Source of the DNA: Hydrogenobacter hydrogenophilus
Lineage (GTDB): Bacteria > Aquificota > Aquificia > Aquificales > Aquificaceae
Direction: 5' to 3'
Assembly: GCF_900215655.1 (NCBI RefSeq)
Contig: NZ_OBEN01000001.1
Coordinates: 124,001 to 188,000 of the forward strand
Length of the DNA stretch: 64,000 nt
This document shows positions 1 to 64,000 of this stretch, piece by piece. Numbering within the stretch: position 1 is the stretch's first letter; every line of letters begins with the position of its first letter. The translations under genes were made by a program, and so were the position numbers. Below the pieces are notes generated by a model that was given only the letters and a program-made list of their open reading frames with translations, ran no database searches and had not been told where the DNA came from.

Positions 1-2
1 TT

Positions 3-788
3 GCATTAGCTTCTGTTTTAATACTGTATAAATCCTTCCCAAGCTGGTGGAAGATTTTTTGGATAGTTTTTGCTTTGGTCAGTGCAAGAACTGCGGGAAT
101 GGCTCTAAACAGACTTATAGACCTACCTATAGACGAAAAAAACCCAAGAACTAAAAACTGGGTGCATGTTTCCGGTAGAGTAAAAAAGCACGAAATAATA
201 ATTCTTATCATCATATCCTGTGTATTATTTGTATTTTCCGCACTTTTTATAAATTTTTACGCTTTTTTATTGTCTCCTATTGTTATATTTCTCCTCTGGC
301 TTTACCCTTACTCAAAGCGCTTTACAAACTTTCCGCATCTTGTTCTTGGAGTGATCTACTTTCTCATACCCATAGGTGTGGATATAGCTCTGAACGAAAA
401 GGTGTCTCTTCTTTCGGTTTTGTTAGGAACTGCCATGGCTTTTTGGGTTGCTGGTTTTGACATACTTTATTCTCTTCAAGACTATGAGTTTGACAAGCAA
501 CATCACATAAAGTCCGTAGCTGTAAAGTTTGGCATAGAATCCGCTATAGCTCTGTCAAGGCTATTCCATGTTATCACTTTCTTTTCCCTCGTGCTTGTAG
601 GTCTTATCTCCCCCCAGTTGGGTTATATTTACTTTATAGGTCTTTTGGTTCTTGCGGGCTTTCTTTTCTACGAACATAGCCTTATAAAACCCCATGACCT
701 TTCCAAGATAAACAAAGCCTTTTTTACTGTTAATGGCTACATAAGTTTGATCTTTTTATTTGTAGTGCTTTTGGATAGACTCTTTTGA
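3..788 (+). CDS. ubiA: UbiA-family prenyltransferase, 5'-truncated by window edge
   Basis: Integral membrane prenyltransferase that probably attaches a polyprenyl chain to an aromatic ring (4-hydroxybenzoate or another quinone precursor). The frame is open from base 3, so the real start lies outside the window. The first Asp-rich motif reads NRLIDLPIDEKNPRT and the second region contains DILYSLQDYEFD, both typical of UbiA/MenA enzymes that bind Mg-prenyl-diphosphate. Several hydrophobic segments follow. The last ~50 bases overlap the convergent LysR gene. Whether it serves ubiquinone-, menaquinone- or methionaquinone-type synthesis cannot be read from the sequence. Confidence 0.88.
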   Translation, partial: ALASVLILYKSFPSWWKIFWIVFALVSARTAGMALNRLIDLPIDEKNPRTKNWVHVSGRVKKHEIIILIIISCVLFVFSALFINFYAFLLSPIVIFLLWLYPYSKRFTNFPHLVLGVIYFLIPIGVDIALNEKVSLLSVLLGTAMAFWVAGFDILYSLQDYEFDKQHHIKSVAVKFGIESAIALSRLFHVITFFSLVLVGLISPQLGYIYFIGLLVLAGFLFYEHSLIKPHDLSKINKAFFTVNGYISLIFLFVVLLDRLF

Positions 789-1663
789 AGTATTTGGTCA
801 ATAAATAATCTTACTGCTGGACTTTGGGGTCTTTTTCTGTCATAAATGAGATAAAAGCTCCTTTTTATAGGTTCCAAGTCTTTAACTCTAATCACCTGCA
901 GGTCTTTTTTATCTTTTAGTGCGTAAGAAGAGACAAAAGATATCGCTTGAACCTTTTTGAGCAAGGAAAGGATCATATGATTTTTGTCAACTACAGCTAT
1001 GATGTTTAAGTCTCTAATATCTATACCTTTTGTCCTGAGTATGCTCTCTACAAACTTTCTGGTACCAGAAGACTCCTCCCTGAGTATAAAAGGATACTTA
1101 AGAAAGTCGTTAAGGGATAAATTCTTGGGAATGCTTTTGCTACCTACAAAGTGTATGGTATCCTCCCACATTTCAAACACCTCAAGGTCTGGGTTTGTAC
1201 ACCTAAAACCTATAAAACCCATGTCTACACTGCCTTCTTCTACCATATTAAGGATCTTTATGGAATCTTCCACAACTACCTCTACACTGCTGTTAGGGTT
1301 GTTTGCCAGATAGTCTCCTAAGATGTCCGGAAGAAGATATGTTCCTGGAACGGAGCTCGCACCTATCCTTATGTGTCCTTTGTAAGATCCTGATATGAGC
1401 TTTATCTCCTCTAAGGCAAGAAGTTTCAGCTCAAGTATCTTTTTTGCATAGGGGTAAAGTATGTGTGCATTGCTGGTGGGGATGAGCGTTCTACCCTTTC
1501 GGTAAAAGAGCTTTAAACCTATGGATTTTTCAAGCTGGTTTATGTGGAAGCTTATGGTGGACTGGGATAAGTGCAAGCAGTTAACGCTCTTTGCTATGCT
1601 TCCTTTTTCGTACACACAGCAGAAAAGCTCAAGAAGTCTTGTATCCAAGTATATGTTTTTCAT
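737..1663 (-). CDS. LysR-family transcriptional regulator
   Basis: 308 aa DNA-binding regulator. An N-terminal winged helix-turn-helix occupies about residues 8-65 (contains SQSTISFHINQLEKSIGLKLF), followed by a linker helix and a periplasmic-binding-like effector domain (about 90-300; GHIRIGASSVPGTYLLP is the usual start of that domain). It is the last of three minus-strand genes, after the YqhA-like and CcmI-like genes, and its 3' end overlaps the convergent ubiA by about 50 bp. There is no divergent target gene as is usual for LysR regulators. Effector and targets cannot be deduced. A weak -10-like TAGATT lies 9 bp before the ATG. Confidence 0.92.
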   Translation of the reverse strand: MKNIYLDTRLLELFCCVYEKGSIAKSVNCLHLSQSTISFHINQLEKSIGLKLFYRKGRTLIPTSNAHILYPYAKKILELKLLALEEIKLISGSYKGHIRIGASSVPGTYLLPDILGDYLANNPNSSVEVVVEDSIKILNMVEEGSVDMGFIGFRCTNPDLEVFEMWEDTIHFVGSKSIPKNLSLNDFLKYPFILREESSGTRKFVESILRTKGIDIRDLNIIAVVDKNHMILSLLKKVQAISFVSSYALKDKKDLQVIRVKDLEPIKRSFYLIYDRKRPQSPAVRLFIDQILQKSLSKSTTNKKIKLM

Positions 1664-1725
1664 CGTTTGTAAAATCTAAACTTATGTTCAGAAGGAGACA
1701 ATAAAACGTGTCATACCTTTTTGAA

Positions 1726-2184
1726 TCACTCTTCCTTCACCTTATAGTAGAAAATAAGAACCGCTATGATTACCGCTATGGCTAATGCAAATAGCAAAGT
1801 GTCTATGGGATTCTTCCACTCAACAAGTTTTTTTGTAAAGGTTATTGCCAGTATGAGGATCACTACGCTTGCAAGCTTAGCCTTAAGCTGGTCTATATCT
1901 GTGATCCTGAGCCAATCAGGGACATTGAGCTTTCCTACAAAAAGCTCATAAAGACCTACCGAAAAGATATACAGTATTATGGAAAGAAGGTGGATGTCCA
2001 TAACGGATATGAACTTGGTGGAAAGCACTGCGGGCTCTCTTACTTCTGGCTTAAAGATAACTCCGTAAAGGGTCTCTAAGAGTATGTAAACGCCGTAAAG
2101 TCCCAAAAAGGTAGCTCCAATAAAAAGACTAACAGCAGGCAGAAGTGCTATAGCATGTCCAAGTTCTAAGAGTTTCCTTATCAT
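1726..2184 (-). CDS. YqhA-like (UPF0114) membrane protein
   Basis: About 152 aa with three or four hydrophobic segments (roughly residues 15-40, 60-85, 105-122, 130-148), matching the uncharacterised YqhA/UPF0114 family in length and pattern. ATG 2184 overlaps the upstream gene's stop (GTGATGA), so the two are translationally coupled; a GTG at 2187 is the alternative start. The function of the family is not established. Confidence 0.75.
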   Translation of the reverse strand: MIRKLLELGHAIALLPAVSLFIGATFLGLYGVYILLETLYGVIFKPEVREPAVLSTKFISVMDIHLLSIILYIFSVGLYELFVGKLNVPDWLRITDIDQLKAKLASVVILILAITFTKKLVEWKNPIDTLLFALAIAVIIAVLIFYYKVKEE

Positions 2185-2603
2185 CACCTTACCTCCGTGT
2201 TTATGAGTATTCTGTTGTTTTGAGTGCCTACCTTAGTCTGCAGGGTACCTACAAGATCACCCTTTTGAATTTCTGCCATAGGAGACTTGCTTATCCTTGC
2301 GGTGATGATCACATCTCCCTCCATTATCCTGCTGTGATCCAGCTTATTTTTACCTGTGATCTTAAAAGCATAGGGAATTTCTGGTTTTTTTACCCTCAAG
2401 ACCGCTATAGGCATAGGATTTTGAAGGTCCCTAACCGAGATGATCAGAAAGTAGTCTCCCTTTGGGATCTTGCTTTTGAGCTCAGGGGATAAATCCACTG
2501 TTCCCTTTATAAACTGATTTTTGTACTTTTCTATGGGTACATCCTTTGGCACCGGCTGACAGGAAAGGAAAAAGACTACTAAGAAAGACAAAAGCTTTAG
2601 CAT
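2184..2603 (-). CDS. Lipoprotein resembling the C-terminal domain of cytochrome c biogenesis factor CcmI/CcmH
   Basis: 139 aa. The start at 2603 gives a lipoprotein signal, LLSFLVVFFLSCQP, with the lipid-modified Cys near residue 14. The rest resembles the C-terminal domain of CcmI/CycH: VRDLQNPMPIAVLRV, IPYAF, then VIITARISKSPMAEIQKGDL, as in family members that carry PLAVxR and ARISrSG...GDL. The TPR apocytochrome-binding part of CcmI is absent, so this would be a stand-alone anchored version. TATAAT (minus strand, 2610-2615) ends 6 bp before the ATG, so the mRNA is probably leaderless. Only 14 bp separates it from divergent malQ. The link to cytochrome assembly is an inference from domain similarity. 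Confidence 0.65.
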   Translation of the reverse strand: MLKLLSFLVVFFLSCQPVPKDVPIEKYKNQFIKGTVDLSPELKSKIPKGDYFLIISVRDLQNPMPIAVLRVKKPEIPYAFKITGKNKLDHSRIMEGDVIITARISKSPMAEIQKGDLVGTLQTKVGTQNNRILINTEVR

Positions 2604-2623
2604 GTTAAAATTATACTGTGAGA
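2604..2623. promoter_or_regulatory. Overlapping divergent promoters, CcmI-like gene and malQ
   Basis: Plus strand TATACT at 2612-2617 and minus strand TATAAT at 2610-2615 share most bases. Each ends 6 bp before a start codon (ATG 2603 minus; GTG 2624 plus). There is no space for a ribosome binding site on either side. Confidence 0.55.
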
Positions 2624-4048
2624 GTGGCAGGTATCCTTCTTCACATAACCTCTTTACCCTCACCTTTTGGCGTGGGAGACCTGGGTCCAAATGCTTATAA
2701 GTTCGTAGATTTTTTGTATGCATCTGGACAAAAGCTATGGCAGGTGCTTCCTTTAAATCCTACATGTGTGGAGTATGGAAACTCACCTTACTATAGTATT
2801 TCTCTGTTTGCGGGTAATCCACTACTTATAAGTCCTGAACTTCTCTGCAAAGATGGTTTGCTTTCTGAGAAAGACTTAGAAGGCTATCAAGTTCAAAGGG
2901 ATAAGGTGGATTATCCCACCGCTTGGGCTATAAAAGAAAGTCTTTTGGAAAAGGCTTACAGAAACTTTAGTGAAAATGAAGAGTATAGAAGCTTTGTTGA
3001 AGAAAACGCATACTGGCTTGAGGATTATTGTAGATTCAAGGCTCTCAGAGACAAGTACAAAAAACCTTGGAATGCTTGGGAAAGCGAAAGTACAGAGGGA
3101 CTTGAAGACAAGGTTAAAAAAGAGAAGTTTTTGCAGTTTGTGTTTTTCAAGCAGTGGAAAGCTCTCAAGGCTTATGCGAACTCTAAAGGTATAAAGATAA
3201 TGGGAGACCTTCCCATATACCCTGCCTTTGACAGTAGCGATGTGTGGTCCAACAGACACCTCTTTAAGCTTGATGAGAACAACAATCCCTATGTGGTTGC
3301 AGGTGTGCCACCAGATTACTTTAGCAAAGAGGGTCAGCTTTGGGGAAACCCTGTGTATAACTGGGAGAGATTGAAAGAGGAGGGCTTTTCTTGGTGGATA
3401 AAGAGGATAAGGCATAATTTGGGACTTTTTGATCTTCTAAGACTTGACCACTTTAGAGGTTTTGTTGCCTACTACGAAGTGCCTGCTTCTGAAAAAACAG
3501 CGGTGCGGGGCAGATGGGTAAGTGCACCCGCAGAGGAGTTTTTCACCAAACTCAAGGAGGAGTTTCCAGACTTTCCCTTTGTAGCAGAAGACTTAGGACT
3601 CATTACTCCTGATGTGGAAGAGATGAGAGACCGCTTTAGTTTTCCTGGTATGAAGGTGCTTGTTTTTGCCTTTGAGTCAGAAAACCATCCTTACATGCCC
3701 CACAATTACGACAAAAATTCCTTTGTTTACACAAGCACGCACGATACCATGCCAGTAAAAGGCTGGTATTTGCAGGAACTTAACTACGCATCAAAAGAGA
3801 GGCTTTTTAGGTATCTGGGTAGAGAGCTAAGCGAGGAGGATGTAAGCTATGCGCTTATAAGACTCGCTTATATGTCCGTATCCAAGGCTTGTGTAATTCC
3901 TATGCAGGACCTTTTGAACTTAGGGCAGGATGCAAGGATGAACACTCCAGGCAGAAAGGAGGGAAATTGGGAATGGAGGTTAAAGTGCTTACCTGATGAA
4001 AGTCTCTCTGTAAGATTAAAGGAGCTGTGCCTGACCTACGGCAGGTGA
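2618..4048 (+). CDS. malQ: 4-alpha-glucanotransferase (amylomaltase)
   Basis: 476 aa GH77 enzyme that transfers alpha-1,4-glucan segments between maltodextrins, acting in cytoplasmic glycogen metabolism. The N-terminus RVAGILLHITSLPSPFGVGD is diagnostic. Expected catalytic residues by family comparison: nucleophile Asp277 (RLDHFRGF), acid/base Glu324 (FVAEDLG) and Asp376 (TSTHDT). GTG 2618 gives the usual N-terminus; GTG 2624, two codons in, fits the -10 spacing better. Its stop abuts that of the next, convergent gene inside TGATCA (4046-4051). No other glycogen gene is nearby. Confidence 0.96.
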   Translation: MRVAGILLHITSLPSPFGVGDLGPNAYKFVDFLYASGQKLWQVLPLNPTCVEYGNSPYYSISLFAGNPLLISPELLCKDGLLSEKDLEGYQVQRDKVDYPTAWAIKESLLEKAYRNFSENEEYRSFVEENAYWLEDYCRFKALRDKYKKPWNAWESESTEGLEDKVKKEKFLQFVFFKQWKALKAYANSKGIKIMGDLPIYPAFDSSDVWSNRHLFKLDENNNPYVVAGVPPDYFSKEGQLWGNPVYNWERLKEEGFSWWIKRIRHNLGLFDLLRLDHFRGFVAYYEVPASEKTAVRGRWVSAPAEEFFTKLKEEFPDFPFVAEDLGLITPDVEEMRDRFSFPGMKVLVFAFESENHPYMPHNYDKNSFVYTSTHDTMPVKGWYLQELNYASKERLFRYLGRELSEEDVSYALIRLAYMSVSKACVIPMQDLLNLGQDARMNTPGRKEGNWEWRLKCLPDESLSVRLKELCLTYGR

Positions 4049-4309
4049 TCACTCTACGGGCACTTTTTTAGCTCGTTCCTTTTTTTCCTCTTTTTCCTGA
4101 GCTTTTCTCTCTAACTGTGATACCTTGTAGTCTAAGATGGTTTTGAGTATTCTGAGCATGGAAAGCTCTGCCATGTAAAGGTTTTTCATCACCTCCCTTC
4201 TCACTTCTTTGGGTGGAAGAAGAAGTTCAAAGAGCTTAAACATGCTTTTGCGAAGTTCCTCTACCTCTTCTTGCATGCTTTCTGGTTTTAGTTCCTCTTT
4301 TTGTGCCAT
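4049..4309 (-). CDS. Small charged helical protein, unknown
   Basis: 86 aa, rich in Glu and Lys and predicted almost entirely helical, with heptad-like Leu spacing (RKSMFKLFELLLPP, MLRILKTILDYKVSQLERKA). The tail EEKKERAKK is very charged. No known domain recognised; it could be a coiled-coil partner. It follows pdxJ after 22 bp and converges with malQ with no intervening base. A TAAATT hexamer ends 8 bp before the ATG. Confidence 0.6.
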   Translation of the reverse strand: MAQKEELKPESMQEEVEELRKSMFKLFELLLPPKEVRREVMKNLYMAELSMLRILKTILDYKVSQLERKAQEKEEKKERAKKVPVE

Positions 4310-4331
4310 GTTTTATTAATTTAATATTCCG

Positions 4332-5060
4332 TCAATCCTTTATCAAGCTTAAAAACTCCTTTACCGCTCTTTCAAGACCAAAGATGACCGAGTTGGATAT
4401 GATGGAGTGCCCCACGTTTAGCTCCTCCACTATACCCCTTAACTCTCTTACAAAATCACGCACATTCTGATAGGTAAGACCGTGTCCTGCGTAAACTCTA
4501 AGCCCAAGACGTTTTGCTTCCATACCTGCCTTTTTTAGCTTTTCTATCTCCTCCTCTAAGTCCCTCCTGTTGTTTTCCTTCCAGAGATTAGCATACCTGC
4601 CAGTGTGAAGTTCCACCGCATCCGCTCCTGCCTCTTTGGAAGCCATCACCTGCTGAATATCGGGTTCAATAAAAAAGGAAACCTCTATACCTGCGGACTT
4701 AAAAGGTTCAATGTAATCCTTCAGGAAGTCTTTCATAGAGGCTATATTTAAACCTCCTTCGGTAGTTATCTCTTCCCTTCTTTCTGGCACAAGGGTTATC
4801 CTGTTTGGTTTTACTCTTAGAGCTATTTGTCTCATCTCTTCTGTGGGTGCCATTTCCAAGTTCACAGGTACAATTACGAGTTCCTTTATGAGCTCCAAGT
4901 CTCTGTCTTGTATGTGTCTTCTGTCTTCCCTAAGATGAAGGGTGATTTGGTCTGCTCCTGCTTGCTGAGCTATGAGTGCTGCAAATACAGGGCTTGGCTC
5001 AAAAGTCTTCCTTGCCTGTCTGAGAGTTGCCACATGATCTATATTTACGCCAAGCCTCAT
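4332..5060 (-). CDS. pdxJ: Pyridoxine 5'-phosphate synthase
   Basis: 242 aa TIM barrel that condenses 3-amino-2-oxopropyl phosphate with 1-deoxyxylulose-5-P, the last ring-closing step of DXP-dependent vitamin B6 synthesis. The N-terminus RLGVNIDHVATLRQARKT is characteristic, as are QADQITLHLREDRRHI-type residues (here AGADQITLHLREDRRHIQD), ELHTGRYA and YAGHGLTYQNV. The ATG at 5060 follows a perfect TATAAT (5068-5073, minus) by 7 bp, which predicts a leaderless transcript. It is divergent from secG. Confidence 0.97.
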   Translation of the reverse strand: MRLGVNIDHVATLRQARKTFEPSPVFAALIAQQAGADQITLHLREDRRHIQDRDLELIKELVIVPVNLEMAPTEEMRQIALRVKPNRITLVPERREEITTEGGLNIASMKDFLKDYIEPFKSAGIEVSFFIEPDIQQVMASKEAGADAVELHTGRYANLWKENNRRDLEEEIEKLKKAGMEAKRLGLRVYAGHGLTYQNVRDFVRELRGIVEELNVGHSIISNSVIFGLERAVKEFLSLIKD

Positions 5061-5096
5061 ATAAAAAATTATACTTTGGGTGGTATAATATTAACC
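5061..5096. promoter_or_regulatory. Back-to-back leaderless promoters for pdxJ and secG
   Basis: Minus strand TATAAT (5068-5073) ends 7 bp before pdxJ ATG. Plus strand TGGTATAAT, an extended -10 (TG 5081-5082, TATAAT 5084-5089), ends 7 bp before secG ATG 5097. Both genes and both core elements fit in 36 bp. Confidence 0.65.
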
Positions 5097-5435
5097 ATGT
5101 ACTACCTTCTGCTTGTGCTGTTTGTCATAATTTCCCTAATGCTTATAGTAGTTGTGCTTCTTCAGAGAAGTAGGGGAGATGTGGGAACTGCTTTTGGTGG
5201 AATGGGTCAAGGTGTTTTCGGTCCGGGTGGTGTGGACACCATACTTACCAAATTCACTTATTGGCTTGGCTTTTCTTTCATGCTTGTGGCTTTACTTCTT
5301 GCCCTTACAAATCCTTCAAAGAAAGGCTCTCTCATAAAAGATGAAACTCAAAGATCTCCTAAAAGTAGCCAGCAAGGTATCCCTCCGGGAAAGACAGCTC
5401 CTTCTGGCACACCTTCTGAAAGTAAAACCAGGTGA
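5097..5435 (+). CDS. secG: Preprotein translocase subunit SecG
   Basis: 112 aa. Two transmembrane helices (about residues 2-22 and 50-72) flank the typical SecG loop LLQRSRGDVGTAFGGMGQGV. It would help SecYE export proteins through the inner membrane. The tail after residue 80 is polar and Pro/Ser/Lys-rich. The last 95 bases also encode the start of prmC in another frame. The start was chosen because ATG 5097 opens the first membrane helix and lies 7 bp after an extended -10. Confidence 0.9.
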   Translation: MYYLLLVLFVIISLMLIVVVLLQRSRGDVGTAFGGMGQGVFGPGGVDTILTKFTYWLGFSFMLVALLLALTNPSKKGSLIKDETQRSPKSSQQGIPPGKTAPSGTPSESKTR

Positions 5436-6156
5436 TATATACTTCATTGAGGACAGGGAAGTATCTAAAAAGCTACAGGAAGAGTATCTTAAGTCTTTGA
5501 AATTACTTGAAGAAGGCTATCCTCTTCAGTACATCTTAGGAGAGTGGGATTTTTGCGGAAGGACCTTTAAGGTAAAAGAGGGTGTGCTAATCCCAAGGCC
5601 AGAGACGGAACTGCTCTGTGAGAAGGTCCTTGAGCTGATCCCCGCCAACGGAGAGTATGTGGGCTTTGAGATAGGTGTTGGGACAGGATGCATATCTATA
5701 ACATTACTCTTAGAGAGAAGAAATCTTATTATGTACGCAGATGATGTACAAGACACCGCTTTAGAGCTTGCCAAAGAGAACGCAAAACTCCACAAGGTGG
5801 AGCAAAGGCTTATACTAAAAAAGGGAGACATGTTTGAACCTGTGGAAGGTATGGTGTTTGACTTTGTAGTTTCTAATCCACCTTACATACCCCAAAGAGA
5901 GTGGGAAAACTTACCAAAGGGTGTAAGACTTGAGGGGTGGACTTCTCTCATAGGAGGGGAAAAAGGTTATGAGTTTTACGAACGCTTTGCTCAGGAAGTA
6001 GGAAAGTTTATAAAAGACAGTGGCTTTTTTGCATTAGAGATAGGGCATGACCAGGGCTCTATTCTAAAAAAACTCTTTACGGAAAAAGGCTTTAGAGTGG
6101 ATATTTTTAAAGATTACGCAGGTCAGGACAGGGTGCTAATAGGATGGAGTCTGTAG
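5341..6156 (+). CDS. prmC: Release factor glutamine N5-methyltransferase PrmC
   Basis: 271 aa. It methylates the GGQ glutamine of peptide release factors. The N-terminal helical domain is present (LKDLLKVASKV...RQLLLAHLL), then IPRPETELL, the SAM-binding FEIGVGTGCIS, and the catalytic NPPY (VVSNPPYIP). Because the N-terminal domain aligns with the family from the first residues, the ATG at 5341 inside secG appears genuine, giving a 95 bp out-of-frame overlap. Its 3' end overlaps the next gene by 13 bp. Confidence 0.93.
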   Translation: MKLKDLLKVASKVSLRERQLLLAHLLKVKPGDIYFIEDREVSKKLQEEYLKSLKLLEEGYPLQYILGEWDFCGRTFKVKEGVLIPRPETELLCEKVLELIPANGEYVGFEIGVGTGCISITLLLERRNLIMYADDVQDTALELAKENAKLHKVEQRLILKKGDMFEPVEGMVFDFVVSNPPYIPQREWENLPKGVRLEGWTSLIGGEKGYEFYERFAQEVGKFIKDSGFFALEIGHDQGSILKKLFTEKGFRVDIFKDYAGQDRVLIGWSL

Positions 6157-7382
6157 GCTTTTTTCTCGGTGTTTTGTTTTTTATACTGCTCGAGGGAATT
6201 TTCGCAGGTGCAGAAATAGTTATTATAAGCACAGACAGGAGCAAGGTACTTGCCCTTTACAGAAAGACAGGATATAGGTTTTTAAAAGACTTTCACGAAA
6301 ACCCCGAGGAGTACATCACCCTTTCCATGCTGGGTTATACAGTGAGCATAGTCTTCGCAAGTACCTTTTACACTATGGCAGTCATCACCTTGTCTGACCA
6401 TATACCCTACATAAAAGGGTATGAGGTTTTTATCTCCCTAAGCTTAGTGTTCTTTACCTTGGTACTGGGAGAAGTTATTCCCAAAAGCCTCTTTCAAAGG
6501 CATGCAGACAAACTTCTCATACCAAGCCTGTGGTATCTTAGCAAGCTCAAAATTTTAGCCTTTCCCCTTCTCATCTTTTCAAAAAAGGTAAGCAGAGTAC
6601 TTACAGAGTTTTTCAAAAGCAGGCACTCGGAAAAGTTAAGCAAGTCAGACATAATGAAACTTTTGGAAGAGATAGAGCTTCAGGATGAAAAGATAAAAAC
6701 CGCTGTTAAACTTCTTGCACTTAAAGAAAGCACTCTCTCGGAAGTGGTAAAACCCATATATGAGGTGGTTATGATAGACGAAGTTTCTACGGTAGGGCAG
6801 GCTCTCCAAAGAATGAAGGAAAGCGGTTTTACCAAGCTACCCGTTTACAGAAAAAGGGTTGATGACATAACAGGCTATGTGGATATGTTTGATATAGTAG
6901 ACAATCCTCCATCAGCACCCATCAGAGAGTTTATAAAACCCCTCAGTATATTCTCTGAGTTTACACCTCTGCAGGATGCACTTGAAACCTTTAGGAAAAG
7001 TAGTGCACGCATGGGTCTTGTGGTGGACGAAAGGGGTATCATATTGGGTATAGTTACCTTTGATGATATAGTAAGGGAGGTTTTAGGTCAGATAGGGGAC
7101 AGTCTCACCCAGTCGGAAGAACCCATAAAGGAAATAGAGAAGGAAAAATGGATCGTTGATGGTATGGTTGACAAGCACGAATTTGAAAAGGTAGCGGGTA
7201 TAAAGTTTCCCGATGGACCCTATTTAACCTTGGGAGGCTTTATAATATACCAGCTGAAAAGGATACCCCATAAGGGTGAGGTGGTTCTTTGTTGTGGACT
7301 GAAGTTCGTAGTTATACAATCTGACAGCAGGAGGGTGAAAAAACTGATGGTGGAAAAATATGTACAGGAGCAGAAAGCTTAA
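6144..7382 (+). CDS. CNNM/CorC-HlyC family membrane protein with CBS domains
   Basis: 412 aa. An N-terminal DUF21/CNNM membrane domain spans about residues 1-150 with EGIFAGAEIVIIS in the first helix. A CBS pair follows (about 185-310; MIDEVSTVGQALQRM, GIVTFDDIVREVLG), then a C-terminal CorC/HlyC domain (about 325-405). This family is linked to Mg2+/Co2+ efflux or Na+-coupled Mg2+ transport in other bacteria; the substrate here is unproven. It overlaps prmC by 13 bp and radC by 23 bp, so it sits in a tight operon. Confidence 0.88.
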   Translation: MESVGFFLGVLFFILLEGIFAGAEIVIISTDRSKVLALYRKTGYRFLKDFHENPEEYITLSMLGYTVSIVFASTFYTMAVITLSDHIPYIKGYEVFISLSLVFFTLVLGEVIPKSLFQRHADKLLIPSLWYLSKLKILAFPLLIFSKKVSRVLTEFFKSRHSEKLSKSDIMKLLEEIELQDEKIKTAVKLLALKESTLSEVVKPIYEVVMIDEVSTVGQALQRMKESGFTKLPVYRKRVDDITGYVDMFDIVDNPPSAPIREFIKPLSIFSEFTPLQDALETFRKSSARMGLVVDERGIILGIVTFDDIVREVLGQIGDSLTQSEEPIKEIEKEKWIVDGMVDKHEFEKVAGIKFPDGPYLTLGGFIIYQLKRIPHKGEVVLCCGLKFVVIQSDSRRVKKLMVEKYVQEQKA

Positions 7383-8034
7383 AGAGATACCTCAAGAGCT
7401 AAGACCAAGAGAAAAACTCAGAACCTTAGGTGTTGACGCACTCTCTGACGAAGAATTAGTAGCTATCATATTAGGTTTTGGGACAAAGAAGGACGATGTG
7501 CTTTCTCTTTCAAAGAAAATAGTTAGGCTCGGCTGGGAAAGGCTAAAGAGCATGAGCGTTGAGGAGATGGTAAAAGAAATAGAAGGCATAGGAGAAGCAA
7601 AGGCTTGCCAAATAAAAGCTATCTTTGAACTGAGCAGGCGCATATACGAGCCTCACTCTCATGTGGTTATAAATACCCCAGAAGATGTCTACAAATTTCT
7701 CAAAGATAAGATGGATAACAGAAGGGAACATCTTTGGGCACTGTATCTGAGCCCCTCTAACACCCTTGTGAGCTATGAGACGGTAGCCATAGGTAGGATG
7801 AACTCTGTATTTGCAGACCCAAAAGATGTACTTTACGGAGCGATAAAAAGTGCTTGCCATTCCATCATACTGGCTCATAGCCACCCTATGGGACAACCAA
7901 AACCTTCAAAAGCGGACTTAGAGTTTACCAAAAGGATAAAAGATGCGTGTCAGCTTTTGGGATTTGAACTTCTTGACCACATTATAATCACTACCCTTAG
8001 CTACTTTTCTATGAAAGAGGGAGGATTTTTGTGA
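7360..8034 (+). CDS. radC: RadC-family (UPF0758) JAB/MPN-domain protein
   Basis: 224 aa. An N-terminal helix-hairpin-helix-like region (LRTLGVDALSDEELVAIIL; EGIGEAKACQIKAIFEL) precedes a JAMM-type metal site, HSHPMGQPKPSKAD, near residues 173-186. Despite the name, a DNA-repair role for RadC is doubtful; the biochemical role is unknown. The start ATG 7360 lies within the preceding gene, and the stop overlaps the phosphoketolase start. Confidence 0.92.
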   Translation: MYRSRKLKEIPQELRPREKLRTLGVDALSDEELVAIILGFGTKKDDVLSLSKKIVRLGWERLKSMSVEEMVKEIEGIGEAKACQIKAIFELSRRIYEPHSHVVINTPEDVYKFLKDKMDNRREHLWALYLSPSNTLVSYETVAIGRMNSVFADPKDVLYGAIKSACHSIILAHSHPMGQPKPSKADLEFTKRIKDACQLLGFELLDHIIITTLSYFSMKEGGFL

Positions 8035-10403
8035 TGGAACTGAAAAAGATAGTGGATTACTGGAAGGCTTGTTGTTATCTGTCTGTAGGTATGATATACC
8101 TGTGGGACAATCCCTTGCTTAAAGAACCTCTCAGGAAAGAACATATCAAAAGAAGGCTTCTTGGACATTGGGGTGCAAGTCCCGGCATAAGCTTTACTTA
8201 TGTGCATGCTAACAGAGTCATAAACAAATATCATCTTGATTGCATATTCATACCTGGACCTGGGCACGGAGCACCAGGCTTTATAGCTCCCATATACCTT
8301 GAGGGTACTCTCAGCGAATACTACCCCCACTTTAGTCAGGATGAGGAAGGTCTTAAGAATCTTTTTAGAGCTTTTTCCTTTCCGGGGGGATTAGGAAGCC
8401 ACTGTACGCCAGATCTACCCGGCTCCATACAAGAAGGTGGAGAATTAGGCTACAGCCTTTCCCATGCCTTTGGTGCAGTGTTTGACCATCCTAACCTTAT
8501 AGCTATAACTTTGGTAGGAGATGGGGAAGCTGAAACGGGACCCTTAGCAACAGCATGGCACTGCAATAAGTTTTTAAACCCTATAAGAGATGGAGCGGTA
8601 CTGCCAGTTCTTTTGCTAAATGGCTATAAAATAAATAATCCTACTATACTTGCAAGAATTGAGGATGACGAGCTTTTAAACCTTTTCAGAGGCTACGGCT
8701 ACGAACCCAAGTTGGTGGACGGTTTGGAGAAGATGGAAGTTCACGAAAAAATGGCACAAACTATGGATTGGTGTGTTGAAAGAATACTTAGCTTTTGGGA
8801 GGAAGCAAGAACTTCTCAGAAACCTTTTAGACCTAAATGGCCTATGATCATACTCAGAATTCCCAAAGGGTGGACCGCTCCAAGAGAGGTGGACGGACAT
8901 TACATAGAAGGATACTGGAGATCCCATCAGGTTCCTATAACGGATGTGGATAAGCACCTTAAAGTTTTAGAAGAGTGGCTAAGAAGTTATGAGCCAGAGA
9001 AACTTTTTGATGAAAGAGGTAAGCTACGGGAAGACCTTAGAGACCTATCTCCTAAAGGAAGTAAAAGGATGAGTGCAAATCCTTATGCCAACGGAGGACT
9101 ACTGAGGATCCCCTTGAAACTGCCAGAACTGAAAGAGTTAGCCATTAGCGTGCAAGAGCCACTGAAAACTTTTTACGAAAACACGAGACCTTTAGGGAAG
9201 TTTCTAAGAGAAGTGATAAGGAAAAACCCCGACAACTTCCGAGTTTTTGGGCCAGACGAGACGCACTCCAACAGGCTTCATGATGTATTTGAGTTTGGTA
9301 AAGTTTGGATAGCAAATGTACTTCCAGAAGATAAAGATGAAGGGTATTTAAGTCCTTTTGGAAGAACTGTGGAGGTACTCTCCGAACATACTGTAGAAGG
9401 CTTACTTGAAGGATACATACTTACAGGAAGGCACGGGCTTTTAAACACCTATGAAGGCTTTGCTCCCATAATATCCTCTATGGTTAACCAATTTGGCAAA
9501 TGGTTGGATATAGCATCAGATGTACCGTGGAGGATGCCCATATCCTCTCTGAACCTGCTTCTTACATCAGTAGTTTGGAGGCAGGATCATAACGGTTTCA
9601 CTCATCAGGATCCGGGCTTTATAAACGCCATAGTGGACAAATGGCCCAATGTAGTAAGAGTCTACTTCCCACCTGATGCTAACACTTTGCTGTGTACTGT
9701 TTGGATGTGTCTTCAGAGCACTAACAGAATAAATATAATCATCGTGGATAAACAGAGTCATCCTCAGTATCTTGACCTACAAAGTGCCATCAAACACGCA
9801 GAAAAGGGTATAGGCATATGGGACTTTGCGAGCAATCATGTGGAAGACGAACCAGATGTGGTCGTAGCAAGCTGTGGTGATATACCAACAAAGGAAGCTA
9901 TATACGCCTGTCTTATGTTAAGGGACGCCTTTCCAGACCTAAGGATAAGGTTTGTAAATGTAGTAAACTTACTCTGTTTGACACCCAACAGCGAGCATCC
10001 TGATGGTCTCACAGATAGGGACTTTGATTCTTACTTTACAAAAGACAAGCCAGTAATATTTAACTTTCACGGATACCCATGGCTTATACACAGACTCACT
10101 TACAGAAGAACCAACCATTCAAACCTTCATGTAAGAGGCTACAGGGAGAACAGAAAGATAGGCATAGATGCAACTTACCTGACCCCATTTTTAAAGGGTA
10201 GGGGAGGCATTACCACACCTTTACAACTTGCAATACTAAACCAAATAGACCGATTCAGTATAGCTATGGATGTTGTAGAAAGAGTACCTAAGCTTCAGGG
10301 TAGAGGGGGAAGTTTTAAGGATAAGTTAAAAAACATGCAAATATCCGCTCTTGAATACGCTTACACTTACGGTGTGGATGATCCTAACTTAGAGAAGCTA
10401 TGA
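8034..10403 (+). CDS. xfp: Xylulose-5-P/fructose-6-P phosphoketolase
   Basis: 789 aa thiamine-diphosphate enzyme that cleaves xylulose-5-P or fructose-6-P with phosphate to acetyl phosphate plus glyceraldehyde-3-P or erythrose-4-P. Seen: GPGHGAPGF, the TPP-binding GDGEAETGPLATAWHCNKF, and a full-length C-terminal XFP domain (LNGYKINNPT, HQDPGFINAI). ATG 8034 overlaps the radC stop (TGATG); a GTG at 8031 is the alternative. The next gene, acetate kinase, overlaps by 4 bp (ATGA), so acetyl phosphate is probably used directly to make ATP. Confidence 0.95.
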   Translation: MELKKIVDYWKACCYLSVGMIYLWDNPLLKEPLRKEHIKRRLLGHWGASPGISFTYVHANRVINKYHLDCIFIPGPGHGAPGFIAPIYLEGTLSEYYPHFSQDEEGLKNLFRAFSFPGGLGSHCTPDLPGSIQEGGELGYSLSHAFGAVFDHPNLIAITLVGDGEAETGPLATAWHCNKFLNPIRDGAVLPVLLLNGYKINNPTILARIEDDELLNLFRGYGYEPKLVDGLEKMEVHEKMAQTMDWCVERILSFWEEARTSQKPFRPKWPMIILRIPKGWTAPREVDGHYIEGYWRSHQVPITDVDKHLKVLEEWLRSYEPEKLFDERGKLREDLRDLSPKGSKRMSANPYANGGLLRIPLKLPELKELAISVQEPLKTFYENTRPLGKFLREVIRKNPDNFRVFGPDETHSNRLHDVFEFGKVWIANVLPEDKDEGYLSPFGRTVEVLSEHTVEGLLEGYILTGRHGLLNTYEGFAPIISSMVNQFGKWLDIASDVPWRMPISSLNLLLTSVVWRQDHNGFTHQDPGFINAIVDKWPNVVRVYFPPDANTLLCTVWMCLQSTNRINIIIVDKQSHPQYLDLQSAIKHAEKGIGIWDFASNHVEDEPDVVVASCGDIPTKEAIYACLMLRDAFPDLRIRFVNVVNLLCLTPNSEHPDGLTDRDFDSYFTKDKPVIFNFHGYPWLIHRLTYRRTNHSNLHVRGYRENRKIGIDATYLTPFLKGRGGITTPLQLAILNQIDRFSIAMDVVERVPKLQGRGGSFKDKLKNMQISALEYAYTYGVDDPNLEKL

Positions 10404-11485
10404 AGCACTTCCTTGTATTCAACTACGGTAGCTCAACTTTAAAATACGCTTACTTTGAGGACCTCAAAGAGTTATACCGAAGTGTTCTAAAGGTAAGTAA
10501 GGAAGAGGATGTTCAAGGTGCGGTTAAAAAGATCCTAAATACTGTAGAAAAAGAAAAGGTTGATGTGATAGTCCACAGAGTGGTCCACGGAAAAGACTTA
10601 GACTCTCCTTTGCTTATAGACAGGAAAGGACTGCAAATACTTAAAGAACTGGTAACTTTTGACCCCATTCACAACGCCTTTGCCATCATTGGCGTAGAAG
10701 CATGTCTAAAAGATCTGGCAGATGTACCCCAGTATGCGGTTTTTGACACATCTTTTTTCAAACACCTTCCCTTTACATCAAAAGCTTACGCTCTACCTAT
10801 GAGACTTTATAAGGAAGGAATTAGAAGGTACGGTTTTCATGGTATATCTTACTCGTACCTTCTTAAAGAAACTGCAAAGCTAATGGGAAAGAGCGCAGAT
10901 GAGCTCAGCGTTATAATGCTTCATCTTGGCAGTGGTGCAAGTGCGTGTGCTGTGCATAAAGGCAAACCCGTAGATACTTCTATGGGAATGACACCTTTAG
11001 AAGGTTTAGTTATGCTTACAAGAGCAGGTGATCTTGATCCGGGTGTTGTGCTTGAGCTTCTCAAAAAGGGTAATACTTTGCAGGATTTGGAACACTTTCT
11101 TTACAGAGAGTGTGGAATAAAGGGGTTGACACATACGGAGGATATGCGCCAGCTTATACAGAACGCCAAAGAAGGAAACAGGATCGCTAAGCAGGCACTT
11201 GATTTATATGTACATAGGATAAAAAAATACATAGGTGCTTACTATGTGCTACTTGAAGAGCTTGATGCTTTGGTATTCTCCGGAGGCGTAGGAGAGAACA
11301 GTCCTGAAGTTAGAAGCTTAGTATGTAATGGATTAGAGAAACTTGGTATAATCATAGAAGAGGAGATGAACATAAAGAATGAACCTTACATAAACAGTAA
11401 GAAAAGTAAGGTTAAGGTTCTTGTTATAAAAACTGACGAAGAGCTTGAAATGGTAAGGCAGGTCAAACAGGCTCTGAAGGTTTAA
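10400..11485 (+). CDS. ackA: Acetate kinase (divergent, short)
   Basis: 361 aa versus about 400 for typical AckA. It would transfer phosphate between acetyl-P and ADP. Family signatures are recognisable: FNYGSSTLKYAYF, VHRVVHGKD, RRYGFHGISY, DTSMGMTPLEGL, TRAGDLDPG and FSGGVGENSPEVR. Some normally conserved positions differ: the family FDTAFHxTMP reads FDTSFFKHLP, and HLGNGAS reads HLGSGAS. It is translationally coupled to phosphoketolase, which supports the function. A related carboxylate kinase is less likely. Confidence 0.87.
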   Translation: MKHFLVFNYGSSTLKYAYFEDLKELYRSVLKVSKEEDVQGAVKKILNTVEKEKVDVIVHRVVHGKDLDSPLLIDRKGLQILKELVTFDPIHNAFAIIGVEACLKDLADVPQYAVFDTSFFKHLPFTSKAYALPMRLYKEGIRRYGFHGISYSYLLKETAKLMGKSADELSVIMLHLGSGASACAVHKGKPVDTSMGMTPLEGLVMLTRAGDLDPGVVLELLKKGNTLQDLEHFLYRECGIKGLTHTEDMRQLIQNAKEGNRIAKQALDLYVHRIKKYIGAYYVLLEELDALVFSGGVGENSPEVRSLVCNGLEKLGIIIEEEMNIKNEPYINSKKSKVKVLVIKTDEELEMVRQVKQALKV

Positions 11486-11490
11486 AAGCG

Positions 11491-12360
11491 ATGACCCTTC
11501 TTTTAGATGGAAAGACTCTATCAGAAAACATAAGAGAAGAGATAAGTAAAAGGGTAAAAGCTATAACTTCAAAAGGATACAGGGAACCCACCTTGGCTGT
11601 AGTTTTGGTGGGTAATGATCCTGCAAGTCATATATATGTCAGGAACAAGCGGAAAGCATGCCAAAAGGTAGGGATAAGATCCCTTTTTTATCATCTTCCT
11701 GAGAACACTACAACACCGGAACTCCTTGACCTGATAGCATACCTCAACAGTGAAGAAAAAGTAGATGGTATACTTGTCCAACTACCGCTACCTGAACACA
11801 TATCCCAGCAAGAAGTGATACTTTCCGTATCCCCAAGAAAGGATGTGGACGGCTTTCATCCTGAAAACATGGGAAAATTAGTGGCTCGCATAGAAGGGGG
11901 GTTTATTCCTTGCACACCCCTTGGTATAGACCTACTTTTAAAACACTACCGTATAGACCCAAAAGGAAAGGATGTGGTGATAGTGGGTGCTGGCTTCATA
12001 GTAGGCAGACCTTTGGCACTTTTGATGCTGTGGAGAGATGCAACGGTGTCTGTATGCCACATACACACAAAAGATATAACAGTATACACTAAGAAAGCGG
12101 ATATACTTATATCAGCAACTGGCGTACCACACCTTATAAAGGGGGACATGATAAAAGAAGGTGCTGTTGTAATAGATGTGGGCATATCCAAATTAGGAGA
12201 TAAAGTGGTGGGAGATGTAGACTTTGATAGTGTAAAACACAAAGTAAGTGCCATAACCCCAGTACCGGGTGGGGTAGGTCCAATGACCATAACAGCCCTA
12301 CTTTTAAACACTCTACAAGCTTACGAACAAAACATGGGATTAAAGGATGTGGGTCTTTGA
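11491..12360 (+). CDS. folD: Bifunctional methylene-THF dehydrogenase/cyclohydrolase
   Basis: 289 aa. It interconverts 5,10-methylene-, methenyl- and 10-formyl-tetrahydrofolate. Seen: YVRNKRKACQKVGI with the catalytic Lys, DGILVQLPLP, DVDGFHPENMG and TPVPGGVGPMT. The dinucleotide-binding motif, usually GRSxxVGxP, reads GAGFIVGRP; the lost Arg could influence NADP versus NAD preference (inference). It starts 6 bp after ackA and overlaps the following methyltransferase by 14 bp. Confidence 0.95.
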   Translation: MTLLLDGKTLSENIREEISKRVKAITSKGYREPTLAVVLVGNDPASHIYVRNKRKACQKVGIRSLFYHLPENTTTPELLDLIAYLNSEEKVDGILVQLPLPEHISQQEVILSVSPRKDVDGFHPENMGKLVARIEGGFIPCTPLGIDLLLKHYRIDPKGKDVVIVGAGFIVGRPLALLMLWRDATVSVCHIHTKDITVYTKKADILISATGVPHLIKGDMIKEGAVVIDVGISKLGDKVVGDVDFDSVKHKVSAITPVPGGVGPMTITALLLNTLQAYEQNMGLKDVGL

Positions 12361-12994
12361 TGAGTACGCACAAGCATATGACCTTTGGTACGAAAAGCCC
12401 TTTGGAATGTCTGCATATAGGCTAGAGCTTGAGTGTCTCAGAAAACTTTACCAGCAGTCTGAAACCTCCTTAGAGATAGGAGTAGGAAGTGGGCGTTTTG
12501 CTTCCGCTTTGGGTGTGCGCTACGGCGTGGATACATCAAAAGAGCTTCTTAAGATGGCACTAAAAAGAGGCGTAAAGGGAGTATTGGGCAAAGCAGAAGA
12601 TCTGCCTTTTAAAGAAGGTATCTTTGATGGGGTCTTAATAGTGGTTTCTCTGTGCTTTTTTGAAGATCCTGTAGCTTCTCTAAAAGAAGCCAATAGAGTG
12701 CTCAAAGCTGAGGGTTCTTTGTTGTTGGGACTTGTGCTTTCGGAAAGTCCTTGGGCAGAGTTTTACAGAGACAAGGCTAAAAAAGGACATCCCATATATA
12801 GCAGTGCAAAATTCTACACTTATAGCCAAATTATCACTTTTTTAGAGAATGCTGGATTTGGATCTGACAGAGTTTTCACCACCCTCTTTGAGGAACCGCA
12901 GGATGAGAAACCTATAAAGACTAAGGAAATAAGGGAAGGCTTTTGGAAAGAGGGTGGTTTCTTTTGCATAAGCTCAAAAAAGCTATCTCTTTAG
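12347..12994 (+). CDS. Class I SAM-dependent methyltransferase, substrate unknown
   Basis: 215 aa. SAM-binding motif I reads [15 protein letters not shown] (about residues 42-56), acidic motif [11 protein letters not shown], then [14 protein letters not shown] and [12 protein letters not shown] as in UbiE/Methyltransf_11 proteins. The substrate cannot be inferred. The start overlaps folD, and the 3' end overlaps convergent fabZ by 12 bp. Confidence 0.85.
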
Positions 12995-13432
12995 GTCTTT
13001 TAGTTCTCTTGCTGCTGCGTAAAGGATCGCTTCTGCTACAATCTGACCGTCAACGGTCGCTTTACCCTTCATCTTGGAGAGAGCTTTTTTGAGAGATATC
13101 ACTTCCAACTCAAGAAGAAGCTGGTCTCCCGGATAGACGGGTTTTTTGAACCTCGCGTCATCTATACCAGCAAAGACGATTGCATACTTGCCTATCTCCA
13201 AGCCAAGAGACTTTATCATGAGAATGCCACCCACCTGTGCCATGGCTTCAAGAATATACACACCCGGCATCAGGGGAAATCCTGGAAAGTGTCCCTGAAA
13301 GTAAGGTTCATTAGCTGAAACATTCTTTAGTCCAACTATACGCTTTCCCAGTTCTATCTCAAGTATCCTGTCCGCAAGAAGAAGTGGATACCTGTGCGGT
13401 AGGACCTCCATTATTTCTCTTGTATCCATCAT
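12983..13432 (-). CDS. fabZ: 3-hydroxyacyl-ACP dehydratase FabZ
   Basis: 149 aa hot-dog enzyme of fatty-acid elongation. [15 protein letters not shown] and [14 protein letters not shown] (catalytic His) are followed by [10 protein letters not shown] (catalytic Glu). Three ATG codons are adjacent at the start (13435, 13432, and a third one codon further in frame after ATG-ATG-GAT context). The one at 13432 lies 7 bp after TATAAT (13440-13445, minus), matching the leaderless geometry seen elsewhere, so I chose it. Confidence 0.95.
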
Positions 13433-13439
13433 CATATCA

Positions 13440-13445
13440 ATTATA
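13440..13445 (-). promoter_or_regulatory. -10 element of fabZ
   Basis: Perfect TATAAT on the minus strand, 7 bp before ATG 13432; predicts a leaderless fabZ mRNA. Confidence 0.5.
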
Positions 13446-13478
13446 AAGCCTATTCATAAAAAATTCATCTTTTTTGTA

Positions 13479-13509
13479 TATAATTACAGTTTAAATTTCA
13501 TTTGGAGGT
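13479..13509 (+). promoter_or_regulatory. -10 element and ribosome binding site of the cytochrome c gene
   Basis: TATAAT at 13479-13484 would start transcription near 13491. A strong GGAGGT (13504-13509) lies 6 bp before ATG 13516. This gene therefore has a conventional leader. Confidence 0.6.
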
Positions 13510-13515
13510 AGAACT

Positions 13516-14001
13516 ATGAAGACGGTACTTTTGAGCGGAATTCTCAGCATTGCCCTTCTTGCGTCTTGTCAAAAAATGGAGACGCAGCAGGCAGAACAGC
13601 CAGCACAACCAGCACAACCTGCGCAACCTGCCCAACAAGCACAACCCGCACAGCCATCTCAACCAGCTCAACCTGAACAGCAGAAGCAAGAACAACCAGC
13701 CAAGCCTTCTGGTGAGCAAAAGCCTGCGGAACAAAAATCTCAAGGACCTGCCAAAGATATGACTGCTTTGGCCCAGCAAAAAGGCTGTTTTGCCTGTCAC
13801 GACATAAACACCAAAAAAGTAGGACCAGCTTATAAAGATGTTGCCAAAAAGTTTGCAGGTCAGCCGGGAGCTGTTGATGAGCTTGCCAAGAGAATTAAGA
13901 ATGGAGGAGTAGGAACTTGGGGACAGGTTCCTATGCCTCCGCAGAATGTGACTGACGAAGAAGCTAAGGAACTCGCCCAGTGGATTCTTTCTCTAAAATA
14001 A
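13516..14001 (+). CDS. Lipid-anchored class I cytochrome c with Pro-Ala-Gln linker
   Basis: 161 aa. The lipoprotein signal SIALLASC puts the lipidated Cys at residue 18. Residues ~20-80 are a low-complexity PAQ-type linker. The haem domain has C91-F-A-C94-H95 and the distal ligand Met140 in VPMPPQNVTD. From memory this domain closely resembles soluble cytochrome c-552 of Hydrogenobacter thermophilus, here tethered to a membrane, perhaps to shuttle electrons between the bc1 complex and an oxidase or reductase within reach of the linker. It is immediately followed by the Cys-Cys protein and the ArsA-like gene. Confidence 0.93.
   Translation: MKTVLLSGILSIALLASCQKMETQQAEQPAQPAQPAQPAQQAQPAQPSQPAQPEQQKQEQPAKPSGEQKPAEQKSQGPAKDMTALAQQKGCFACHDINTKKVGPAYKDVAKKFAGQPGAVDELAKRIKNGGVGTWGQVPMPPQNVTDEEAKELAQWILSLK
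13591..13690 (+). repeat. Degenerate tandem repeat encoding the PAQ linker
   Basis: Imperfect 9-base units of the type caacctgcg/caaccagca repeat about ten times, encoding Gln-Pro-Ala. The repeat number is likely to vary between strains. Confidence 0.7.
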
Positions 14002-14234
14002 AGTCTCACTTTTTAGGTTTTGTTGAGCTGCACTTTAAGAAGCCTGTAGAGGTGTCCTGCTCTTATCTGAGGGACACCCTTTTGTTTTTCCTTTTTGCAG
14101 AATATTTTGGGCTTGACAACCCTTTAGGTATCTACGCTCTTGACCTTTACCCATACCTACTTGAGGAGTTCCACCTTTGGCACAGGAGCATAGGTATAGA
14201 GAAAAGTGGCTTTAACATATTCCCATGCTGTTAA
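13980..14234 (+). CDS. Small protein ending in Cys-Cys, partner of ArsA-like ATPase
   Basis: Up to 84 aa if GTG 13980 (inside the cytochrome gene) is used; a TTG just after the cytochrome stop would give about 70 aa. The C-terminus is IFPCC-stop. It is rich in aromatic residues, with a hydrophobic stretch SYLRDTLLFFLFAEYFGL. I recall a small family named cory-CC-star proteins, of similar size, ending in Cys-Cys and encoded next to ArsA-type ATPases; this fits but needs a model search. The last 10 bases overlap the ATPase start, so the pair is coupled. Confidence 0.6.
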   Translation: MDSFSKIKSHFLGFVELHFKKPVEVSCSYLRDTLLFFLFAEYFGLDNPLGIYALDLYPYLLEEFHLWHRSIGIEKSGFNIFPCC

Positions 14235-15046
14235 GGGTAGTACTTTTTGGTGGTAAAGGTGGCGTTGGTAAAAGCACCTTAGCATGTGCTACAGCCCTTA
14301 AATTATCAGAGCATCATAAAACCCTATTGCTTTCTATAGATCCCGCTCACTCCCTTTCGGGTATACTTCAGACAAAGATAGGTTCTGAGATTTCTAAAAT
14401 AACACACAACCTTTATGCACAGGAGTTATCAGCGGAGGAACTCGTAGAAAAATATTCAAATAAAGTCCTTTCTGCTTTAAAGGAAGTTATTCCCACATTG
14501 AGATCAGGACTTGAAGAGTATACAAAACAATTAAGGTATTCACCTACTGCTTTAGAAACAGCTTTACTTGACCGTTTAGTCGACTATTTTGAAGAACCCT
14601 TTGACTTCATAATACTAGATAGCGCTCCTACAGGGCAGATGGTGAGATTTTTTTATACCATGAACTCACTGGAAAATTGGTTTTCTTTTCTTGAAAAGAT
14701 AGCAGAAGAAAAGCAAAAGCTTGAAAGTTTTATGGGAAGGAAAGATAGTCTTATTGAACTGTTAAGAAGTAGAAAGGAGAGAGTAAAAAAGGTTATAAAG
14801 GTATTAAGAGAAAAAGCCATTATATTTGCAGTTACTAACGAAGATCCGCTGTCTATAGAAGAAGGGGATAGCCTTCAGAAGCATCTTAGGGACTTTAAGG
14901 TGTATAAGGTGATAAATAGGTGCAGGCTTGAAGAAACACCTTCCCTTAAGATCCCATACTTAGAAAATCCTTTTGGTATTGAAAACTTACGAAAGCTTCG
15001 TATAGATGATCTTGTAAAAGTTATTGTTTCCACTGAGTCCGTTTGA
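14225..15046 (+). CDS. ArsA/Get3-like ATPase
   Basis: 273 aa deviant-Walker P-loop ATPase. Walker A GGKGGVGKST (9-18), switch I DPAHSL (39-44) and switch II DSAPTGQMVR (132-141) match ArsA/Get3 proteins, in which a dimer uses ATP to move or shield a client. It is a single-domain version with no obvious arsenite-binding cysteines; no arsenic genes are nearby. The coupled Cys-Cys protein and the upstream lipoprotein cytochrome suggest a role in metal, haem or membrane-protein handling (inference). Confidence 0.85.
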   Translation: MLLRVVLFGGKGGVGKSTLACATALKLSEHHKTLLLSIDPAHSLSGILQTKIGSEISKITHNLYAQELSAEELVEKYSNKVLSALKEVIPTLRSGLEEYTKQLRYSPTALETALLDRLVDYFEEPFDFIILDSAPTGQMVRFFYTMNSLENWFSFLEKIAEEKQKLESFMGRKDSLIELLRSRKERVKKVIKVLREKAIIFAVTNEDPLSIEEGDSLQKHLRDFKVYKVINRCRLEETPSLKIPYLENPFGIENLRKLRIDDLVKVIVSTESV

Positions 15047-15172
15047 AAAATCCCAGAACAAGCAATAAGAAGCATTTTCGCTAACTCATAGCTCATCACC
15101 CTGTCCCATCTGACTCCGTTCTTCATCGCGTCCCTTACATACCTTCTTTTTTAATTTTTACGAAAAAAACAC
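15047..15172. other. Intergenic region between convergent genes
   Basis: 126 bp between the ArsA-like gene and pgl. No convincing hairpin-plus-T terminator is seen. A minus-strand frame with coding-like appearance (see rejected items) starts here but has no credible complete gene. Confidence 0.4.
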
Positions 15173-15820
15173 TCAGAAAAGCGTCAGGTCTGTGAATATC
15201 AGTACGCTCCTGCGTGGTTTTATCCTTGAGGCGGGTATGTCTTCGCAGGTTAGTAGCTTTTTTAAGACATCTCTCTTATCCTCACCTTTTATAAAAAATA
15301 CAACCTTTTCTGAGAGATTTATAAACTCTTCTGTTAGACTGAGCCTTATAAGACCGTCGGGGGATGTGCTCACGCAGACCTCTCTGGTTATCCTTCTGCA
15401 TTCGGTATTAGGAAATAAAGATGCGGTATGACCGTCTTTGCCCACACCCAGAAGAACCAAGTCAAGACATCCAAGGCTTTGGAGCTTTTGGGAGTACATT
15501 AGGGCGCTTTGGTCAGGTGGCAATGATGTGTCAAAGCAGTTTATACCCTCAAAAAAAGGCTTGAGGTTTTTGCAGTTGCTCCTGTCATCTTCAACAGGAA
15601 CATACCTCTCGTCGGTTAGGAACAGGTTAATCTTGGTCCAGTCCCTTTGAAGGTTTGAGAGAATACTGTATGCTCCTAAGGGGGTTTTGCCACCAGCCAA
15701 GGCTACATTAAAACTGCCTTTTTTGTTGATAAATACACGTGCCAAGCGTATGATGTAGTGAGCAACTCTACTATCTATATTCTTATTGGTGAGGATCTTA
15801 TAAAATCCACACCTTTCCAT
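15173..15820 (-). CDS. pgl: 6-phosphogluconolactonase
   Basis: 215 aa. It hydrolyses 6-phosphogluconolactone, the second step of the oxidative pentose phosphate pathway. Seen: VALAGGKTPLGAYSIL, LFLTDERYVPVEDDRSN and LLGVGKDGHTASLFP, the signatures of the DevB/SOL family. It is last in the gnd-zwf-pgl run and overlaps zwf by 23 bp. Confidence 0.95.
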   Translation of the reverse strand: MERCGFYKILTNKNIDSRVAHYIIRLARVFINKKGSFNVALAGGKTPLGAYSILSNLQRDWTKINLFLTDERYVPVEDDRSNCKNLKPFFEGINCFDTSLPPDQSALMYSQKLQSLGCLDLVLLGVGKDGHTASLFPNTECRRITREVCVSTSPDGLIRLSLTEEFINLSEKVVFFIKGEDKRDVLKKLLTCEDIPASRIKPRRSVLIFTDLTLF

Positions 15821-17141
15821 CTTTTTCTATAAGTTTGTTTGCTTGCTCTGGCAGTGTTCCCGGCTTGTAGGTGTAAAGGGGCATATCTTCCTTTATTATG
15901 GGTTCTACTATTTCCCACATGAGCTCTACCTCATCCCCCCTTATAAAGAGAGATCTGTCTCCCTGTACTATATCAATAAGGAGGTTCTCATAAGCCTCAG
16001 GAAGCTTTTGACCTGTTAGGTTATACTCCATAGTTGTCTCTACAGGGCAAGCTATAAAGCCTCCAGCAGGAGGTCTAAGTTCAAAGTGTATGGCTATTTT
16101 ATTTTCAGGTGATGCTTGAAATACTATTTTGTTCTGTTTGGGTGTGCAGTCAAGTAATTTAGCAAAGCTTTTAGGTACCTCTTTAAAAACCAAAGCTATC
16201 TGACTGAGCTTTTTAGAAAGCTTTTTCCCAGTCATTAGATAAAAGGGAACATCTTGCCACCGGAAGTTGTCTATGTAAAGCTTAACTGCGACGAAGGTCT
16301 CTGTGTTTGAGTTTTCTTTTACACCCTTCTCAAGTGAGTAGCCTTCGTACTGTCCTTTTACAGCATCTTTTTGACTTAATCTTCTTACGGACCTTAAGAG
16401 CTTTGTCTTTTCATCTCTTATGAGTTCAGGATCCATACAGCAGGGTAGCTCCATTGCGGTAAAGGAAAGCATCTGAAGCATGTGGTTCTGAAGCATGTCC
16501 CTAATGGCACCCACACCATCGTAATAATCTCCCCTTCCTTCTATGCCTATGTCCTCTATGGCTACTATTTGAACATGATCCACAAAGTTTTTGTTCCAAA
16601 TACCTTCAAAGATGGTATTAGACAGCCTTAATGAGAGAATGTTTTGAACAGTTTCTTTACCTAAAAAGTGGTCTATACGGTATATTTCTTCTTCCACGAA
16701 ATAAGTATGAAGTATCTGGTTTAGTCTGCTTGCGGATGCAAGATCAAAACCAAAGGGTTTTTCTACTACTATCTTTCTCGGGTTTGTAAAGTTTCTAAGA
16801 AGCACTCCTAACTTTCTTATGGCTGTTTCAAAAAGAAAAGGAGAAAGTGCCAAGTAAAATATAATTTCTTGACCTCTGAGTTTTTTCAATACCTTAGCTA
16901 ACTCCTCGTAGTAGCTTTCTTCTTTTACATCAAACTGTATGAAGTTGTTAAACTTTTCGGGATCAGGTGATTTGCTCACAAGGTGTTTCCACTCTTGGCT
17001 TTCTTCTCTTGCAAGTGAATAGACCTTGTAAAGACCTTCAAGCTTACCCTTTGAGTAAAGACTGTATAAAGCGGGAAAGAGCTTTTTTCTGGCTAAGTCT
17101 CCCGTTCCACCCAGTATAAAAAGGGAAAACTTTTTACTCAT
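15798..17141 (-). CDS. zwf: Glucose-6-phosphate 1-dehydrogenase
   Basis: 447 aa. It oxidises glucose-6-P to 6-phosphogluconolactone. The cofactor-binding motif is GGTGDLARKKLFPALYSLY; the substrate motif RIDHFLGKETVQN carries the catalytic His. ATG 17141 is preferred over an earlier start because the protein then begins SKKFSLFILGG, and an AGGA-type site lies just upstream. It overlaps the gnd stop by 8 bp. Confidence 0.95.
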   Translation of the reverse strand: MSKKFSLFILGGTGDLARKKLFPALYSLYSKGKLEGLYKVYSLAREESQEWKHLVSKSPDPEKFNNFIQFDVKEESYYEELAKVLKKLRGQEIIFYLALSPFLFETAIRKLGVLLRNFTNPRKIVVEKPFGFDLASASRLNQILHTYFVEEEIYRIDHFLGKETVQNILSLRLSNTIFEGIWNKNFVDHVQIVAIEDIGIEGRGDYYDGVGAIRDMLQNHMLQMLSFTAMELPCCMDPELIRDEKTKLLRSVRRLSQKDAVKGQYEGYSLEKGVKENSNTETFVAVKLYIDNFRWQDVPFYLMTGKKLSKKLSQIALVFKEVPKSFAKLLDCTPKQNKIVFQASPENKIAIHFELRPPAGGFIACPVETTMEYNLTGQKLPEAYENLLIDIVQGDRSLFIRGDEVELMWEIVEPIIKEDMPLYTYKPGTLPEQANKLIEKDGKVWIL

Positions 17142-18036
17142 CTTTTTTCCTGACTTGGTGTCTACCAAACTCATATCTAAGGCCAGCCAAAAGCCTGTCT
17201 CTGAAAGAGTTTTCCTGCCTGGACCTGAATCTCATAAAAAGGGCATCTGCTATGGTAGGCACAGGCACACCTCTTTGGATAGCTTCCAGCAGGGTCCACC
17301 TTCCTTCTCCCGTGTCTTCTACATACGCCTTTAGATCCTCAAGGTCTCCAAACTCCTCAAAGACCTTCTGGGTGAGTTCCATAAGCCAGCTTCTTATAAC
17401 ACTTCCTGCGTTGTATATTCTCGCTACCTGTGAAAGGTCATATCCAAACTCACTCTCTTTTAGAAGTTCAAAACCCTCACCTATAGCCTCCATAATGGCA
17501 TACTCAATACCGTTGTGCACCATCTTGGCAAAGTGTCCCGCTCCTGACATACCCAAGTAGGCATAACCTCTTCCTTCGTAAGACAGATCTTTGAGCGCTT
17601 CCTCTATAAACTCAAAAGCTTCTTTGTCCCCACCCACCATAAGACAATAACCCACCTGCTCACCATACACACCACCACTTACACCCACATCAAGAAAGTG
17701 AATTCCGCGCTCTTTAAGTTTTTGGTATCTTTTTTGAGAATCTCTGTAAAAAGAGTTTCCTCCATCCACCACTATATCCCCTTCTGACAGAAAAGGCATA
17801 AGTTCATCAAGCACTTGATCCACAGCTTCATGGGGCACCATAAGCCACACAAACTTCCTCTGACTTTCAAAGAAATCCTTTAATTGGGATAGATCATCAA
17901 GTATGTGTGCAGTGTCTTTAAGAACTTCTCTGGCTTTCTCATCCCTGTCATACCCTGCCACATAATGTCCTTTTGACTTTAGCCTTCTGATTATACCCCC
18001 ACCCATCCTACCAAGTCCTATCACGAGGCATTTCAT
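17134..18036 (-). CDS. gnd: 6-phosphogluconate dehydrogenase, short form
   Basis: 300 aa, the short family (about 300 aa rather than 470), often reported as NAD-dependent. It decarboxylates 6-phosphogluconate to ribulose-5-P. Seen: LVIGLGRMGGGIIRRL, VDGGNSFYRDS, DVGVSGGVYGEQ and HNGIEYAIMEAIGEG. ATG 18036 is 7 bp after TATATT (18044-18049, minus), predicting a leaderless start; a longer N-terminal extension would have no homology. It is first gene of gnd-zwf-pgl. Confidence 0.94.
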   Translation of the reverse strand: MKCLVIGLGRMGGGIIRRLKSKGHYVAGYDRDEKAREVLKDTAHILDDLSQLKDFFESQRKFVWLMVPHEAVDQVLDELMPFLSEGDIVVDGGNSFYRDSQKRYQKLKERGIHFLDVGVSGGVYGEQVGYCLMVGGDKEAFEFIEEALKDLSYEGRGYAYLGMSGAGHFAKMVHNGIEYAIMEAIGEGFELLKESEFGYDLSQVARIYNAGSVIRSWLMELTQKVFEEFGDLEDLKAYVEDTGEGRWTLLEAIQRGVPVPTIADALFMRFRSRQENSFRDRLLAGLRYEFGRHQVRKKDE

Positions 18037-18065
18037 AGGGTAAAATATAAATCTGGAGGTTTGAA
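18037..18065. promoter_or_regulatory. Divergent promoters of gnd and the thioredoxin-fold gene
   Basis: Minus strand TATATT (18044-18049) is 7 bp from gnd ATG. On the plus strand TAAAAT (18041-18046) precedes a GGAGG site (18055-18059) and ATG 18066. One side is thus leaderless and the other has a conventional short leader, on overlapping core elements. Confidence 0.5.
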
Positions 18066-18395
18066 ATGTTTGAGGGTTTTGAGGAGATAACAGACAAAGA
18101 AATTTACGACAAAGCATTGGCAGGAGAAAAACCCGCTGTAGTTATCTTTACACAACCAAACAATCCTCAAAATGAAGCTTTCTACAAAGTCCTTTCAAAG
18201 TTCCAAAAGCTTTATGGAGACAAGGTGAATTTTTACTACATGGATGTGGAAAAGAACACAAGCGCTGAGGATTTGGGTATATTTGTATTTCCCGCGGTGC
18301 TATACTTTAGAGATACTATGGAGCTAGAAAGACACGACTATCTGCCTTCGGAAGAAGAGGTGGAAAGGGCTATCAGGAGGCTTTTGAGGTTGTGA
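18066..18395 (+). CDS. Thioredoxin-fold protein lacking the CxxC motif
   Basis: 109 aa. The fold is suggested by AVVIFTQPNNPQNEAF where thioredoxin has its WCGPC strand-helix junction, by NFYYMDVEKN, and by the cis-Pro region IFVFPAVLYFRD. There is no cysteine at all, so it cannot act as a disulfide oxidoreductase; a binding or scaffold role is likely. It has a good GGAGG site. It is coupled to the HIT gene through GTGA. Confidence 0.75.
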   Translation: MFEGFEEITDKEIYDKALAGEKPAVVIFTQPNNPQNEAFYKVLSKFQKLYGDKVNFYYMDVEKNTSAEDLGIFVFPAVLYFRDTMELERHDYLPSEEEVERAIRRLLRL

Positions 18396-18895
18396 ATATC
18401 CTGTGGGCACCTTGGAGGACCAATTACGTGGAGAATATAGACAGGATAAGCAACTGCTTCCTTTGTGATGCGGTAAATCAACCAAAGGAAAAGTGGAGAG
18501 AATACTTAGTGTTGTATGTAGGGAAGAGGGCTTTTGTGATTTTCAACAAGTATCCCTACAACGCCGGTCATTTGATGGTATCACCTATATCGCATACGGG
18601 AGATTTTACCTCACTTGATGATGAGACCTTGCTGGAGATAAATAAACTCACCAAAGCGTGTATAAAAGCTCTGCAGGTTTGTATAAAGCCTCACGGATTT
18701 AATTTAGGCTACAACCTTGGTAGGTCCGCAGGTGCTGGGCTTGAGGACCACATTCACCTTCACATAGTACCAAGATGGAACGGAGATACCAACTTTATGC
18801 CTGTGCTATCTGAAACTAAGGTCATATCTCAAGACCTTTACGAACTTTACGATAGGCTAAAACCCATACTTGATGGTTTTATAGATGCTACTTGA
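18392..18895 (+). CDS. HIT-family nucleotide hydrolase/phosphorylase
   Basis: 167 aa. The histidine triad reads HIHLHIVPRW (about residues 126-135) and the N-terminus ILWAPWRTNYV is typical of the bacterial Ap4A-phosphorylase-like HIT branch. CFLCD near residue 22 could supply two zinc ligands. Probable substrates are dinucleoside polyphosphates or nucleoside phosphoramidates. It uses GTG 18392, overlapping the preceding stop, and overlaps the next gene by 11 bp. Confidence 0.9.
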   Translation: MNILWAPWRTNYVENIDRISNCFLCDAVNQPKEKWREYLVLYVGKRAFVIFNKYPYNAGHLMVSPISHTGDFTSLDDETLLEINKLTKACIKALQVCIKPHGFNLGYNLGRSAGAGLEDHIHLHIVPRWNGDTNFMPVLSETKVISQDLYELYDRLKPILDGFIDAT

Positions 18896-19631
18896 GGTAA
18901 ATAAACTCAATCTTTGGTATGGAAACAGACACATCCTAAAAGATATCAGCTTCAGCGTGGATAGCGGAGAGATACTCTGCATAGTAGGAGAATCAGGTTC
19001 TGGTAAATCTTCCATTCTTCTCAGCATTATGGGGCTACTACCAAAGGGCTCAAGGATTGAAGGAAGCATAAAGTTTAAAGGAGAGGAGCTACTTGGACTT
19101 TCTGAAGATCAATACAGAAAGATAAGAGGAAGACACATATCCATAGTGTTTCAAGAGCCTTCTGCTTACCTTGACCCTCTTTTCAAGATAGGTACTCAAG
19201 TAGAAGAAGCTTACATTGCTCACTTTGGGAAGTCGGGAGCAAAAGAGAAAGCCCTTCAGGCGCTAAAGGATGCAGGAATAAAAAACGCAGAAACTGTATA
19301 TCGTATGTACCCACATCATCTCTCTGGAGGTATGAAGCAGAGAGTTTGCATAGCTATAGCCACTGTATGTGATCCGGATTTAATCTTGGCGGATGAACCC
19401 ACTACAGCCCTTGATGTATCCATACAGGGGAAGATACTCAGTTTATTCAAACACATAAGAGACAAAGGCAAAGCGATAATTTTGGTGACCCACGACTTTG
19501 GAGTGGTAGCAGAAGTGGCAGATAGAGTTCTTGTCCTCAAAGATGGATGTATAGTAGAACAAAAGGATGTTTATAGCATTTTTGATCATCCAGAGCATCC
19601 TTACACAAAGGAGCTTCTGAGTTCATTATGA
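18885..19631 (+). CDS. ABC transporter ATP-binding protein, oligopeptide/nickel type
   Basis: 248 aa. Walker A GESGSGKSS, Q-loop VFQEPSAYLDP, signature LSGGMKQR, Walker B LILADEPTTALD and the C-terminal [11 protein letters not shown] place it with DppD/OppD/NikD ATPases. The usual C-terminal Cys cluster of full-length OppD is missing, so it is a short version. No permease or binding protein is in the window; partners must be encoded elsewhere. It lies between the HIT and der genes with overlaps on both sides. Confidence 0.9.
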   Translation: MLLEVNKLNLWYGNRHILKDISFSVDSGEILCIVGESGSGKSSILLSIMGLLPKGSRIEGSIKFKGEELLGLSEDQYRKIRGRHISIVFQEPSAYLDPLFKIGTQVEEAYIAHFGKSGAKEKALQALKDAGIKNAETVYRMYPHHLSGGMKQRVCIAIATVCDPDLILADEPTTALDVSIQGKILSLFKHIRDKGKAIILVTHDFGVVAEVADRVLVLKDGCIVEQKDVYSIFDHPEHPYTKELLSSL

Positions 19632-20929
19632 TGAAAAATAGAATTATCATAGTGGGAAGGCCTAATGTGGGAAAATCCACACTCTTTAATAGGATAATTG
19701 GTAGAAGAAAGAGCATAGTCTATGATCTGCCGGGAGTGACGCGCGACATTATAGAGTCCGAGGCAGAGTGGAAAGGCAAAAGGTTCATAGTAGCGGACAC
19801 GGGCGGTATTTTTGAGAGGGGCGGTGAGCTATTCAAAAGCATAGAGGAGGAAGTTAAAAAGAACTTGTCTGATGCTAAAGCCATACTGTTTGTTGTAGAT
19901 GCAAAAGAAGGGCTCACAGAAGCGGATCGCTATGTAGCCAAAATGCTCTATCCTTACAAAGAAAAGGTGTTTTTAGTAGTTAACAAAGTGGATAACGAAA
20001 AACTTCAAAGGCAGGCTTACGACTTTTATTCCTTAGGGTTTGATAGAGTTTTTTTGGTGTCTGCTCAACACGGTAGAGGTGTTGATGAGCTTTTGTCTGC
20101 TGTATGTGATCTCTTAGAAGATGAACCTACAAAGCTTGAGTATGAAGGGATAAAGGTTTCTTTTGTAGGAAGACCCAATGTAGGCAAATCTTCTTTGATA
20201 AATGCCATACTTGGAAGCCAAAGGGTCCTCGTGTCTCCAATAGCAGGCACCACAAGGGACGCAGTGGAGATACCTTTTACTTACTCAGATCAAAAGTTTG
20301 TGCTCATAGACACCGCAGGTATAAGAAGAAGGACAAAGGTAGAATACGGAGTGGAGTTTTTCTCTGTAGGCAGAGCCATAAAAGCCATAGAGCTATCAGA
20401 TGTTTCCTGCTTAGTTCTTGACATGTCCGAAGGCATAACCCATCAGGATCAAAAAATAGGTGGTCTAATAGAGAGGCGCTACAAAGCCTGTGTGATAGTA
20501 GGAAACAAGTTTGACCTTGTAAAGACAGACAAAAATAGTGCCCTTGAGTATGTGAAAAGACAGCTTTCTTTTCTTGATTACGCACCCGTTGTGTTCACAT
20601 CTGCTTTGAAAGGTGTAGGTATTAACGAGCTTCTCCATGCTGTAGTTTTAGCTTACCAAGACTACACCAAAGAACACAAAACATCCTTTATTAACAGAGC
20701 TGTGCAAAAGGTGATGGGAGAAAAACCCCCACCCGTATACAAAGGTAAAGAGGTAAAGGTTTATTACGCATTTCAAGAAGGGACAAAACCACCTACTGTT
20801 GTGATTATAACTAACTATCCAGAAGGTTGGAAGGAAAGTTATAAAAGGTTTTTTGTAAGAAAGCTGAGGGAGCATCTAAGGATAAGACACTCCCCCATAA
20901 AGCTCATCATAAGGGGCAGAGAGGCTTAA
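19628..20929 (+). CDS. der: Ribosome-assembly GTPase Der (EngA)
   Basis: 433 aa with two GTPase domains: G1 GRPNVGKST near residue 9 and again GRPNVGKSS near 180, each followed by DTAG/DTGG switch motifs and NKxD. A KH-like domain ends the protein. It acts in 50S ribosomal subunit maturation. It overlaps the ABC ATPase by 4 bp and the convergent clpB by 4 bp. Confidence 0.97.
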
Positions 20930-23883
20930 GAGCTTACAAAGGAAAAGCTCTCTCCATCGTAATCCACAACTACGGTAGTGTTATCCTTTATCTCACCTTT
21001 TATTATCTTTTCCGCAAGAGGTGTTTCCAAGTATCTCTGAACCACTCTTTTGAGAGGTCTTGCTCCGTAGGCTGGATCGTATCCAAGCTTCACTAATTCT
21101 TTTTTGGCTTCTTCTGTTAGCTTTAGCTTTATACCTCTTTCCTCAAGCCTTTTGTTGACAGACGCTACAAGCAGGTCCACTATCTGCAGGAGCTCTTTCA
21201 TGGTAAGAGGTTTAAAGACTATCACCTCGTCTATCCTGTTTAAAAACTCGGGTCTGAAGAAGTACTTTAGTTCCTCAAGCACCTTTTCTTTTGCTCTTTG
21301 AAATTCCCTCTCTACCGCCTGATCATCACCATCAACAGAAATGTTTAGAAGGTACTGAGAGCCTATGTTGGATGTCATGATGATCACTGTGTTTCTAAAG
21401 TCTACAGTCCTACCGTGAGAGTCTGTCAGTCTTCCGTCATCAAACACCTGCAGGAAAAGGTCAAACACTCTTGGATGTGCCTTTTCTATCTCGTCCAGCA
21501 GGATGACTGAATAAGGCTTTCTCCTTACTGCTTCTGTGAGTTTTCCGCCCTCTTCGTATCCCACGTATCCGGGTGGTGCGCCTATGAGCTTTGCAACACT
21601 GTGCTCTTCTTTGAATTCTGACATGTCAAGCCTTATGAGGGCATCCTCATCACCAAAAAGAAGTTCTGCAAGAGCTTTTGAAAGTTCAGTTTTTCCTACA
21701 CCAGTGGGTCCTAAAAATAGGAAGGTAGCTATGGGTCTCTTGGGATCTTTTAGTCCTGCTCTTGCTCTTCTGATGGCTTCAGCAACCGCCTTTACCGCAT
21801 GCTCTTGGTCTATCACCCTTCTGTGGAGTTCTTCTTCAAGCTTGAGTAGTCTTTGCATCTCCTCTTCTTTGAGCTTTGATACCGGTATGCCAGTCCATTC
21901 GGAAACCACCTGAGCTACATCGTCCCAACCTACCACAAGGGCTTCCGCTTTCTTGCTCTCCAATTCTTTCAGTTCCTTCTCCAACTTGACCTTTTCTATC
22001 TTAAGCTGAGCTTCCCTCTCGTAATCCCCCCTTTCTGAAGCTTTGATGATCTCTTGGTCAAGCTCTTCCATACGCTTTTTTATTTCCTGTATCTTTACAT
22101 CTGTACCACCTATCTTGCTTAAAAGCTCCTGTTTTTCTTTTTCAAGCTGAACCTTCTTTATCTTTAGCTGGGCTTCCCTTTCATAATCGCCTTCTAAGTA
22201 TGCCTTTTGTATCTCTTCATCTGTTGATCTTATTTTCCTTTCAAGCTCTTGGAGTTCCGGTGGTAAAGATACGACGGAAAGCTTTTTCCTTGCACTTGCC
22301 TGATCAAGCGCATCTATGGCTTTATCAGGAAGCTTTCTGAAAGTGACATACCTTTTGGTTAGCTTAACTGCTGCGTGCAGAGCTTCGTCTGATATTTTTA
22401 CCTTGTGATGCTGCTCTAGTTTAGGCCTCAAACCTTTAAGGATCTCTAAGGTCTCTTCTTCCGTGGGTTCATCTACGTATATGGGTTGGAAACGTCTTTC
22501 TAAGGCTGGGTCCTTTTCTATGTATTTTCTGTATTCGTCCACAGTGGTGGCACCTATAACCCTTATTTCACCTCTTGCCAGAGCAGGTTTTAGCATATTG
22601 CTTGCATCTACCGCAGTTCCTTCTGCTCTGCCGGCACCTACAACAGTATGAACTTCATCAATAAAGAGTATCACATTCCCCTTTTGTTTTACCTCCTCAA
22701 GCAGTGCCTTTAACCTTTCCTCAAACTCTCCTCTGTATTTAGAACCAGCCAGCAAAGACCCCATGTCTACAGCTATTATCTCCTTGTCTTGCAGTTCCAC
22801 AGGCACCTCTTTTGAGACTATCCTCTGAGCTAAACCTTCCACTATAGCGGTTTTACCTACACCTGGGTCCCCTACCAGTACGGGATTGTTTTTGGTTCTT
22901 CTTAAAAGCACTTCGATCACTTGGTTTATCTCTTTTTCTCTGCCTATAACAGGGTCAAGTTTACCCTCCCTTGCCATCTGGGTAAGGCTAACCCCAAACC
23001 TCTCTAAAGGAGACTTTTCCTCTTCTTTTAGTTCTTGGGTTGTGTCTTTCATCTTTTCACCTCCTAAGATATCTTCTAATAATTTACCTCCTATAGTTTC
23101 TTTGGCTTCCATAAGCGCAGAAGCTATGTGGTAAGCCTCTACGCGAGACAAACCTTCTTGTAGGGCTTTGTTTTGAGCTTTCTCTACTACCTTTATAAGC
23201 TCCTCTGAATAATCAAAGGCGGGTTCTTTACCAAACACCCTTTTGGCTATTAGGTCCTTTATTCTATCAGGAGATACTCCCAACTCTTTGACTTGTTTGA
23301 GAAGTGCGCTATCTTCCATAGCTTTTCTTATCAAACCGTCTATAGTGAGCCTGTTTTCAAGGAAAGCTCTCACATCTTCCTGTTTGAACACGCTTGAAAG
23401 GCTTTTCTCTACGCTTTCTAACCTACTTTTGTACTGCTTTTCTATACTTTCCAATCTTGCATACTCCACCTGAAGGCTTTGCAAACTCCAAAAGTCTCCG
23501 TAGCGCCTTGCCCTCTCTATCTCTCTGAGGAGTTCTTCCTTTGTTCTTCTTATCTTTTCCAGCTCCATTTGAACGGAAGCTATGTCAGACTTCACTTCCA
23601 TTATCTTGCTTCTAAGGTCAATAAGATGTTGTGCTTCCTGATGCGCTGCCTTTTCCACCTGCTCACTTAGTTTTCTCAGGTACTCACTTACCCTTTTGTA
23701 AAGTTCCTTCCTGTCTATACCCCTTCTCTCTATGTACTTAGCCAGCGGAGAGCTCTCATCAGAAAGGAAGGAAAGTAAAAGATGGTCTGTGTCTACCTTG
23801 GTATCACCGTATGACTTAGCTATCTCCTTTGCCTTGTTTAGATACTCCAAAGCCTTCCCAGAAAGAAGGTTCTCACTAAACAT
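20926..23883 (-). CDS. clpB: ClpB disaggregase with coiled-coil insertion in the N domain
   Basis: 985 aa, about 120 longer than usual ClpB. Two AAA+ modules are intact: Walker [16 protein letters not shown] and [16 protein letters not shown], Walker [11 protein letters not shown] and [11 protein letters not shown]. The extra length is mainly a charged helical segment within the N-terminal Clp repeat domain (about residues 70-165). The middle domain contains two near-identical units, [11 protein letters not shown](K/E)KV(Q/K)LEKE. It would rescue aggregated proteins with DnaK at high temperature. It has a consensus promoter and GGAGG site. Confidence 0.96.
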
Positions 23884-23890
23884 TTCCCTT

Positions 23891-23943
23891 AACCTCCAAA
23901 ATTAAATTACTTTTATAATATTTCTTTAGTATATTTTTGTCAA
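23891..23943 (-). promoter_or_regulatory. Consensus housekeeping promoter and RBS of clpB
   Basis: Minus strand: TTGACA (23938-23943), 17 bp spacer, TATTAT (23915-23920), then a leader with GGAGG just before ATG 23883. This is the best -35/-10 pair I found in the window. No CIRCE-type inverted repeat was seen. Confidence 0.75.
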
Positions 23944-23979
23944 GTAAAAAGGGGTGCATCTTTTCTGCCGAGCATGTAG

Positions 23980-23985
23980 TATAAT
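23980..23985 (+). promoter_or_regulatory. -10 element of glmS
   Basis: TATAAT ending 6 bp before ATG 23992; no ribosome binding site fits between, so glmS is predicted leaderless. Confidence 0.5.
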
Positions 23986-23991
23986 TCCGTT

Positions 23992-25770
23992 ATGTGTGGT
24001 ATCATTGGTTATGTTGGGAAGAGCCCTGCGCTTATAGTTTTGCTTCAAGGTTTAGAAAGACTTGAGTACAGAGGTTATGACTCCGCTGGTGTAGCTCTGA
24101 TTGAAAACGGCAGGATCTTTGTAGAAAAGAAGGTAGGTAAAATAAGAGAACTTGTCAGGAGCTTGTGGGGTAAATCCCTTAACGCTACTGTAGGTATAGG
24201 ACATACAAGGTGGGCAACTCACGGTGAGCCTTGTGAGATAAACGCTCATCCCCACACAGATACGACCGGTGAGATAGCGGTGGTGCACAACGGCATAATA
24301 GAAAACTACAGGGAACTCAAAGAAAAATTACAGGCACAAGGTATAGAATTTAAATCTCAAACAGATACAGAAGTAATAGCTCACCTTATTTCTAAACACT
24401 ACAGGGGAGACCTTCTGTCTGCGGTGATGGAAATTATGCCTATGCTTAAAGGTTCTTACGCCTTTGCGGTCATAACAAGCAAAGAACCTTACAGGATCGT
24501 GGGCGTAAGGAATGGGAACCCCTTAGTGGTGGGTATAGGAGAAGGAGAAAATTTCTTAGCCTCAGATATTCCGGCAATTCTTCCCTTCACAAGACACATA
24601 ATACCCATTTCCGATGGTGAGATAGTAGACCTCAGGGTAGACGGTGTTGATATATACGATGCGGAAGGAAACAGATTAGTAAAAGATGTAATAAGCGTGC
24701 CTTGGGACATTATATCCGCAGAAAAGGGAGGGTTTAAACACTTTATGCTCAAGGAGATCTTTGAACAACCCAGAACAGTAGGAGACACTATAAAGGGGTA
24801 TATATCAAGGGACTATATTCTGCCTTTTAAGCTAAGGGAATTCAGAAGGATAATTCTTTTGGCATGTGGCACATCTTACCATGCTGGTTTGGTAGGAAGC
24901 TACTGGATATCTAAGTATCTTCAAGTTCCCGTAGAAGTCATGTACGCTTCTGAGTTCAGATACGCAGATATACCTGTAGATGATAGAGACCTGGTTATAG
25001 CCATATCCCAATCTGGGGAAACAGCAGACACGCGCTACTCTGCGCTCTCAGCTAAAGAAAGGGGTGCTACTGTCATATCTTTGGTTAATGTAATGGGAAG
25101 TGCTTTAGATAGAGAATCAGACTACACTCTCTACACACACGCTGGGCCAGAGATAGGCGTTGCAGCAACAAAGACTTTTACCTCTCAGTTAGCGGTGCTT
25201 TACAGTCTTTCCGTTTCTCAGCTACCCAACAGGGATGAGTACATGGAAAAACTCTCTGCAGTACCCAACATGATGGAAGAAGTTTTGGGGAATGCGGAGA
25301 ATGTAAAGAAAGTAGCCCTAAAGTACACCAACAAAAAGAACATGCTTTATTTGGGTAGGTATCTCAGTTATCCAGTAGCCTTGGAGGGTGCTCTAAAGCT
25401 CAAAGAGATCTCTTACATACATGCGGAAGGTTATCCTGCGGGAGAGATGAAGCACGGACCTATAGCTCTCATAGACGAAAACATGCCCGTTGTGGTGGTT
25501 GCTCCAAAAGACAGAGTATACGAAAAAACCCTTTCTAACATAGAGGAAGTGCTTACCAGAAAAGGGATAGTTATAAGCGTAGGTTTTGCAGGTGATGAGA
25601 GGCTAAAAAGCATGTCCAAAGACTTTATAGGCATACCCAGTGTGGATGAGGACCTCTCACCCTTCTTGACGGTGATCCCATTACAGCTTTTTGCTTATTA
25701 CATTGCGGATCACTTGGGGCTTGATGTGGACCAGCCAAGAAACCTTGCTAAAACAGTCACTGTTGAATAA
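23992..25770 (+). CDS. glmS: Glutamine-fructose-6-phosphate aminotransferase
   Basis: 592 aa. It makes glucosamine-6-P for cell-wall and polysaccharide precursors. The N-terminal class II glutaminase begins CGIIGYVG with catalytic Cys2 right after Met, which fixes the start. Two SIS domains follow (LLACGTSYHAGLVG; ISQSGETADT), with the C-terminal end PRNLAKTVTVE. Its product feeds UDP-GlcNAc, the substrate of WecB further along the window. The 3' end overlaps the convergent DUF523 gene by 14 bp. Confidence 0.97.
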   Translation: MCGIIGYVGKSPALIVLLQGLERLEYRGYDSAGVALIENGRIFVEKKVGKIRELVRSLWGKSLNATVGIGHTRWATHGEPCEINAHPHTDTTGEIAVVHNGIIENYRELKEKLQAQGIEFKSQTDTEVIAHLISKHYRGDLLSAVMEIMPMLKGSYAFAVITSKEPYRIVGVRNGNPLVVGIGEGENFLASDIPAILPFTRHIIPISDGEIVDLRVDGVDIYDAEGNRLVKDVISVPWDIISAEKGGFKHFMLKEIFEQPRTVGDTIKGYISRDYILPFKLREFRRIILLACGTSYHAGLVGSYWISKYLQVPVEVMYASEFRYADIPVDDRDLVIAISQSGETADTRYSALSAKERGATVISLVNVMGSALDRESDYTLYTHAGPEIGVAATKTFTSQLAVLYSLSVSQLPNRDEYMEKLSAVPNMMEEVLGNAENVKKVALKYTNKKNMLYLGRYLSYPVALEGALKLKEISYIHAEGYPAGEMKHGPIALIDENMPVVVVAPKDRVYEKTLSNIEEVLTRKGIVISVGFAGDERLKSMSKDFIGIPSVDEDLSPFLTVIPLQLFAYYIADHLGLDVDQPRNLAKTVTVE

Positions 25771-26701
25771 CGTTAAGCTCATTAGGATAAGGTTCAAGAT
25801 AAACCTGATGCGTAAGGTACTTCTCATCAAATCTGTAAGACCAGCTCTTGATTATTTCGAGCAGTGTGTAAAGATCTCTCTGCCCAGCTTTGTAGCTTTC
25901 CACCAAACTGTAAAAATGCTCTTTCTCTGACTTTTTTAACGCTCTTGACAGGTGTCCCATTATGTGTAAAAGGGTGTTAGCGTGCTGTCCTTTTGTGGGT
26001 CTTCTTTTGAGCGCTTCCATAAAAAGTATCCCGTACTTGCTTAAAGCTTCCTTAAAGTTTTTCTTTGCCTCTGCTACAAGCTGTCCCATCTGTTTGAGTT
26101 TTGCCTGAGAGTGTGCCATAATAAGGTACTTGTAGCGACTGTGAAATTCCACAAGGTCTTTTACATCTTGAGCTCTTGAGAGGAACTCCCTAAGATCAGC
26201 AATGGCGAAGAGCCTGACCAAAAAGTGTTCCCTGATCTCCTTGTTTTTTAACCTTCCTTCATCCTCTACAGGCAGTAGCTGATACCTTTCAAGCACCTGT
26301 ATGGCAAAGAGCCCCTTTCCCCTACCGTAGAACTCCTTTCCCTGAGGGTCTTTGTAAATCTTTGTGTTAGAAACCCCACAAGATGGAGACTTGCTCTTTA
26401 ACAAAAATCCATCAACGGCTTCCAAAGAATCCAAAAACTCTTTGCTAAAAGAGAGCATAAGCTGTGTAATATCCCTGCCAGTAGAAGGTTGTATGAGTCT
26501 AAGACTCTCTCCTTTTTGGATTATCACCTTGTCCCTTGGCACACCCAAGCCTATGGACACTTCTGGGCACACGGGTATTACATGGCAGTACTCTCTGAGT
26601 TTTATGGCAAAGGGATCTTTTACTACCTCTCCGTTGTACCTCACAGTCTGAAGGTCAAGACAGGCGCTCATAACAAGTAGTGGTTTTGGAAACTTCCTCA
26701 T
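25757..26701 (-). CDS. DUF523-DUF1722 fusion protein
   Basis: 314 aa. The N-terminal DUF523 domain (about 1-160) shows MSACLDLQTVRYNG, VCPEVSIGLGVPR and LKSKSPSCGVSNTKIY; the C-terminal DUF1722/YbgA-like domain (about 180-310) contains YKYLIMAHSQ. Several conserved cysteines suggest metal or Fe-S binding, but no function is established. It is divergent from coaE with a 14 bp gap. Confidence 0.85.
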   Translation of the reverse strand: MRKFPKPLLVMSACLDLQTVRYNGEVVKDPFAIKLREYCHVIPVCPEVSIGLGVPRDKVIIQKGESLRLIQPSTGRDITQLMLSFSKEFLDSLEAVDGFLLKSKSPSCGVSNTKIYKDPQGKEFYGRGKGLFAIQVLERYQLLPVEDEGRLKNKEIREHFLVRLFAIADLREFLSRAQDVKDLVEFHSRYKYLIMAHSQAKLKQMGQLVAEAKKNFKEALSKYGILFMEALKRRPTKGQHANTLLHIMGHLSRALKKSEKEHFYSLVESYKAGQRDLYTLLEIIKSWSYRFDEKYLTHQVYLEPYPNELNVIQQ

Positions 26702-26702
26702 G

Positions 26703-26708
26703 TAGAAT
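26703..26708 (+). promoter_or_regulatory. -10 element of coaE
   Basis: TAGAAT ending 7 bp before ATG 26716; the whole gap to the divergent gene is 14 bp, so coaE is probably leaderless. Confidence 0.45.
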
Positions 26709-26715
26709 TAATTTA

Positions 26716-27309
26716 ATGCTAAAAGTGGGACTAACAGGCAACATAGGTTGTGGAAAATCTACAGTAGCGTCTATGTTCAGGGAGCTTGGTGCTTATGTGT
26801 TTGACGCAGACATTATAATAAGGGGTTTTTACGAAGAAAAGGGAGAGGTATACAAGAAGGTAGTTGAAGCTTTTGGCAGTGCTGTACTTGACCAGGAGGG
26901 AAACATAGACAGGAAAAAGCTCGCTCAGATAGTCTTTTCTGACAAAGAAAAGTTGAGAGTTTTGGAGGAGATCACCCACAATGCTCTCTACAAAAGGCTT
27001 GATGAGGAGTTCAAAAAACTTCCGCAGAATGCTATAGCTATTGTAGAGGCAAGCCTCCTTGTGGAGAAGGGCACTTACAAGAACTACGACAAACTTATTG
27101 TGGTTTATGCACCCTATCAAGTTTGTAAAGAGAGGGCTCTGAAATCTGGCTTTTCGGAGGAGGACTTTGAGAGAAGATGGAAGCACCAATTGCCACCTGA
27201 AGAAAAAGTCAAGCATGCGCACTTCATCATAGATAACTCAGATGGATTAGAGCATACAAAGAGGCAAGTTATAAAAGTGTATGAAGAGCTTTTAAACCTC
27301 GTCCGTTAA
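26716..27309 (+). CDS. coaE: Dephospho-CoA kinase
   Basis: 197 aa. Final step of coenzyme A synthesis. P-loop GLTGNIGCGKST (about residues 5-16), then FDADIIIRGFYEEKG and IVEASLLVEKGTYKNYDKLIVV are typical. ATG 26716 is preferred over an upstream in-frame codon because it gives LKVGLTGNIG at the N-terminus and fits the leaderless spacing. It overlaps the convergent iron-sulfur gene by 18 bp. Confidence 0.95.
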   Translation: MLKVGLTGNIGCGKSTVASMFRELGAYVFDADIIIRGFYEEKGEVYKKVVEAFGSAVLDQEGNIDRKKLAQIVFSDKEKLRVLEEITHNALYKRLDEEFKKLPQNAIAIVEASLLVEKGTYKNYDKLIVVYAPYQVCKERALKSGFSEEDFERRWKHQLPPEEKVKHAHFIIDNSDGLEHTKRQVIKVYEELLNLVR

Positions 27310-28491
27310 TCTATCAGCCAGATAGTCCGCTAAATGCATCACTTCCTGGCCAGTTTTGTGTTTTATAGTACCGTCCTTTAGATTCAGCACGCATCCCGGA
27401 CATGTGGAAAGCACCACCTGTGCACCTGTACTCGCAAGGTCTTCTATCTTTTCTTTTTGTATTTGGTCTGATATTTTGGGATTTGTTATGGAGAAAAGAC
27501 CTGCAAAACCACAACAGGATTTGTCTTTCTGTGCTTTTTTGACCTGTGCATTCTCAACAGAGTTCATAACAGAATAAAACACCTCATCTTTTACTTTCAT
27601 GGCGCTGTAAGAATGACAAGGCACGTGGAAGGTAATTTTCTCGCCTGTACCTCTGAACTTTAGCCCTTCTTTGAAGACTATCTGTGCAAAGTCATAAACC
27701 TCTTTGTTAATCCCGTAATCCTCCTGCAAGGCGCCACCGCATGTGGGACAGGCAACCACTATAGCATCATAGTCGTATTTTTGCATCTCCTTTATGTTGT
27801 GATCTCTTAGCTTTTCAAAGGCAGGTATGTTCCCAGAGTAGTAGTGGGGCGCACCACAACATCTTATGTCTTTGGGAACTATTACTGTGTAGCCAGCTTT
27901 ATTCATGAGCTTTATCACGCTCTCACCCGTTTTTCCATAAAAAGCATCTATCATGCACCCTGTAAAAAATAGGAGCTTACCCTTTTCTTTTTGAGCTTTA
28001 AAGACCTTTCCTCTGAGTCCAAAAGCCTTTGCAGTGGGTTTAGGCATAAACTTGACCGCTCCTGTGGGGAAAGGTGTCTTTATCTCTTTTGCTGGTAGAA
28101 GGCTCATAACTCTGCCAGCAAGCTTTAGTGCGGACCTTCCGGGTTTTGTTTGCATAAGTTCAAGAGCCTTTAGTCCTGCAGACTTTACCCAGCCAGTGCC
28201 GAGCTTCTCTTTCTGCATGTGCTTGGCATACACCAAAATCTCCTTGTATTGCACATTGTTAGGACAGATCCACTCACACCTTCTGCACATGGCACACTCG
28301 TCCCACTGTCTTGCAACCTCCTGATCCAGCGGAAGTTCTCCTTTTATTACCATCTCTGCAAGGGCAAGCCTTCCCCTCGCAAAGCTCCTTTCTTCTTGAT
28401 TTACCGTGTATGTAGGGCAGACTGACTTACAGAGTCCACACTTTACACACTTTTGAGCTAAATCTAAAGGAATTTCTAAAAATCTTTCCAT
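27292..28491 (-). CDS. CCG-domain iron-sulfur protein (GlpC/GlcF/HdrD-like)
   Basis: 399 aa. Two 4Fe-4S ferredoxin clusters are predicted: C15-C18-C21-C25-P and C66-C69-C72-C76-P. Two CCG domains follow (RCCGAPHYYSG; SCCGFAGLF), as in electron-transfer subunits of glycerol-3-P, glycolate and lactate dehydrogenases and of heterodisulfide reductase. No flavin partner of those enzymes is adjacent; the neighbour upstream is the sulfide-dehydrogenase-like flavoprotein, separated by a terminator. ATG 28491 is chosen because the Cys motif follows directly. Substrate unknown. Confidence 0.88.
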   Translation of the reverse strand: MERFLEIPLDLAQKCVKCGLCKSVCPTYTVNQEERSFARGRLALAEMVIKGELPLDQEVARQWDECAMCRRCEWICPNNVQYKEILVYAKHMQKEKLGTGWVKSAGLKALELMQTKPGRSALKLAGRVMSLLPAKEIKTPFPTGAVKFMPKPTAKAFGLRGKVFKAQKEKGKLLFFTGCMIDAFYGKTGESVIKLMNKAGYTVIVPKDIRCCGAPHYYSGNIPAFEKLRDHNIKEMQKYDYDAIVVACPTCGGALQEDYGINKEVYDFAQIVFKEGLKFRGTGEKITFHVPCHSYSAMKVKDEVFYSVMNSVENAQVKKAQKDKSCCGFAGLFSITNPKISDQIQKEKIEDLASTGAQVVLSTCPGCVLNLKDGTIKHKTGQEVMHLADYLADRLTDEV

Positions 28492-28544
28492 AGTTAAACT
28501 AAATATAGTTTGTTCGTTAGTGTTAATATATGACGGCGTTAATA

Positions 28545-28576
28545 AAAATAAAAAAAACCCCCTCCTCGGGGGTTTT
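28545..28576 (-). terminator. Intrinsic terminator after the sulfide-dehydrogenase-like gene
   Basis: Minus strand: AAAACCCCC (28568-28576), 5-base loop, GGGGGTTTT (28554-28562), then a run of T. It is a perfect 9-bp stem, 30 bp after the stop of the flavoprotein gene. This should separate its sigma54-driven mRNA from the iron-sulfur gene. Confidence 0.9.
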
Positions 28577-28606
28577 CTGGAAAGGGACTGGAAAAAAGGG
28601 GCGGAA

Positions 28607-29914
28607 TTATGCAAACATATCTCTGTAGAGTCCCTTTGCCCACTCTATGTACGCCTTATAATTGCTCTCCTTTGGTTGTTCGTCTAACTTAACATCAGCA
28701 AACTCAAACTTTCCACCACCAAGATACTTGTAAGTTAAGTCTATCCATATGGCTCCGTCAGGTGCAACCGCAGAATAACATAGGGTTCTTGGAGGCTCAT
28801 ACGCTATATCCTTACCTGAAATCTTTGCAAGGATAAGTTTTGCTACATAGTGAGCCTCTGTATTAGCTGTATTACCACTCTTTGAGAAAGGCTGATTTCT
28901 TGAATCTCCTGTTACATAAACCCTTTCATCACCTACTGCGTGGTACTTAAGAGGATCAATTTCTGGCCACCTCTCACCCTTTTTGACAAGACCTGCTTTG
29001 AAGACTATATCTCCCGCTTTACACATAGGATATATGGCGCCATCATCAAAGTCTATGTCTCCATAAGCTTCCGTTGATATTTTACGACCGTTTACATCAA
29101 CAGACTTTATGCCTGCGTTGGGGTAATACTCCACATAGCCTTTTACTAAATTGTCCCACGCGTAATGGAAACCCTTTGCCTTAACGGGAGGGTCTGGGTG
29201 GTTGTCCACCAGCACCACCTTACCCGGTATATTGTTCTTCTTAAAGTACCAAGCTATGAGGGTTGCCCTCTCATAAGGCGCTGGCAGACACCTGTAATCA
29301 AGACCAGGTGGCACGGTAAGAACAAAGTTTCCCTTCTCAAAGTTCTGTATCTTTTGCTTGATCCTTATATGTTCTGAGGCAGGAATAAAACCAGCAGGAT
29401 AACGCACCTGTGCTAGCTCTATATCCTTAGGATCCTTTATCCATGCCTCGTAATAATAATCTATGCCCGGTGCAAGCACGAGATAGTCGTAGCTGATAAC
29501 GCCCTTATCTGTGTAAACCTTCCTTCCTCCCCTGTCTACATCTATCACAGAAGTACCTGTGAGCATGTGATAACCGTGCCTATTAGCGGGTGTAAGAAAG
29601 TCATGCATAAGAAACTCAAGATTTACAAGATTCACCAGCCAAAGGTTGCTTACTGGACACGAGAAAAACTCTTGCCTTTTGTCAATGAGAACCACATCCA
29701 CATTTGGATTACCCTTCTTTATATACTTGGCTACAGTCAGTCCAGACCAGCCTGCACCAACTATAACTACTCTTGGCGAATTTCTGGAGGGTTTTGGAAG
29801 ACTGAGCTCCTCCATTTTTTTGGCAAAGGTAAAACTCCCAACACCACTCAGCAAAGACGTTGCGATCACGCTACTTCCAGAAAGCTTTAAAAAGTCCCGC
29901 CTGTCTAACTTCAT
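28607..29914 (-). CDS. Flavocytochrome c sulfide dehydrogenase-like flavoprotein
   Basis: 435 aa FAD protein related to FccB. A twin-arginine signal, RRDFLKL (5-11), predicts periplasmic export. FAD-binding VVIVGAGWSGLTVAKYI follows. Three expected FCSD cysteines are present: Cys86 (FFSCPVSN, FAD-attachment position), Cys209 (YRCLPAPYERA) and Cys379 (TLCYSAVAPDGAIW), the latter two forming the redox disulfide in Allochromatium FccB. It would oxidise sulfide and pass electrons to a cytochrome; no FccA gene is adjacent. A sigma54 promoter and AGGAGG site precede it, deciding ATG 29914 over the GTG at 29923. Confidence 0.88.
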   Translation of the reverse strand: MKLDRRDFLKLSGSSVIATSLLSGVGSFTFAKKMEELSLPKPSRNSPRVVIVGAGWSGLTVAKYIKKGNPNVDVVLIDKRQEFFSCPVSNLWLVNLVNLEFLMHDFLTPANRHGYHMLTGTSVIDVDRGGRKVYTDKGVISYDYLVLAPGIDYYYEAWIKDPKDIELAQVRYPAGFIPASEHIRIKQKIQNFEKGNFVLTVPPGLDYRCLPAPYERATLIAWYFKKNNIPGKVVLVDNHPDPPVKAKGFHYAWDNLVKGYVEYYPNAGIKSVDVNGRKISTEAYGDIDFDDGAIYPMCKAGDIVFKAGLVKKGERWPEIDPLKYHAVGDERVYVTGDSRNQPFSKSGNTANTEAHYVAKLILAKISGKDIAYEPPRTLCYSAVAPDGAIWIDLTYKYLGGGKFEFADVKLDEQPKESNYKAYIEWAKGLYRDMFA

Positions 29915-29922
29915 CTGGTGCA

Positions 29923-29928
29923 CCTCCT
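29923..29928 (-). promoter_or_regulatory. Ribosome binding site of the flavoprotein gene
   Basis: AGGAGG followed 8 bases later by ATG 29914; it supports that start instead of the in-frame GTG that overlaps the site. Confidence 0.7.
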
Positions 29929-29941
29929 CTCTATTTTATTT

Positions 29942-29957
29942 AGCAAACTCTGTGCCA
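29942..29957 (-). promoter_or_regulatory. Sigma54 (RpoN) promoter -24/-12
   Basis: Minus strand TGGCACAGAGTTTGCT matches the consensus TGGCACG-N4-TTGCW at all but one position, with correct GG-to-GC spacing. Transcription should begin near 29931, 17 bp before the ATG. An NtrC-type activator is encoded at 31060-32388. Confidence 0.85.
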
Positions 29958-29982
29958 TAAAGAAGCATTCAGCAGACACCTC

Positions 29983-29997
29983 TTTTGCACTGCAAAA
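29983..29997. promoter_or_regulatory. Perfect 15-bp palindrome, candidate activator site
   Basis: TTTTGCA-C-TGCAAAA, seven-base arms around one base, centred about 60 bp upstream of the predicted sigma54 start. A second inverted repeat, TACTTG-N7-CAAGTA, lies at 30002-30020. Either could bind the NtrC-type regulator. Confidence 0.5.
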
Positions 29998-30066
29998 AGA
30001 CTACTTGAAGATGACAAGTATGACTTAGATTAGTGACACTTTTGTCTTTGATATACTATAAACTTC

Positions 30067-31092
30067 ATGGAGGGATTTCACATATTTGATGCCTTTGAAG
30101 AAGAAGTGGTTGTCATAAGCAAGGACTACAAGATACTTTATGCCAACGAAAAGTATGCCAAAGATATGGGTTATTCTTCAAAGGAGGAAGTTATAGGAAA
30201 AGAGTGTTTCAGAATTTCCCATTACAGGGATGAACCTTGCGACGGTGAGTGCCATCCGTGTCCCTTAAAGGAAATAGAAAAGACTGGGAAAGCGGTTAAT
30301 GTAATACACACTCACTATACTCATGATAAAGATGAGTTCCCTGTAGAAATATGTGCTTATCCACTTAAAAATGGTTCTGTGCTACAGATAATAAGGAACA
30401 TAAAAAACGATAAAGAAAAGTACTATTTATTTAGTCTATCCCAAAGGCTAAGTTCCATATCTTACCTTGCCTTAGGCGTTGCTCATCAGATAAACACTCC
30501 CCTTAACATCATATACACATGCGTGCAGATACTTGAAAAAGAGTACGGAGAAAAAGAAGAGATAGAAAGGATAAAGGAAGCTGTATGTACCTGTAAAGAT
30601 TACATAAGCAAGCTTCTCCTCATGGTGCGCAACTCTAAAGAGAGAAGCCTTGTTGATATAAGGAAAGCTGTGGAGGATTGCGTGGAGCTTCTGAGTATAT
30701 ACGCAGAAGACAGAGGTGTGATCATAGAAAAAAATGTGCAAGAGTGCGGTTTTGTTTTAGGAAGTGAGGCAGACTTGAGACATGTAATAACAAATCTCCT
30801 TGTGAATGCCATTGATGTATCTGACACTGGGAAAAAGGTTTATGTAAAAACCAGTGTGAACGGTAGTTATGCGATGATAGAGGTACAAGACGAGGGTCCT
30901 GGGATACACCCAGAGGAGCTAAGTAAAATATTTCTACCCTTTTATCAGGGTAAAGCGAGAAAAAATAAAGACGGATGCGGTTTGGGACTTGCTATAGTGA
31001 ACAGCGTACTCAAGGACATGGGTGGTAGCGTACATGTGGATTCTCAACTGGGCAGAGGCTCAACCTTTGTTGTTAAGCTCCCTCTCCTTTAG
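30067..31092 (+). CDS. Cytoplasmic PAS-domain histidine kinase
   Basis: 341 aa without membrane segments. A PAS domain (about 5-115) holds a Cys/His cluster: C47, H52, C58, C62, C65 in the order CFRISHYRDEPC...CHPCPL, a pattern found in other PAS sensors. The H-box is ALGVAHQINTPLNII (phospho-accepting His140), followed by an ATPase domain (NLLVNAIDVS; DEGPGIHPEEL; GCGLGLAIV). Likely a redox- or metal-responsive kinase for the NtrC-type regulator encoded convergently, whose 3' end it overlaps by 33 bp. TATACT ends 9 bp before the ATG. Confidence 0.9.
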   Translation: MEGFHIFDAFEEEVVVISKDYKILYANEKYAKDMGYSSKEEVIGKECFRISHYRDEPCDGECHPCPLKEIEKTGKAVNVIHTHYTHDKDEFPVEICAYPLKNGSVLQIIRNIKNDKEKYYLFSLSQRLSSISYLALGVAHQINTPLNIIYTCVQILEKEYGEKEEIERIKEAVCTCKDYISKLLLMVRNSKERSLVDIRKAVEDCVELLSIYAEDRGVIIEKNVQECGFVLGSEADLRHVITNLLVNAIDVSDTGKKVYVKTSVNGSYAMIEVQDEGPGIHPEELSKIFLPFYQGKARKNKDGCGLGLAIVNSVLKDMGGSVHVDSQLGRGSTFVVKLPLL

Positions 31093-32388
31093 AACTTTTA
31101 GCTTTCTGTAAACAGTCCTTTTACTACATCTTAGAACCTTTGCCACTTGATCAACATCTTTTAGGACTTTCAAAAGGTAAGCTGTGTATCTTGCCTCAAG
31201 AAGTTCAAGGTCAGGCATATCCTCAAATAATTCTTTCTCTAAGCTTTCGTGCTTTTCGTAAGAAGCAAAAAGGTAATTGTCTATGTATTCTTCTTCCGCT
31301 AAAATGCAAGCTCTTTCAATGAGGTTTTTTAACTCCCTGATGTTTCCCTTCCACGGATAGTTTTTTAGCTTTTCCATAGCTTTAGTGCTTATCTTTTTGT
31401 TCCATCTGTTCAAAAAGAAACGGACTAATAAAGGAATATCTTCTTTTCTCTCCCTGAGAGGCAATAATCTTATCTCAAGCACAGATAATCTGTAGTAAAG
31501 GTCTTCCCTAAACTGTCCTTTTTCACATAAAGCTTTGAGGTCTTTGTTGGTTGCGGATATGATCCTTACATCTGCAAACTCCTCCTTCACAGAACCTAAT
31601 CTTCTAAACCTCTTGGTTTCTATAAACCTTAGTAATTTAGGCTGTATGTGGGTTGGAAGCTCCCCTACTTCATCTAAGAAAAGAGTTCCACCTTTTGCCA
31701 TTTCAATGAGTCCCTTTTTCCTTTGAGAAGCTCCAGTAAAGGCTCCTTTTTCATGTCCAAAAAGCTCACTTTCAAAAAGTTCATGAGGTATACAGGTGCA
31801 TTCTACAACAAGAAAAGGTCTATCTCTCCTATGAGAAATCTCGTGTATGTACCTTGCCAAAACTTCCTTGCCTGTTCCCGTCTCACCTATTAGGAGTATG
31901 TTTGTGTCAGTTTTGGCATACTTTTCGCAAAGGGAAAGAATTTTTGCAAATTGGGGGTTTTTCGTTTCAAGGGTGTAATCCATACCCTTTTTGATAAGCT
32001 CTTTTAGCGTCAAGTTTTCTTCTTCTGTGAGTTTTTCCTTTACAGCTCTATTTATATCAGCTTCAAGGATATCCAAATTGAAGGGTTTTTGTATAAAGTC
32101 ATAAGCACCCGCCTTTATGGATTCTACTGCGGTTTTTATATCACCGTATCCCGTTATGACTATTACTTTTGCATCGCTTAGCTCTTTTACCTTTCTAATT
32201 GCCTGCACACCTTCTGCATCGGGAAGCTTAAGGTCAAGAAGGACTACATCGTAGGACCCTTGATGGATAGCTTCAATAGCTTCTTGAAGGCTACCAGCAC
32301 CTGCACAGTTATACTGGCTTTTTGATAGAGCCTTTATGAGTGCGTTTCTCAGGTTAGTATCATCTTCAACTATCAAAATGTTTACCAT
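31060..32388 (-). CDS. NtrC-family sigma54-dependent response regulator
   Basis: 442 aa. The receiver domain (1-120) carries phospho-acceptor Asp52 (VVLLDLKLPD) and Lys101. The AAA+ domain has Walker A GETGTGKE (168-175), GAFTGA (215-220), which contacts sigma54, and FLDEVGELP. A Fis-type HTH ends the protein (QVAKVLRCSKRTVYRKLKVL). It probably activates the sigma54 promoter at 29942-29957. It lies 3 bp after era, so it may be transcribed with comF-era, while its presumed kinase is on the opposite strand. Confidence 0.93.
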   Translation of the reverse strand: MVNILIVEDDTNLRNALIKALSKSQYNCAGAGSLQEAIEAIHQGSYDVVLLDLKLPDAEGVQAIRKVKELSDAKVIVITGYGDIKTAVESIKAGAYDFIQKPFNLDILEADINRAVKEKLTEEENLTLKELIKKGMDYTLETKNPQFAKILSLCEKYAKTDTNILLIGETGTGKEVLARYIHEISHRRDRPFLVVECTCIPHELFESELFGHEKGAFTGASQRKKGLIEMAKGGTLFLDEVGELPTHIQPKLLRFIETKRFRRLGSVKEEFADVRIISATNKDLKALCEKGQFREDLYYRLSVLEIRLLPLRERKEDIPLLVRFFLNRWNKKISTKAMEKLKNYPWKGNIRELKNLIERACILAEEEYIDNYLFASYEKHESLEKELFEDMPDLELLEARYTAYLLKVLKDVDQVAKVLRCSKRTVYRKLKVLKERELNNKG

Positions 32389-32391
32389 AAT

Positions 32392-33300
32392 TCATTCAAG
32401 CTTGTATCCAAAGCTTTTAACAAGTTCGGGTCTTTTTCTCCAGTCGGGCTTTACCTTTACCCAAAGCTCCAGGTAGACCTTCCTTCCCGTTATGAGCTCC
32501 AGCTCCTCCCTTGCCATTTTCCCTATGGATTTTAGCCTCTGTCCCCCTTTGCCTATGATGATGGGCTTGTAATTTTCTCTGTCTATAATTATCTCTCCCT
32601 TTATCACCAAAACACTTGGGTCGTGGCTTCCTTCGGATATTTCTGTGATGGCTACCGCAACACCTTGGGGTATCTCTTGATGTACCTTCATTAAAACCTT
32701 TTCTCTGATTATCTCTGCAGCCAAAAGGCGCAGGGGAAGGTCTGTGATCATCTCTGGAGGGAAGAGGGGCTCACCTTCCGGTAGATACTTCAGGATAGTT
32801 TTTATAAGCTCATCCACATTGTAGCCTTTTAGGGCGCTTATAGGCACTACTTCTTTAAACTCAGGATGTTTTTTGAGTATCTCTTCCGCTAATGGAAGAG
32901 CCTGACTTACGTGCCCAACTTTATCCACCTTATTTATCACTAAGAAAAGGTGCTTTTCATTAGATAAGGGTTTTATGTAGTTAGAAAACACAAGCTCATC
33001 ATCATCTTTCCAACCATCTTCTGCATCTATCATAAAAAGTATAATGTCCGCATCTTCTAAAGAACTCTTTGCGGTATCCACCATAGCTTCACCTAAGGCA
33101 TCCCTTGGCTTGTATATGCCAGGAGTATCAAGAAAGACTATCTGAGCAGTTTCGGGTATGTTTTTAACACCAAGCACCCTTATGCGCGTAGTCCCGGGCT
33201 TGGGAGAAACGATGGAGACTTTACTACCTATTATCTGGTTCAGGAGCGTAGATTTACCTACATTGGGCTTTCCCACTATGGCTACATAACCAAACTTCAT
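32392..33300 (-). CDS. era: GTPase Era
   Basis: 302 aa. GTPase for 16S rRNA maturation and 30S assembly. G1 GKPNVGKST, G3 DTPG, G4 NKVD; the C-terminal KH domain includes IIIGKGGQRLKSIGKMAREEL. ATG 33300 is chosen over an ATG three codons earlier because TATAAT (33308-33313, minus) ends 7 bp before it, inside the comF 3' end. Confidence 0.96.
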   Translation of the reverse strand: MKFGYVAIVGKPNVGKSTLLNQIIGSKVSIVSPKPGTTRIRVLGVKNIPETAQIVFLDTPGIYKPRDALGEAMVDTAKSSLEDADIILFMIDAEDGWKDDDELVFSNYIKPLSNEKHLFLVINKVDKVGHVSQALPLAEEILKKHPEFKEVVPISALKGYNVDELIKTILKYLPEGEPLFPPEMITDLPLRLLAAEIIREKVLMKVHQEIPQGVAVAITEISEGSHDPSVLVIKGEIIIDRENYKPIIIGKGGQRLKSIGKMAREELELITGRKVYLELWVKVKPDWRKRPELVKSFGYKLE

Positions 33301-33307
33301 AACTAAC

Positions 33308-33313
33308 ATTATA
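33308..33313 (-). promoter_or_regulatory. -10 element of era within comF
   Basis: TATAAT overlaps the comF stop codon and ends 7 bp before ATG 33300; it could drive era and the NtrC-type gene separately from comF. Confidence 0.4.
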
Positions 33314-33962
33314 GAGCCTGAGCAACAAAAAAGGCGTAAACTTCTGATGCACCAACGTAAAGAACCAGCTCAGCCAGTCTCGTTATAGTAGCACCTGTAG
33401 TGAGAACATCGTCAAATATAAGCACCTTTTTATCTTCCAGAAGGTCTATAACCTCTTCCCTGAGCTTGTGGCTCTCTACCGCTTTTAGCCTCTCTTCTTT
33501 GCTTAGTCCTGCGAATGGACCACCAAAACCTATCCTTTTAAAAACCTTCACAAAGGGAACATTTGCACCTTTGAGCATCTCCTCCGCATGGTTAAACCCT
33601 CTTGACCAGTACCTTCTTATGTTAACCGCTGGGCAGGTTATCAGGTCAGGGTTTATAATCTCTATGTACTCCCAAAGATACGGGGATATGACTTTTCCAA
33701 TATGGTGCGCAAGAGAAACATTAGCACCAAACTTTGCGCTTAGGATGAGGCTTTTTAGCACACCTTCGTATCTTCCAAACACCCTGTAAGAGCTCACATA
33801 CTCAAGTCTTCTGTACTCTAAGGGATGGTAAGGTTTTAGGCTTTCAAGACACGCATTACAAAAGTATCCTTGGTCTTTGGAGTAAATGGGACCACCGCAA
33901 GATATACACTCCTCCTCACACAGACCTGAAAATTTTACAAGCTGTGCAAAAACTTTAATCAT
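33309..33962 (-). CDS. ComF-family phosphoribosyltransferase-like protein
   Basis: 217 aa. An N-terminal zinc ribbon (C14, C19, C22 and FCNAC near residues 34-37) is followed by a PRPP-binding motif, VLIFDDVLTTGATI, typical of ComF. The family is needed for DNA uptake in naturally competent bacteria; PilT is encoded nearby, and recA too. The 17 bp gap to divergent gatC holds both promoters. Confidence 0.88.
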   Translation of the reverse strand: MIKVFAQLVKFSGLCEEECISCGGPIYSKDQGYFCNACLESLKPYHPLEYRRLEYVSSYRVFGRYEGVLKSLILSAKFGANVSLAHHIGKVISPYLWEYIEIINPDLITCPAVNIRRYWSRGFNHAEEMLKGANVPFVKVFKRIGFGGPFAGLSKEERLKAVESHKLREEVIDLLEDKKVLIFDDVLTTGATITRLAELVLYVGASEVYAFFVAQAL

Positions 33963-33966
33963 AATC

Positions 33967-33972
33967 TATATT
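33967..33972 (+). promoter_or_regulatory. -10 element of the gatC operon
   Basis: TATATT ending 7 bp before gatC ATG 33980; predicted leaderless. Confidence 0.45.
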
Positions 33973-33979
33973 ATTATTT

Positions 33980-34261
33980 ATGGTGGATATTAAAACAGTA
34001 GAAAAGACTGCCCATCTTGCAAGAATACAGCTCAAAGAGGAAGAAAAAGAGGTCCTTGGCAAGCAGTTTCTTGACATACTTGCCTTTGTAGAGCAACTTC
34101 AGGAAGTAAATACAGAAGGTATAGAACCTTATCAACACAGCATGTGCACACCCATGAGAGAGGACCTGCCCGGTGAGTGCCTCAGTCAGGAAGATGCGGT
34201 CTTTAACGCACCGCAGAAGGAAAAGGGATTTTTTGTAGTGCCAAGAGTAGTGGAGGTATGA
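33980..34261 (+). CDS. gatC: Asp/Glu-tRNA amidotransferase subunit C
   Basis: 93 aa. Small subunit of GatCAB, which converts Glu-tRNA(Gln) or Asp-tRNA(Asn) to the amide. [18 protein letters not shown] and [18 protein letters not shown] are characteristic. gatA and gatB are not in the window. It is first in the run gatC-recA-pilT-cmk. Confidence 0.93.
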
Positions 34262-34265
34262 CCTT

Positions 34266-35282
34266 ATGACAGAAGAAAAGCAAGTCTTAGAAAAAAGAAA
34301 AGCCCTTGAGAGCGTGCTTGTTGGCATAGAAAGAAAGTTCGGCAAGGGTTCCATAATGCCACTTAAAAACGCGGAGAAGGTAAAGGTGGATGTTATACCA
34401 ACGGGTTCTTTAGCCTTAGACATAGCCACAGGTATAGGAGGCATCCCGAAAGGTAGGATAGTGGAGATATACGGTCCTGAGTCTTCCGGTAAGACTACAC
34501 TGGCACTGCATGTGATAGCATCCGCCCAGAAGATGGGAGGCGTTGCAGTGTTTATAGATGCGGAGCACGCTCTTGACCCTAAGTATGCGGAAAAGATAGG
34601 TGTAGATACAGAAAACCTTTACATATCACAACCGGATTACGGCGAGCAAGCCTTAGAGATAGTAGAAAGCCTCGTAGCCAGCAACGCAGTAGATGTTATA
34701 GTTATAGATTCCGTTGCTGCACTTGTTCCAAAGGACGAACTGGAAGGAGAGATGGGAGAGGCTCATGTAGGAAAACAGGCAAGACTCATGTCTCAAGCTC
34801 TTAGAAAACTAAAAGGCATGGCACATAGAGCAAACACAGCTATAATATTCATAAATCAACTGAGAGAGAAGATAGGTGTTATGTTTGGAAACCCCGAAAC
34901 CACACCGGGTGGAAGAGCTTTAAAGTTCTTCGCAGATATGAGATTGGATGTAAGAAGGGTTGGAGACATAAAAGACAGCAATGACAAAGTAGGCAACAGA
35001 GTAAAGGTAAAAGTGGTAAAAAACAAACTGGCACCACCTTTTCAGGAAGCTGAGTTTGATGTTATATACGGTGAAGGTATATGCAAGCTTTGTGACCTTA
35101 TAGACATAGCCACAGAGTTGAAAGTGCTTGCAAGAAGTGGTGCGTGGTACAGCTATGGAGATATAAAACTTGGTCAGGGTAAGGACCAAGCTAAGAAGTT
35201 CCTTATGGAAAACCCCAACTTGGCAGAAGAAATAGAGCAGAAAGTCAGAGAGGTTGCAGGGCTTGCTCCAGCTGATACTTAA
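34266..35282 (+). CDS. recA: Recombinase RecA
   Basis: 338 aa. Homologous recombination and SOS co-protease. Walker [31 protein letters not shown] and [19 protein letters not shown] (L2 region) are all intact. It starts 4 bp after gatC; no LexA box was recognised, consistent with its operon position. The C-terminus overlaps pilT by 29 bp. Confidence 0.98.
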
Positions 35283-36360
35283 AAAAGCCATTGAACTGTC
35301 CGCTTCTGATGTTCACATAAAGTCAGGTAGCCAGCCTGTCATAAGAACCAAAAAGAAGCTCATAAAACTAAGTGATTTTCCCATCATAGAAGAGAAGATG
35401 ATGGAGCTATTTGTAAAAGAGGTTTTGGAGAAAAACAGGAGGAAAATGGCTGAGTTTGAAGAGCTCGGTGAGACAGACACTTCTTACTCCCTTCCGGGCG
35501 TAGCGCGCTTTAGGGTGAACATATACAAACAGAGGAACTCTACCGGTATGGCTTTCAGGGTAGTACCCTTTAATGTGCCACCTTTTGAGAGCCTAAACCT
35601 TCCCGAGGTGATGCGAAAGGTCATTTTAGAAAACACCAAAGGCTTTATACTCATCACAGGTCCTACGGGTTCTGGCAAATCCACTACACTTGCATCTCTT
35701 ATTAACATTATCAATAAAACGAGGGATAGCGTGATAGTGACCATAGAAGACCCTATTGAGTATCTTTTCAGAGATGAAAGGTCCTTTATAGTGCAGAGGG
35801 AGGTGGGGATAGATACATCTTCTTTTGCAAGAGGTCTAAGAGCTGCTCTAAGAGAAGACCCTGATGTGATAATGGTGGGAGAGATAAGAGATAGCGAAAC
35901 CGCTCAGATATGCCTTCAGGCTGCAGAAACTGGACACTTAGTGTTCTCAACCCTTCACACCCTTGATGCAAAAGAAACTATAAACAGGCTTATAGGCATG
36001 TTTAACCTTGAAGTTAGAGAGCAGATAAGGATACAGCTTGCAGAAACCCTGATAGCCATATTCTCTCAAAGGCTCCTCCCAAGAGCGGACGGTAGAGGAG
36101 TCATTCCCGCGGTAGAAGTTCTTATAAATACAGCATCTATAAAAGAATGTATCCTTGATCCCACTAAGTTTGACGAAATTCCCATGCTCATGGAAAAGGG
36201 AAAGAGTATTTATGGCACGCAGACCTTTGATCAGCACCTTGAAGAGCTCTACAGGAACGGCCTTATAGACTATAGCACCGCTCTTCTTTATGCCAATAAG
36301 CCCGGAGACCTTGAGCTTAAGTTAAAAGGTATATCCTCTGGAGGTAGGGGTTTCTTCTGA
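35254..36360 (+). CDS. pilT: Type IV pilus retraction ATPase PilT
   Basis: 368 aa hexameric ATPase that powers pilus retraction, for twitching and DNA uptake. The N-terminus [15 protein letters not shown], Walker [11 protein letters not shown], Walker [13 protein letters not shown] and [10 protein letters not shown] are typical. The start is TTG 35254 or TTG 35263, within recA. No other pilus gene is in the window. Confidence 0.92.
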
Positions 36361-37025
36361 TGAAGATAGCCATAGACGGTCCTGCGGGGAGTGGGAAAAG
36401 CACCATAGCCAAGATCCTTTCAGAAAAACTAAACCTTCCCTATCTTGACACGGGAAAAGTTTATCGGGCTTTTGCTTACATAGCAAAAGAGGAAGGTATA
36501 GACATGACAGATAAAAAACAAGTTCTTTCTCTGTTTGATAAAGCACCTGTGGTGAATATAAGCGTAGCAAAAACAGAGATAATTTTTAGAGGCAGGTGCC
36601 TTGATGTGGAGCTAAAAGGAGAAGAGATAGGCAGATACGCATCTATAATGGGAAGCATCCCTGAGTTCAGAGAAAGGATGGTTAAGTTTTTTAGGAATCT
36701 TGTTGGTGATACGCAAGTAGTTGCAGAGGGTAGAGATGTAGGCACTCACATATTTCCAGACGCACCCATAAAACTTTTCATAACCGCAAGCCTTGAGGAG
36801 AGAGCAAGAAGAAGATTTCTTGAGCTCTCTGGTGTGAGTTTTGAAGAAGTCCTTAAAGCGCTCTCAGAAAGAGACAAAAGGGATATGGAAAGACCCATCT
36901 ATCCCTTTAGACCTGCAGAGGATGCCATCATTGTGGATACAACGGGAAAAAGTGTAGAAAAAACCGTTGAAGAAGTTTTAGGAATAATAAAAAGAAAAGC
37001 CCCACAGCACAAGCTGCGAGGGTAA
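36360..37025 (+). CDS. cmk: Cytidylate kinase
   Basis: 221 aa. It phosphorylates CMP/dCMP. P-loop IDGPAGSGKSTIAKIL, LDTGKVYRAFAY, VVAEGRDVGTHIFPDA and RDKRDMERPIYP are signatures. The start overlaps the pilT stop (TGATG). It converges with the porin gene, with 21 bp between stops. Confidence 0.96.
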   Translation: MKIAIDGPAGSGKSTIAKILSEKLNLPYLDTGKVYRAFAYIAKEEGIDMTDKKQVLSLFDKAPVVNISVAKTEIIFRGRCLDVELKGEEIGRYASIMGSIPEFRERMVKFFRNLVGDTQVVAEGRDVGTHIFPDAPIKLFITASLEERARRRFLELSGVSFEEVLKALSERDKRDMERPIYPFRPAEDAIIVDTTGKSVEKTVEEVLGIIKRKAPQHKLRG

Positions 37026-37046
37026 GAACACGGGAAAAGCCTTTTT

Positions 37047-38285
37047 TCAAAAGATGGTTTGCATCGCTATAGTAAAGTCGGTAAAGTTCTTTCCTGTGTA
37101 GGTCTTGCCGTCAGAATTATACCTCTTCATTGCTCCGTTAGGATTTACTATGTCAACACCTGCGCTCAGCACTGCATTCCATCCTTTTATGTAGTAGTTG
37201 AGAAATACGGAAGTCCTGCCCACTTTGCCTTTTCCAAGGTAAGCCTTGGTTACGGGATCTGTCATGTTAAAGTTTTTGTATTCTGAGTATTCGTAGCGAA
37301 GCGCAAGAGCAGGTTTTCCTATACCCACCATCTGGTCGTAGAGTAGTTGTCCTTGAACATAGTAAGCGTTGGTTTTAGGTTTTGTTCCACTAAATCCTAA
37401 AGTAGAGGGTAGGCTGGTCTGACCTATGTATCCAAGTTGTAGGTTAGGTACCATATCGCCAAACTTTTGCTCCCAAAGAGCATCCACAGTGTAGGCTTTC
37501 GCAGTACCTGAACTTCCTTTGTTATCATCCCACTTTTGAGCCCAGTATGCTACGCCTATGTTAAATACGTTCATTTTTCCTAAATAGCTATCTGCCTTTC
37601 CCCAGCCCTTATCCGCTTTGTAGCCCAACATTACTGGGTTCATTTCCAACCTTATACCGTAGGCTATGTTGTCTTTATAACCAAGAGCTGTGTCGGTGTG
37701 ATCAAACTTACCGTCAAATATACCTACCCTGTATTGGAAAAGACCATCAGCTATATTACCCCAGAAGGTCATACCGTAATCTCTGTCTCCTGCTAAGGTT
37801 GCTGGTGCGAAGGGGTTCCAACTTGGCGCTTTATAACCTGTCTGACCGTCTCCTGCACCCCACCTTATTCCTGTTGGAATCACATAGTTTCTGGAAGATG
37901 TGAGGTTTGCTCTTGCGAAGGGTACTCTGTACTTACCTGTCCTTATTTTGAGTTCATCAGCAAGATCCAATGTTATAACTGCGTCATTTATACTGGCAGA
38001 AGCTGCCTGATGGCTTCCCCTATTGGTGGTGTTAGGGGAAAAATCGCCTTCAAACTCAAACTTAACGTACTTATTTGCTTGACCTGCCATGTTGATAGTT
38101 GCTCTTCTTATAGAAAAGTCTGTCCAGTCCTTTACATCACTTCTGGCTTTTCCTAACCTCTGTGCGGTTATCCTAAGAGTGAGATCCAGTGTGGAAAAAG
38201 TTTCCTCATCTAATCTTATAGATGCTGCTTGAGCCTGAAGAGTCCATAAGGACAGTATGGCACCTGTAAGTAAGACCTTCTTCAT
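37047..38285 (-). CDS. Outer-membrane porin, OprO/OprP-like
   Basis: 412 aa. Signal peptide KKVLLTGAILSLWTLQAQA, cleaved after AQA near residue 20. The rest alternates polar and aromatic residues as beta-barrel strands and ends in Phe. FSIRRATINMAGQANKYVKFEFEG resembles the phosphate-selective porin O/P family. ATG 38285 has a GGAGGTG site. The Pho-box-like array upstream supports anion, probably phosphate, uptake. Specificity cannot be read directly. Confidence 0.85.
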   Translation of the reverse strand: MKKVLLTGAILSLWTLQAQAASIRLDEETFSTLDLTLRITAQRLGKARSDVKDWTDFSIRRATINMAGQANKYVKFEFEGDFSPNTTNRGSHQAASASINDAVITLDLADELKIRTGKYRVPFARANLTSSRNYVIPTGIRWGAGDGQTGYKAPSWNPFAPATLAGDRDYGMTFWGNIADGLFQYRVGIFDGKFDHTDTALGYKDNIAYGIRLEMNPVMLGYKADKGWGKADSYLGKMNVFNIGVAYWAQKWDDNKGSSGTAKAYTVDALWEQKFGDMVPNLQLGYIGQTSLPSTLGFSGTKPKTNAYYVQGQLLYDQMVGIGKPALALRYEYSEYKNFNMTDPVTKAYLGKGKVGRTSVFLNYYIKGWNAVLSAGVDIVNPNGAMKRYNSDGKTYTGKNFTDFTIAMQTIF

Positions 38286-38318
38286 TTTTCCACCTCCTTG
38301 AGTTTTAATCAAGAGATC

Positions 38319-38372
38319 ATCTTAGAGATGTTGTGTTAAAGGTTCATTAATTTTTGGTTAATGTTTTGTTAA
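38319..38372 (-). promoter_or_regulatory. Pho-box-like array and -10 of the porin gene
   Basis: On the plus strand GTTAA/ATTAA occurs at 38335, 38346, 38357 and 38368, exactly 11 bp apart (TTAAC on the coding strand). Ten bp downstream on the minus strand lies TAAGAT (38319-38324), a -10-like hexamer. Four direct half-sites with 11-bp period replacing a -35 box is the architecture of PhoB/PhoP promoters. Confidence 0.65.
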
Positions 38373-38376
38373 GATT

Positions 38377-39810
38377 TTAAGGTCCCAGATCCCACACAAC
38401 CATCTTGATCTCTGTGTAGTCTTCTATGGCAAATCTGGGACCTTCTCTCCCTATGCCTGACTGCTTTACACCTCCGTAAGGCATGTGATCCGCTCTAAAG
38501 TTGGGTCCCTCGTTGATAAGGACACCACCAGCTTCTACTTTTTTGATAAACTCCCAGGCTATGTCTATATCTTTCGTGAAGACCCCTACTTGAAGGCCAT
38601 ATACAGAGCTGTTTACCCCTCTTATGGCTTCTTCTACTTCTCTGTAGGGGTTTACCACTACTACGGGTGCAAAGGCTTCTTCTTTAAAAAGCAAGGAGCT
38701 TTCTGGCACAAGGCTTACCACTGTAGGCTCAAGTAGAGCTTTACTCTCTGCACACGCAACACCACCCCTTATGAGCTTAGCACCCTCTTTTATAGCCTCA
38801 CTGACCCATTCTTGAACCCTTTCTACTTCCGAAGGGCTTATCATGGGACCTACATCTGTGTCTTCTTGCATAGGGTCTCCTACCTTCAGGTTATCTACCG
38901 CGGACTTGAGTTTTGACAGATAAAGGTCAAAGACATCTTCATGTACGAATACCCTCTGAATGGATATACAAACCTGCCCCGCTATAGCGTACCCACCTTG
39001 GACTGTTTTTGCCACCGCTTTGTCTATGTCTCCATCTTTGTGTAAAACCAAAGCTGAGTTAGACCCAAGCTCAAGAATTACCTTCTTTATACCTGCCTGT
39101 CTTGTGATGATCTCTCCCACCTTTCTACTGCCTGTAAAGGAAACCACTCTGACAGCTGGATGCGTTGTCATTGCCTTTCCTACATAACCATAACCCGGAA
39201 GGACGCTTATGGCAGATGGTGGAATTCCAGCAGATACCAAAAGCTCACCCAACATAAGGGGAGTGATGGGAGTCCTTTCGGAAGGTTTGAGGATCACCGC
39301 ATTTCCTGCTGCCAAGGCAGGAGCAACCTTATGCATAGAGAGATTTAGAGGAAAGTTAAAGGGAGTGATAGCAGAAACTATACCAACAGGTTGCCGTATA
39401 TAAAAGCCCACCTTCCCTTTACCGTTGGGATGAGCGTCCAAAGGCACCACCTCACCACCTACCCTTTTTGCCTCTTCTGCAGAGAATATAAGAGTTTGCA
39501 CCGCTCTTTGGACTTCTACTCTTGCTTCCCTTATGGTTTTTCCCACCTCTAACACAAGCATTCTTGCAAACTCTTCTGCCCTCTCTTGGAGCATCTGTGC
39601 AGCTCTCATAAGCACGCTATAGCGCTCATAAGAAGTAAAGGAAGAGAGCTGTTTAAAGCCTTCTTTTGCCAACTCTACCGCGTTATACACATGATCCTCT
39701 GATGCCCTGGACACCCTACCTATTGGCTCACCAGTATAAGGATACACTACATCTATCTTCTCTTGGCTTTCCACATACCTTCCACCCAAAAGAATGCCCT
39801 TTTCTACCAT
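38377..39810 (-). CDS. NAD(P)-dependent aldehyde dehydrogenase
   Basis: 477 aa. Catalytic Cys in GGYAIAGQVCISIQRV, Glu in VILELGSNSALV, NAD-binding SFTGSRKVGE and PWN-equivalent ITPFNFPL. The pattern is nearest lactaldehyde, succinate-semialdehyde or non-phosphorylating glyceraldehyde-3-P dehydrogenases; the substrate cannot be fixed. TAAAAT (39818-39823, minus) ends 7 bp before the ATG, predicting a leaderless mRNA. Confidence 0.9.
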   Translation of the reverse strand: MVEKGILLGGRYVESQEKIDVVYPYTGEPIGRVSRASEDHVYNAVELAKEGFKQLSSFTSYERYSVLMRAAQMLQERAEEFARMLVLEVGKTIREARVEVQRAVQTLIFSAEEAKRVGGEVVPLDAHPNGKGKVGFYIRQPVGIVSAITPFNFPLNLSMHKVAPALAAGNAVILKPSERTPITPLMLGELLVSAGIPPSAISVLPGYGYVGKAMTTHPAVRVVSFTGSRKVGEIITRQAGIKKVILELGSNSALVLHKDGDIDKAVAKTVQGGYAIAGQVCISIQRVFVHEDVFDLYLSKLKSAVDNLKVGDPMQEDTDVGPMISPSEVERVQEWVSEAIKEGAKLIRGGVACAESKALLEPTVVSLVPESSLLFKEEAFAPVVVVNPYREVEEAIRGVNSSVYGLQVGVFTKDIDIAWEFIKKVEAGGVLINEGPNFRADHMPYGGVKQSGIGREGPRFAIEDYTEIKMVVWDLGP

Positions 39811-39839
39811 AGGTTTTATTTTAAGTTATAATTAAACCT
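39811..39839. promoter_or_regulatory. Divergent leaderless promoters
   Basis: Minus TAAAAT (39818-39823) serves the aldehyde dehydrogenase; plus TATAAT (39827-39832) ends 7 bp before ATG 39840. All within 29 bp. Confidence 0.55.
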
Positions 39840-39989
39840 ATGAGCCTTTTAAACTTAGTAAAAATGCTTAAAGAAGAGTACATCCAGAACATGCGAAGGG
39901 AGCGTATTAGAAGAAAAGAGGGCTTAAAGTTAAGATTATACATACAGAACCTAAGAGCACCTAAGAACACCAAGAATATGGAAAATTGA
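39840..39989 (+). CDS. 49-residue basic protein upstream of selB
   Basis: MSLLNLVKMLKEEY starts the protein, which is mostly helical and Arg/Lys-rich (NMRRERIRRKEGLKLRLY). No family recognised. Support comes from a perfect -10 at leaderless distance and from its TGA overlapping the TTG start of selB. It might be an RNA- or ribosome-binding partner or a leader ORF coupling selB translation (inference). Confidence 0.55.
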   Translation: MSLLNLVKMLKEEYIQNMRRERIRRKEGLKLRLYIQNLRAPKNTKNMEN

Positions 39990-41716
39990 GATACATTACA
40001 TTAGCCACTGGGGGACATGTAGATCACGGCAAAACATCTCTGATAAAGGCGCTTACCAGTATAGACACAGACAGACTACCTGAAGAGAAACGGCGAGGTA
40101 TGAGCATAGATGTAGGTTTTGCCTTTATAGACCTACAAAAGATAAACACGAGAGTGGAGATCATAGATGTGCCAGGACACGAAAGGTTTCTAAAAAATGC
40201 CATAGCTGGGCTTTCCAGCGCACAAGGGCTCATTCTTGTTGTTGATGCCAACGAAGGTCTTATGCCACAAACCGTGGAACACATTAAGCTTGCAAAAAGC
40301 TTTGGGATAGAACATTGCGTAGTAGCCATTACCAAGATAGACAAAGCGGATCCAGAACTCATCAAGTTGGTAAAAGAAGATGTAGAGGAGTTTCTTAGGA
40401 AAGAGGATGTAAAGTGTTTTGGTTTTTACTTGGTGTCCTCTACTGAAGGTATCGGTCTTGAAGAGCTCAAAGAGGGGATAGCTCATTATGTAGAAAGCCT
40501 TCCAGAACCCCCAAAGGATGCCTTCTTTAGATTGAATGTTGACTCAGCTTTTCATATTAGAGGCTATGGGACTGTGTTAAGGGGGAGCTGTGTGTCTGGT
40601 ACAGTAAAGGAGGGAGACACATTAATTTTGGAACCTTTGGGGATACAAGCCAAAGTAAGAAATATACAGAACCACGGCAGTTTTGTCAAAGAAGGTAAGG
40701 CATGGCAGAGGCTTGCCATTAACCTTCCAGAAATAGACCATAAGTTAGTAGAAAGGGGTTTTTGGCTTGTAAAAAAGGAAGAACTGTTAAAAACTAAGAT
40801 AATTCTTATCTCTGCAGATGGTATAAAACCGGGAAAAGAGTATACCTTCTTTTTTGGCATGAGAGGAGTTTCTGGCATACCAAGGCACATACACGAAAAC
40901 ACATACATGGTAAGACTCTCCCAGCACGTGGTATGCGTAAGGGACGAAAGAGGAGCCATCCTTGACAGCTCAGGTAGGTTTGTGAGCGGATACAAACTGC
41001 TTCACCCTAATCCCAAAAGGCTTTCTAAAACTTTTATAAAAAAACATCTTCACCTTTTAGGAGAAGACCCAACAACCTACTATCTTCTTGAAGCTGGAGT
41101 AAAGGGAATAAGTATAAAAGAATTAAGCGCATCTTTTGGAAGAGCTATAAACCCACAGCATACCCAAAGTGTGCGCATAGGAGATGTTCTCTATCATCCT
41201 CATACACTCAAACAAGTAAAAGAAAGACTGCTTGGTCTTATCCAAAACTCTAAAGGTGTGGTAAAGCTTGCAGAAGTTGTGAGTAAGCTTAAGATAACTC
41301 AGGGGGTCCTAAGCTACATCCTAAAAGATTTGAGAGGCTATACGGTAGTTGAAGGCTACCTTTTGGACGAAAGGAGCGCTAAAATTGAAGAACTTGAAAG
41401 CTTCAAAAAGCTCATGGAATTTATGCAAGAGGGCATAAAGGAAGAGAAGGAACTTCTTCATTTTAAGGATATACTAACTGTTGCAGTAAGAAAGGGATAT
41501 ATTCACAGCTTAGGAGAGTTCCTTTACATAAGGGATGACATCTTTAAAAACTTTGTTGAAAAACTAAAAGAGTTAGGGGATACATTTAGCGTTCAGCAAG
41601 CCAAGGAGAAGTTGGGGCTTACAAGAAAGTACCTTATACCTCTTCTTGAGTACATGGATTTAAAGGGACTAACAAGAAGAGAAGGCAATGTGAGAAAGTT
41701 CACAAAAAAGGTGTAG
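39986..41716 (+). CDS. selB: Selenocysteine-specific elongation factor SelB
   Basis: 576 aa. It delivers Sec-tRNA to UGA codons marked by a SECIS element. The GTPase domain has GHVDHGKTSLIKALT, DVPGHERF and TKID; then EF-Tu-like barrels and C-terminal winged helices (about 400-576) that bind SECIS RNA. It starts at TTG 39986 inside the stop of the 49-residue gene. Its presence implies at least one selenoprotein, such as formate dehydrogenase, elsewhere in the genome. Confidence 0.93.
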   Translation: MRYITLATGGHVDHGKTSLIKALTSIDTDRLPEEKRRGMSIDVGFAFIDLQKINTRVEIIDVPGHERFLKNAIAGLSSAQGLILVVDANEGLMPQTVEHIKLAKSFGIEHCVVAITKIDKADPELIKLVKEDVEEFLRKEDVKCFGFYLVSSTEGIGLEELKEGIAHYVESLPEPPKDAFFRLNVDSAFHIRGYGTVLRGSCVSGTVKEGDTLILEPLGIQAKVRNIQNHGSFVKEGKAWQRLAINLPEIDHKLVERGFWLVKKEELLKTKIILISADGIKPGKEYTFFFGMRGVSGIPRHIHENTYMVRLSQHVVCVRDERGAILDSSGRFVSGYKLLHPNPKRLSKTFIKKHLHLLGEDPTTYYLLEAGVKGISIKELSASFGRAINPQHTQSVRIGDVLYHPHTLKQVKERLLGLIQNSKGVVKLAEVVSKLKITQGVLSYILKDLRGYTVVEGYLLDERSAKIEELESFKKLMEFMQEGIKEEKELLHFKDILTVAVRKGYIHSLGEFLYIRDDIFKNFVEKLKELGDTFSVQQAKEKLGLTRKYLIPLLEYMDLKGLTRREGNVRKFTKKV

Positions 41717-41719
41717 TTT

Positions 41720-42916
41720 ATGAAAGTGCTCGTGGTTTTAGGCACAAGACCCGAAGCTATAAAGCTTGCACCAGTAATTAATGCCCTAAAAGAAAGCGGT
41801 TTTGAGCTTAAAGTAGTTGCCACGGGACAACACGATGAGCTTCTCAGACATGTTCTTGAATTTTTCCGTATAGATGCAGACTTTCTTCACTGTATGAATC
41901 CAGACCTTATTGAAAATACAGCGTGTATGGCAGAGTCTTTGAAAGAAGTTTTACGAGCGTATAAACCCCACTGCGTGATAGTTCAAGGAGACACTCTTAG
42001 TTGCTACATGGGAGCTTATACGGCCTTTTTGAATAAAATACCCGTTTTGCATGTTGAGGCAGGTCTAAGAAGCCATGATAAGTTCTCCCCATTTCCGGAG
42101 GAGATGTTCAGAAAACTTACAGATGAGCTATCCGATGTGCTTTTTGCTCCTACAAAAAGGGCGGTGGAAAACCTTCTAAAAGAGGGCTTTCCAAAGGATC
42201 GTATAGTACTAACAGGCAATACAGTAGTAGATGCAGTACAGACTGCACTTGATCTCCTTGATAGAGATAAGATCAAACGCCAGCTACAAAAGCAGATAAA
42301 TAGGGAAATAGACGCTTTTGATGGCTTGGTTTTTATAACCTCTCACAGGAGGGAAAACATAGGAGAACCTATGAAAAATATAAGGGACGCAGTGCTTGAG
42401 CTTGCACAAAAGTTTCCCCATCTTCTCTTCCTTTGGTCTCTGCACAAAAACCCTCAAGTAAGAGAGAGCATTCTTGAAGGCTTTACACAATTACCAGATA
42501 ACTTGGTATTCTTAGAACCCCTCAGTTATCCACAAACCCTTTACCTATTGGAGAGGTCAAAAGTGATAATTACTGACTCAGGAGGAATTCAGGAGGAAGC
42601 ATGCACTTTGAGAAAACCTGTCCTCATAACAAGAACCGTTTCGGAAAGGCTTGAAGTGGTTGATGTAGGCTTGGGAAAAGTTGTAGGTACTGAAAAAGAG
42701 AAAATAGTAAAAGAGTTTGAAAAAACTTACAGTAATCTAGGTTATTACGAAAAGCTCTCTTTTGAAAATCCTTACGGAGATGGAAGGGCAAGCGAAAGGA
42801 TAAAGAACTTCTTCCTTTGCGATGAAGTAAAGAACTTTATGTTAAATTACAAGAAAGATTACAAGGGGGATCTGTATGAGTGTACTAAGGTTAACTCCAT
42901 TAGTGGTATTTATTAG
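41720..42916 (+). CDS. wecB: UDP-N-acetylglucosamine 2-epimerase
   Basis: 398 aa. It makes UDP-ManNAc from UDP-GlcNAc. Seen: LGTRPEAIKLAPV, HVEAGLRS, TSHRRENIGEPM and ITDSGGIQEEA. The last ~25 residues after the conserved end (GDGRASERIKNFF) are a non-conserved tail that overlaps the next gene by 41 bp. It heads the exopolysaccharide locus; UDP-GlcNAc would derive from glmS. Confidence 0.94.
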   Translation: MKVLVVLGTRPEAIKLAPVINALKESGFELKVVATGQHDELLRHVLEFFRIDADFLHCMNPDLIENTACMAESLKEVLRAYKPHCVIVQGDTLSCYMGAYTAFLNKIPVLHVEAGLRSHDKFSPFPEEMFRKLTDELSDVLFAPTKRAVENLLKEGFPKDRIVLTGNTVVDAVQTALDLLDRDKIKRQLQKQINREIDAFDGLVFITSHRRENIGEPMKNIRDAVLELAQKFPHLLFLWSLHKNPQVRESILEGFTQLPDNLVFLEPLSYPQTLYLLERSKVIITDSGGIQEEACTLRKPVLITRTVSERLEVVDVGLGKVVGTEKEKIVKEFEKTYSNLGYYEKLSFENPYGDGRASERIKNFFLCDEVKNFMLNYKKDYKGDLYECTKVNSISGIY

Positions 42917-43652
42917 TCTTAGCGTTTATGCCTTTGATTTCAGACTTGAAGCGGGAGGAAATTACGAATACCTCAGTCCAAATGCTACCTATGGCAGTTG
43001 GAAAAGTGGTTTTCTAAGACTTTACCACAGACCCTTTAGTCATTTTACTTACTTTTTAGAAGGTAGTGTTTTTAGTAGAAAACATGATGGTGATGCCTTA
43101 CTTGGTGTTTTTGGAGCTTATAAAGACTGGAGCGAATGGCTATACACATACAGTAGTCTCTCTTTTGGGAACAACAGTTCTTACCTTCCCAAGTATAGGT
43201 TAGACCATGAGTTTAACTTTAAGGTGGGTGCAAAAAGGAACATAGTTCCCTCTTTAGGCTTTACATACATCAAATACCACGATGTTCACAAAAACTACAT
43301 AGTTTATCCGGGCATTACCTATTACGGAAGAGGATTTGTGATAGCCTACAAGCACTTCATAAACAGAAGTTATCCGGGAAGCGTAAGTTCTTCGTCTGAC
43401 CTTTTAAGTCTAGGCATAGGTCAAGAGGGGAAAAGTTGGACTTATCTGGACCTTTCCTATGGCAAACAGGCATACCTTGCTACATACTTAGCTAGTCCAC
43501 AAGAGGTGAGACAAAAAGCCTTTTACATATCTCTTTCTCACAGACACTGGATAAAGAAAAGCTTAGGTTTATTCGGGAGTTTAAACTACTTGAAATTAAA
43601 AGACGGGTATGAAAAGTATGGCTTTCAAGCAGGCATATTCAAAGAGTTTTGA
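42876..43652 (+). CDS. YaiO-like outer-membrane beta-barrel protein
   Basis: 258 aa. A signal peptide (RLTPLVVFISLSVYA) is followed by repeated aromatic beta strands (AGGNYEYLS, WTYLDLSYGKQ, AFYISLSHRH) and a final Phe, as in outer-membrane barrels. It resembles the YaiO family. A GGGGGAT site precedes ATG 42876. In this setting it may be the polysaccharide exit pore or an accessory to it. Confidence 0.7.
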   Translation: MSVLRLTPLVVFISLSVYAFDFRLEAGGNYEYLSPNATYGSWKSGFLRLYHRPFSHFTYFLEGSVFSRKHDGDALLGVFGAYKDWSEWLYTYSSLSFGNNSSYLPKYRLDHEFNFKVGAKRNIVPSLGFTYIKYHDVHKNYIVYPGITYYGRGFVIAYKHFINRSYPGSVSSSSDLLSLGIGQEGKSWTYLDLSYGKQAYLATYLASPQEVRQKAFYISLSHRHWIKKSLGLFGSLNYLKLKDGYEKYGFQAGIFKEF

Positions 43653-44424
43653 GATAGAGAAACCAGTGGTTGGTTATGCGCGCTTTGGTAGGGTTTTAAA
43701 ATTCAACAAGTATCTTTTTCTACTTCAGCTTACGCTTCTGGTGTTCGTATTTGAATTTTTAGTGATTTTTTTTCTTGAAGATTACTTTAAGGTTTTATCT
43801 AACATTGCAAGAAGAATTTTGGAGGATAGCTATACTGGAAGTTATAAATTCTTAAACCTTACGCTTGAATATTCTGTATCACATGGAAGACTACCCACCC
43901 TGCAAGAATCTTTTACTTACCTTATTTTAAGCCTTTTATTCTTACTGTTTCTAATAAGAAAACTCAATCCACTGCCCAAGTATATTTCCGCATGGTTTAT
44001 ATACATAGCCTTTGTGTATTTTGTATCTTCTTGCTATTTTGTGCTCTTTTTAGACAGTTTTCCTTACACAGAAAGAGATTTTGCTACACTCTACATCCTC
44101 CAGCAGATGGGAGTTTTCATCTTTATACCCTTTGTTCTTGGTCTTTCTTTGTCCATATTCACTTTTAGCTGGCTAAATCTTCTGTTAAACGCAATTACTA
44201 TATCTCTTAGCCTTATGTATTCTTCCGTTTTTGGTGGTGTTAGGTATATAGTATTCGCTTACATTTTAAAGAATTTCTCTTATATACACATGCCAGCTAT
44301 GTTTTTTCTCTTTGGTCCTCTTTTGGATTTTATATACATAGTTTCTTTTTACTCCCTTTGTCTTTACATGACCTTAAGGCTTCTTCAAAAAAGGCGGGAG
44401 GCTTTTTACCAATGGGGGTTCTGA
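43609..44424 (+). CDS. Polytopic membrane protein of the polysaccharide locus
   Basis: 271 aa with about six hydrophobic segments (near residues 36-58, 105-120, 127-152, 170-190, 195-225, 240-258). No family recognised. It overlaps the barrel gene by 44 bp; a start further downstream, just before the first membrane segment, is possible. It may be a synthase partner or an acyl-transfer-type accessory (inference). Confidence 0.65.
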   Translation: MKSMAFKQAYSKSFEIEKPVVGYARFGRVLKFNKYLFLLQLTLLVFVFEFLVIFFLEDYFKVLSNIARRILEDSYTGSYKFLNLTLEYSVSHGRLPTLQESFTYLILSLLFLLFLIRKLNPLPKYISAWFIYIAFVYFVSSCYFVLFLDSFPYTERDFATLYILQQMGVFIFIPFVLGLSLSIFTFSWLNLLLNAITISLSLMYSSVFGGVRYIVFAYILKNFSYIHMPAMFFLFGPLLDFIYIVSFYSLCLYMTLRLLQKRREAFYQWGF

Positions 44425-45671
44425 TATTCCTTTTAAAAACATACATGGTTTTCCTAATGCTCTTTCTTTTTCTTTATCTTATAAGACACTACTTTTTTAC
44501 TTTAAACAGGGCTCTTGGCAAACAGAGGCTTTACTATCAAGATGTGTTGGACGAAGACCTACCTACTGTATCTGTTTTGGTTCCCATGCATAACGAAGAA
44601 AAGGTAGCCAGACATATACTGGACCTCCTTATTGCATCAGATTACCCAAAGGAAAAGTTAGAGATCATACCCATAAATGACCACTCAACAGATAAAACCA
44701 AAGAGATCCTTAATGAGTACGCTCAAAAGCATCCTTTTATAAAACCTTTACATAGGTATGGGGACTTACCACGAGGCAAACAGAACGGTTTAAATGACGC
44801 TCTAAAAATAGCAAAAGGGGAGGTAATAATAGTTTACGACGCAGATTACCTTCCACCCAAAGGACAAATTAGGATTTTAGCTACAGCTTTCAAAGATCCG
44901 CAGGTGGGTGCAGTCATGGGAAGAGTTGTTCCCATAAACGCCGGAAAGAACTTGCTTACGAGACTTCTTGATATGGAAAGGTCGGGTGGCTATCAGGTAG
45001 ACCAACAGGCAAGGTATAACTTAAACCTGATACCTCAATTTGGAGGCACAGTTGGTGGTTTTAGAAAGAACTTGGTCGTAAACTTAGGTGGATTTGATGC
45101 GAGGATTCTGGCTGAAGATACAGAATTAACCTATAAGCTTTATCTGAATGGCTATAAAGTTGCTTACGCGAACAGTGCAGAGTGTTATGAGGAAGCACCG
45201 GAAGACTGGAATGTAAGAGCAAGACAGTTAAGAAGGTGGTCAAGGGGACATAATCAGGTGATGTTTAAGTATCTTCTACCTACGCTCCTCTCTAAAAAAC
45301 TCAGCTTTTGGCAAAAGGTAGACGGTTTGTTGCTTCTCACCGTATATATGCAACCTTTTATGATCTTTTTGGGCTTGCTTGATTCTCTTTTACTCTTTTT
45401 CCTTGGTGAGATGGAAATAACAAGCTCTTATCTTTTTTTACTTTTCATATTTGCTCATAACTCCTTTGGGAACTTTGCTCCCTTCTTTGAGGTAGGCACT
45501 GCGCTGGTGCTTGATGGCGTAATGGAAAGGGTTTTTCTTTTGCCTTTGATGTTTTTTGAGTTCATCTTCAACATTATATATGCGTCTTTGGGTTTTATTG
45601 ATGCGCTGATAGACCTCATAATGAAAAGAACCGTAATTTGGCAGAAAACTGAGAGGTTTAGAAATGTCTGA
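44412..45671 (+). CDS. Processive family 2 glycosyltransferase
   Basis: 419 aa. One N-terminal and several C-terminal membrane helices surround a cytoplasmic GT2 domain. Expected residues: Asp90 (PINDHS), D143-A-D145, E235-D236 (LAEDTEL) and Q272-L-R-R-W276, the set seen in cellulose, hyaluronan and poly-GlcNAc (PgaC) synthases. It should polymerise and translocate a polysaccharide. ATG 44412 is preferred over a start 54 bp upstream because it begins right before the first helix. Confidence 0.88.
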   Translation: MGVLIFLLKTYMVFLMLFLFLYLIRHYFFTLNRALGKQRLYYQDVLDEDLPTVSVLVPMHNEEKVARHILDLLIASDYPKEKLEIIPINDHSTDKTKEILNEYAQKHPFIKPLHRYGDLPRGKQNGLNDALKIAKGEVIIVYDADYLPPKGQIRILATAFKDPQVGAVMGRVVPINAGKNLLTRLLDMERSGGYQVDQQARYNLNLIPQFGGTVGGFRKNLVVNLGGFDARILAEDTELTYKLYLNGYKVAYANSAECYEEAPEDWNVRARQLRRWSRGHNQVMFKYLLPTLLSKKLSFWQKVDGLLLLTVYMQPFMIFLGLLDSLLLFFLGEMEITSSYLFLLFIFAHNSFGNFAPFFEVGTALVLDGVMERVFLLPLMFFEFIFNIIYASLGFIDALIDLIMKRTVIWQKTERFRNV

Positions 45672-46596
45672 GGTATTTTTGTTAATCATAGCTTTTATCT
45701 TCCTTTTACTTTTACCTTTTTTGCCTTCTATCCTTGAGCTAATCTTCAAAAGAGACAAAGAACCCATCGCTATAGATCAACAGCGCACAAAGGAGCCCGA
45801 CTATTTTGGAAAAAGTTTTATCAAGCTTTTGACTACCGCTTTAAAAGACTTAAACATTCAAGAGATAGAAAAGCTTAAGCCTGTCTATCTAAAGCTCAAG
45901 TTAAACAGAGAAGAATGGGTAGGGTTTCTAAATGACGAAGGGTTAATAGAAAGCGTGGTAGATACGCCTGTGGTTTTTACCGAAGATACTGCCCTTTTGC
46001 AAAACCATATCTTCAAGAGGGAATTAGCGGTATTTGGAAACGCTGTATTCTTAAATACCTGCGCAGCAAGAAGTCTGTATGTGAAGGGTGATTGTTTTAT
46101 AGAAGCACCCGTTCGCATTGTGAGATGGGTGCATGTAGAAGGAAATCTTATCACAAAGTCTAAAGCAGACTTAGGTGTAAGTGTTTATGCTCTGGAAGTA
46201 AAAATAAGAAACAGAACAACCTTTAAAAGGGCTTATGCCAAAAAGATTGACACATCAGACGAGCCTCTTCTTGATAAAAAAAATATGCCGGAAGAAAGGA
46301 CTATAAACATAAAGGGAAGCCTTGGCGTAAAAGGTGGTATAACCATAGGTGGTAAAGAAAGGCCTGTTGTAGTAAATGGGGACCTTTTCTCTGATGGTGA
46401 TGTACAAATAGAAGGGAATGTATGGGTAAAAGGGAATGTGTTCAGTCAAAGTAGTATAACTCTTAAAAACGGGGTAGTTATAGGATTAGAAGGTAAAGTA
46501 AAATCAGTAGTAGCAAGAGGTAAAATATTCATAAAAGGACCATTTAGGATTTACGGATATCTACACAGTGAAAAGCTTGTGGAGGCAAGACCTTGA
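45664..46596 (+). CDS. Membrane-anchored beta-helix (bactofilin-like) protein
   Basis: 310 aa. One N-terminal membrane helix (VFLLIIAFIFLLLLPFLP), a linker, then short repeated beta turns: YVKGDCFIEAPVRIV, NIKGSLGVKGGITIGG, VVVNGDLFSDGDVQIEGNV and IFIKGPFRIYGYL. This is the pattern of bactofilins and similar polymer-forming right-handed helices. It may form a scaffold for the synthase. It overlaps genes on both sides by 4-8 bp. Confidence 0.65.
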   Translation: MSEVFLLIIAFIFLLLLPFLPSILELIFKRDKEPIAIDQQRTKEPDYFGKSFIKLLTTALKDLNIQEIEKLKPVYLKLKLNREEWVGFLNDEGLIESVVDTPVVFTEDTALLQNHIFKRELAVFGNAVFLNTCAARSLYVKGDCFIEAPVRIVRWVHVEGNLITKSKADLGVSVYALEVKIRNRTTFKRAYAKKIDTSDEPLLDKKNMPEERTINIKGSLGVKGGITIGGKERPVVVNGDLFSDGDVQIEGNVWVKGNVFSQSSITLKNGVVIGLEGKVKSVVARGKIFIKGPFRIYGYLHSEKLVEARP

Positions 46597-48395
46597 GAAA
46601 GGGATTTATTCTTTTTATTACACTCATACTCTTGTTTATCATCTTGAAAACACTATTACCCCTTTATTCTCTAAAATGGGACAAAGATATAGAAGTGCTG
46701 GTAGTTTATGGAAAAAAAGGTTATCAGGTGGACGCCTTTAAAAGCGCACTTGAAGAAGAGGGAGTGCCCCACAGGCTTGTAGATGTAAAAACCCTTTTAT
46801 CAGAAGATCCGCAAAGGTTAGCCAAGTACAAGCCTGCAATTATCATACCAGACGGGACCTTACAGTATGTAAATCCAAGCGCCATAAGGTGGTTTGAGGA
46901 TTATCTAACACACGGAGGGAATTTGTTTATTTCTCAAGATGCTGGTATAAAAAACTATGCAGGAGCATACTTAAGGTCCGCTATTTTTAGTCCTTTGCTG
47001 GGCATAAATTACATCCTTTATGAAAAATTAAGAGCAGGTAGCTACTCAAAAGGATATGTAAAGGTGCTGGATAGAGATCTTGAAATAACTCCGGGTAAAT
47101 TAGACAAAGAACAAAGACTTGTAACAGGATACATGTATAAAGAGCTAACTTACCCTTATGTCAAAACAGAAGACAGGAGCTTTGGTGGGAAAACTCTCGC
47201 AGTTGTGGTGGATAAAAAGGACGGTAGTCAATACAAAGCATTAGTTTGGAGCAAATATAGGCAAGGATACATTTTCTACTCTTCTCTACCCCTTGGACAT
47301 TTTAAGGCTTATTCAGATGACTTGTTTCTAAGGTCAAACTTGAGATACTTTCTTTTCAAACTGGCAGAAGTTCCACACCTTGTGAACACTCCCAAAGGTA
47401 AAGGAGGGTTCGTTATTAACTGGCACATAGATGCTAACCTTGACTGGACATCTATACCTATGATGATGGAAAAAGGTTATCTCAGAAAGGGTTTGGAGTA
47501 TTCTCTTCACATCACCGCAGGACCATTCAGGGACAAGCCGGGTGATAATCTTGGCTTTGATGCTTGTGGAAAAGGTGAAAGGTATGTGAAGATGCTTATG
47601 TCTTACGGTGTTATAGGTTCTCACGGTGGATGGGCTCACAACTGGTTTGCTTATGGAATACTTAGCGGAAAACTGGATCAAAAGGACATCTATGAGTACA
47701 TTGAAAAGAACAATCGCTGTCTTGAGTCCATAACGGGCTACAAGATAAGGGAATACTCCGCTCCTAACGGTGTTCATCCTCAGCCAGAGACCACTAAAGC
47801 TCTTGAAAAGCTCGGTTTTGTAGCTTACTACTATACGGGTGATAGTGGTTCATCTCCCAACAGGACTTTCATAAACGGTAAAATGGTATCCTCAAAGGTT
47901 ATAGCCTTTCCTATATCTCCTTACGAAGAATCCGCCTCTCTTTACGAGATGTACCAAAAGGGTATTAGCGAAGAGGAAGTTTATAGGTTTTTAAAGTCTC
48001 TTGCAGATTTTTCTGCAGAAACAAAACAGATAAGGCTTTTCTACTCTCATCCTTACGACATTCCCCTGTATCCTTCTGCTGTTCTCAAAGCTATAGATTA
48101 CTGGCAACAAAAGGAAAGGGAAGGTCTATTGGAAATACACTCCATGAGCTACTTTGCGGACTTCCTTTTGAGATTTTTAAAAACGGAGTATAGTTTTAGG
48201 AAAAAGGGTGATGAATTAGTTGTGCGACTCAAAAACCCGGAAGGATTAAAAGACATAGCTATTGCTGTACCGCGCTATTACGGAAAGGTTTTAAGTTTTC
48301 CCAAAGAAGCTGTCTTTATTTCTCAGGATGAACACTTCTACTACTTTTATCTTCAAAAAGACGAAGAACTTGACCTTTCTTTCAAATTCCATTAA
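46593..48395 (+). CDS. Membrane-anchored polysaccharide deacetylase-like protein
   Basis: 600 aa. An N-terminal anchor (residues ~5-25), a Rossmann/GATase1-like domain (about 33-260: VLVVYGKKGYQVDAFKSAL, GNLFISQDAG), then a CE4-like domain. Candidate metal and catalytic residues: H278-x-D280 (NWHIDAN), H344 and H349 (SHGGWAHNW, spacing one longer than the usual HxxxH), YSAPNG (388-393) for the RPPYG motif, and YSHPYD near 455. It probably N-deacetylates the polymer in the periplasm. Confidence 0.72.
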   Translation: MRKGFILFITLILLFIILKTLLPLYSLKWDKDIEVLVVYGKKGYQVDAFKSALEEEGVPHRLVDVKTLLSEDPQRLAKYKPAIIIPDGTLQYVNPSAIRWFEDYLTHGGNLFISQDAGIKNYAGAYLRSAIFSPLLGINYILYEKLRAGSYSKGYVKVLDRDLEITPGKLDKEQRLVTGYMYKELTYPYVKTEDRSFGGKTLAVVVDKKDGSQYKALVWSKYRQGYIFYSSLPLGHFKAYSDDLFLRSNLRYFLFKLAEVPHLVNTPKGKGGFVINWHIDANLDWTSIPMMMEKGYLRKGLEYSLHITAGPFRDKPGDNLGFDACGKGERYVKMLMSYGVIGSHGGWAHNWFAYGILSGKLDQKDIYEYIEKNNRCLESITGYKIREYSAPNGVHPQPETTKALEKLGFVAYYYTGDSGSSPNRTFINGKMVSSKVIAFPISPYEESASLYEMYQKGISEEEVYRFLKSLADFSAETKQIRLFYSHPYDIPLYPSAVLKAIDYWQQKEREGLLEIHSMSYFADFLLRFLKTEYSFRKKGDELVVRLKNPEGLKDIAIAVPRYYGKVLSFPKEAVFISQDEHFYYFYLQKDEELDLSFKFH

Positions 48396-48404
48396 CATAA
48401 GGTT

Positions 48405-49202
48405 ATGAAACTCCTCTTGATAGCTTTGCTTTTTATAAAACTTTCCTTTTCACATTCTGTCCTTGACATCATCAACAATTCGTATGTAGTGCCTTACTTT
48501 TTAAACCTTACCGCTATCAACCTACTTCCATCTGACCCAGAAAAAGTCAAAAGCTACATAAGATGGTATTTGGATCATCTTAACTATCCAGATAAATACG
48601 GTTTGACAGGGACTATTTATGATTACTACATAACAGAAAACTCAGAGGTCCCTTTGTACACGTACGATTCTGCAGATTCTTACTCTGCTACTTTTCTTTT
48701 CCTTACTTACCTTTACGCAGAAAGAACTAATGACTACCAACCCGTAAGAGAAAATCTGCGAAAGTTAAAAGATGTAGCTTATGTGATAGCTTATCTGCAA
48801 GATACGGACGGACTTATAAAAGCTCTACCTTATGTGAACCTCAAGTATCTTGTGGATAACATAGAAGATGTATGCGGACTTAGGGCTTTTTCATTACTGC
48901 TGTGGAAGTTGAAAGACCCTGATTGGCACTATTACTTCACACTCTCTCATAATGTAGAAAGCTCTGTGATAAAAAATTTAATGTGGCGCGGCAGCGTAGC
49001 ATGGGCTAAACTTGATGATAAGCTCTTTATTGCAGGCAATTCCGTAGTGTATCCAGATCTTTATGCCAAGGCGGTTTTTTACAGCTTTTTAGGTAGGACT
49101 GTTCCTGATGAGTGGGCAAGTAGGTTTGACTATTTTCAGAGAACGGTGATGCGCATAGTAAAAAACAGATGTTTCAGCATCCGTAGTTCAGCTTACTTCT
49201 AA
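48405..49202 (+). CDS. Secreted alpha/alpha-toroid glycosidase-like protein, probably C-terminally truncated
   Basis: 265 aa. Signal peptide LLLIALLFIKLSFS. The body is helical, with DSADSYSATFLFLTYLY, a pattern like six-hairpin glycosidases. No catalytic pair is securely assigned. The end (RIVKNRCFSIRSSAYF) lies exactly where the hydrogenase remnants begin and overlaps them by 15 bp, so the original 3' part may be lost. Confidence 0.5.
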   Translation: MKLLLIALLFIKLSFSHSVLDIINNSYVVPYFLNLTAINLLPSDPEKVKSYIRWYLDHLNYPDKYGLTGTIYDYYITENSEVPLYTYDSADSYSATFLFLTYLYAERTNDYQPVRENLRKLKDVAYVIAYLQDTDGLIKALPYVNLKYLVDNIEDVCGLRAFSLLLWKLKDPDWHYYFTLSHNVESSVIKNLMWRGSVAWAKLDDKLFIAGNSVVYPDLYAKAVFYSFLGRTVPDEWASRFDYFQRTVMRIVKNRCFSIRSSAYF

Positions 49203-50613
49203 AACTGCATTCCAAACTTTTTGAACAATTCCCTTAGGAAGTAGAAAAGTTAAGATCACAAGTACCATTAGAATAAACGCTGGCAAAAGCAACATAAAGG
49301 GGTGTACTTTCTCTTCTTTCTTATCACCTTCACCAAAAAGCATAGGAAGAACTTGATAAAAAATTCCTGCAAATGCCAAAGAAAGAGAGAGAAGCACCAA
49401 CACGCCCAATGATGGACTCTTCTGCACTATGCCCACAACCGTATACATTTTACTTAAAAAAGTAGAAAAGGGGGGAAAACCAGATATGCTTGCCAAACCA
49501 AAAGTAAGAATAAAAGCTGTCCCTTTCATACTTTTGTATAAGCCCTTTACCTCGTCCATTTTCCTTTTATGCAAAAGGGAAAGCACATTTCCAGCAGCCA
49601 TAAAAAGAACACCCTTACTGAGAGCATGAAACAGTATATGAAGCAAAGCACCAAAAGCAGCAAAACCACCCACACTCAAGCCTAAAGAGATAAAGCCTAT
49701 ATTTTCCATTGAGGAATAGGCAAAAAGTCTTTTATACTCACTCTGTTTAAGCATAATAAGACTTGAAAGCAGTAATGTAAGCAAGCCAAAGAAGAGGAGA
49801 AAATCGCTTGCATAATCTATACCTGCCTTTCTATTTATCTGATAGAACCTAACTACACCCAAAAGGGCTGTGTTTAGAAGAACACCGGATAGCAAAGCGC
49901 TTATTGGGCTAGGTGCTTGCGAGTGAGCGTCAGGTAGCCAGTTGTGCATGGGTGCTAAACCAGCCTTTGTACCAAAACCTACCAGTGCCAATAAGAAGGA
50001 CAGGAACAGCAATTTTTTATCAAGCTTTTCCGCAACCATAAGAATGTCAACAAAGGAAAGGGAACGCAAGCTTTCTCCGTATACTCCAACTGTTGCGTAA
50101 TACATGATAACGATTGCAAAAAGACCAATAGTTATACCCGTAGAACACATAATTACATACTTCCAGGAAGCTTCATAGGATTCCTTGCTCCTGTAAAAGG
50201 CTATAAGTAAGGCGGTGGCTAAAGTGGTAGCTTCAAGACCCACCCAGTAAATACCAATGTTGTTTGAAAGTATGGATACAAACATGCTGAGAATAAAGGC
50301 ATTTTTCCAGAAATAGTAATATCTAAAACGTCTCTTTGGTACACCATGACTTATCTCGGTTCTAATGTATCCAAAAGAATAAAGAGAAACAAAAAGTTCA
50401 AGGCAGGAAACAGTTAGTAGCAAAAGAGTTCAGAGGGTCAGTAAAGAGCAACCCATATAAATGTGGTGAGTAATTACCAATGTAAAAAATGTAACCTCCT
50501 GCAACAAATATACATGCGGATATAAGAACTTGGATGTAGGACATCTTATAGACATCAAGAAGAAGGGAAAGCAGCATACCCAAACATGACAATAAAAAGG
50601 GTAAATAAATCAT
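49188..50613 (-). pseudogene. HyfF-like membrane subunit, frameshifted
   Basis: Proton-pumping antiporter-like subunit of a hydrogenase-4/formate-hydrogenlyase-type complex. The N-terminal 67 residues (LLFTDPLNSFA) and the remaining 411 (SCLELFVSLYSFGYI; GLAPMHNWLPDAHSQAPSP) are in different frames. Removing one base in the A4 run at 50422-50425 (T4 on the coding strand) would restore a protein of 474 aa, the usual size. It overlaps the HyfE-like gene by ATGA. Confidence 0.8.
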
Positions 50614-51255
50614 TCCTTTAACACCTCCAATGCCTCAACTTTTATGTCTTCAAACTTTCTTTTTATGCGAAGTAGAAGCACAGAAGATATGAGTATGCTT
50701 ATGAATATGTCAAAGAGCACACCAAGCTCTACTATAAGTGGCATGCCAGTGGCAACACTGTTTGCTGCAAGAAATATGGCATTTTCCATTATAAGGAGAC
50801 CAAGTATCTGAGAAAAAAGCATTTTTCTTATAACCAGAAGCAAGCCCCCTATCAACAATGTTGAAAGAGACGACACAAAAACAAACCTTCCAAAGATGAA
50901 GTGAAGCTCTGTAAATTTTGTGGAAAGGGCAGAAGATGCCAACACGAAAAATCCAGACAGCACAACTGCAGAAGGTATACTTACAACCATATCTATCTCC
51001 CTCTCTTTACCTATTTTTTTTTAAAACTACAAATAACAACACAGGAATAATAAATCCTTTGAAAATAAGCGTTGCTAAAAAAGAAAGATAGAGATGTAAA
51101 ATGTTTGAATTTATAGCAACTATAAGTATATAAAAGGAAAGCATCCAAGATTGAAGCATGTTTAGGCTTACCGCAAACTTGAGGAAAGGAGAAGCCACAT
51201 TCAAAACAGCAGTCACCAGCACCATAAGTGCCAAAAAGCCCGCCAACTGTTCCAT
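50610..51255 (-). pseudogene. HyfE-like membrane subunit, frameshifted at A9
   Basis: The two halves, EQLAGFLALMVLVTAVLNV to VLLFVVLKK and MVVSIPSAVVLSGFF to the end, are in different frames across a run of nine A (51014-51022, coding strand A). With eight A the reading passes through KKIGKEREID into the second half, giving 214 aa, very near the 216 aa I recall for E. coli HyfE. Slippage on A9 might still yield full-length protein. Confidence 0.78.
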
Positions 51256-51256
51256 T

Positions 51257-52204
51257 CTATACCTCCATGGATAGCACGAGGGATACAAGTGATAGAACAA
51301 ATGCTACCGATAGCAGATTGGGTAACCTGAAAAGCCTCATTTTTGCATTCGCTGATTCTACAAAAGCAATCAAGGAGCTTAGAATGAGCATTTTCAAAAG
51401 ATAAAAGAGGAACGCTGGAATAAAGTAAAGAGCCGTCTGTGCCATATAAGGCATAGTCAATAGGACAATAAAACTCATGAATATAGTAAGCTTTAATTGG
51501 GAAGCATATTCAAAAAGGAGAAGATGAGTACCGCTTGCTTCTAATATGTTTGCCTCGTGTATCATGGTAAGCTCTAAATGGGTTTCTGGATTGTCAAAAG
51601 GTATGCGAGCGTTTTCTGCAAGTGTGAGTACAAAAAGACTTATAATAAGAAGAAAAAGTATGCTTATAGAGAAGTGTCCATGCCCAACAGTTAGCGACTT
51701 TACTTCCTCGCCAAGCCTTAAAAAAGCTACACTTATGTTCCACTCCTTAAAGTAAAGGCATACAGAGAAAAGCAGTAAAAGAAAAGCTGGTTCTGAAAGG
51801 CTACTGATGAACCATTCTCTGCTTGAACCCAATCCACCAAAAGAGCAACCCTGATCAAGAGCATAAAGAGTCATGAAAAATATGGAAAGGGATAACAGAT
51901 AGGCAAGTAGCATCGGATTTGAAGAGGTTATAAGAGGTTTAGCGTAAAATAAGGGAAGCGTAAAAACCAAAAGAAGGTTCGGTACAAGATACATAAAGGG
52001 GGCAATATGAGATATGATGGTAGCATCCTTTGAAAGTACTGTCTCCTTCTTAAACAGTTTGTGAAAGTTTCTGTAATACTGGAAAATACTTATACCCTTT
52101 TGTCCTCTTATCCTTTGTTTTAGTTTATGTATAAAACCAGCGAAGAATGGGGCAAGCAAAAGCACCGCTACACCTTCCAAAACAGATAAAGCCAACTCCA
52201 TCAT
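51257..52204 (-). CDS. HyfC/HycD-like membrane subunit
   Basis: 315 aa, apparently intact. NuoH-like quinone-loop family member of membrane-bound hydrogenases: IRGQKGISIFQYYRNFHKLF, ENARIPFDNPETHLELTMIHEA. About eight membrane helices. The start overlaps the HyfB-like stop (ATGA) and the stop lies 1 bp before the HyfE-like start, so operon structure is preserved although neighbours are broken. Confidence 0.85.
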   Translation of the reverse strand: MMELALSVLEGVAVLLLAPFFAGFIHKLKQRIRGQKGISIFQYYRNFHKLFKKETVLSKDATIISHIAPFMYLVPNLLLVFTLPLFYAKPLITSSNPMLLAYLLSLSIFFMTLYALDQGCSFGGLGSSREWFISSLSEPAFLLLLFSVCLYFKEWNISVAFLRLGEEVKSLTVGHGHFSISILFLLIISLFVLTLAENARIPFDNPETHLELTMIHEANILEASGTHLLLFEYASQLKLTIFMSFIVLLTMPYMAQTALYFIPAFLFYLLKMLILSSLIAFVESANAKMRLFRLPNLLSVAFVLSLVSLVLSMEV

Positions 52205-53424
52205 TTTTCTCCTATTACAAGCATGTAAAACAGGAAGCAAAACAGCAAAGTCAAAAATATGTAGCCTATGTATAGATTTATGTTTCCTGTTTGAATAAGA
52301 CTCCTAACATAGCTTGACACTTTCAAAACACTAATTGCCAAAGGTTTGTAAATCCACTTTTCAAAAACATCCATCACTTCTTCTTTGTAAAACAGGCTCT
52401 TTCTGAAGTATTTTTTAACATCCTCTTCAAAACTCACTTCCGAAAGTGATGAATAGAACATGGAAAACAACCTTCTTATGCTGTAGGTTTGAGAAAGCAC
52501 CGTTGCTTGTGCAGAGGAGTTTTCTTCATCAAGACCACACATCCATGTTTCGTACACCCTAACCTTTTTAGGTCTGAATAAGTAAAAGACTATGAGTAAA
52601 ATAAACAGCAAGAGTAATGAGAGGAATGTGGGCATATAGGACAGACCGTTAAGGTCAAGGGGGTAGCTGGAAGGGAATAATCCAGAAAGGATGTAAGGGT
52701 AAGTGCCAATGAGTATGGAGCATACAATAGGTATTCCTATAGCAAAAAGTTCAAAGTGGTTGGGTTTGTCCAATATATTTGCACCTCTGGACTTACCTAA
52801 AAAACAAGTCCAAGGAACTTAACAAAAGTTGCACCTATAAAAACACCGGAAAGTGCAAAAAGGGCAAGAATAAAGACAAAAACATAGCTCATTATATGAC
52901 CTTTTAGATAAAGCGAGAGAAAGAGCGCCTTGTAGAGCATTAACTCACTTAAAAACATATTGGAAGGCGGAAAGGCAGACATGTATAGAGAAGATATAAG
53001 CATAAAGAAAAATAATATGGGGCTTGCTTTATACAGTCCACCTAACCTGTTCATGCTGTACTCGTGGGTCATCTTTACCAAAAGCCCGGCACCCATAAAA
53101 AGAGAGCTTTTTAAAAGAGAGTGGTTTAAAAGATGCAAAAGCACAAAAGAAATAGCCAGAGAATAAACATGAGGAAGTCCCTCCAGCATAGCAAAGTATG
53201 CTACCCCCATACCAATTACTATCGATCCCATATTCTCTATACTTGAATAGGCAAGAAATCTTTTAACATCTCTATCAAGCAGGGCATGAAGGGCACCGTA
53301 AAAAAGGGAAAGGCCCCCTAATGACACAAGCAGAAGGCTTATTAAGATGTGAGGCTGTGAAGAAAATTCAAAAAGGAATCTGAATATCCCATAAATTGCC
53401 ACATTGAGCATAACGCCTGACATA
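52201..53424 (-). pseudogene. HyfB-like subunit, N-terminally deleted and frameshifted
   Basis: The piece begins inside the conserved MSGVM motif (near 53423); the first ~230 residues expected for HyfB are missing. It runs to FVKFLGLVF-stop at 52797 and then continues in another frame as FLGKSRGANILDKPNHFEL. Adding one base to the A6 run 52799-52804 (coding T) joins them. The junction upstream abuts a hydrogenase fragment on the opposite strand. Confidence 0.78.
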
Positions 53425-53425
53425 T

Positions 53426-53713
53426 CCAAAACATGCAGATGTCTTACTGATAACAGGATGCGTTACAAGAAACATGCTTGTGCCTATGTTAAAAGCCTAC
53501 GATAACGCACCAAATCCAAAGTTTGTGTTAACAGTGGGAGACTGTGCCGGTGAATGCCCCTACTTCAGGGACTCTTATGCGGTAGAAGGTCCTGTTTCAA
53601 AGCATTTGCCAGTTCACTTACATGTTCCCGGCTGTCCACCAGAACCTGCGCAGATATTAGAAGGGCTTATAAAATTAATGCAGGCTGTAAAAACTGCTTT
53701 TCCAAAGATTTGA
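53426..53713 (+). pseudogene. 3' fragment of a HyfI/NuoB-like hydrogenase small subunit
   Basis: The open frame from 53426 reads PKHADVLLITGCVTRNMLVP, then VLTVGDCAGECPYF and HVPGCPPEPAQILEGL, the C-terminal half of NuoB-like small subunits including two cluster cysteines. The N-terminal half with the CC motif is absent. It is on the plus strand, facing the truncated HyfB-like piece on the minus strand across a 2-bp junction. Confidence 0.8.
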
Positions 53714-53730
53714 TTATTTTCAGAAAGATG

Positions 53731-53814
53731 TGCCGGAGGCGGGAGTCGAACCCGCACGCCCTTTCGGGCGGGGGATTTTGAATCCCCTGCGTCTGCCAGT
53801 TCCGCCACTCCGGC
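53731..53814 (-). tRNA. tRNA-Leu (CAA)
   Basis: 84 nt. Acceptor stem GCCGGAG pairs with CTCCGGC; the anticodon stem GGGGA/TCCCC encloses TTCAAAA with anticodon CAA (53778-53780); a long variable arm (GCCCG AAAG GGGC-type) and GGTTCGACTCC T arm are present. CCA is not encoded. It reads UUG codons. TATAAT (53824-53829, minus) lies 9 bp before the 5' end. Confidence 0.96.
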
Positions 53815-53819
53815 TTTAG

Positions 53820-53829
53820 TATAATTATA
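53820..53829. promoter_or_regulatory. Palindromic shared -10 of thiE and tRNA-Leu
   Basis: TATAATTATA is a perfect palindrome giving TATAAT on both strands: plus (53820-53825) ends 6 bp before thiE ATG, minus (53824-53829) lies 9 bp before the tRNA. Confidence 0.6.
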
Positions 53830-53831
53830 AC

Positions 53832-54482
53832 ATGCGTAAGATGAACCTTTTTGTGTATTTGGTCACAGATGACAAATACTTTAAAGACAGAGACCTTGTT
53901 AGCACTATAGAACAGGCTCTGCAGGGTGGTGCCACTGCCATTCAATACAGGTTCAAGAACAAGAGCGCAAGGCAGATGTACGAAGAGCTCCTTGTACTGA
54001 GAGAACTAACTAAAAGGTACGGAGCGGACCTTGTGGTAAATGACAGGGTTGATCTGGCTATGGCGGTAGGTGCTGATGGCGTGCATGTGGGAAAGCAAGA
54101 CCTACCACCAGATGTGGTTAGAAAGATAGTAGGTGATAGCATGTATATAGGATACTCGGTAAACAGTGTGGAAGAGCTAAAGGAAGTGGACCACCTTCCC
54201 ATAGATTACATAGGCTTTGGTTCTGTTTACGAGACCACCACAAAGGAAAATTACAAACTTGTAGGTATTGAAGGTTTGCGCCAAGCGGTAAAGCTCACCT
54301 CAAAACCCATAGTAGCCATAGGAGGTATAACTCACTATAGGGTAAAAAAAGTGCTGGAAGCGGGAGCTAAAGGCATAGCGGTAGTCTCTGCCATATTAGG
54401 TTTTGAGGATGTTAAAAAGGCTACACAATCTCTGGTGGAAGCCTGTAGGAGCGTTCACAGGGAGAGATTCTTCATGCCATGA
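53832..54482 (+). CDS. thiE: Thiamine-phosphate synthase
   Basis: 216 aa TIM barrel joining the thiazole and pyrimidine moieties. LVTDDKYF, GGATAIQYRFKNKS, VNDRVDLAMAVGADGVHVGKQDLP, GFGSVYETTTK and AIGGI are typical. The ATG at 53832 follows TATAAT by 6 bp (leaderless). The last 4 bases overlap the exonuclease start. Confidence 0.95.
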   Translation: MRKMNLFVYLVTDDKYFKDRDLVSTIEQALQGGATAIQYRFKNKSARQMYEELLVLRELTKRYGADLVVNDRVDLAMAVGADGVHVGKQDLPPDVVRKIVGDSMYIGYSVNSVEELKEVDHLPIDYIGFGSVYETTTKENYKLVGIEGLRQAVKLTSKPIVAIGGITHYRVKKVLEAGAKGIAVVSAILGFEDVKKATQSLVEACRSVHRERFFMP

Positions 54483-55348
54483 AGGTGCTTTACATACTTG
54501 ATGGTTCTGCCTTTATATACAGAAGTTTTTTTGCCCTTCCTCCTCTCTCAACAAAAAGCGGTTTTCCAACAGGTGCTATCTATGGCTTTATGAGGACGGT
54601 TTTTTCCTTACTCAAAACAGAAAAACCCAAGTGCTTTGTTGTAGTCTTTGATCACCCTTCTCCTACCACAAGGGCTAAGATTTACAGTGCATACAAAAGT
54701 AAAAGACCTCCCATGCCTGATCCCTTAAAAGTGCAGATACCCATTATAAAAGAGCTCCTTAAACTGATGGGAATCCCCATCTTAGAGGTGGAAGGCTATG
54801 AAGCAGATGACATTATAGGCTATTTAGTTAAAAAGGCGGTGGATATGGGGTTTTTAGTAAAGGTTTATTCTCCAGATAAGGACATACTTCAGCTCGTTTC
54901 TGACAAGGTAAGCGTAATAAACCCTATGAACGGTGAAGTGTTTACCAAAAAAAGTGTTATGGAAAAGTTTGGTGTTCCTCCTGAGCTAATACCGGATTAT
55001 TTAGCTCTTGTTGGTGATAAGGTGGACAACATAGAAGGTATAAAAGGTATAGGCAAAAAAACCGCAGTTAAAGTACTTGAAAAGTATGGCAATGTGGAAA
55101 ACATCCTGAGAAACTTTGAAGAATTCAAGACAGTTTTTCCACAAGCAGATAAGGAAAAACTTGAACTTTCCTATTCTTTGGTAAAACTTCAACTGGTTCC
55201 AGAGCTGGACCTAAAGGAGAGTGATATGTGTATGAAAGAGCCTGATGTGGAAAAACTAAAAGAGAAGCTCACAGAACTTGAAATGAAGAGTTTACTCAAA
55301 GATGCAGATGTTATCTTTAGGAGTATTTCTCAGAAAGGTCTTTTTTAA
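54479..55348 (+). CDS. Stand-alone 5'-3' exonuclease (PolA N-terminal type)
   Basis: 289 aa flap endonuclease. DGSAFIYRSFFAL, YEADDIIGYL, SPDKDILQLV and GDKVDNIEGIKGIGKKTA (helix-hairpin-helix) are the FEN/PolI exonuclease motifs. The polymerase domain is not attached; it probably removes Okazaki primers together with a separate PolI. It is coupled to thiE through ATGA. Confidence 0.93.
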   Translation: MKVLYILDGSAFIYRSFFALPPLSTKSGFPTGAIYGFMRTVFSLLKTEKPKCFVVVFDHPSPTTRAKIYSAYKSKRPPMPDPLKVQIPIIKELLKLMGIPILEVEGYEADDIIGYLVKKAVDMGFLVKVYSPDKDILQLVSDKVSVINPMNGEVFTKKSVMEKFGVPPELIPDYLALVGDKVDNIEGIKGIGKKTAVKVLEKYGNVENILRNFEEFKTVFPQADKEKLELSYSLVKLQLVPELDLKESDMCMKEPDVEKLKEKLTELEMKSLLKDADVIFRSISQKGLF

Positions 55349-55349
55349 A

Positions 55350-56207
55350 GTGCGTATAAGAAATTTTTTAATTCCTGCTCTGCTCACTTTAATTTTCTTT
55401 CTGTTTTTTTACAAGTACATTCCTCTGGAGAAAGTTCTGGAATCTGTCAAATATGTATCCTTAGAGGATTTTATGTCTGCTTTTTTCTTTTACACACTGA
55501 GTCAAACGGTTAGAAGCATAAGGTGGAAGCCCCTTATAAAGGAATTAAGGTTTTTAGATATATTCTTTATAAACAGTGCTAACATTTTTTTTAACAATGT
55601 ACTTCCCGCAAGGACTGGTGAGCTAAGCTGGTTTTACTACGCAAAAAAATTAGGAATTTCCCTTAAGGTTTCTGCGTGGTCTTTCTTTTTGGGAAGGATG
55701 TTTGACCTGTCTGCATTGATCTTTGCAGGTCTTTTGGTTTACTCTTTAGTAAAAGTCTCACTTTTTGTTTTTCTTATTTCTTTTGGTGTGCTTTTTACTT
55801 CCATTTTTTCTTATAAAGCATACATCATATTGCCTTCTTGGGGTAAACTCAGAGACTTAAAGATTTACATAAGAGACAGTATGAGCCTTCCCTTATCCCT
55901 TTATCTTTTTGGTTGTTCCCTTCTGTCTGTAGTTTTAAAGTTCTTGGCGGTGTTGGAAATCATGGGTATGTCTTCCTACTTGCTGGGTTTTTTGTCCTTT
56001 TCCTTTGGTGAGTTAAGCACCGTACTGCCTCTGCACAGTTTTATGGGTTATGGCACTTACGAACTTAGCTTTTCTGTTCCCGCAAAATTCTACGAACTTG
56101 ACATTAGGAGCTGGATAGTGAAAGGTTTTCTTGTGCATAACTTTTTGCTTTTATCTTCTGGTATATATGGAATTATTGCAATGTTTTGGCTTCACAGATC
56201 CCGCTGA
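55350..56207 (+). CDS. Flippase-like (UPF0104/MprF N-domain family) membrane protein
   Basis: About 285 aa from GTG 55350; an ATG at 55302 within the exonuclease gene is the alternative. About seven or eight membrane helices. SIRWKPLI, NNVLPARTGELSWFYYAKK and the glycine-rich GYGTYELSF fit the lysylphosphatidylglycerol-synthase TM region/AglD family. It probably handles a lipid-linked or glycolipid substrate. Confidence 0.75.
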   Translation: MRIRNFLIPALLTLIFFLFFYKYIPLEKVLESVKYVSLEDFMSAFFFYTLSQTVRSIRWKPLIKELRFLDIFFINSANIFFNNVLPARTGELSWFYYAKKLGISLKVSAWSFFLGRMFDLSALIFAGLLVYSLVKVSLFVFLISFGVLFTSIFSYKAYIILPSWGKLRDLKIYIRDSMSLPLSLYLFGCSLLSVVLKFLAVLEIMGMSSYLLGFLSFSFGELSTVLPLHSFMGYGTYELSFSVPAKFYELDIRSWIVKGFLVHNFLLLSSGIYGIIAMFWLHRSR

Positions 56208-57457
56208 ACTTTCTTAACTTTTAGGGTTAAGCCCTTGACTTCCTTGATCTCAACAGGATCACCTTTTTTTATCTCCTCATCACTCACAGCGTTCCATATC
56301 TCTCCGTGCACAAATACCTTGCCTTTACCATCAATGAAGTCTGTCATGGCTTCTCCCTCCTCTCCTATGAGCTCTTCTGTGCCTAACATCTTTTTTTTCT
56401 TTTGGGCTTTTAGTCCTAAGCGTCCTATCACTATAAAGAAGACAGCGCTTGTTATTACCATGGTCGCTATTACAGACTTGGGTATGTTTCCGTAAGGTGA
56501 TTCGGGACTTACCAGTATTAATGAACCTATAGCTAAGGCTATTGTACCTGCTAAAGCAAGTCCTCCAAAGGAAGGAGTTATAACCTCAAGAGCGAGCATG
56601 AGTATTCCTGAGAGTATAAGTAAAAGTCCAAGCCAGTTTATACCCACCACACCCAAGCCGTAAAGGCCCAAAAGTAAACAGATAACACCAACAGCACCGG
56701 GTACTACGCTCCCGGGATTGTAAAGCTCAAAAAATATACCGTAGAAGCCTATAAGTAAAAGCATGTAAGCTACTGTTGGATCTGTTGCCAAGGTTAAAAA
56801 TTCTTCCCTCAGACTTTTTGAAATGTATTCAACAGGAACATTTTTGGTACCGATGGTTATCTCCTTACCGTGCTTTTTTACCATTCTTCCGTCTATCTTG
56901 TTAAGGAGATCCTTTGTGTCTTGAGCTATGAGGTCTATGACTCCTGCTTTTAAGGCTTCTTGAGGTGTCAAAGATATGCTCTCTTTAACCATTCTTTCTA
57001 TTACTTGTGCGTTCCTACCTTTTTCTATAGCTATGCTTCTTACAAAAGCTAAGGTATCCTGAAGCACTTTTTCTTTCATAACTTCGTCCTGCTGACCACC
57101 CATCTGCACGGGATGAGCAGCACCTATATTTGTGCCCGGAGACATGACCGCTATGTCTGCTGATATAGTGATTATAGCTCCTGCGGATGCTGCTCTGCCT
57201 CCTTGAGGATATACAAAGACTACTACTGGCAGAGGTGTTCTTTGAAACTCCTGAACTATCTCCCTCATAGAAGATTCAAGACCGCCTGGGGTATTGAGTT
57301 CTAATACGAAAAGGCTACCACCTTCCTTTTCCGCAGTGTGGAGACTCCTTTTTATGTAATCTACGGTAAGAGGTGTAATAGCGGAATCCCACTGTGCTAC
57401 AAAAACCTTTGAAAATCCAACACTCACCCAAAGAAATAGGGTTATAATAAGTACCAT
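56192..57457 (-). CDS. NfeD-family membrane serine protease (long form)
   Basis: 421 aa. After a signal or anchor, a ClpP-like protease domain (about 20-210) has ELNTPGG and the nucleophile Ser in GRAASAGAI. Four or five membrane helices follow (about 225-350), then an NfeD OB-fold (about 360-421; GEEGEAMTDFIDGKGKVFVHG). Family members cleave stomatin-like proteins, but no stomatin gene is adjacent. It overlaps the convergent flippase gene by 16 bp. Confidence 0.9.
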   Translation of the reverse strand: MVLIITLFLWVSVGFSKVFVAQWDSAITPLTVDYIKRSLHTAEKEGGSLFVLELNTPGGLESSMREIVQEFQRTPLPVVVFVYPQGGRAASAGAIITISADIAVMSPGTNIGAAHPVQMGGQQDEVMKEKVLQDTLAFVRSIAIEKGRNAQVIERMVKESISLTPQEALKAGVIDLIAQDTKDLLNKIDGRMVKKHGKEITIGTKNVPVEYISKSLREEFLTLATDPTVAYMLLLIGFYGIFFELYNPGSVVPGAVGVICLLLGLYGLGVVGINWLGLLLILSGILMLALEVITPSFGGLALAGTIALAIGSLILVSPESPYGNIPKSVIATMVITSAVFFIVIGRLGLKAQKKKKMLGTEELIGEEGEAMTDFIDGKGKVFVHGEIWNAVSDEEIKKGDPVEIKEVKGLTLKVKKVQRDL

Positions 57458-57478
57458 AGAGAATAAATTTTAAACTTG

Positions 57479-58807
57479 ATGAAAAAAGATAGAACTCAGT
57501 TTGTGTGTCAGGAGTGTGGATATGTCTCTTTTAGATGGCTGGGTAAGTGTCCCTCGTGTGGTAGTTGGAACACTCTCGTTGAGGAGAAGGATTTTCCGCA
57601 GCTGAAGGGCTACAAAAATAAGTCTTCTTATAAACCTTTAGTAGAATGGTATCAAGAAAACCTTGTTAGAACGAGCACTGGTTTTGAAAAGTTAGATGCA
57701 GCCATAGGTGGAGGCTTAGTGCCTGGTCAGGTGGTACTGCTGGCAGGAGAACCAGGCATAGGAAAGTCCACTTTGCTCCTTCAGGTATCTGACAGGTATG
57801 CCAATGTGTACGGGCAGGTGCTTTATGTCTCTGGAGAGGAGTCAGGCTCTCAGATAGCTCTAAGGGGGGAAAGGATAGGAGTAAGCGGTAAAAATTTGTT
57901 GGTGCTTCCTGAGACGAGACTTGAGGTTCTTATGGATGTGATAGAAAGCGTAAATCCTACTCTTTTGGTGGTGGATTCCGTGCAAACTCTTTACTCGGAG
58001 AGCATCTCTTCATCACCGGGTTCTGTGTCTCAGGTTAGAGAATGCGCCTTTAGAATATCGGAACTTTGCAAGTCAAAAAACATTCCCGTGTTTTTAGTGG
58101 GTCAGATCACCAAGGAAGGTATGATAGCGGGTCCTAAGGTGCTTGAGCACTTGGTGGATACAGTCCTCTACTTTGAAGGAGAGCGTTTTAACTTCTACAG
58201 GATAGTAAAAGTTGTCAAAAATAGGTTTGGGTCCTCAGGAGAAGTGGCAGTCTTTAGAATGTTGGACAGTGGATTAGAGGAGGTGCCTGAGCCTTCCGCC
58301 TTTTTCCTTCAGGAAAGGGTAAGCTCTTCGCCCGGAAGCGTAGTGTTTCCTTACACAGAAGGGAGCAAACCCGTGCTTGTTGAGGTGCAAGCTCTTACCA
58401 TACAGGCTCTTTACACTACGCCTCAGAGAAGAGCTCAAGGATATGACCTTAACAGACTTTCCATCATACTTGCGGTGCTTGAAAAGGAATGCAAAATCTT
58501 CACAAGAGACAGAGATGTTTTTGTAAATGTGGTGGGAGGCATGCAGATAAAAGAGCCAGCATCAGACCTTGCGGTTGCCCTTGCTATTGCATCATCTTTG
58601 AAGGATAAGCCCATAGGGGACTTGGTGGCTTTTGGTGAGATAGGACTTGCTGGAGAGGTAAGAGCGGTTCACTTTGCAGATGTAAGACTAAAAGAAGCCA
58701 GTAGGTTTGGTTTCAAGCGCGCCATTCTACCCAAGTCAGTGAGCATAAAGATGGAAGGTATAGAAGCCATAGGTGTTTCTCACATAAAGGATGCGGTGGA
58801 GCTTATA

Positions 58808-58819
<12 letters not shown>
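57479..58819 (+). CDS. radA: DNA repair protein RadA (Sms)
   Basis: 446 aa. Zinc finger CQECGY...CPSCGSW (about 10-28), RecA-like ATPase with GEPGIGKSTLL, the RadA-specific KNRFGSSGE and a C-terminal Lon-protease-like domain (GGMQIKEPASDLAVALAIA). It promotes branch migration in recombination. ATG 57479 or the TTG just before it is the start. The 3' end overlaps glnE by 12 bp. Confidence 0.95.
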
Positions 58820-63060
<4,241 letters not shown>

Positions 63061-63897
63061 TTAGTACTCACCAGATAGTATTTTCTGATAAAAGCTCTCT
63101 GGAAGAAAGGCGTGTCTGTGCATATCAGCGCTGTAGAGCTTGGTCTGTATGTTTACATCTCTTGAGGGTTCTCTCACAGGATGCTTTTTTGAAGCTATGG
63201 AGAAAGTCCACCAATAGCCTGCATATCCGGGTATCACCGCCGTGTAAAGATCCACTATGGGGAACACCTTCCTGAGAGACTTTTGGACCCTTCTTACTAT
63301 GTCCGCATGGTAGTGTATAGATTCTGTCTGTCCCACATATATACCGTCATCTTTTAGAGCTCTATAGACATACTTAAAGAACTCTTCCGTTGTAAGCACA
63401 TGGGCAAAACCCACAGGGTCTGTAGAGTCCACTATTATCACATCAAACTCCTGCTCATAATCCTGCACATACTTATAACCATCTTCGTTAAGCACTATCA
63501 CCCTTGGGTCTTCAAAGGCTACCGCCATGGTGGGGAAGAACTTTTTGGACACTTCTATAACCTGTTTGTCTATATCCACAAGAACCGCTCTTTTTACCTC
63601 TTTGTGTTTTAGCACTTCCCTTAGGGCTCCACCGTCTCCACCACCTATTATGAGCACATCTTCCGGATTTGGGTGGGCAAAGAGGGGAACATGAGAGATA
63701 AACTCGTGGTAGATAAACTCAAACCTCTCATCGCACTGGGCTACACCATCAAGAACCAGAACCTTTCCAAAGTGAGGAGATTCAATAACCATTATCTCTT
63801 GATACTCGCTTTTGCCTTCGTAGAGTATTTTGGAAACAGGATAGCAGTGTCTTATTGGTGCATAGGGGTCTCTCTCAATGAAGAACACGTCCATCAT
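63061..63897 (-). CDS. speE: Spermidine synthase-type aminopropyltransferase
   Basis: 278 aa. IGGGDGGALREVLKH (decarboxy-SAM binding), LVDIDKQVIEVSKKFFP, VDSTDPVG and GQTESIHYH match the SpeE family. It could make spermidine or the longer polyamines common in thermophiles. Start ATG 63897 or 63894; an AGGTGG site and a leader of about 25-30 nt follow TATAAT (63927-63932, minus). Confidence 0.93.
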   Translation of the reverse strand: MMDVFFIERDPYAPIRHCYPVSKILYEGKSEYQEIMVIESPHFGKVLVLDGVAQCDERFEFIYHEFISHVPLFAHPNPEDVLIIGGGDGGALREVLKHKEVKRAVLVDIDKQVIEVSKKFFPTMAVAFEDPRVIVLNEDGYKYVQDYEQEFDVIIVDSTDPVGFAHVLTTEEFFKYVYRALKDDGIYVGQTESIHYHADIVRRVQKSLRKVFPIVDLYTAVIPGYAGYWWTFSIASKKHPVREPSRDVNIQTKLYSADMHRHAFLPESFYQKILSGEY

Positions 63898-63926
63898 CTC
63901 TCTTCCACCTCTTGAGTTTTGGATAG

Positions 63927-63951
63927 ATTATACAACAGTAAAATCTGTGAG
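63927..63951. promoter_or_regulatory. Divergent promoters of speE and the right-end gene
   Basis: Minus TATAAT (63927-63932) for speE with a conventional leader and AGGTGG site; plus TAAAAT (63939-63944) ending exactly 7 bp before ATG 63952. Confidence 0.45.
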
Positions 63952-64000
63952 ATGGAAAGCTGTTCTATCCTTGTGAGGGGGTCTATCCCGGCAGTTTTTA
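63952..64000 (+). CDS. Start of a gene running off the window
   Basis: ATG 63952 opens a frame (MESCSILVRGSIPAVF) with no stop before the window end. Its only support is the -10 hexamer at the leaderless distance used by many genes here and the expected divergent orientation. Function cannot be judged. Confidence 0.4.
   Translation, partial: MESCSILVRGSIPAVF

Follow-up and report, generated by a model that had tools for sequence, protein, structure and literature searches.

In the heat-loving bacterium Hydrogenobacter hydrogenophilus, seven plus-strand genes (positions 41720–49202) probably encode an exopolysaccharide system that is synthase-dependent and belongs to a so far undescribed class found in diderm bacteria; we put the probability of this reading at about 0.72. 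The product is probably a de-N-acetylated amino-sugar polymer, perhaps with N-acetylmannosamine (ManNAc), intended for the cell surface or for a biofilm. The locus lies within a DNA stretch of 64,000 nucleotides (hereafter, the window), and a preliminary description had already proposed it as a candidate exopolysaccharide synthesis-export locus that follows the logic of PNAG, Pel and cellulose systems but whose protein set matched none known to its author. This proposal is supported by the present analysis: the neighbouring genes are kept together, and neither database models nor the open-access papers found describe the system (subscription papers and preprints lay outside the search).

All seven open reading frames are present at the coordinates given below. 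They had been described as overlapping, which holds for the genes from wecB to the GT2 synthase and for the β-helix protein (BH), but not for the gene of the glycosidase-like protein (GHl), which starts 9 bases after that of the deacetylase (DAC). The upstream selB and the downstream hydrogenase-4-like genes are missing at other loci and are not counted in the system; recurrent flanking genes elsewhere, such as housekeeping genes in Persephonella, mostly track host phylogeny and were likewise rejected as members.

With DAC as the query against 84,980 species genomes, 40 loci were found in about ten diderm phyla, in agreement with the expectation that the neighbours are conserved together. The order of all seven genes is identical in Aquificota from two families, at 28–91% identity, and the greater part of the set is found again in many phyla beyond the Aquificota; hence, the gene set is not a chance assembly. 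DAC is joined by the polytopic membrane protein (MP), GT2 and BH in 26/26 loci with enough upstream sequence, while among 13 well-flanked loci, the YaiO barrel is found at 12, GHl at 11 and WecB at 6. The carriers comprise deep-branching thermophiles, candidate phyla, gut Negativicutes, Cupriavidus, with two divergent copies of the locus on plasmid pMTS1, and a few Escherichia, and include the cultured strains Sporomusa malonica DSM 5090 and Phascolarctobacterium faecium DSM 14760; phage records searched for DAC relatives yielded none. A set of neighbours without any relation to each other, or a cluster in decay, in either case devoid of joint function, is very improbable: loci are broken or duplicated in some draft genomes, and one locus (L049) has a second DAC that has lost its active-site residues, but the genes and their order persist from phylum to phylum and the catalytic residues are strongly conserved. 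The distribution, patchy and spread by transfer, is more in keeping with an accessory surface trait than with the building of a core envelope structure.

The first gene, wecB (41720..42916, +), encodes a non-hydrolysing UDP-GlcNAc 2-epimerase expected to form UDP-ManNAc, as had been called initially; the protein scores 366 bits against the equivalog model TIGR00236 (cut-off 210). Residues D91, E113, E127/E128 and H209, which we take to be the equivalents of the known active site, are invariant in six homologues. There is no second wecB in the host genome. Within the Aquificota, wecB is present in 12 of 13 DAC-bearing genomes versus 13 of 123 others; elsewhere, it is contained in 26 of 30 DAC-bearing records, but as the gene is widespread among bacteria, this count carries little information and we rely on the contrast within the Aquificota. 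Among the DAC-bearing draft genomes, two or three are entirely devoid of wecB, and roughly half of the well-flanked loci do not include the gene, so UDP-ManNAc may not be obligatory. Since the linkage of WecB to the locus is confined to some lineages, we regard ManNAc as making up part or all of the polymer as a hypothesis to which we give slightly less than even weight; otherwise, the product would be a GlcNAc polymer.

The predicted polymerization machinery is encoded by the third and fourth genes. GT2 (44358..45671, +) matches PF13641 and PF00535 and is predicted to be a processive polysaccharide synthase; translation probably starts at ATG 44412 rather than at TTG 44358, because the homologues begin there. 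The motifs recognized initially in this protein are invariant in 23 homologues (D108, DxD 161–163, ED 253–254, and Q290/R293/W294 of QLRRW) and, together with its membrane helices, correspond to those of inner-membrane processive synthases. Its putative partner, MP (43609..44424, +), is a polytopic inner-membrane protein of about 5–7 helices according to hydropathy, as described before; no Pfam family was found in 27 homologues, save for two isolated, chance-level matches.

The second gene (42876..43652, +) encodes an outer-membrane β-barrel with a signal peptide, whose initial assignment to the YaiO type is borne out by TIGR04390 (180.8 bits versus a cut-off of 32, spanning residues 23–258 of 258) and by PF19413. 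It is the putative exporter, although to our knowledge glycan export has never been demonstrated for a YaiO barrel.

BH (45664..46596, +) consists of one N-terminal membrane helix followed by a bactofilin-like β-helix and is a putative scaffold. The window protein itself stays below the PF04519 cut-off (23.8 versus 27.9 bits), while 21 of 31 homologues match that family at E values of up to 0.01 (best 3.6e-9), in line with its earlier description as a membrane-anchored, bactofilin-like protein. BH probably faces the cytoplasm, as judged from the sequence of the homologue L047, in which SPOR domains are placed N-terminally, ahead of the membrane helix. Bactofilins have roles in cell shape and in the cell wall. 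These roles, the fusion of one BH homologue to peptidoglycan-binding SPOR domains, and the absence of a TPR exporter would suit a periplasmic or envelope-anchored glycan (linked, for instance, to peptidoglycan or to a lipid), with YaiO anchoring or displaying it and BH tying its synthesis to cell shape. An operon that unites a deacetylase with a glycosidase-like protein and an outer-membrane barrel shows, however, the pattern of a secreted polymer, and the patchy spread by transfer also speaks against such a glycan, which we consider improbable.

The sixth gene (46593..48395, +) encodes DAC, a predicted membrane-anchored polysaccharide de-N-acetylase. The protein had been described as GATase-like/CE4-like; its sequence match to CE4 is weak (PF01522, 23.6 bits versus a cut-off of 23.1), and the two-part call gives way to a three-domain architecture like that of Agd3, a fungal exopolysaccharide de-N-acetylase. 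In the structural model (pLDDT 94.4), an N-terminal α/β domain is followed by a CE-type domain and a C-terminal β domain. Searches of PDB sequences gave nothing useful, so a fold comparison was required. The top fold match in the PDB (Foldseek) is Agd3 (6nwz, E 2.3e-16), with a TM-score of about 0.4 and an rmsd of 10.6 Å, indicating strong divergence despite the common three-domain architecture; in a profile search of PDB sequences, Agd3 was not matched up to E 10. The N-terminal domain, being Rossmann-like, accounts for the structure matches to GH42 and GH164, and weak GH42M matches fit it as well; a short match to the peroxiredoxin 5ykj was spurious and vanished with a deeper profile. Across 34 sequences, the conserved motifs are HxD 278–280, SHGGWAHNW 343–351, SAPxG 389–393, NRTF 423–426 and YSHPYD 484–489, comprising a conserved His/Asp/His set and the predicted catalytic-acid His486, followed by Asp489 at +3. 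The paired Asp of CE4 and CE18 is lacking in the family, whose HxD motif contains one Asp only and in which HxxxxH takes the place of HxxxH; thus, the activity could differ.

GHl (48405..49202, +) is a predicted periplasmic α/α-toroid glycosidase-like protein and a putative depolymerase. By sequence, it matches no family, and a PDB sequence search was not useful either, so that a fold comparison was again required. The model (pLDDT 90.9) resembles α/α-toroid glycosidases, as the preliminary description had suggested, with GH116, GH105 and UGL as best matches (E about 3e-4). Several homologues carry lipoprotein-like signals, and DAC and GHl, both having N-terminal anchors or signals, are thus the predicted periplasmic modifying enzymes of the locus.

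A survey of 2020 counted no more than five synthase-dependent exopolysaccharides, and in Gram-negative bacteria their systems share four features, i.e., a processive synthase in the inner membrane, a copolymerase or regulatory domain that binds c-di-GMP, modifying enzymes in the periplasm, and an outer-membrane pore coupled to a periplasmic TPR domain (PMC7112194). The seven genes deviate from these textbook systems in that the barrel is present without a TPR domain coupled to it, none being detected in any of the seven proteins in Pfam and NCBIfam scans. PilZ and GGDEF domains were not found in the seven proteins in the Pfam scan either, which leaves room for MP or BH binding c-di-GMP unseen; a GGDEF gene adjoins one Firestonebacteria locus.

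The closest parallel is with PNAG synthesis (PgaABCD/IcaADBC), which likewise combines a processive GT2 and a small membrane partner with a periplasmic de-N-acetylase, a glycosidase activity and a barrel. In a divergent PNAG system, GT2 would correspond to PgaC, MP to PgaD, DAC plus GHl to PgaB, and YaiO to PgaA; the product would be partly de-N-acetylated poly-GlcNAc, and WecB would serve another pathway. PgaC is indeed the nearest known relative of GT2, whose profile scores 167 bits on E. coli PgaC, and WecB is missing at many loci. Against this, GT2 reaches only 137 bits with the PgaC_IcaA model TIGR03937 (cut-off 422), and among the E. coli Pga proteins all seven family profiles find PgaC alone, those of MP, DAC and GHl recovering neither PgaA, PgaB nor PgaD; no PgaB-type CE4–GH153 protein was found. 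Furthermore, DAC and GHl are separate proteins, an Agd3-like enzyme with a toroid partner whose folds are unlike that of PgaB; the barrel is TPR-free, a protein of 5–7 helices stands in place of PgaD, WecB and the bactofilin-like BH are additional, and wecB tracks the locus in Aquificota. We therefore consider a divergent PNAG system unlikely, if less so than an envelope-anchored glycan, and favour a separate class.

Similar comparisons apply to other systems. In the fungal galactosaminogalactan cluster, an epimerase supplies the precursor. This cluster and the bacterial agd3 operons (CE18, PMC7229062) resemble the window locus in having an Agd3-like deacetylase, a multi-span membrane protein and a glycosidase. 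The bacterial operons include GH114, accompanied in Gram-negatives by outer-membrane parts of the Pel type (PMC7229062); the window locus differs in GT2, YaiO, BH and WecB and has no detectable sequence link to Agd3. DAC follows the three-domain plan of CE18 (α/β/α, CE (β/α)7 and C-terminal β-sandwich) but lacks the CM1 Asp-Asp pair, the CM2 HxxxH and detectable sequence similarity to Agd3. The Pel system shares the three-domain deacetylase logic, and the HxD of DAC is as in PelA (CE21, PMC12022489); the spacing of His486 and Asp489 also equals the +3 spacing of H488/D491 in PelADA (CE26, PMC13254593). The Pel hallmarks are lacking: PelF (GT4), PelG, PelB/C and PelD are not among the genes according to Pfam and NCBIfam scans of the seven proteins, and a GT2 is found instead. 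With cellulose (Bcs) and alginate synthesis, the locus shares a membrane synthase, a barrel and a periplasmic α/α-toroid enzyme, represented there by BcsZ and AlgL. It has no PilZ domain and no counterpart of BcsC, none of BcsB is apparent, and it contains a deacetylase; GT2 scores 63 bits with the BcsA model TIGR03030 (cut-off 699), and BcsC and BcsZ are unmatched by the profiles, so that the hallmarks of cellulose systems are lacking as well.

A version of the locus occurs in Escherichia, on plasmid pRHB18-C04_2 of E. fergusonii and on the chromosomes of E. coli AH19B041, NCTC8623 and A41. Its order is bactofilin-wecB-yaiO-MP-acyltransferase-toroid-GT2, i.e., the same chassis, in which, however, an acyltransferase (PF01757) replaces DAC. 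Its GT2 nests within the window GT2 family in the tree, beside Cupriavidus. The MP counterpart is assigned by position, because profile comparison gave no link to MP (15 bits in a single comparison), while the relation of GHl to the Escherichia 355-aa protein is weak directly and convincing only through a Cupriavidus intermediate. The yaiO-yaiX-yaiP-yaiS locus of E. coli K-12 also combines a YaiO barrel with a neighbouring GT2, a gene for an acyltransferase and a putative deacetylase; unlike the window locus, it is devoid of wecB, a bactofilin and an Agd3-like protein, and YaiP branches outside the GT2 group on a long branch. In K-12, yaiX is interrupted by IS2.

In the favoured reading of a separate exopolysaccharide class, WecB would supply UDP-ManNAc, and GT2 together with MP would polymerize a UDP-activated N-acetylhexosamine while moving the chain across the inner membrane, with BH forming a bactofilin-like scaffold on the cytoplasmic side, by which the synthase is positioned or clustered. 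The inner-membrane-anchored DAC would strip part of the N-acetyl groups in the periplasm, rendering the chain cationic, GHl would trim or clear chains there, and the YaiO barrel would take the polymer through the outer membrane. More tentatively, and with about one chance in three in our estimation, the locus may define a further synthase-dependent class in the full sense of a mannosamine-containing cationic polymer, a dedicated bactofilin-like scaffold, TPR-free export, and a deacetylase/acyltransferase swap in Escherichia plasmids and chromosomes.

The system is testable in the cultured hosts S. malonica DSM 5090 and P. faecium DSM 14760. If the favoured reading is true, the known range of biofilm polymers would be widened by a further architecture, a new carbohydrate-esterase family would probably be added, bactofilin-like proteins would gain a possible role in polysaccharide synthesis, and the YaiO barrel would gain a candidate function as an exporter.

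The seven ORFs at window positions 41720–49202 all lie on the plus strand, and most of them share between a few and about 70 bases with the next. They encode WecB (TIGR00236), a YaiO-family barrel (TIGR04390), a polytopic membrane protein without a family (MP), a GT2 synthase, a single-span, bactofilin-like β-helix protein (BH), a candidate deacetylase with weak CE4 similarity (DAC) and, 9 bases behind DAC, a toroid glycosidase-like protein without a family (GHl). Neither selB on the upstream side nor the hydrogenase-4-like genes on the downstream side belong to the unit, since the flanks differ at other loci. In the H. hydrogenophilus genome, selB (selenocysteine elongation factor; 39986–41716) may be co-transcribed with the operon, as it stops 3 bases short of wecB. 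In a close relative (L009), GHl extends at its 3′ end into a tRNA-Leu(CAA) gene (7315–7398); in the window, the same tRNA-Leu(CAA) is found on the minus strand at 53730–53814, 4.5 kb beyond GHl, with the hydrogenase-4-like genes in between (region 49188–53814). The locus seems to be part of a variable island adjoining a tRNA gene.

The same seven genes are present in identical order in Aquificota of two families, with single-protein identities of 28–91%; DAC occurs in 13 of 136 Aquificota genomes. A DAC-alignment scan of 84,980 species genomes yielded 40 loci, a spread that is a lower bound because the scan relied on two short peptide patterns. These loci are labelled Aquificota, Nitrospirota, Zixibacteria, Acidobacteriota, Firestonebacteria, Cloacimonadota, Aminicenantes, Eremiobacterota, Negativicutes (Sporomusa, Phascolarctobacterium) and Campylobacterota (Sulfurovum), among others; single labels may be wrong, given that many records are draft metagenome assemblies. 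As far as is known, the labelled groups possess an outer membrane. Upon mapping with profiles of all seven proteins, MP, GT2 and BH were found at all 26 loci whose sequence upstream of DAC exceeds 4 kb; of the 13 loci well flanked on both sides, 12 contained YaiO, 11 GHl and 6 WecB. The neighbours are, hence, conserved together. Tandem DAC pairs occur in several loci of Firestonebacteria, Aminicenantes and Cloacimonadales (L030, L032, L033, L035, L037, L050), with intact motifs in both Firestonebacteria copies.

The preliminary description had suspected a new system, and no match to a described one was found in Pfam, NCBIfam or the open-access papers searched, although an earlier description may exist elsewhere; DAC, MP and GHl have no NCBIfam or Pfam model of their own. 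A 2020 survey of synthase-dependent systems covers five polymers, with neither YaiO nor bactofilin in its main text (PMC7112194), and the bacterial agd3 operons reported with Agd3 contain GH114 and, in Gram-negatives, Pel-like parts (PMC7229062). Two features of the four-part definition quoted in PMC7112194 are found in the set and TPR is not; for the remaining one, c-di-GMP, the seven proteins show no PilZ or GGDEF domain, though MP or BH could bind it. On account of this partial agreement, the set is not regarded as a member of a named system, its distinction from the alginate system being tentative. The motifs of processive synthases are unchanged across 23 GT2 homologues, and the nearest known family is the PNAG synthase PgaC, at a score far below the PgaC cut-off. 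In the tree, PgaC, BcsA, YaiP and NfrB are on long branches outside the GT2 group; as the program warns that long rows are placed unsurely, only this separation is used.

The very confident DAC model (pLDDT 94.4) has as its top PDB match the fungal exopolysaccharide de-N-acetylase Agd3 (6nwz; E 2.3e-16), founder of CE18 and CBM87, which is composed of α/β/α, CE and β-sandwich domains (PMC7229062). The predicted secondary structure repeats this three-domain plan, but at TM-scores near 0.4 and 10.6 Å rmsd the domains are strongly diverged or differently placed; a sequence relation between DAC and Agd3 was not detectable. Conserved residues are H278-x-D280, H344 and H349 (HxxxxH), P391, R424, H486 and D489. 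H486/D489 are spaced like H488/D491 of PelADA (PMC13254593), and the HxD motif echoes that of PelA, in which the His has a proposed role in coordinating the base (PMC12022489). In contrast, the Asp pair and HxxxH of CE4/CE18 are not retained, so that DAC probably represents a further carbohydrate-esterase family near CE4/CE18/CE21/CE26. Motif variants include HIE/TDGGW (L044 and L045) and, in the Cupriavidus DACs (L077:8740–10680; L080:6706–8532), Cys at the otherwise conserved Asp280 (HLC/HFC for HID), possibly a changed metal ligand. The second of the DACs in an Acidaminococcales draft genome (L049:9692–11548) no longer has the conserved catalytic residues: HID is replaced by RFF, HGGWAHN by LGGMANN and YSHPY by MVNEQ, suggestive of conversion to a subunit for binding or structure.

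GHl is modelled as a short α/α toroid, for which GH116, GH105 and UGL come up as marginal matches (E about 3e-4); several homologues start with lipoprotein-like signals, and proteobacterial versions are longer (about 335–355 aa). Among BH homologues, 21/31 have a bactofilin match. One from Cloacimonadota (L047:2074–4515; 813 aa) starts with a signal peptide, followed by SPOR domain(s), a membrane helix and the β-helix, which would, thus, be cytoplasmic; through this fusion, the putative BH scaffold may be connected to peptidoglycan. The gene wecB is single-copy in H. hydrogenophilus and exceeds the cut-off in 12/13 DAC-bearing Aquificota genomes versus 13/123 others (Fisher p = 1.2e-9, descriptive only, as shared ancestry is ignored). 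The 26/30 DAC-bearing records positive elsewhere add little, wecB being common in bacteria.

The distribution points to spread by transfer. Phascolarctobacterium faecium alone among 59 genomes of its family has DAC, one Nitrospirota GT2 nests among those of Aquificaceae in the tree, and plasmid pMTS1 of Cupriavidus sp. P-10 carries two divergent sets, WecB included. A bactofilin-wecB-YaiO-membrane protein-acyltransferase-355-aa toroid protein-GT2 operon is found in 3 of 5,426 E. coli genomes and on a conjugative IncI1/B/O plasmid from Escherichia fergusonii (L079:3347–10200, L081:9669–16580 and L082:8669–15580, from the plasmid and E. coli chromosomes). It adjoins fimbrial and conjugation-type genes, and the three E. 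coli copies are chromosomal. Since the Escherichia GT2s fall within the same family, beside Cupriavidus, an acyltransferase appears to have taken the place of the deacetylase in this lineage. By sequence comparison, the 355-aa protein is tied to GHl via a Cupriavidus intermediate (GHl–Cupriavidus, hhalign E 1.4e-11; Cupriavidus–Escherichia, BLASTP E about 1e-44), while the membrane protein is assigned as MP counterpart by position only. The yaiO-yaiX-yaiP-yaiS genes of E. coli K-12 (L057:5070–9617), encoding a barrel, an IS2-interrupted acyltransferase, a GT2 and a putative deacetylase, look like a separate exopolysaccharide locus of similar function.

At the level of the gene set, the synthesis–export logic initially proposed is supported, with activities, sugar and export being putative. 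In the most economical model, GT2/MP would polymerise a UDP-HexNAc, and in wecB-linked lineages the precursors would include UDP-ManNAc; the polymer would be de-N-acetylated in the periplasm by DAC, trimmed by GHl and exported by YaiO, while BH would position the synthase.
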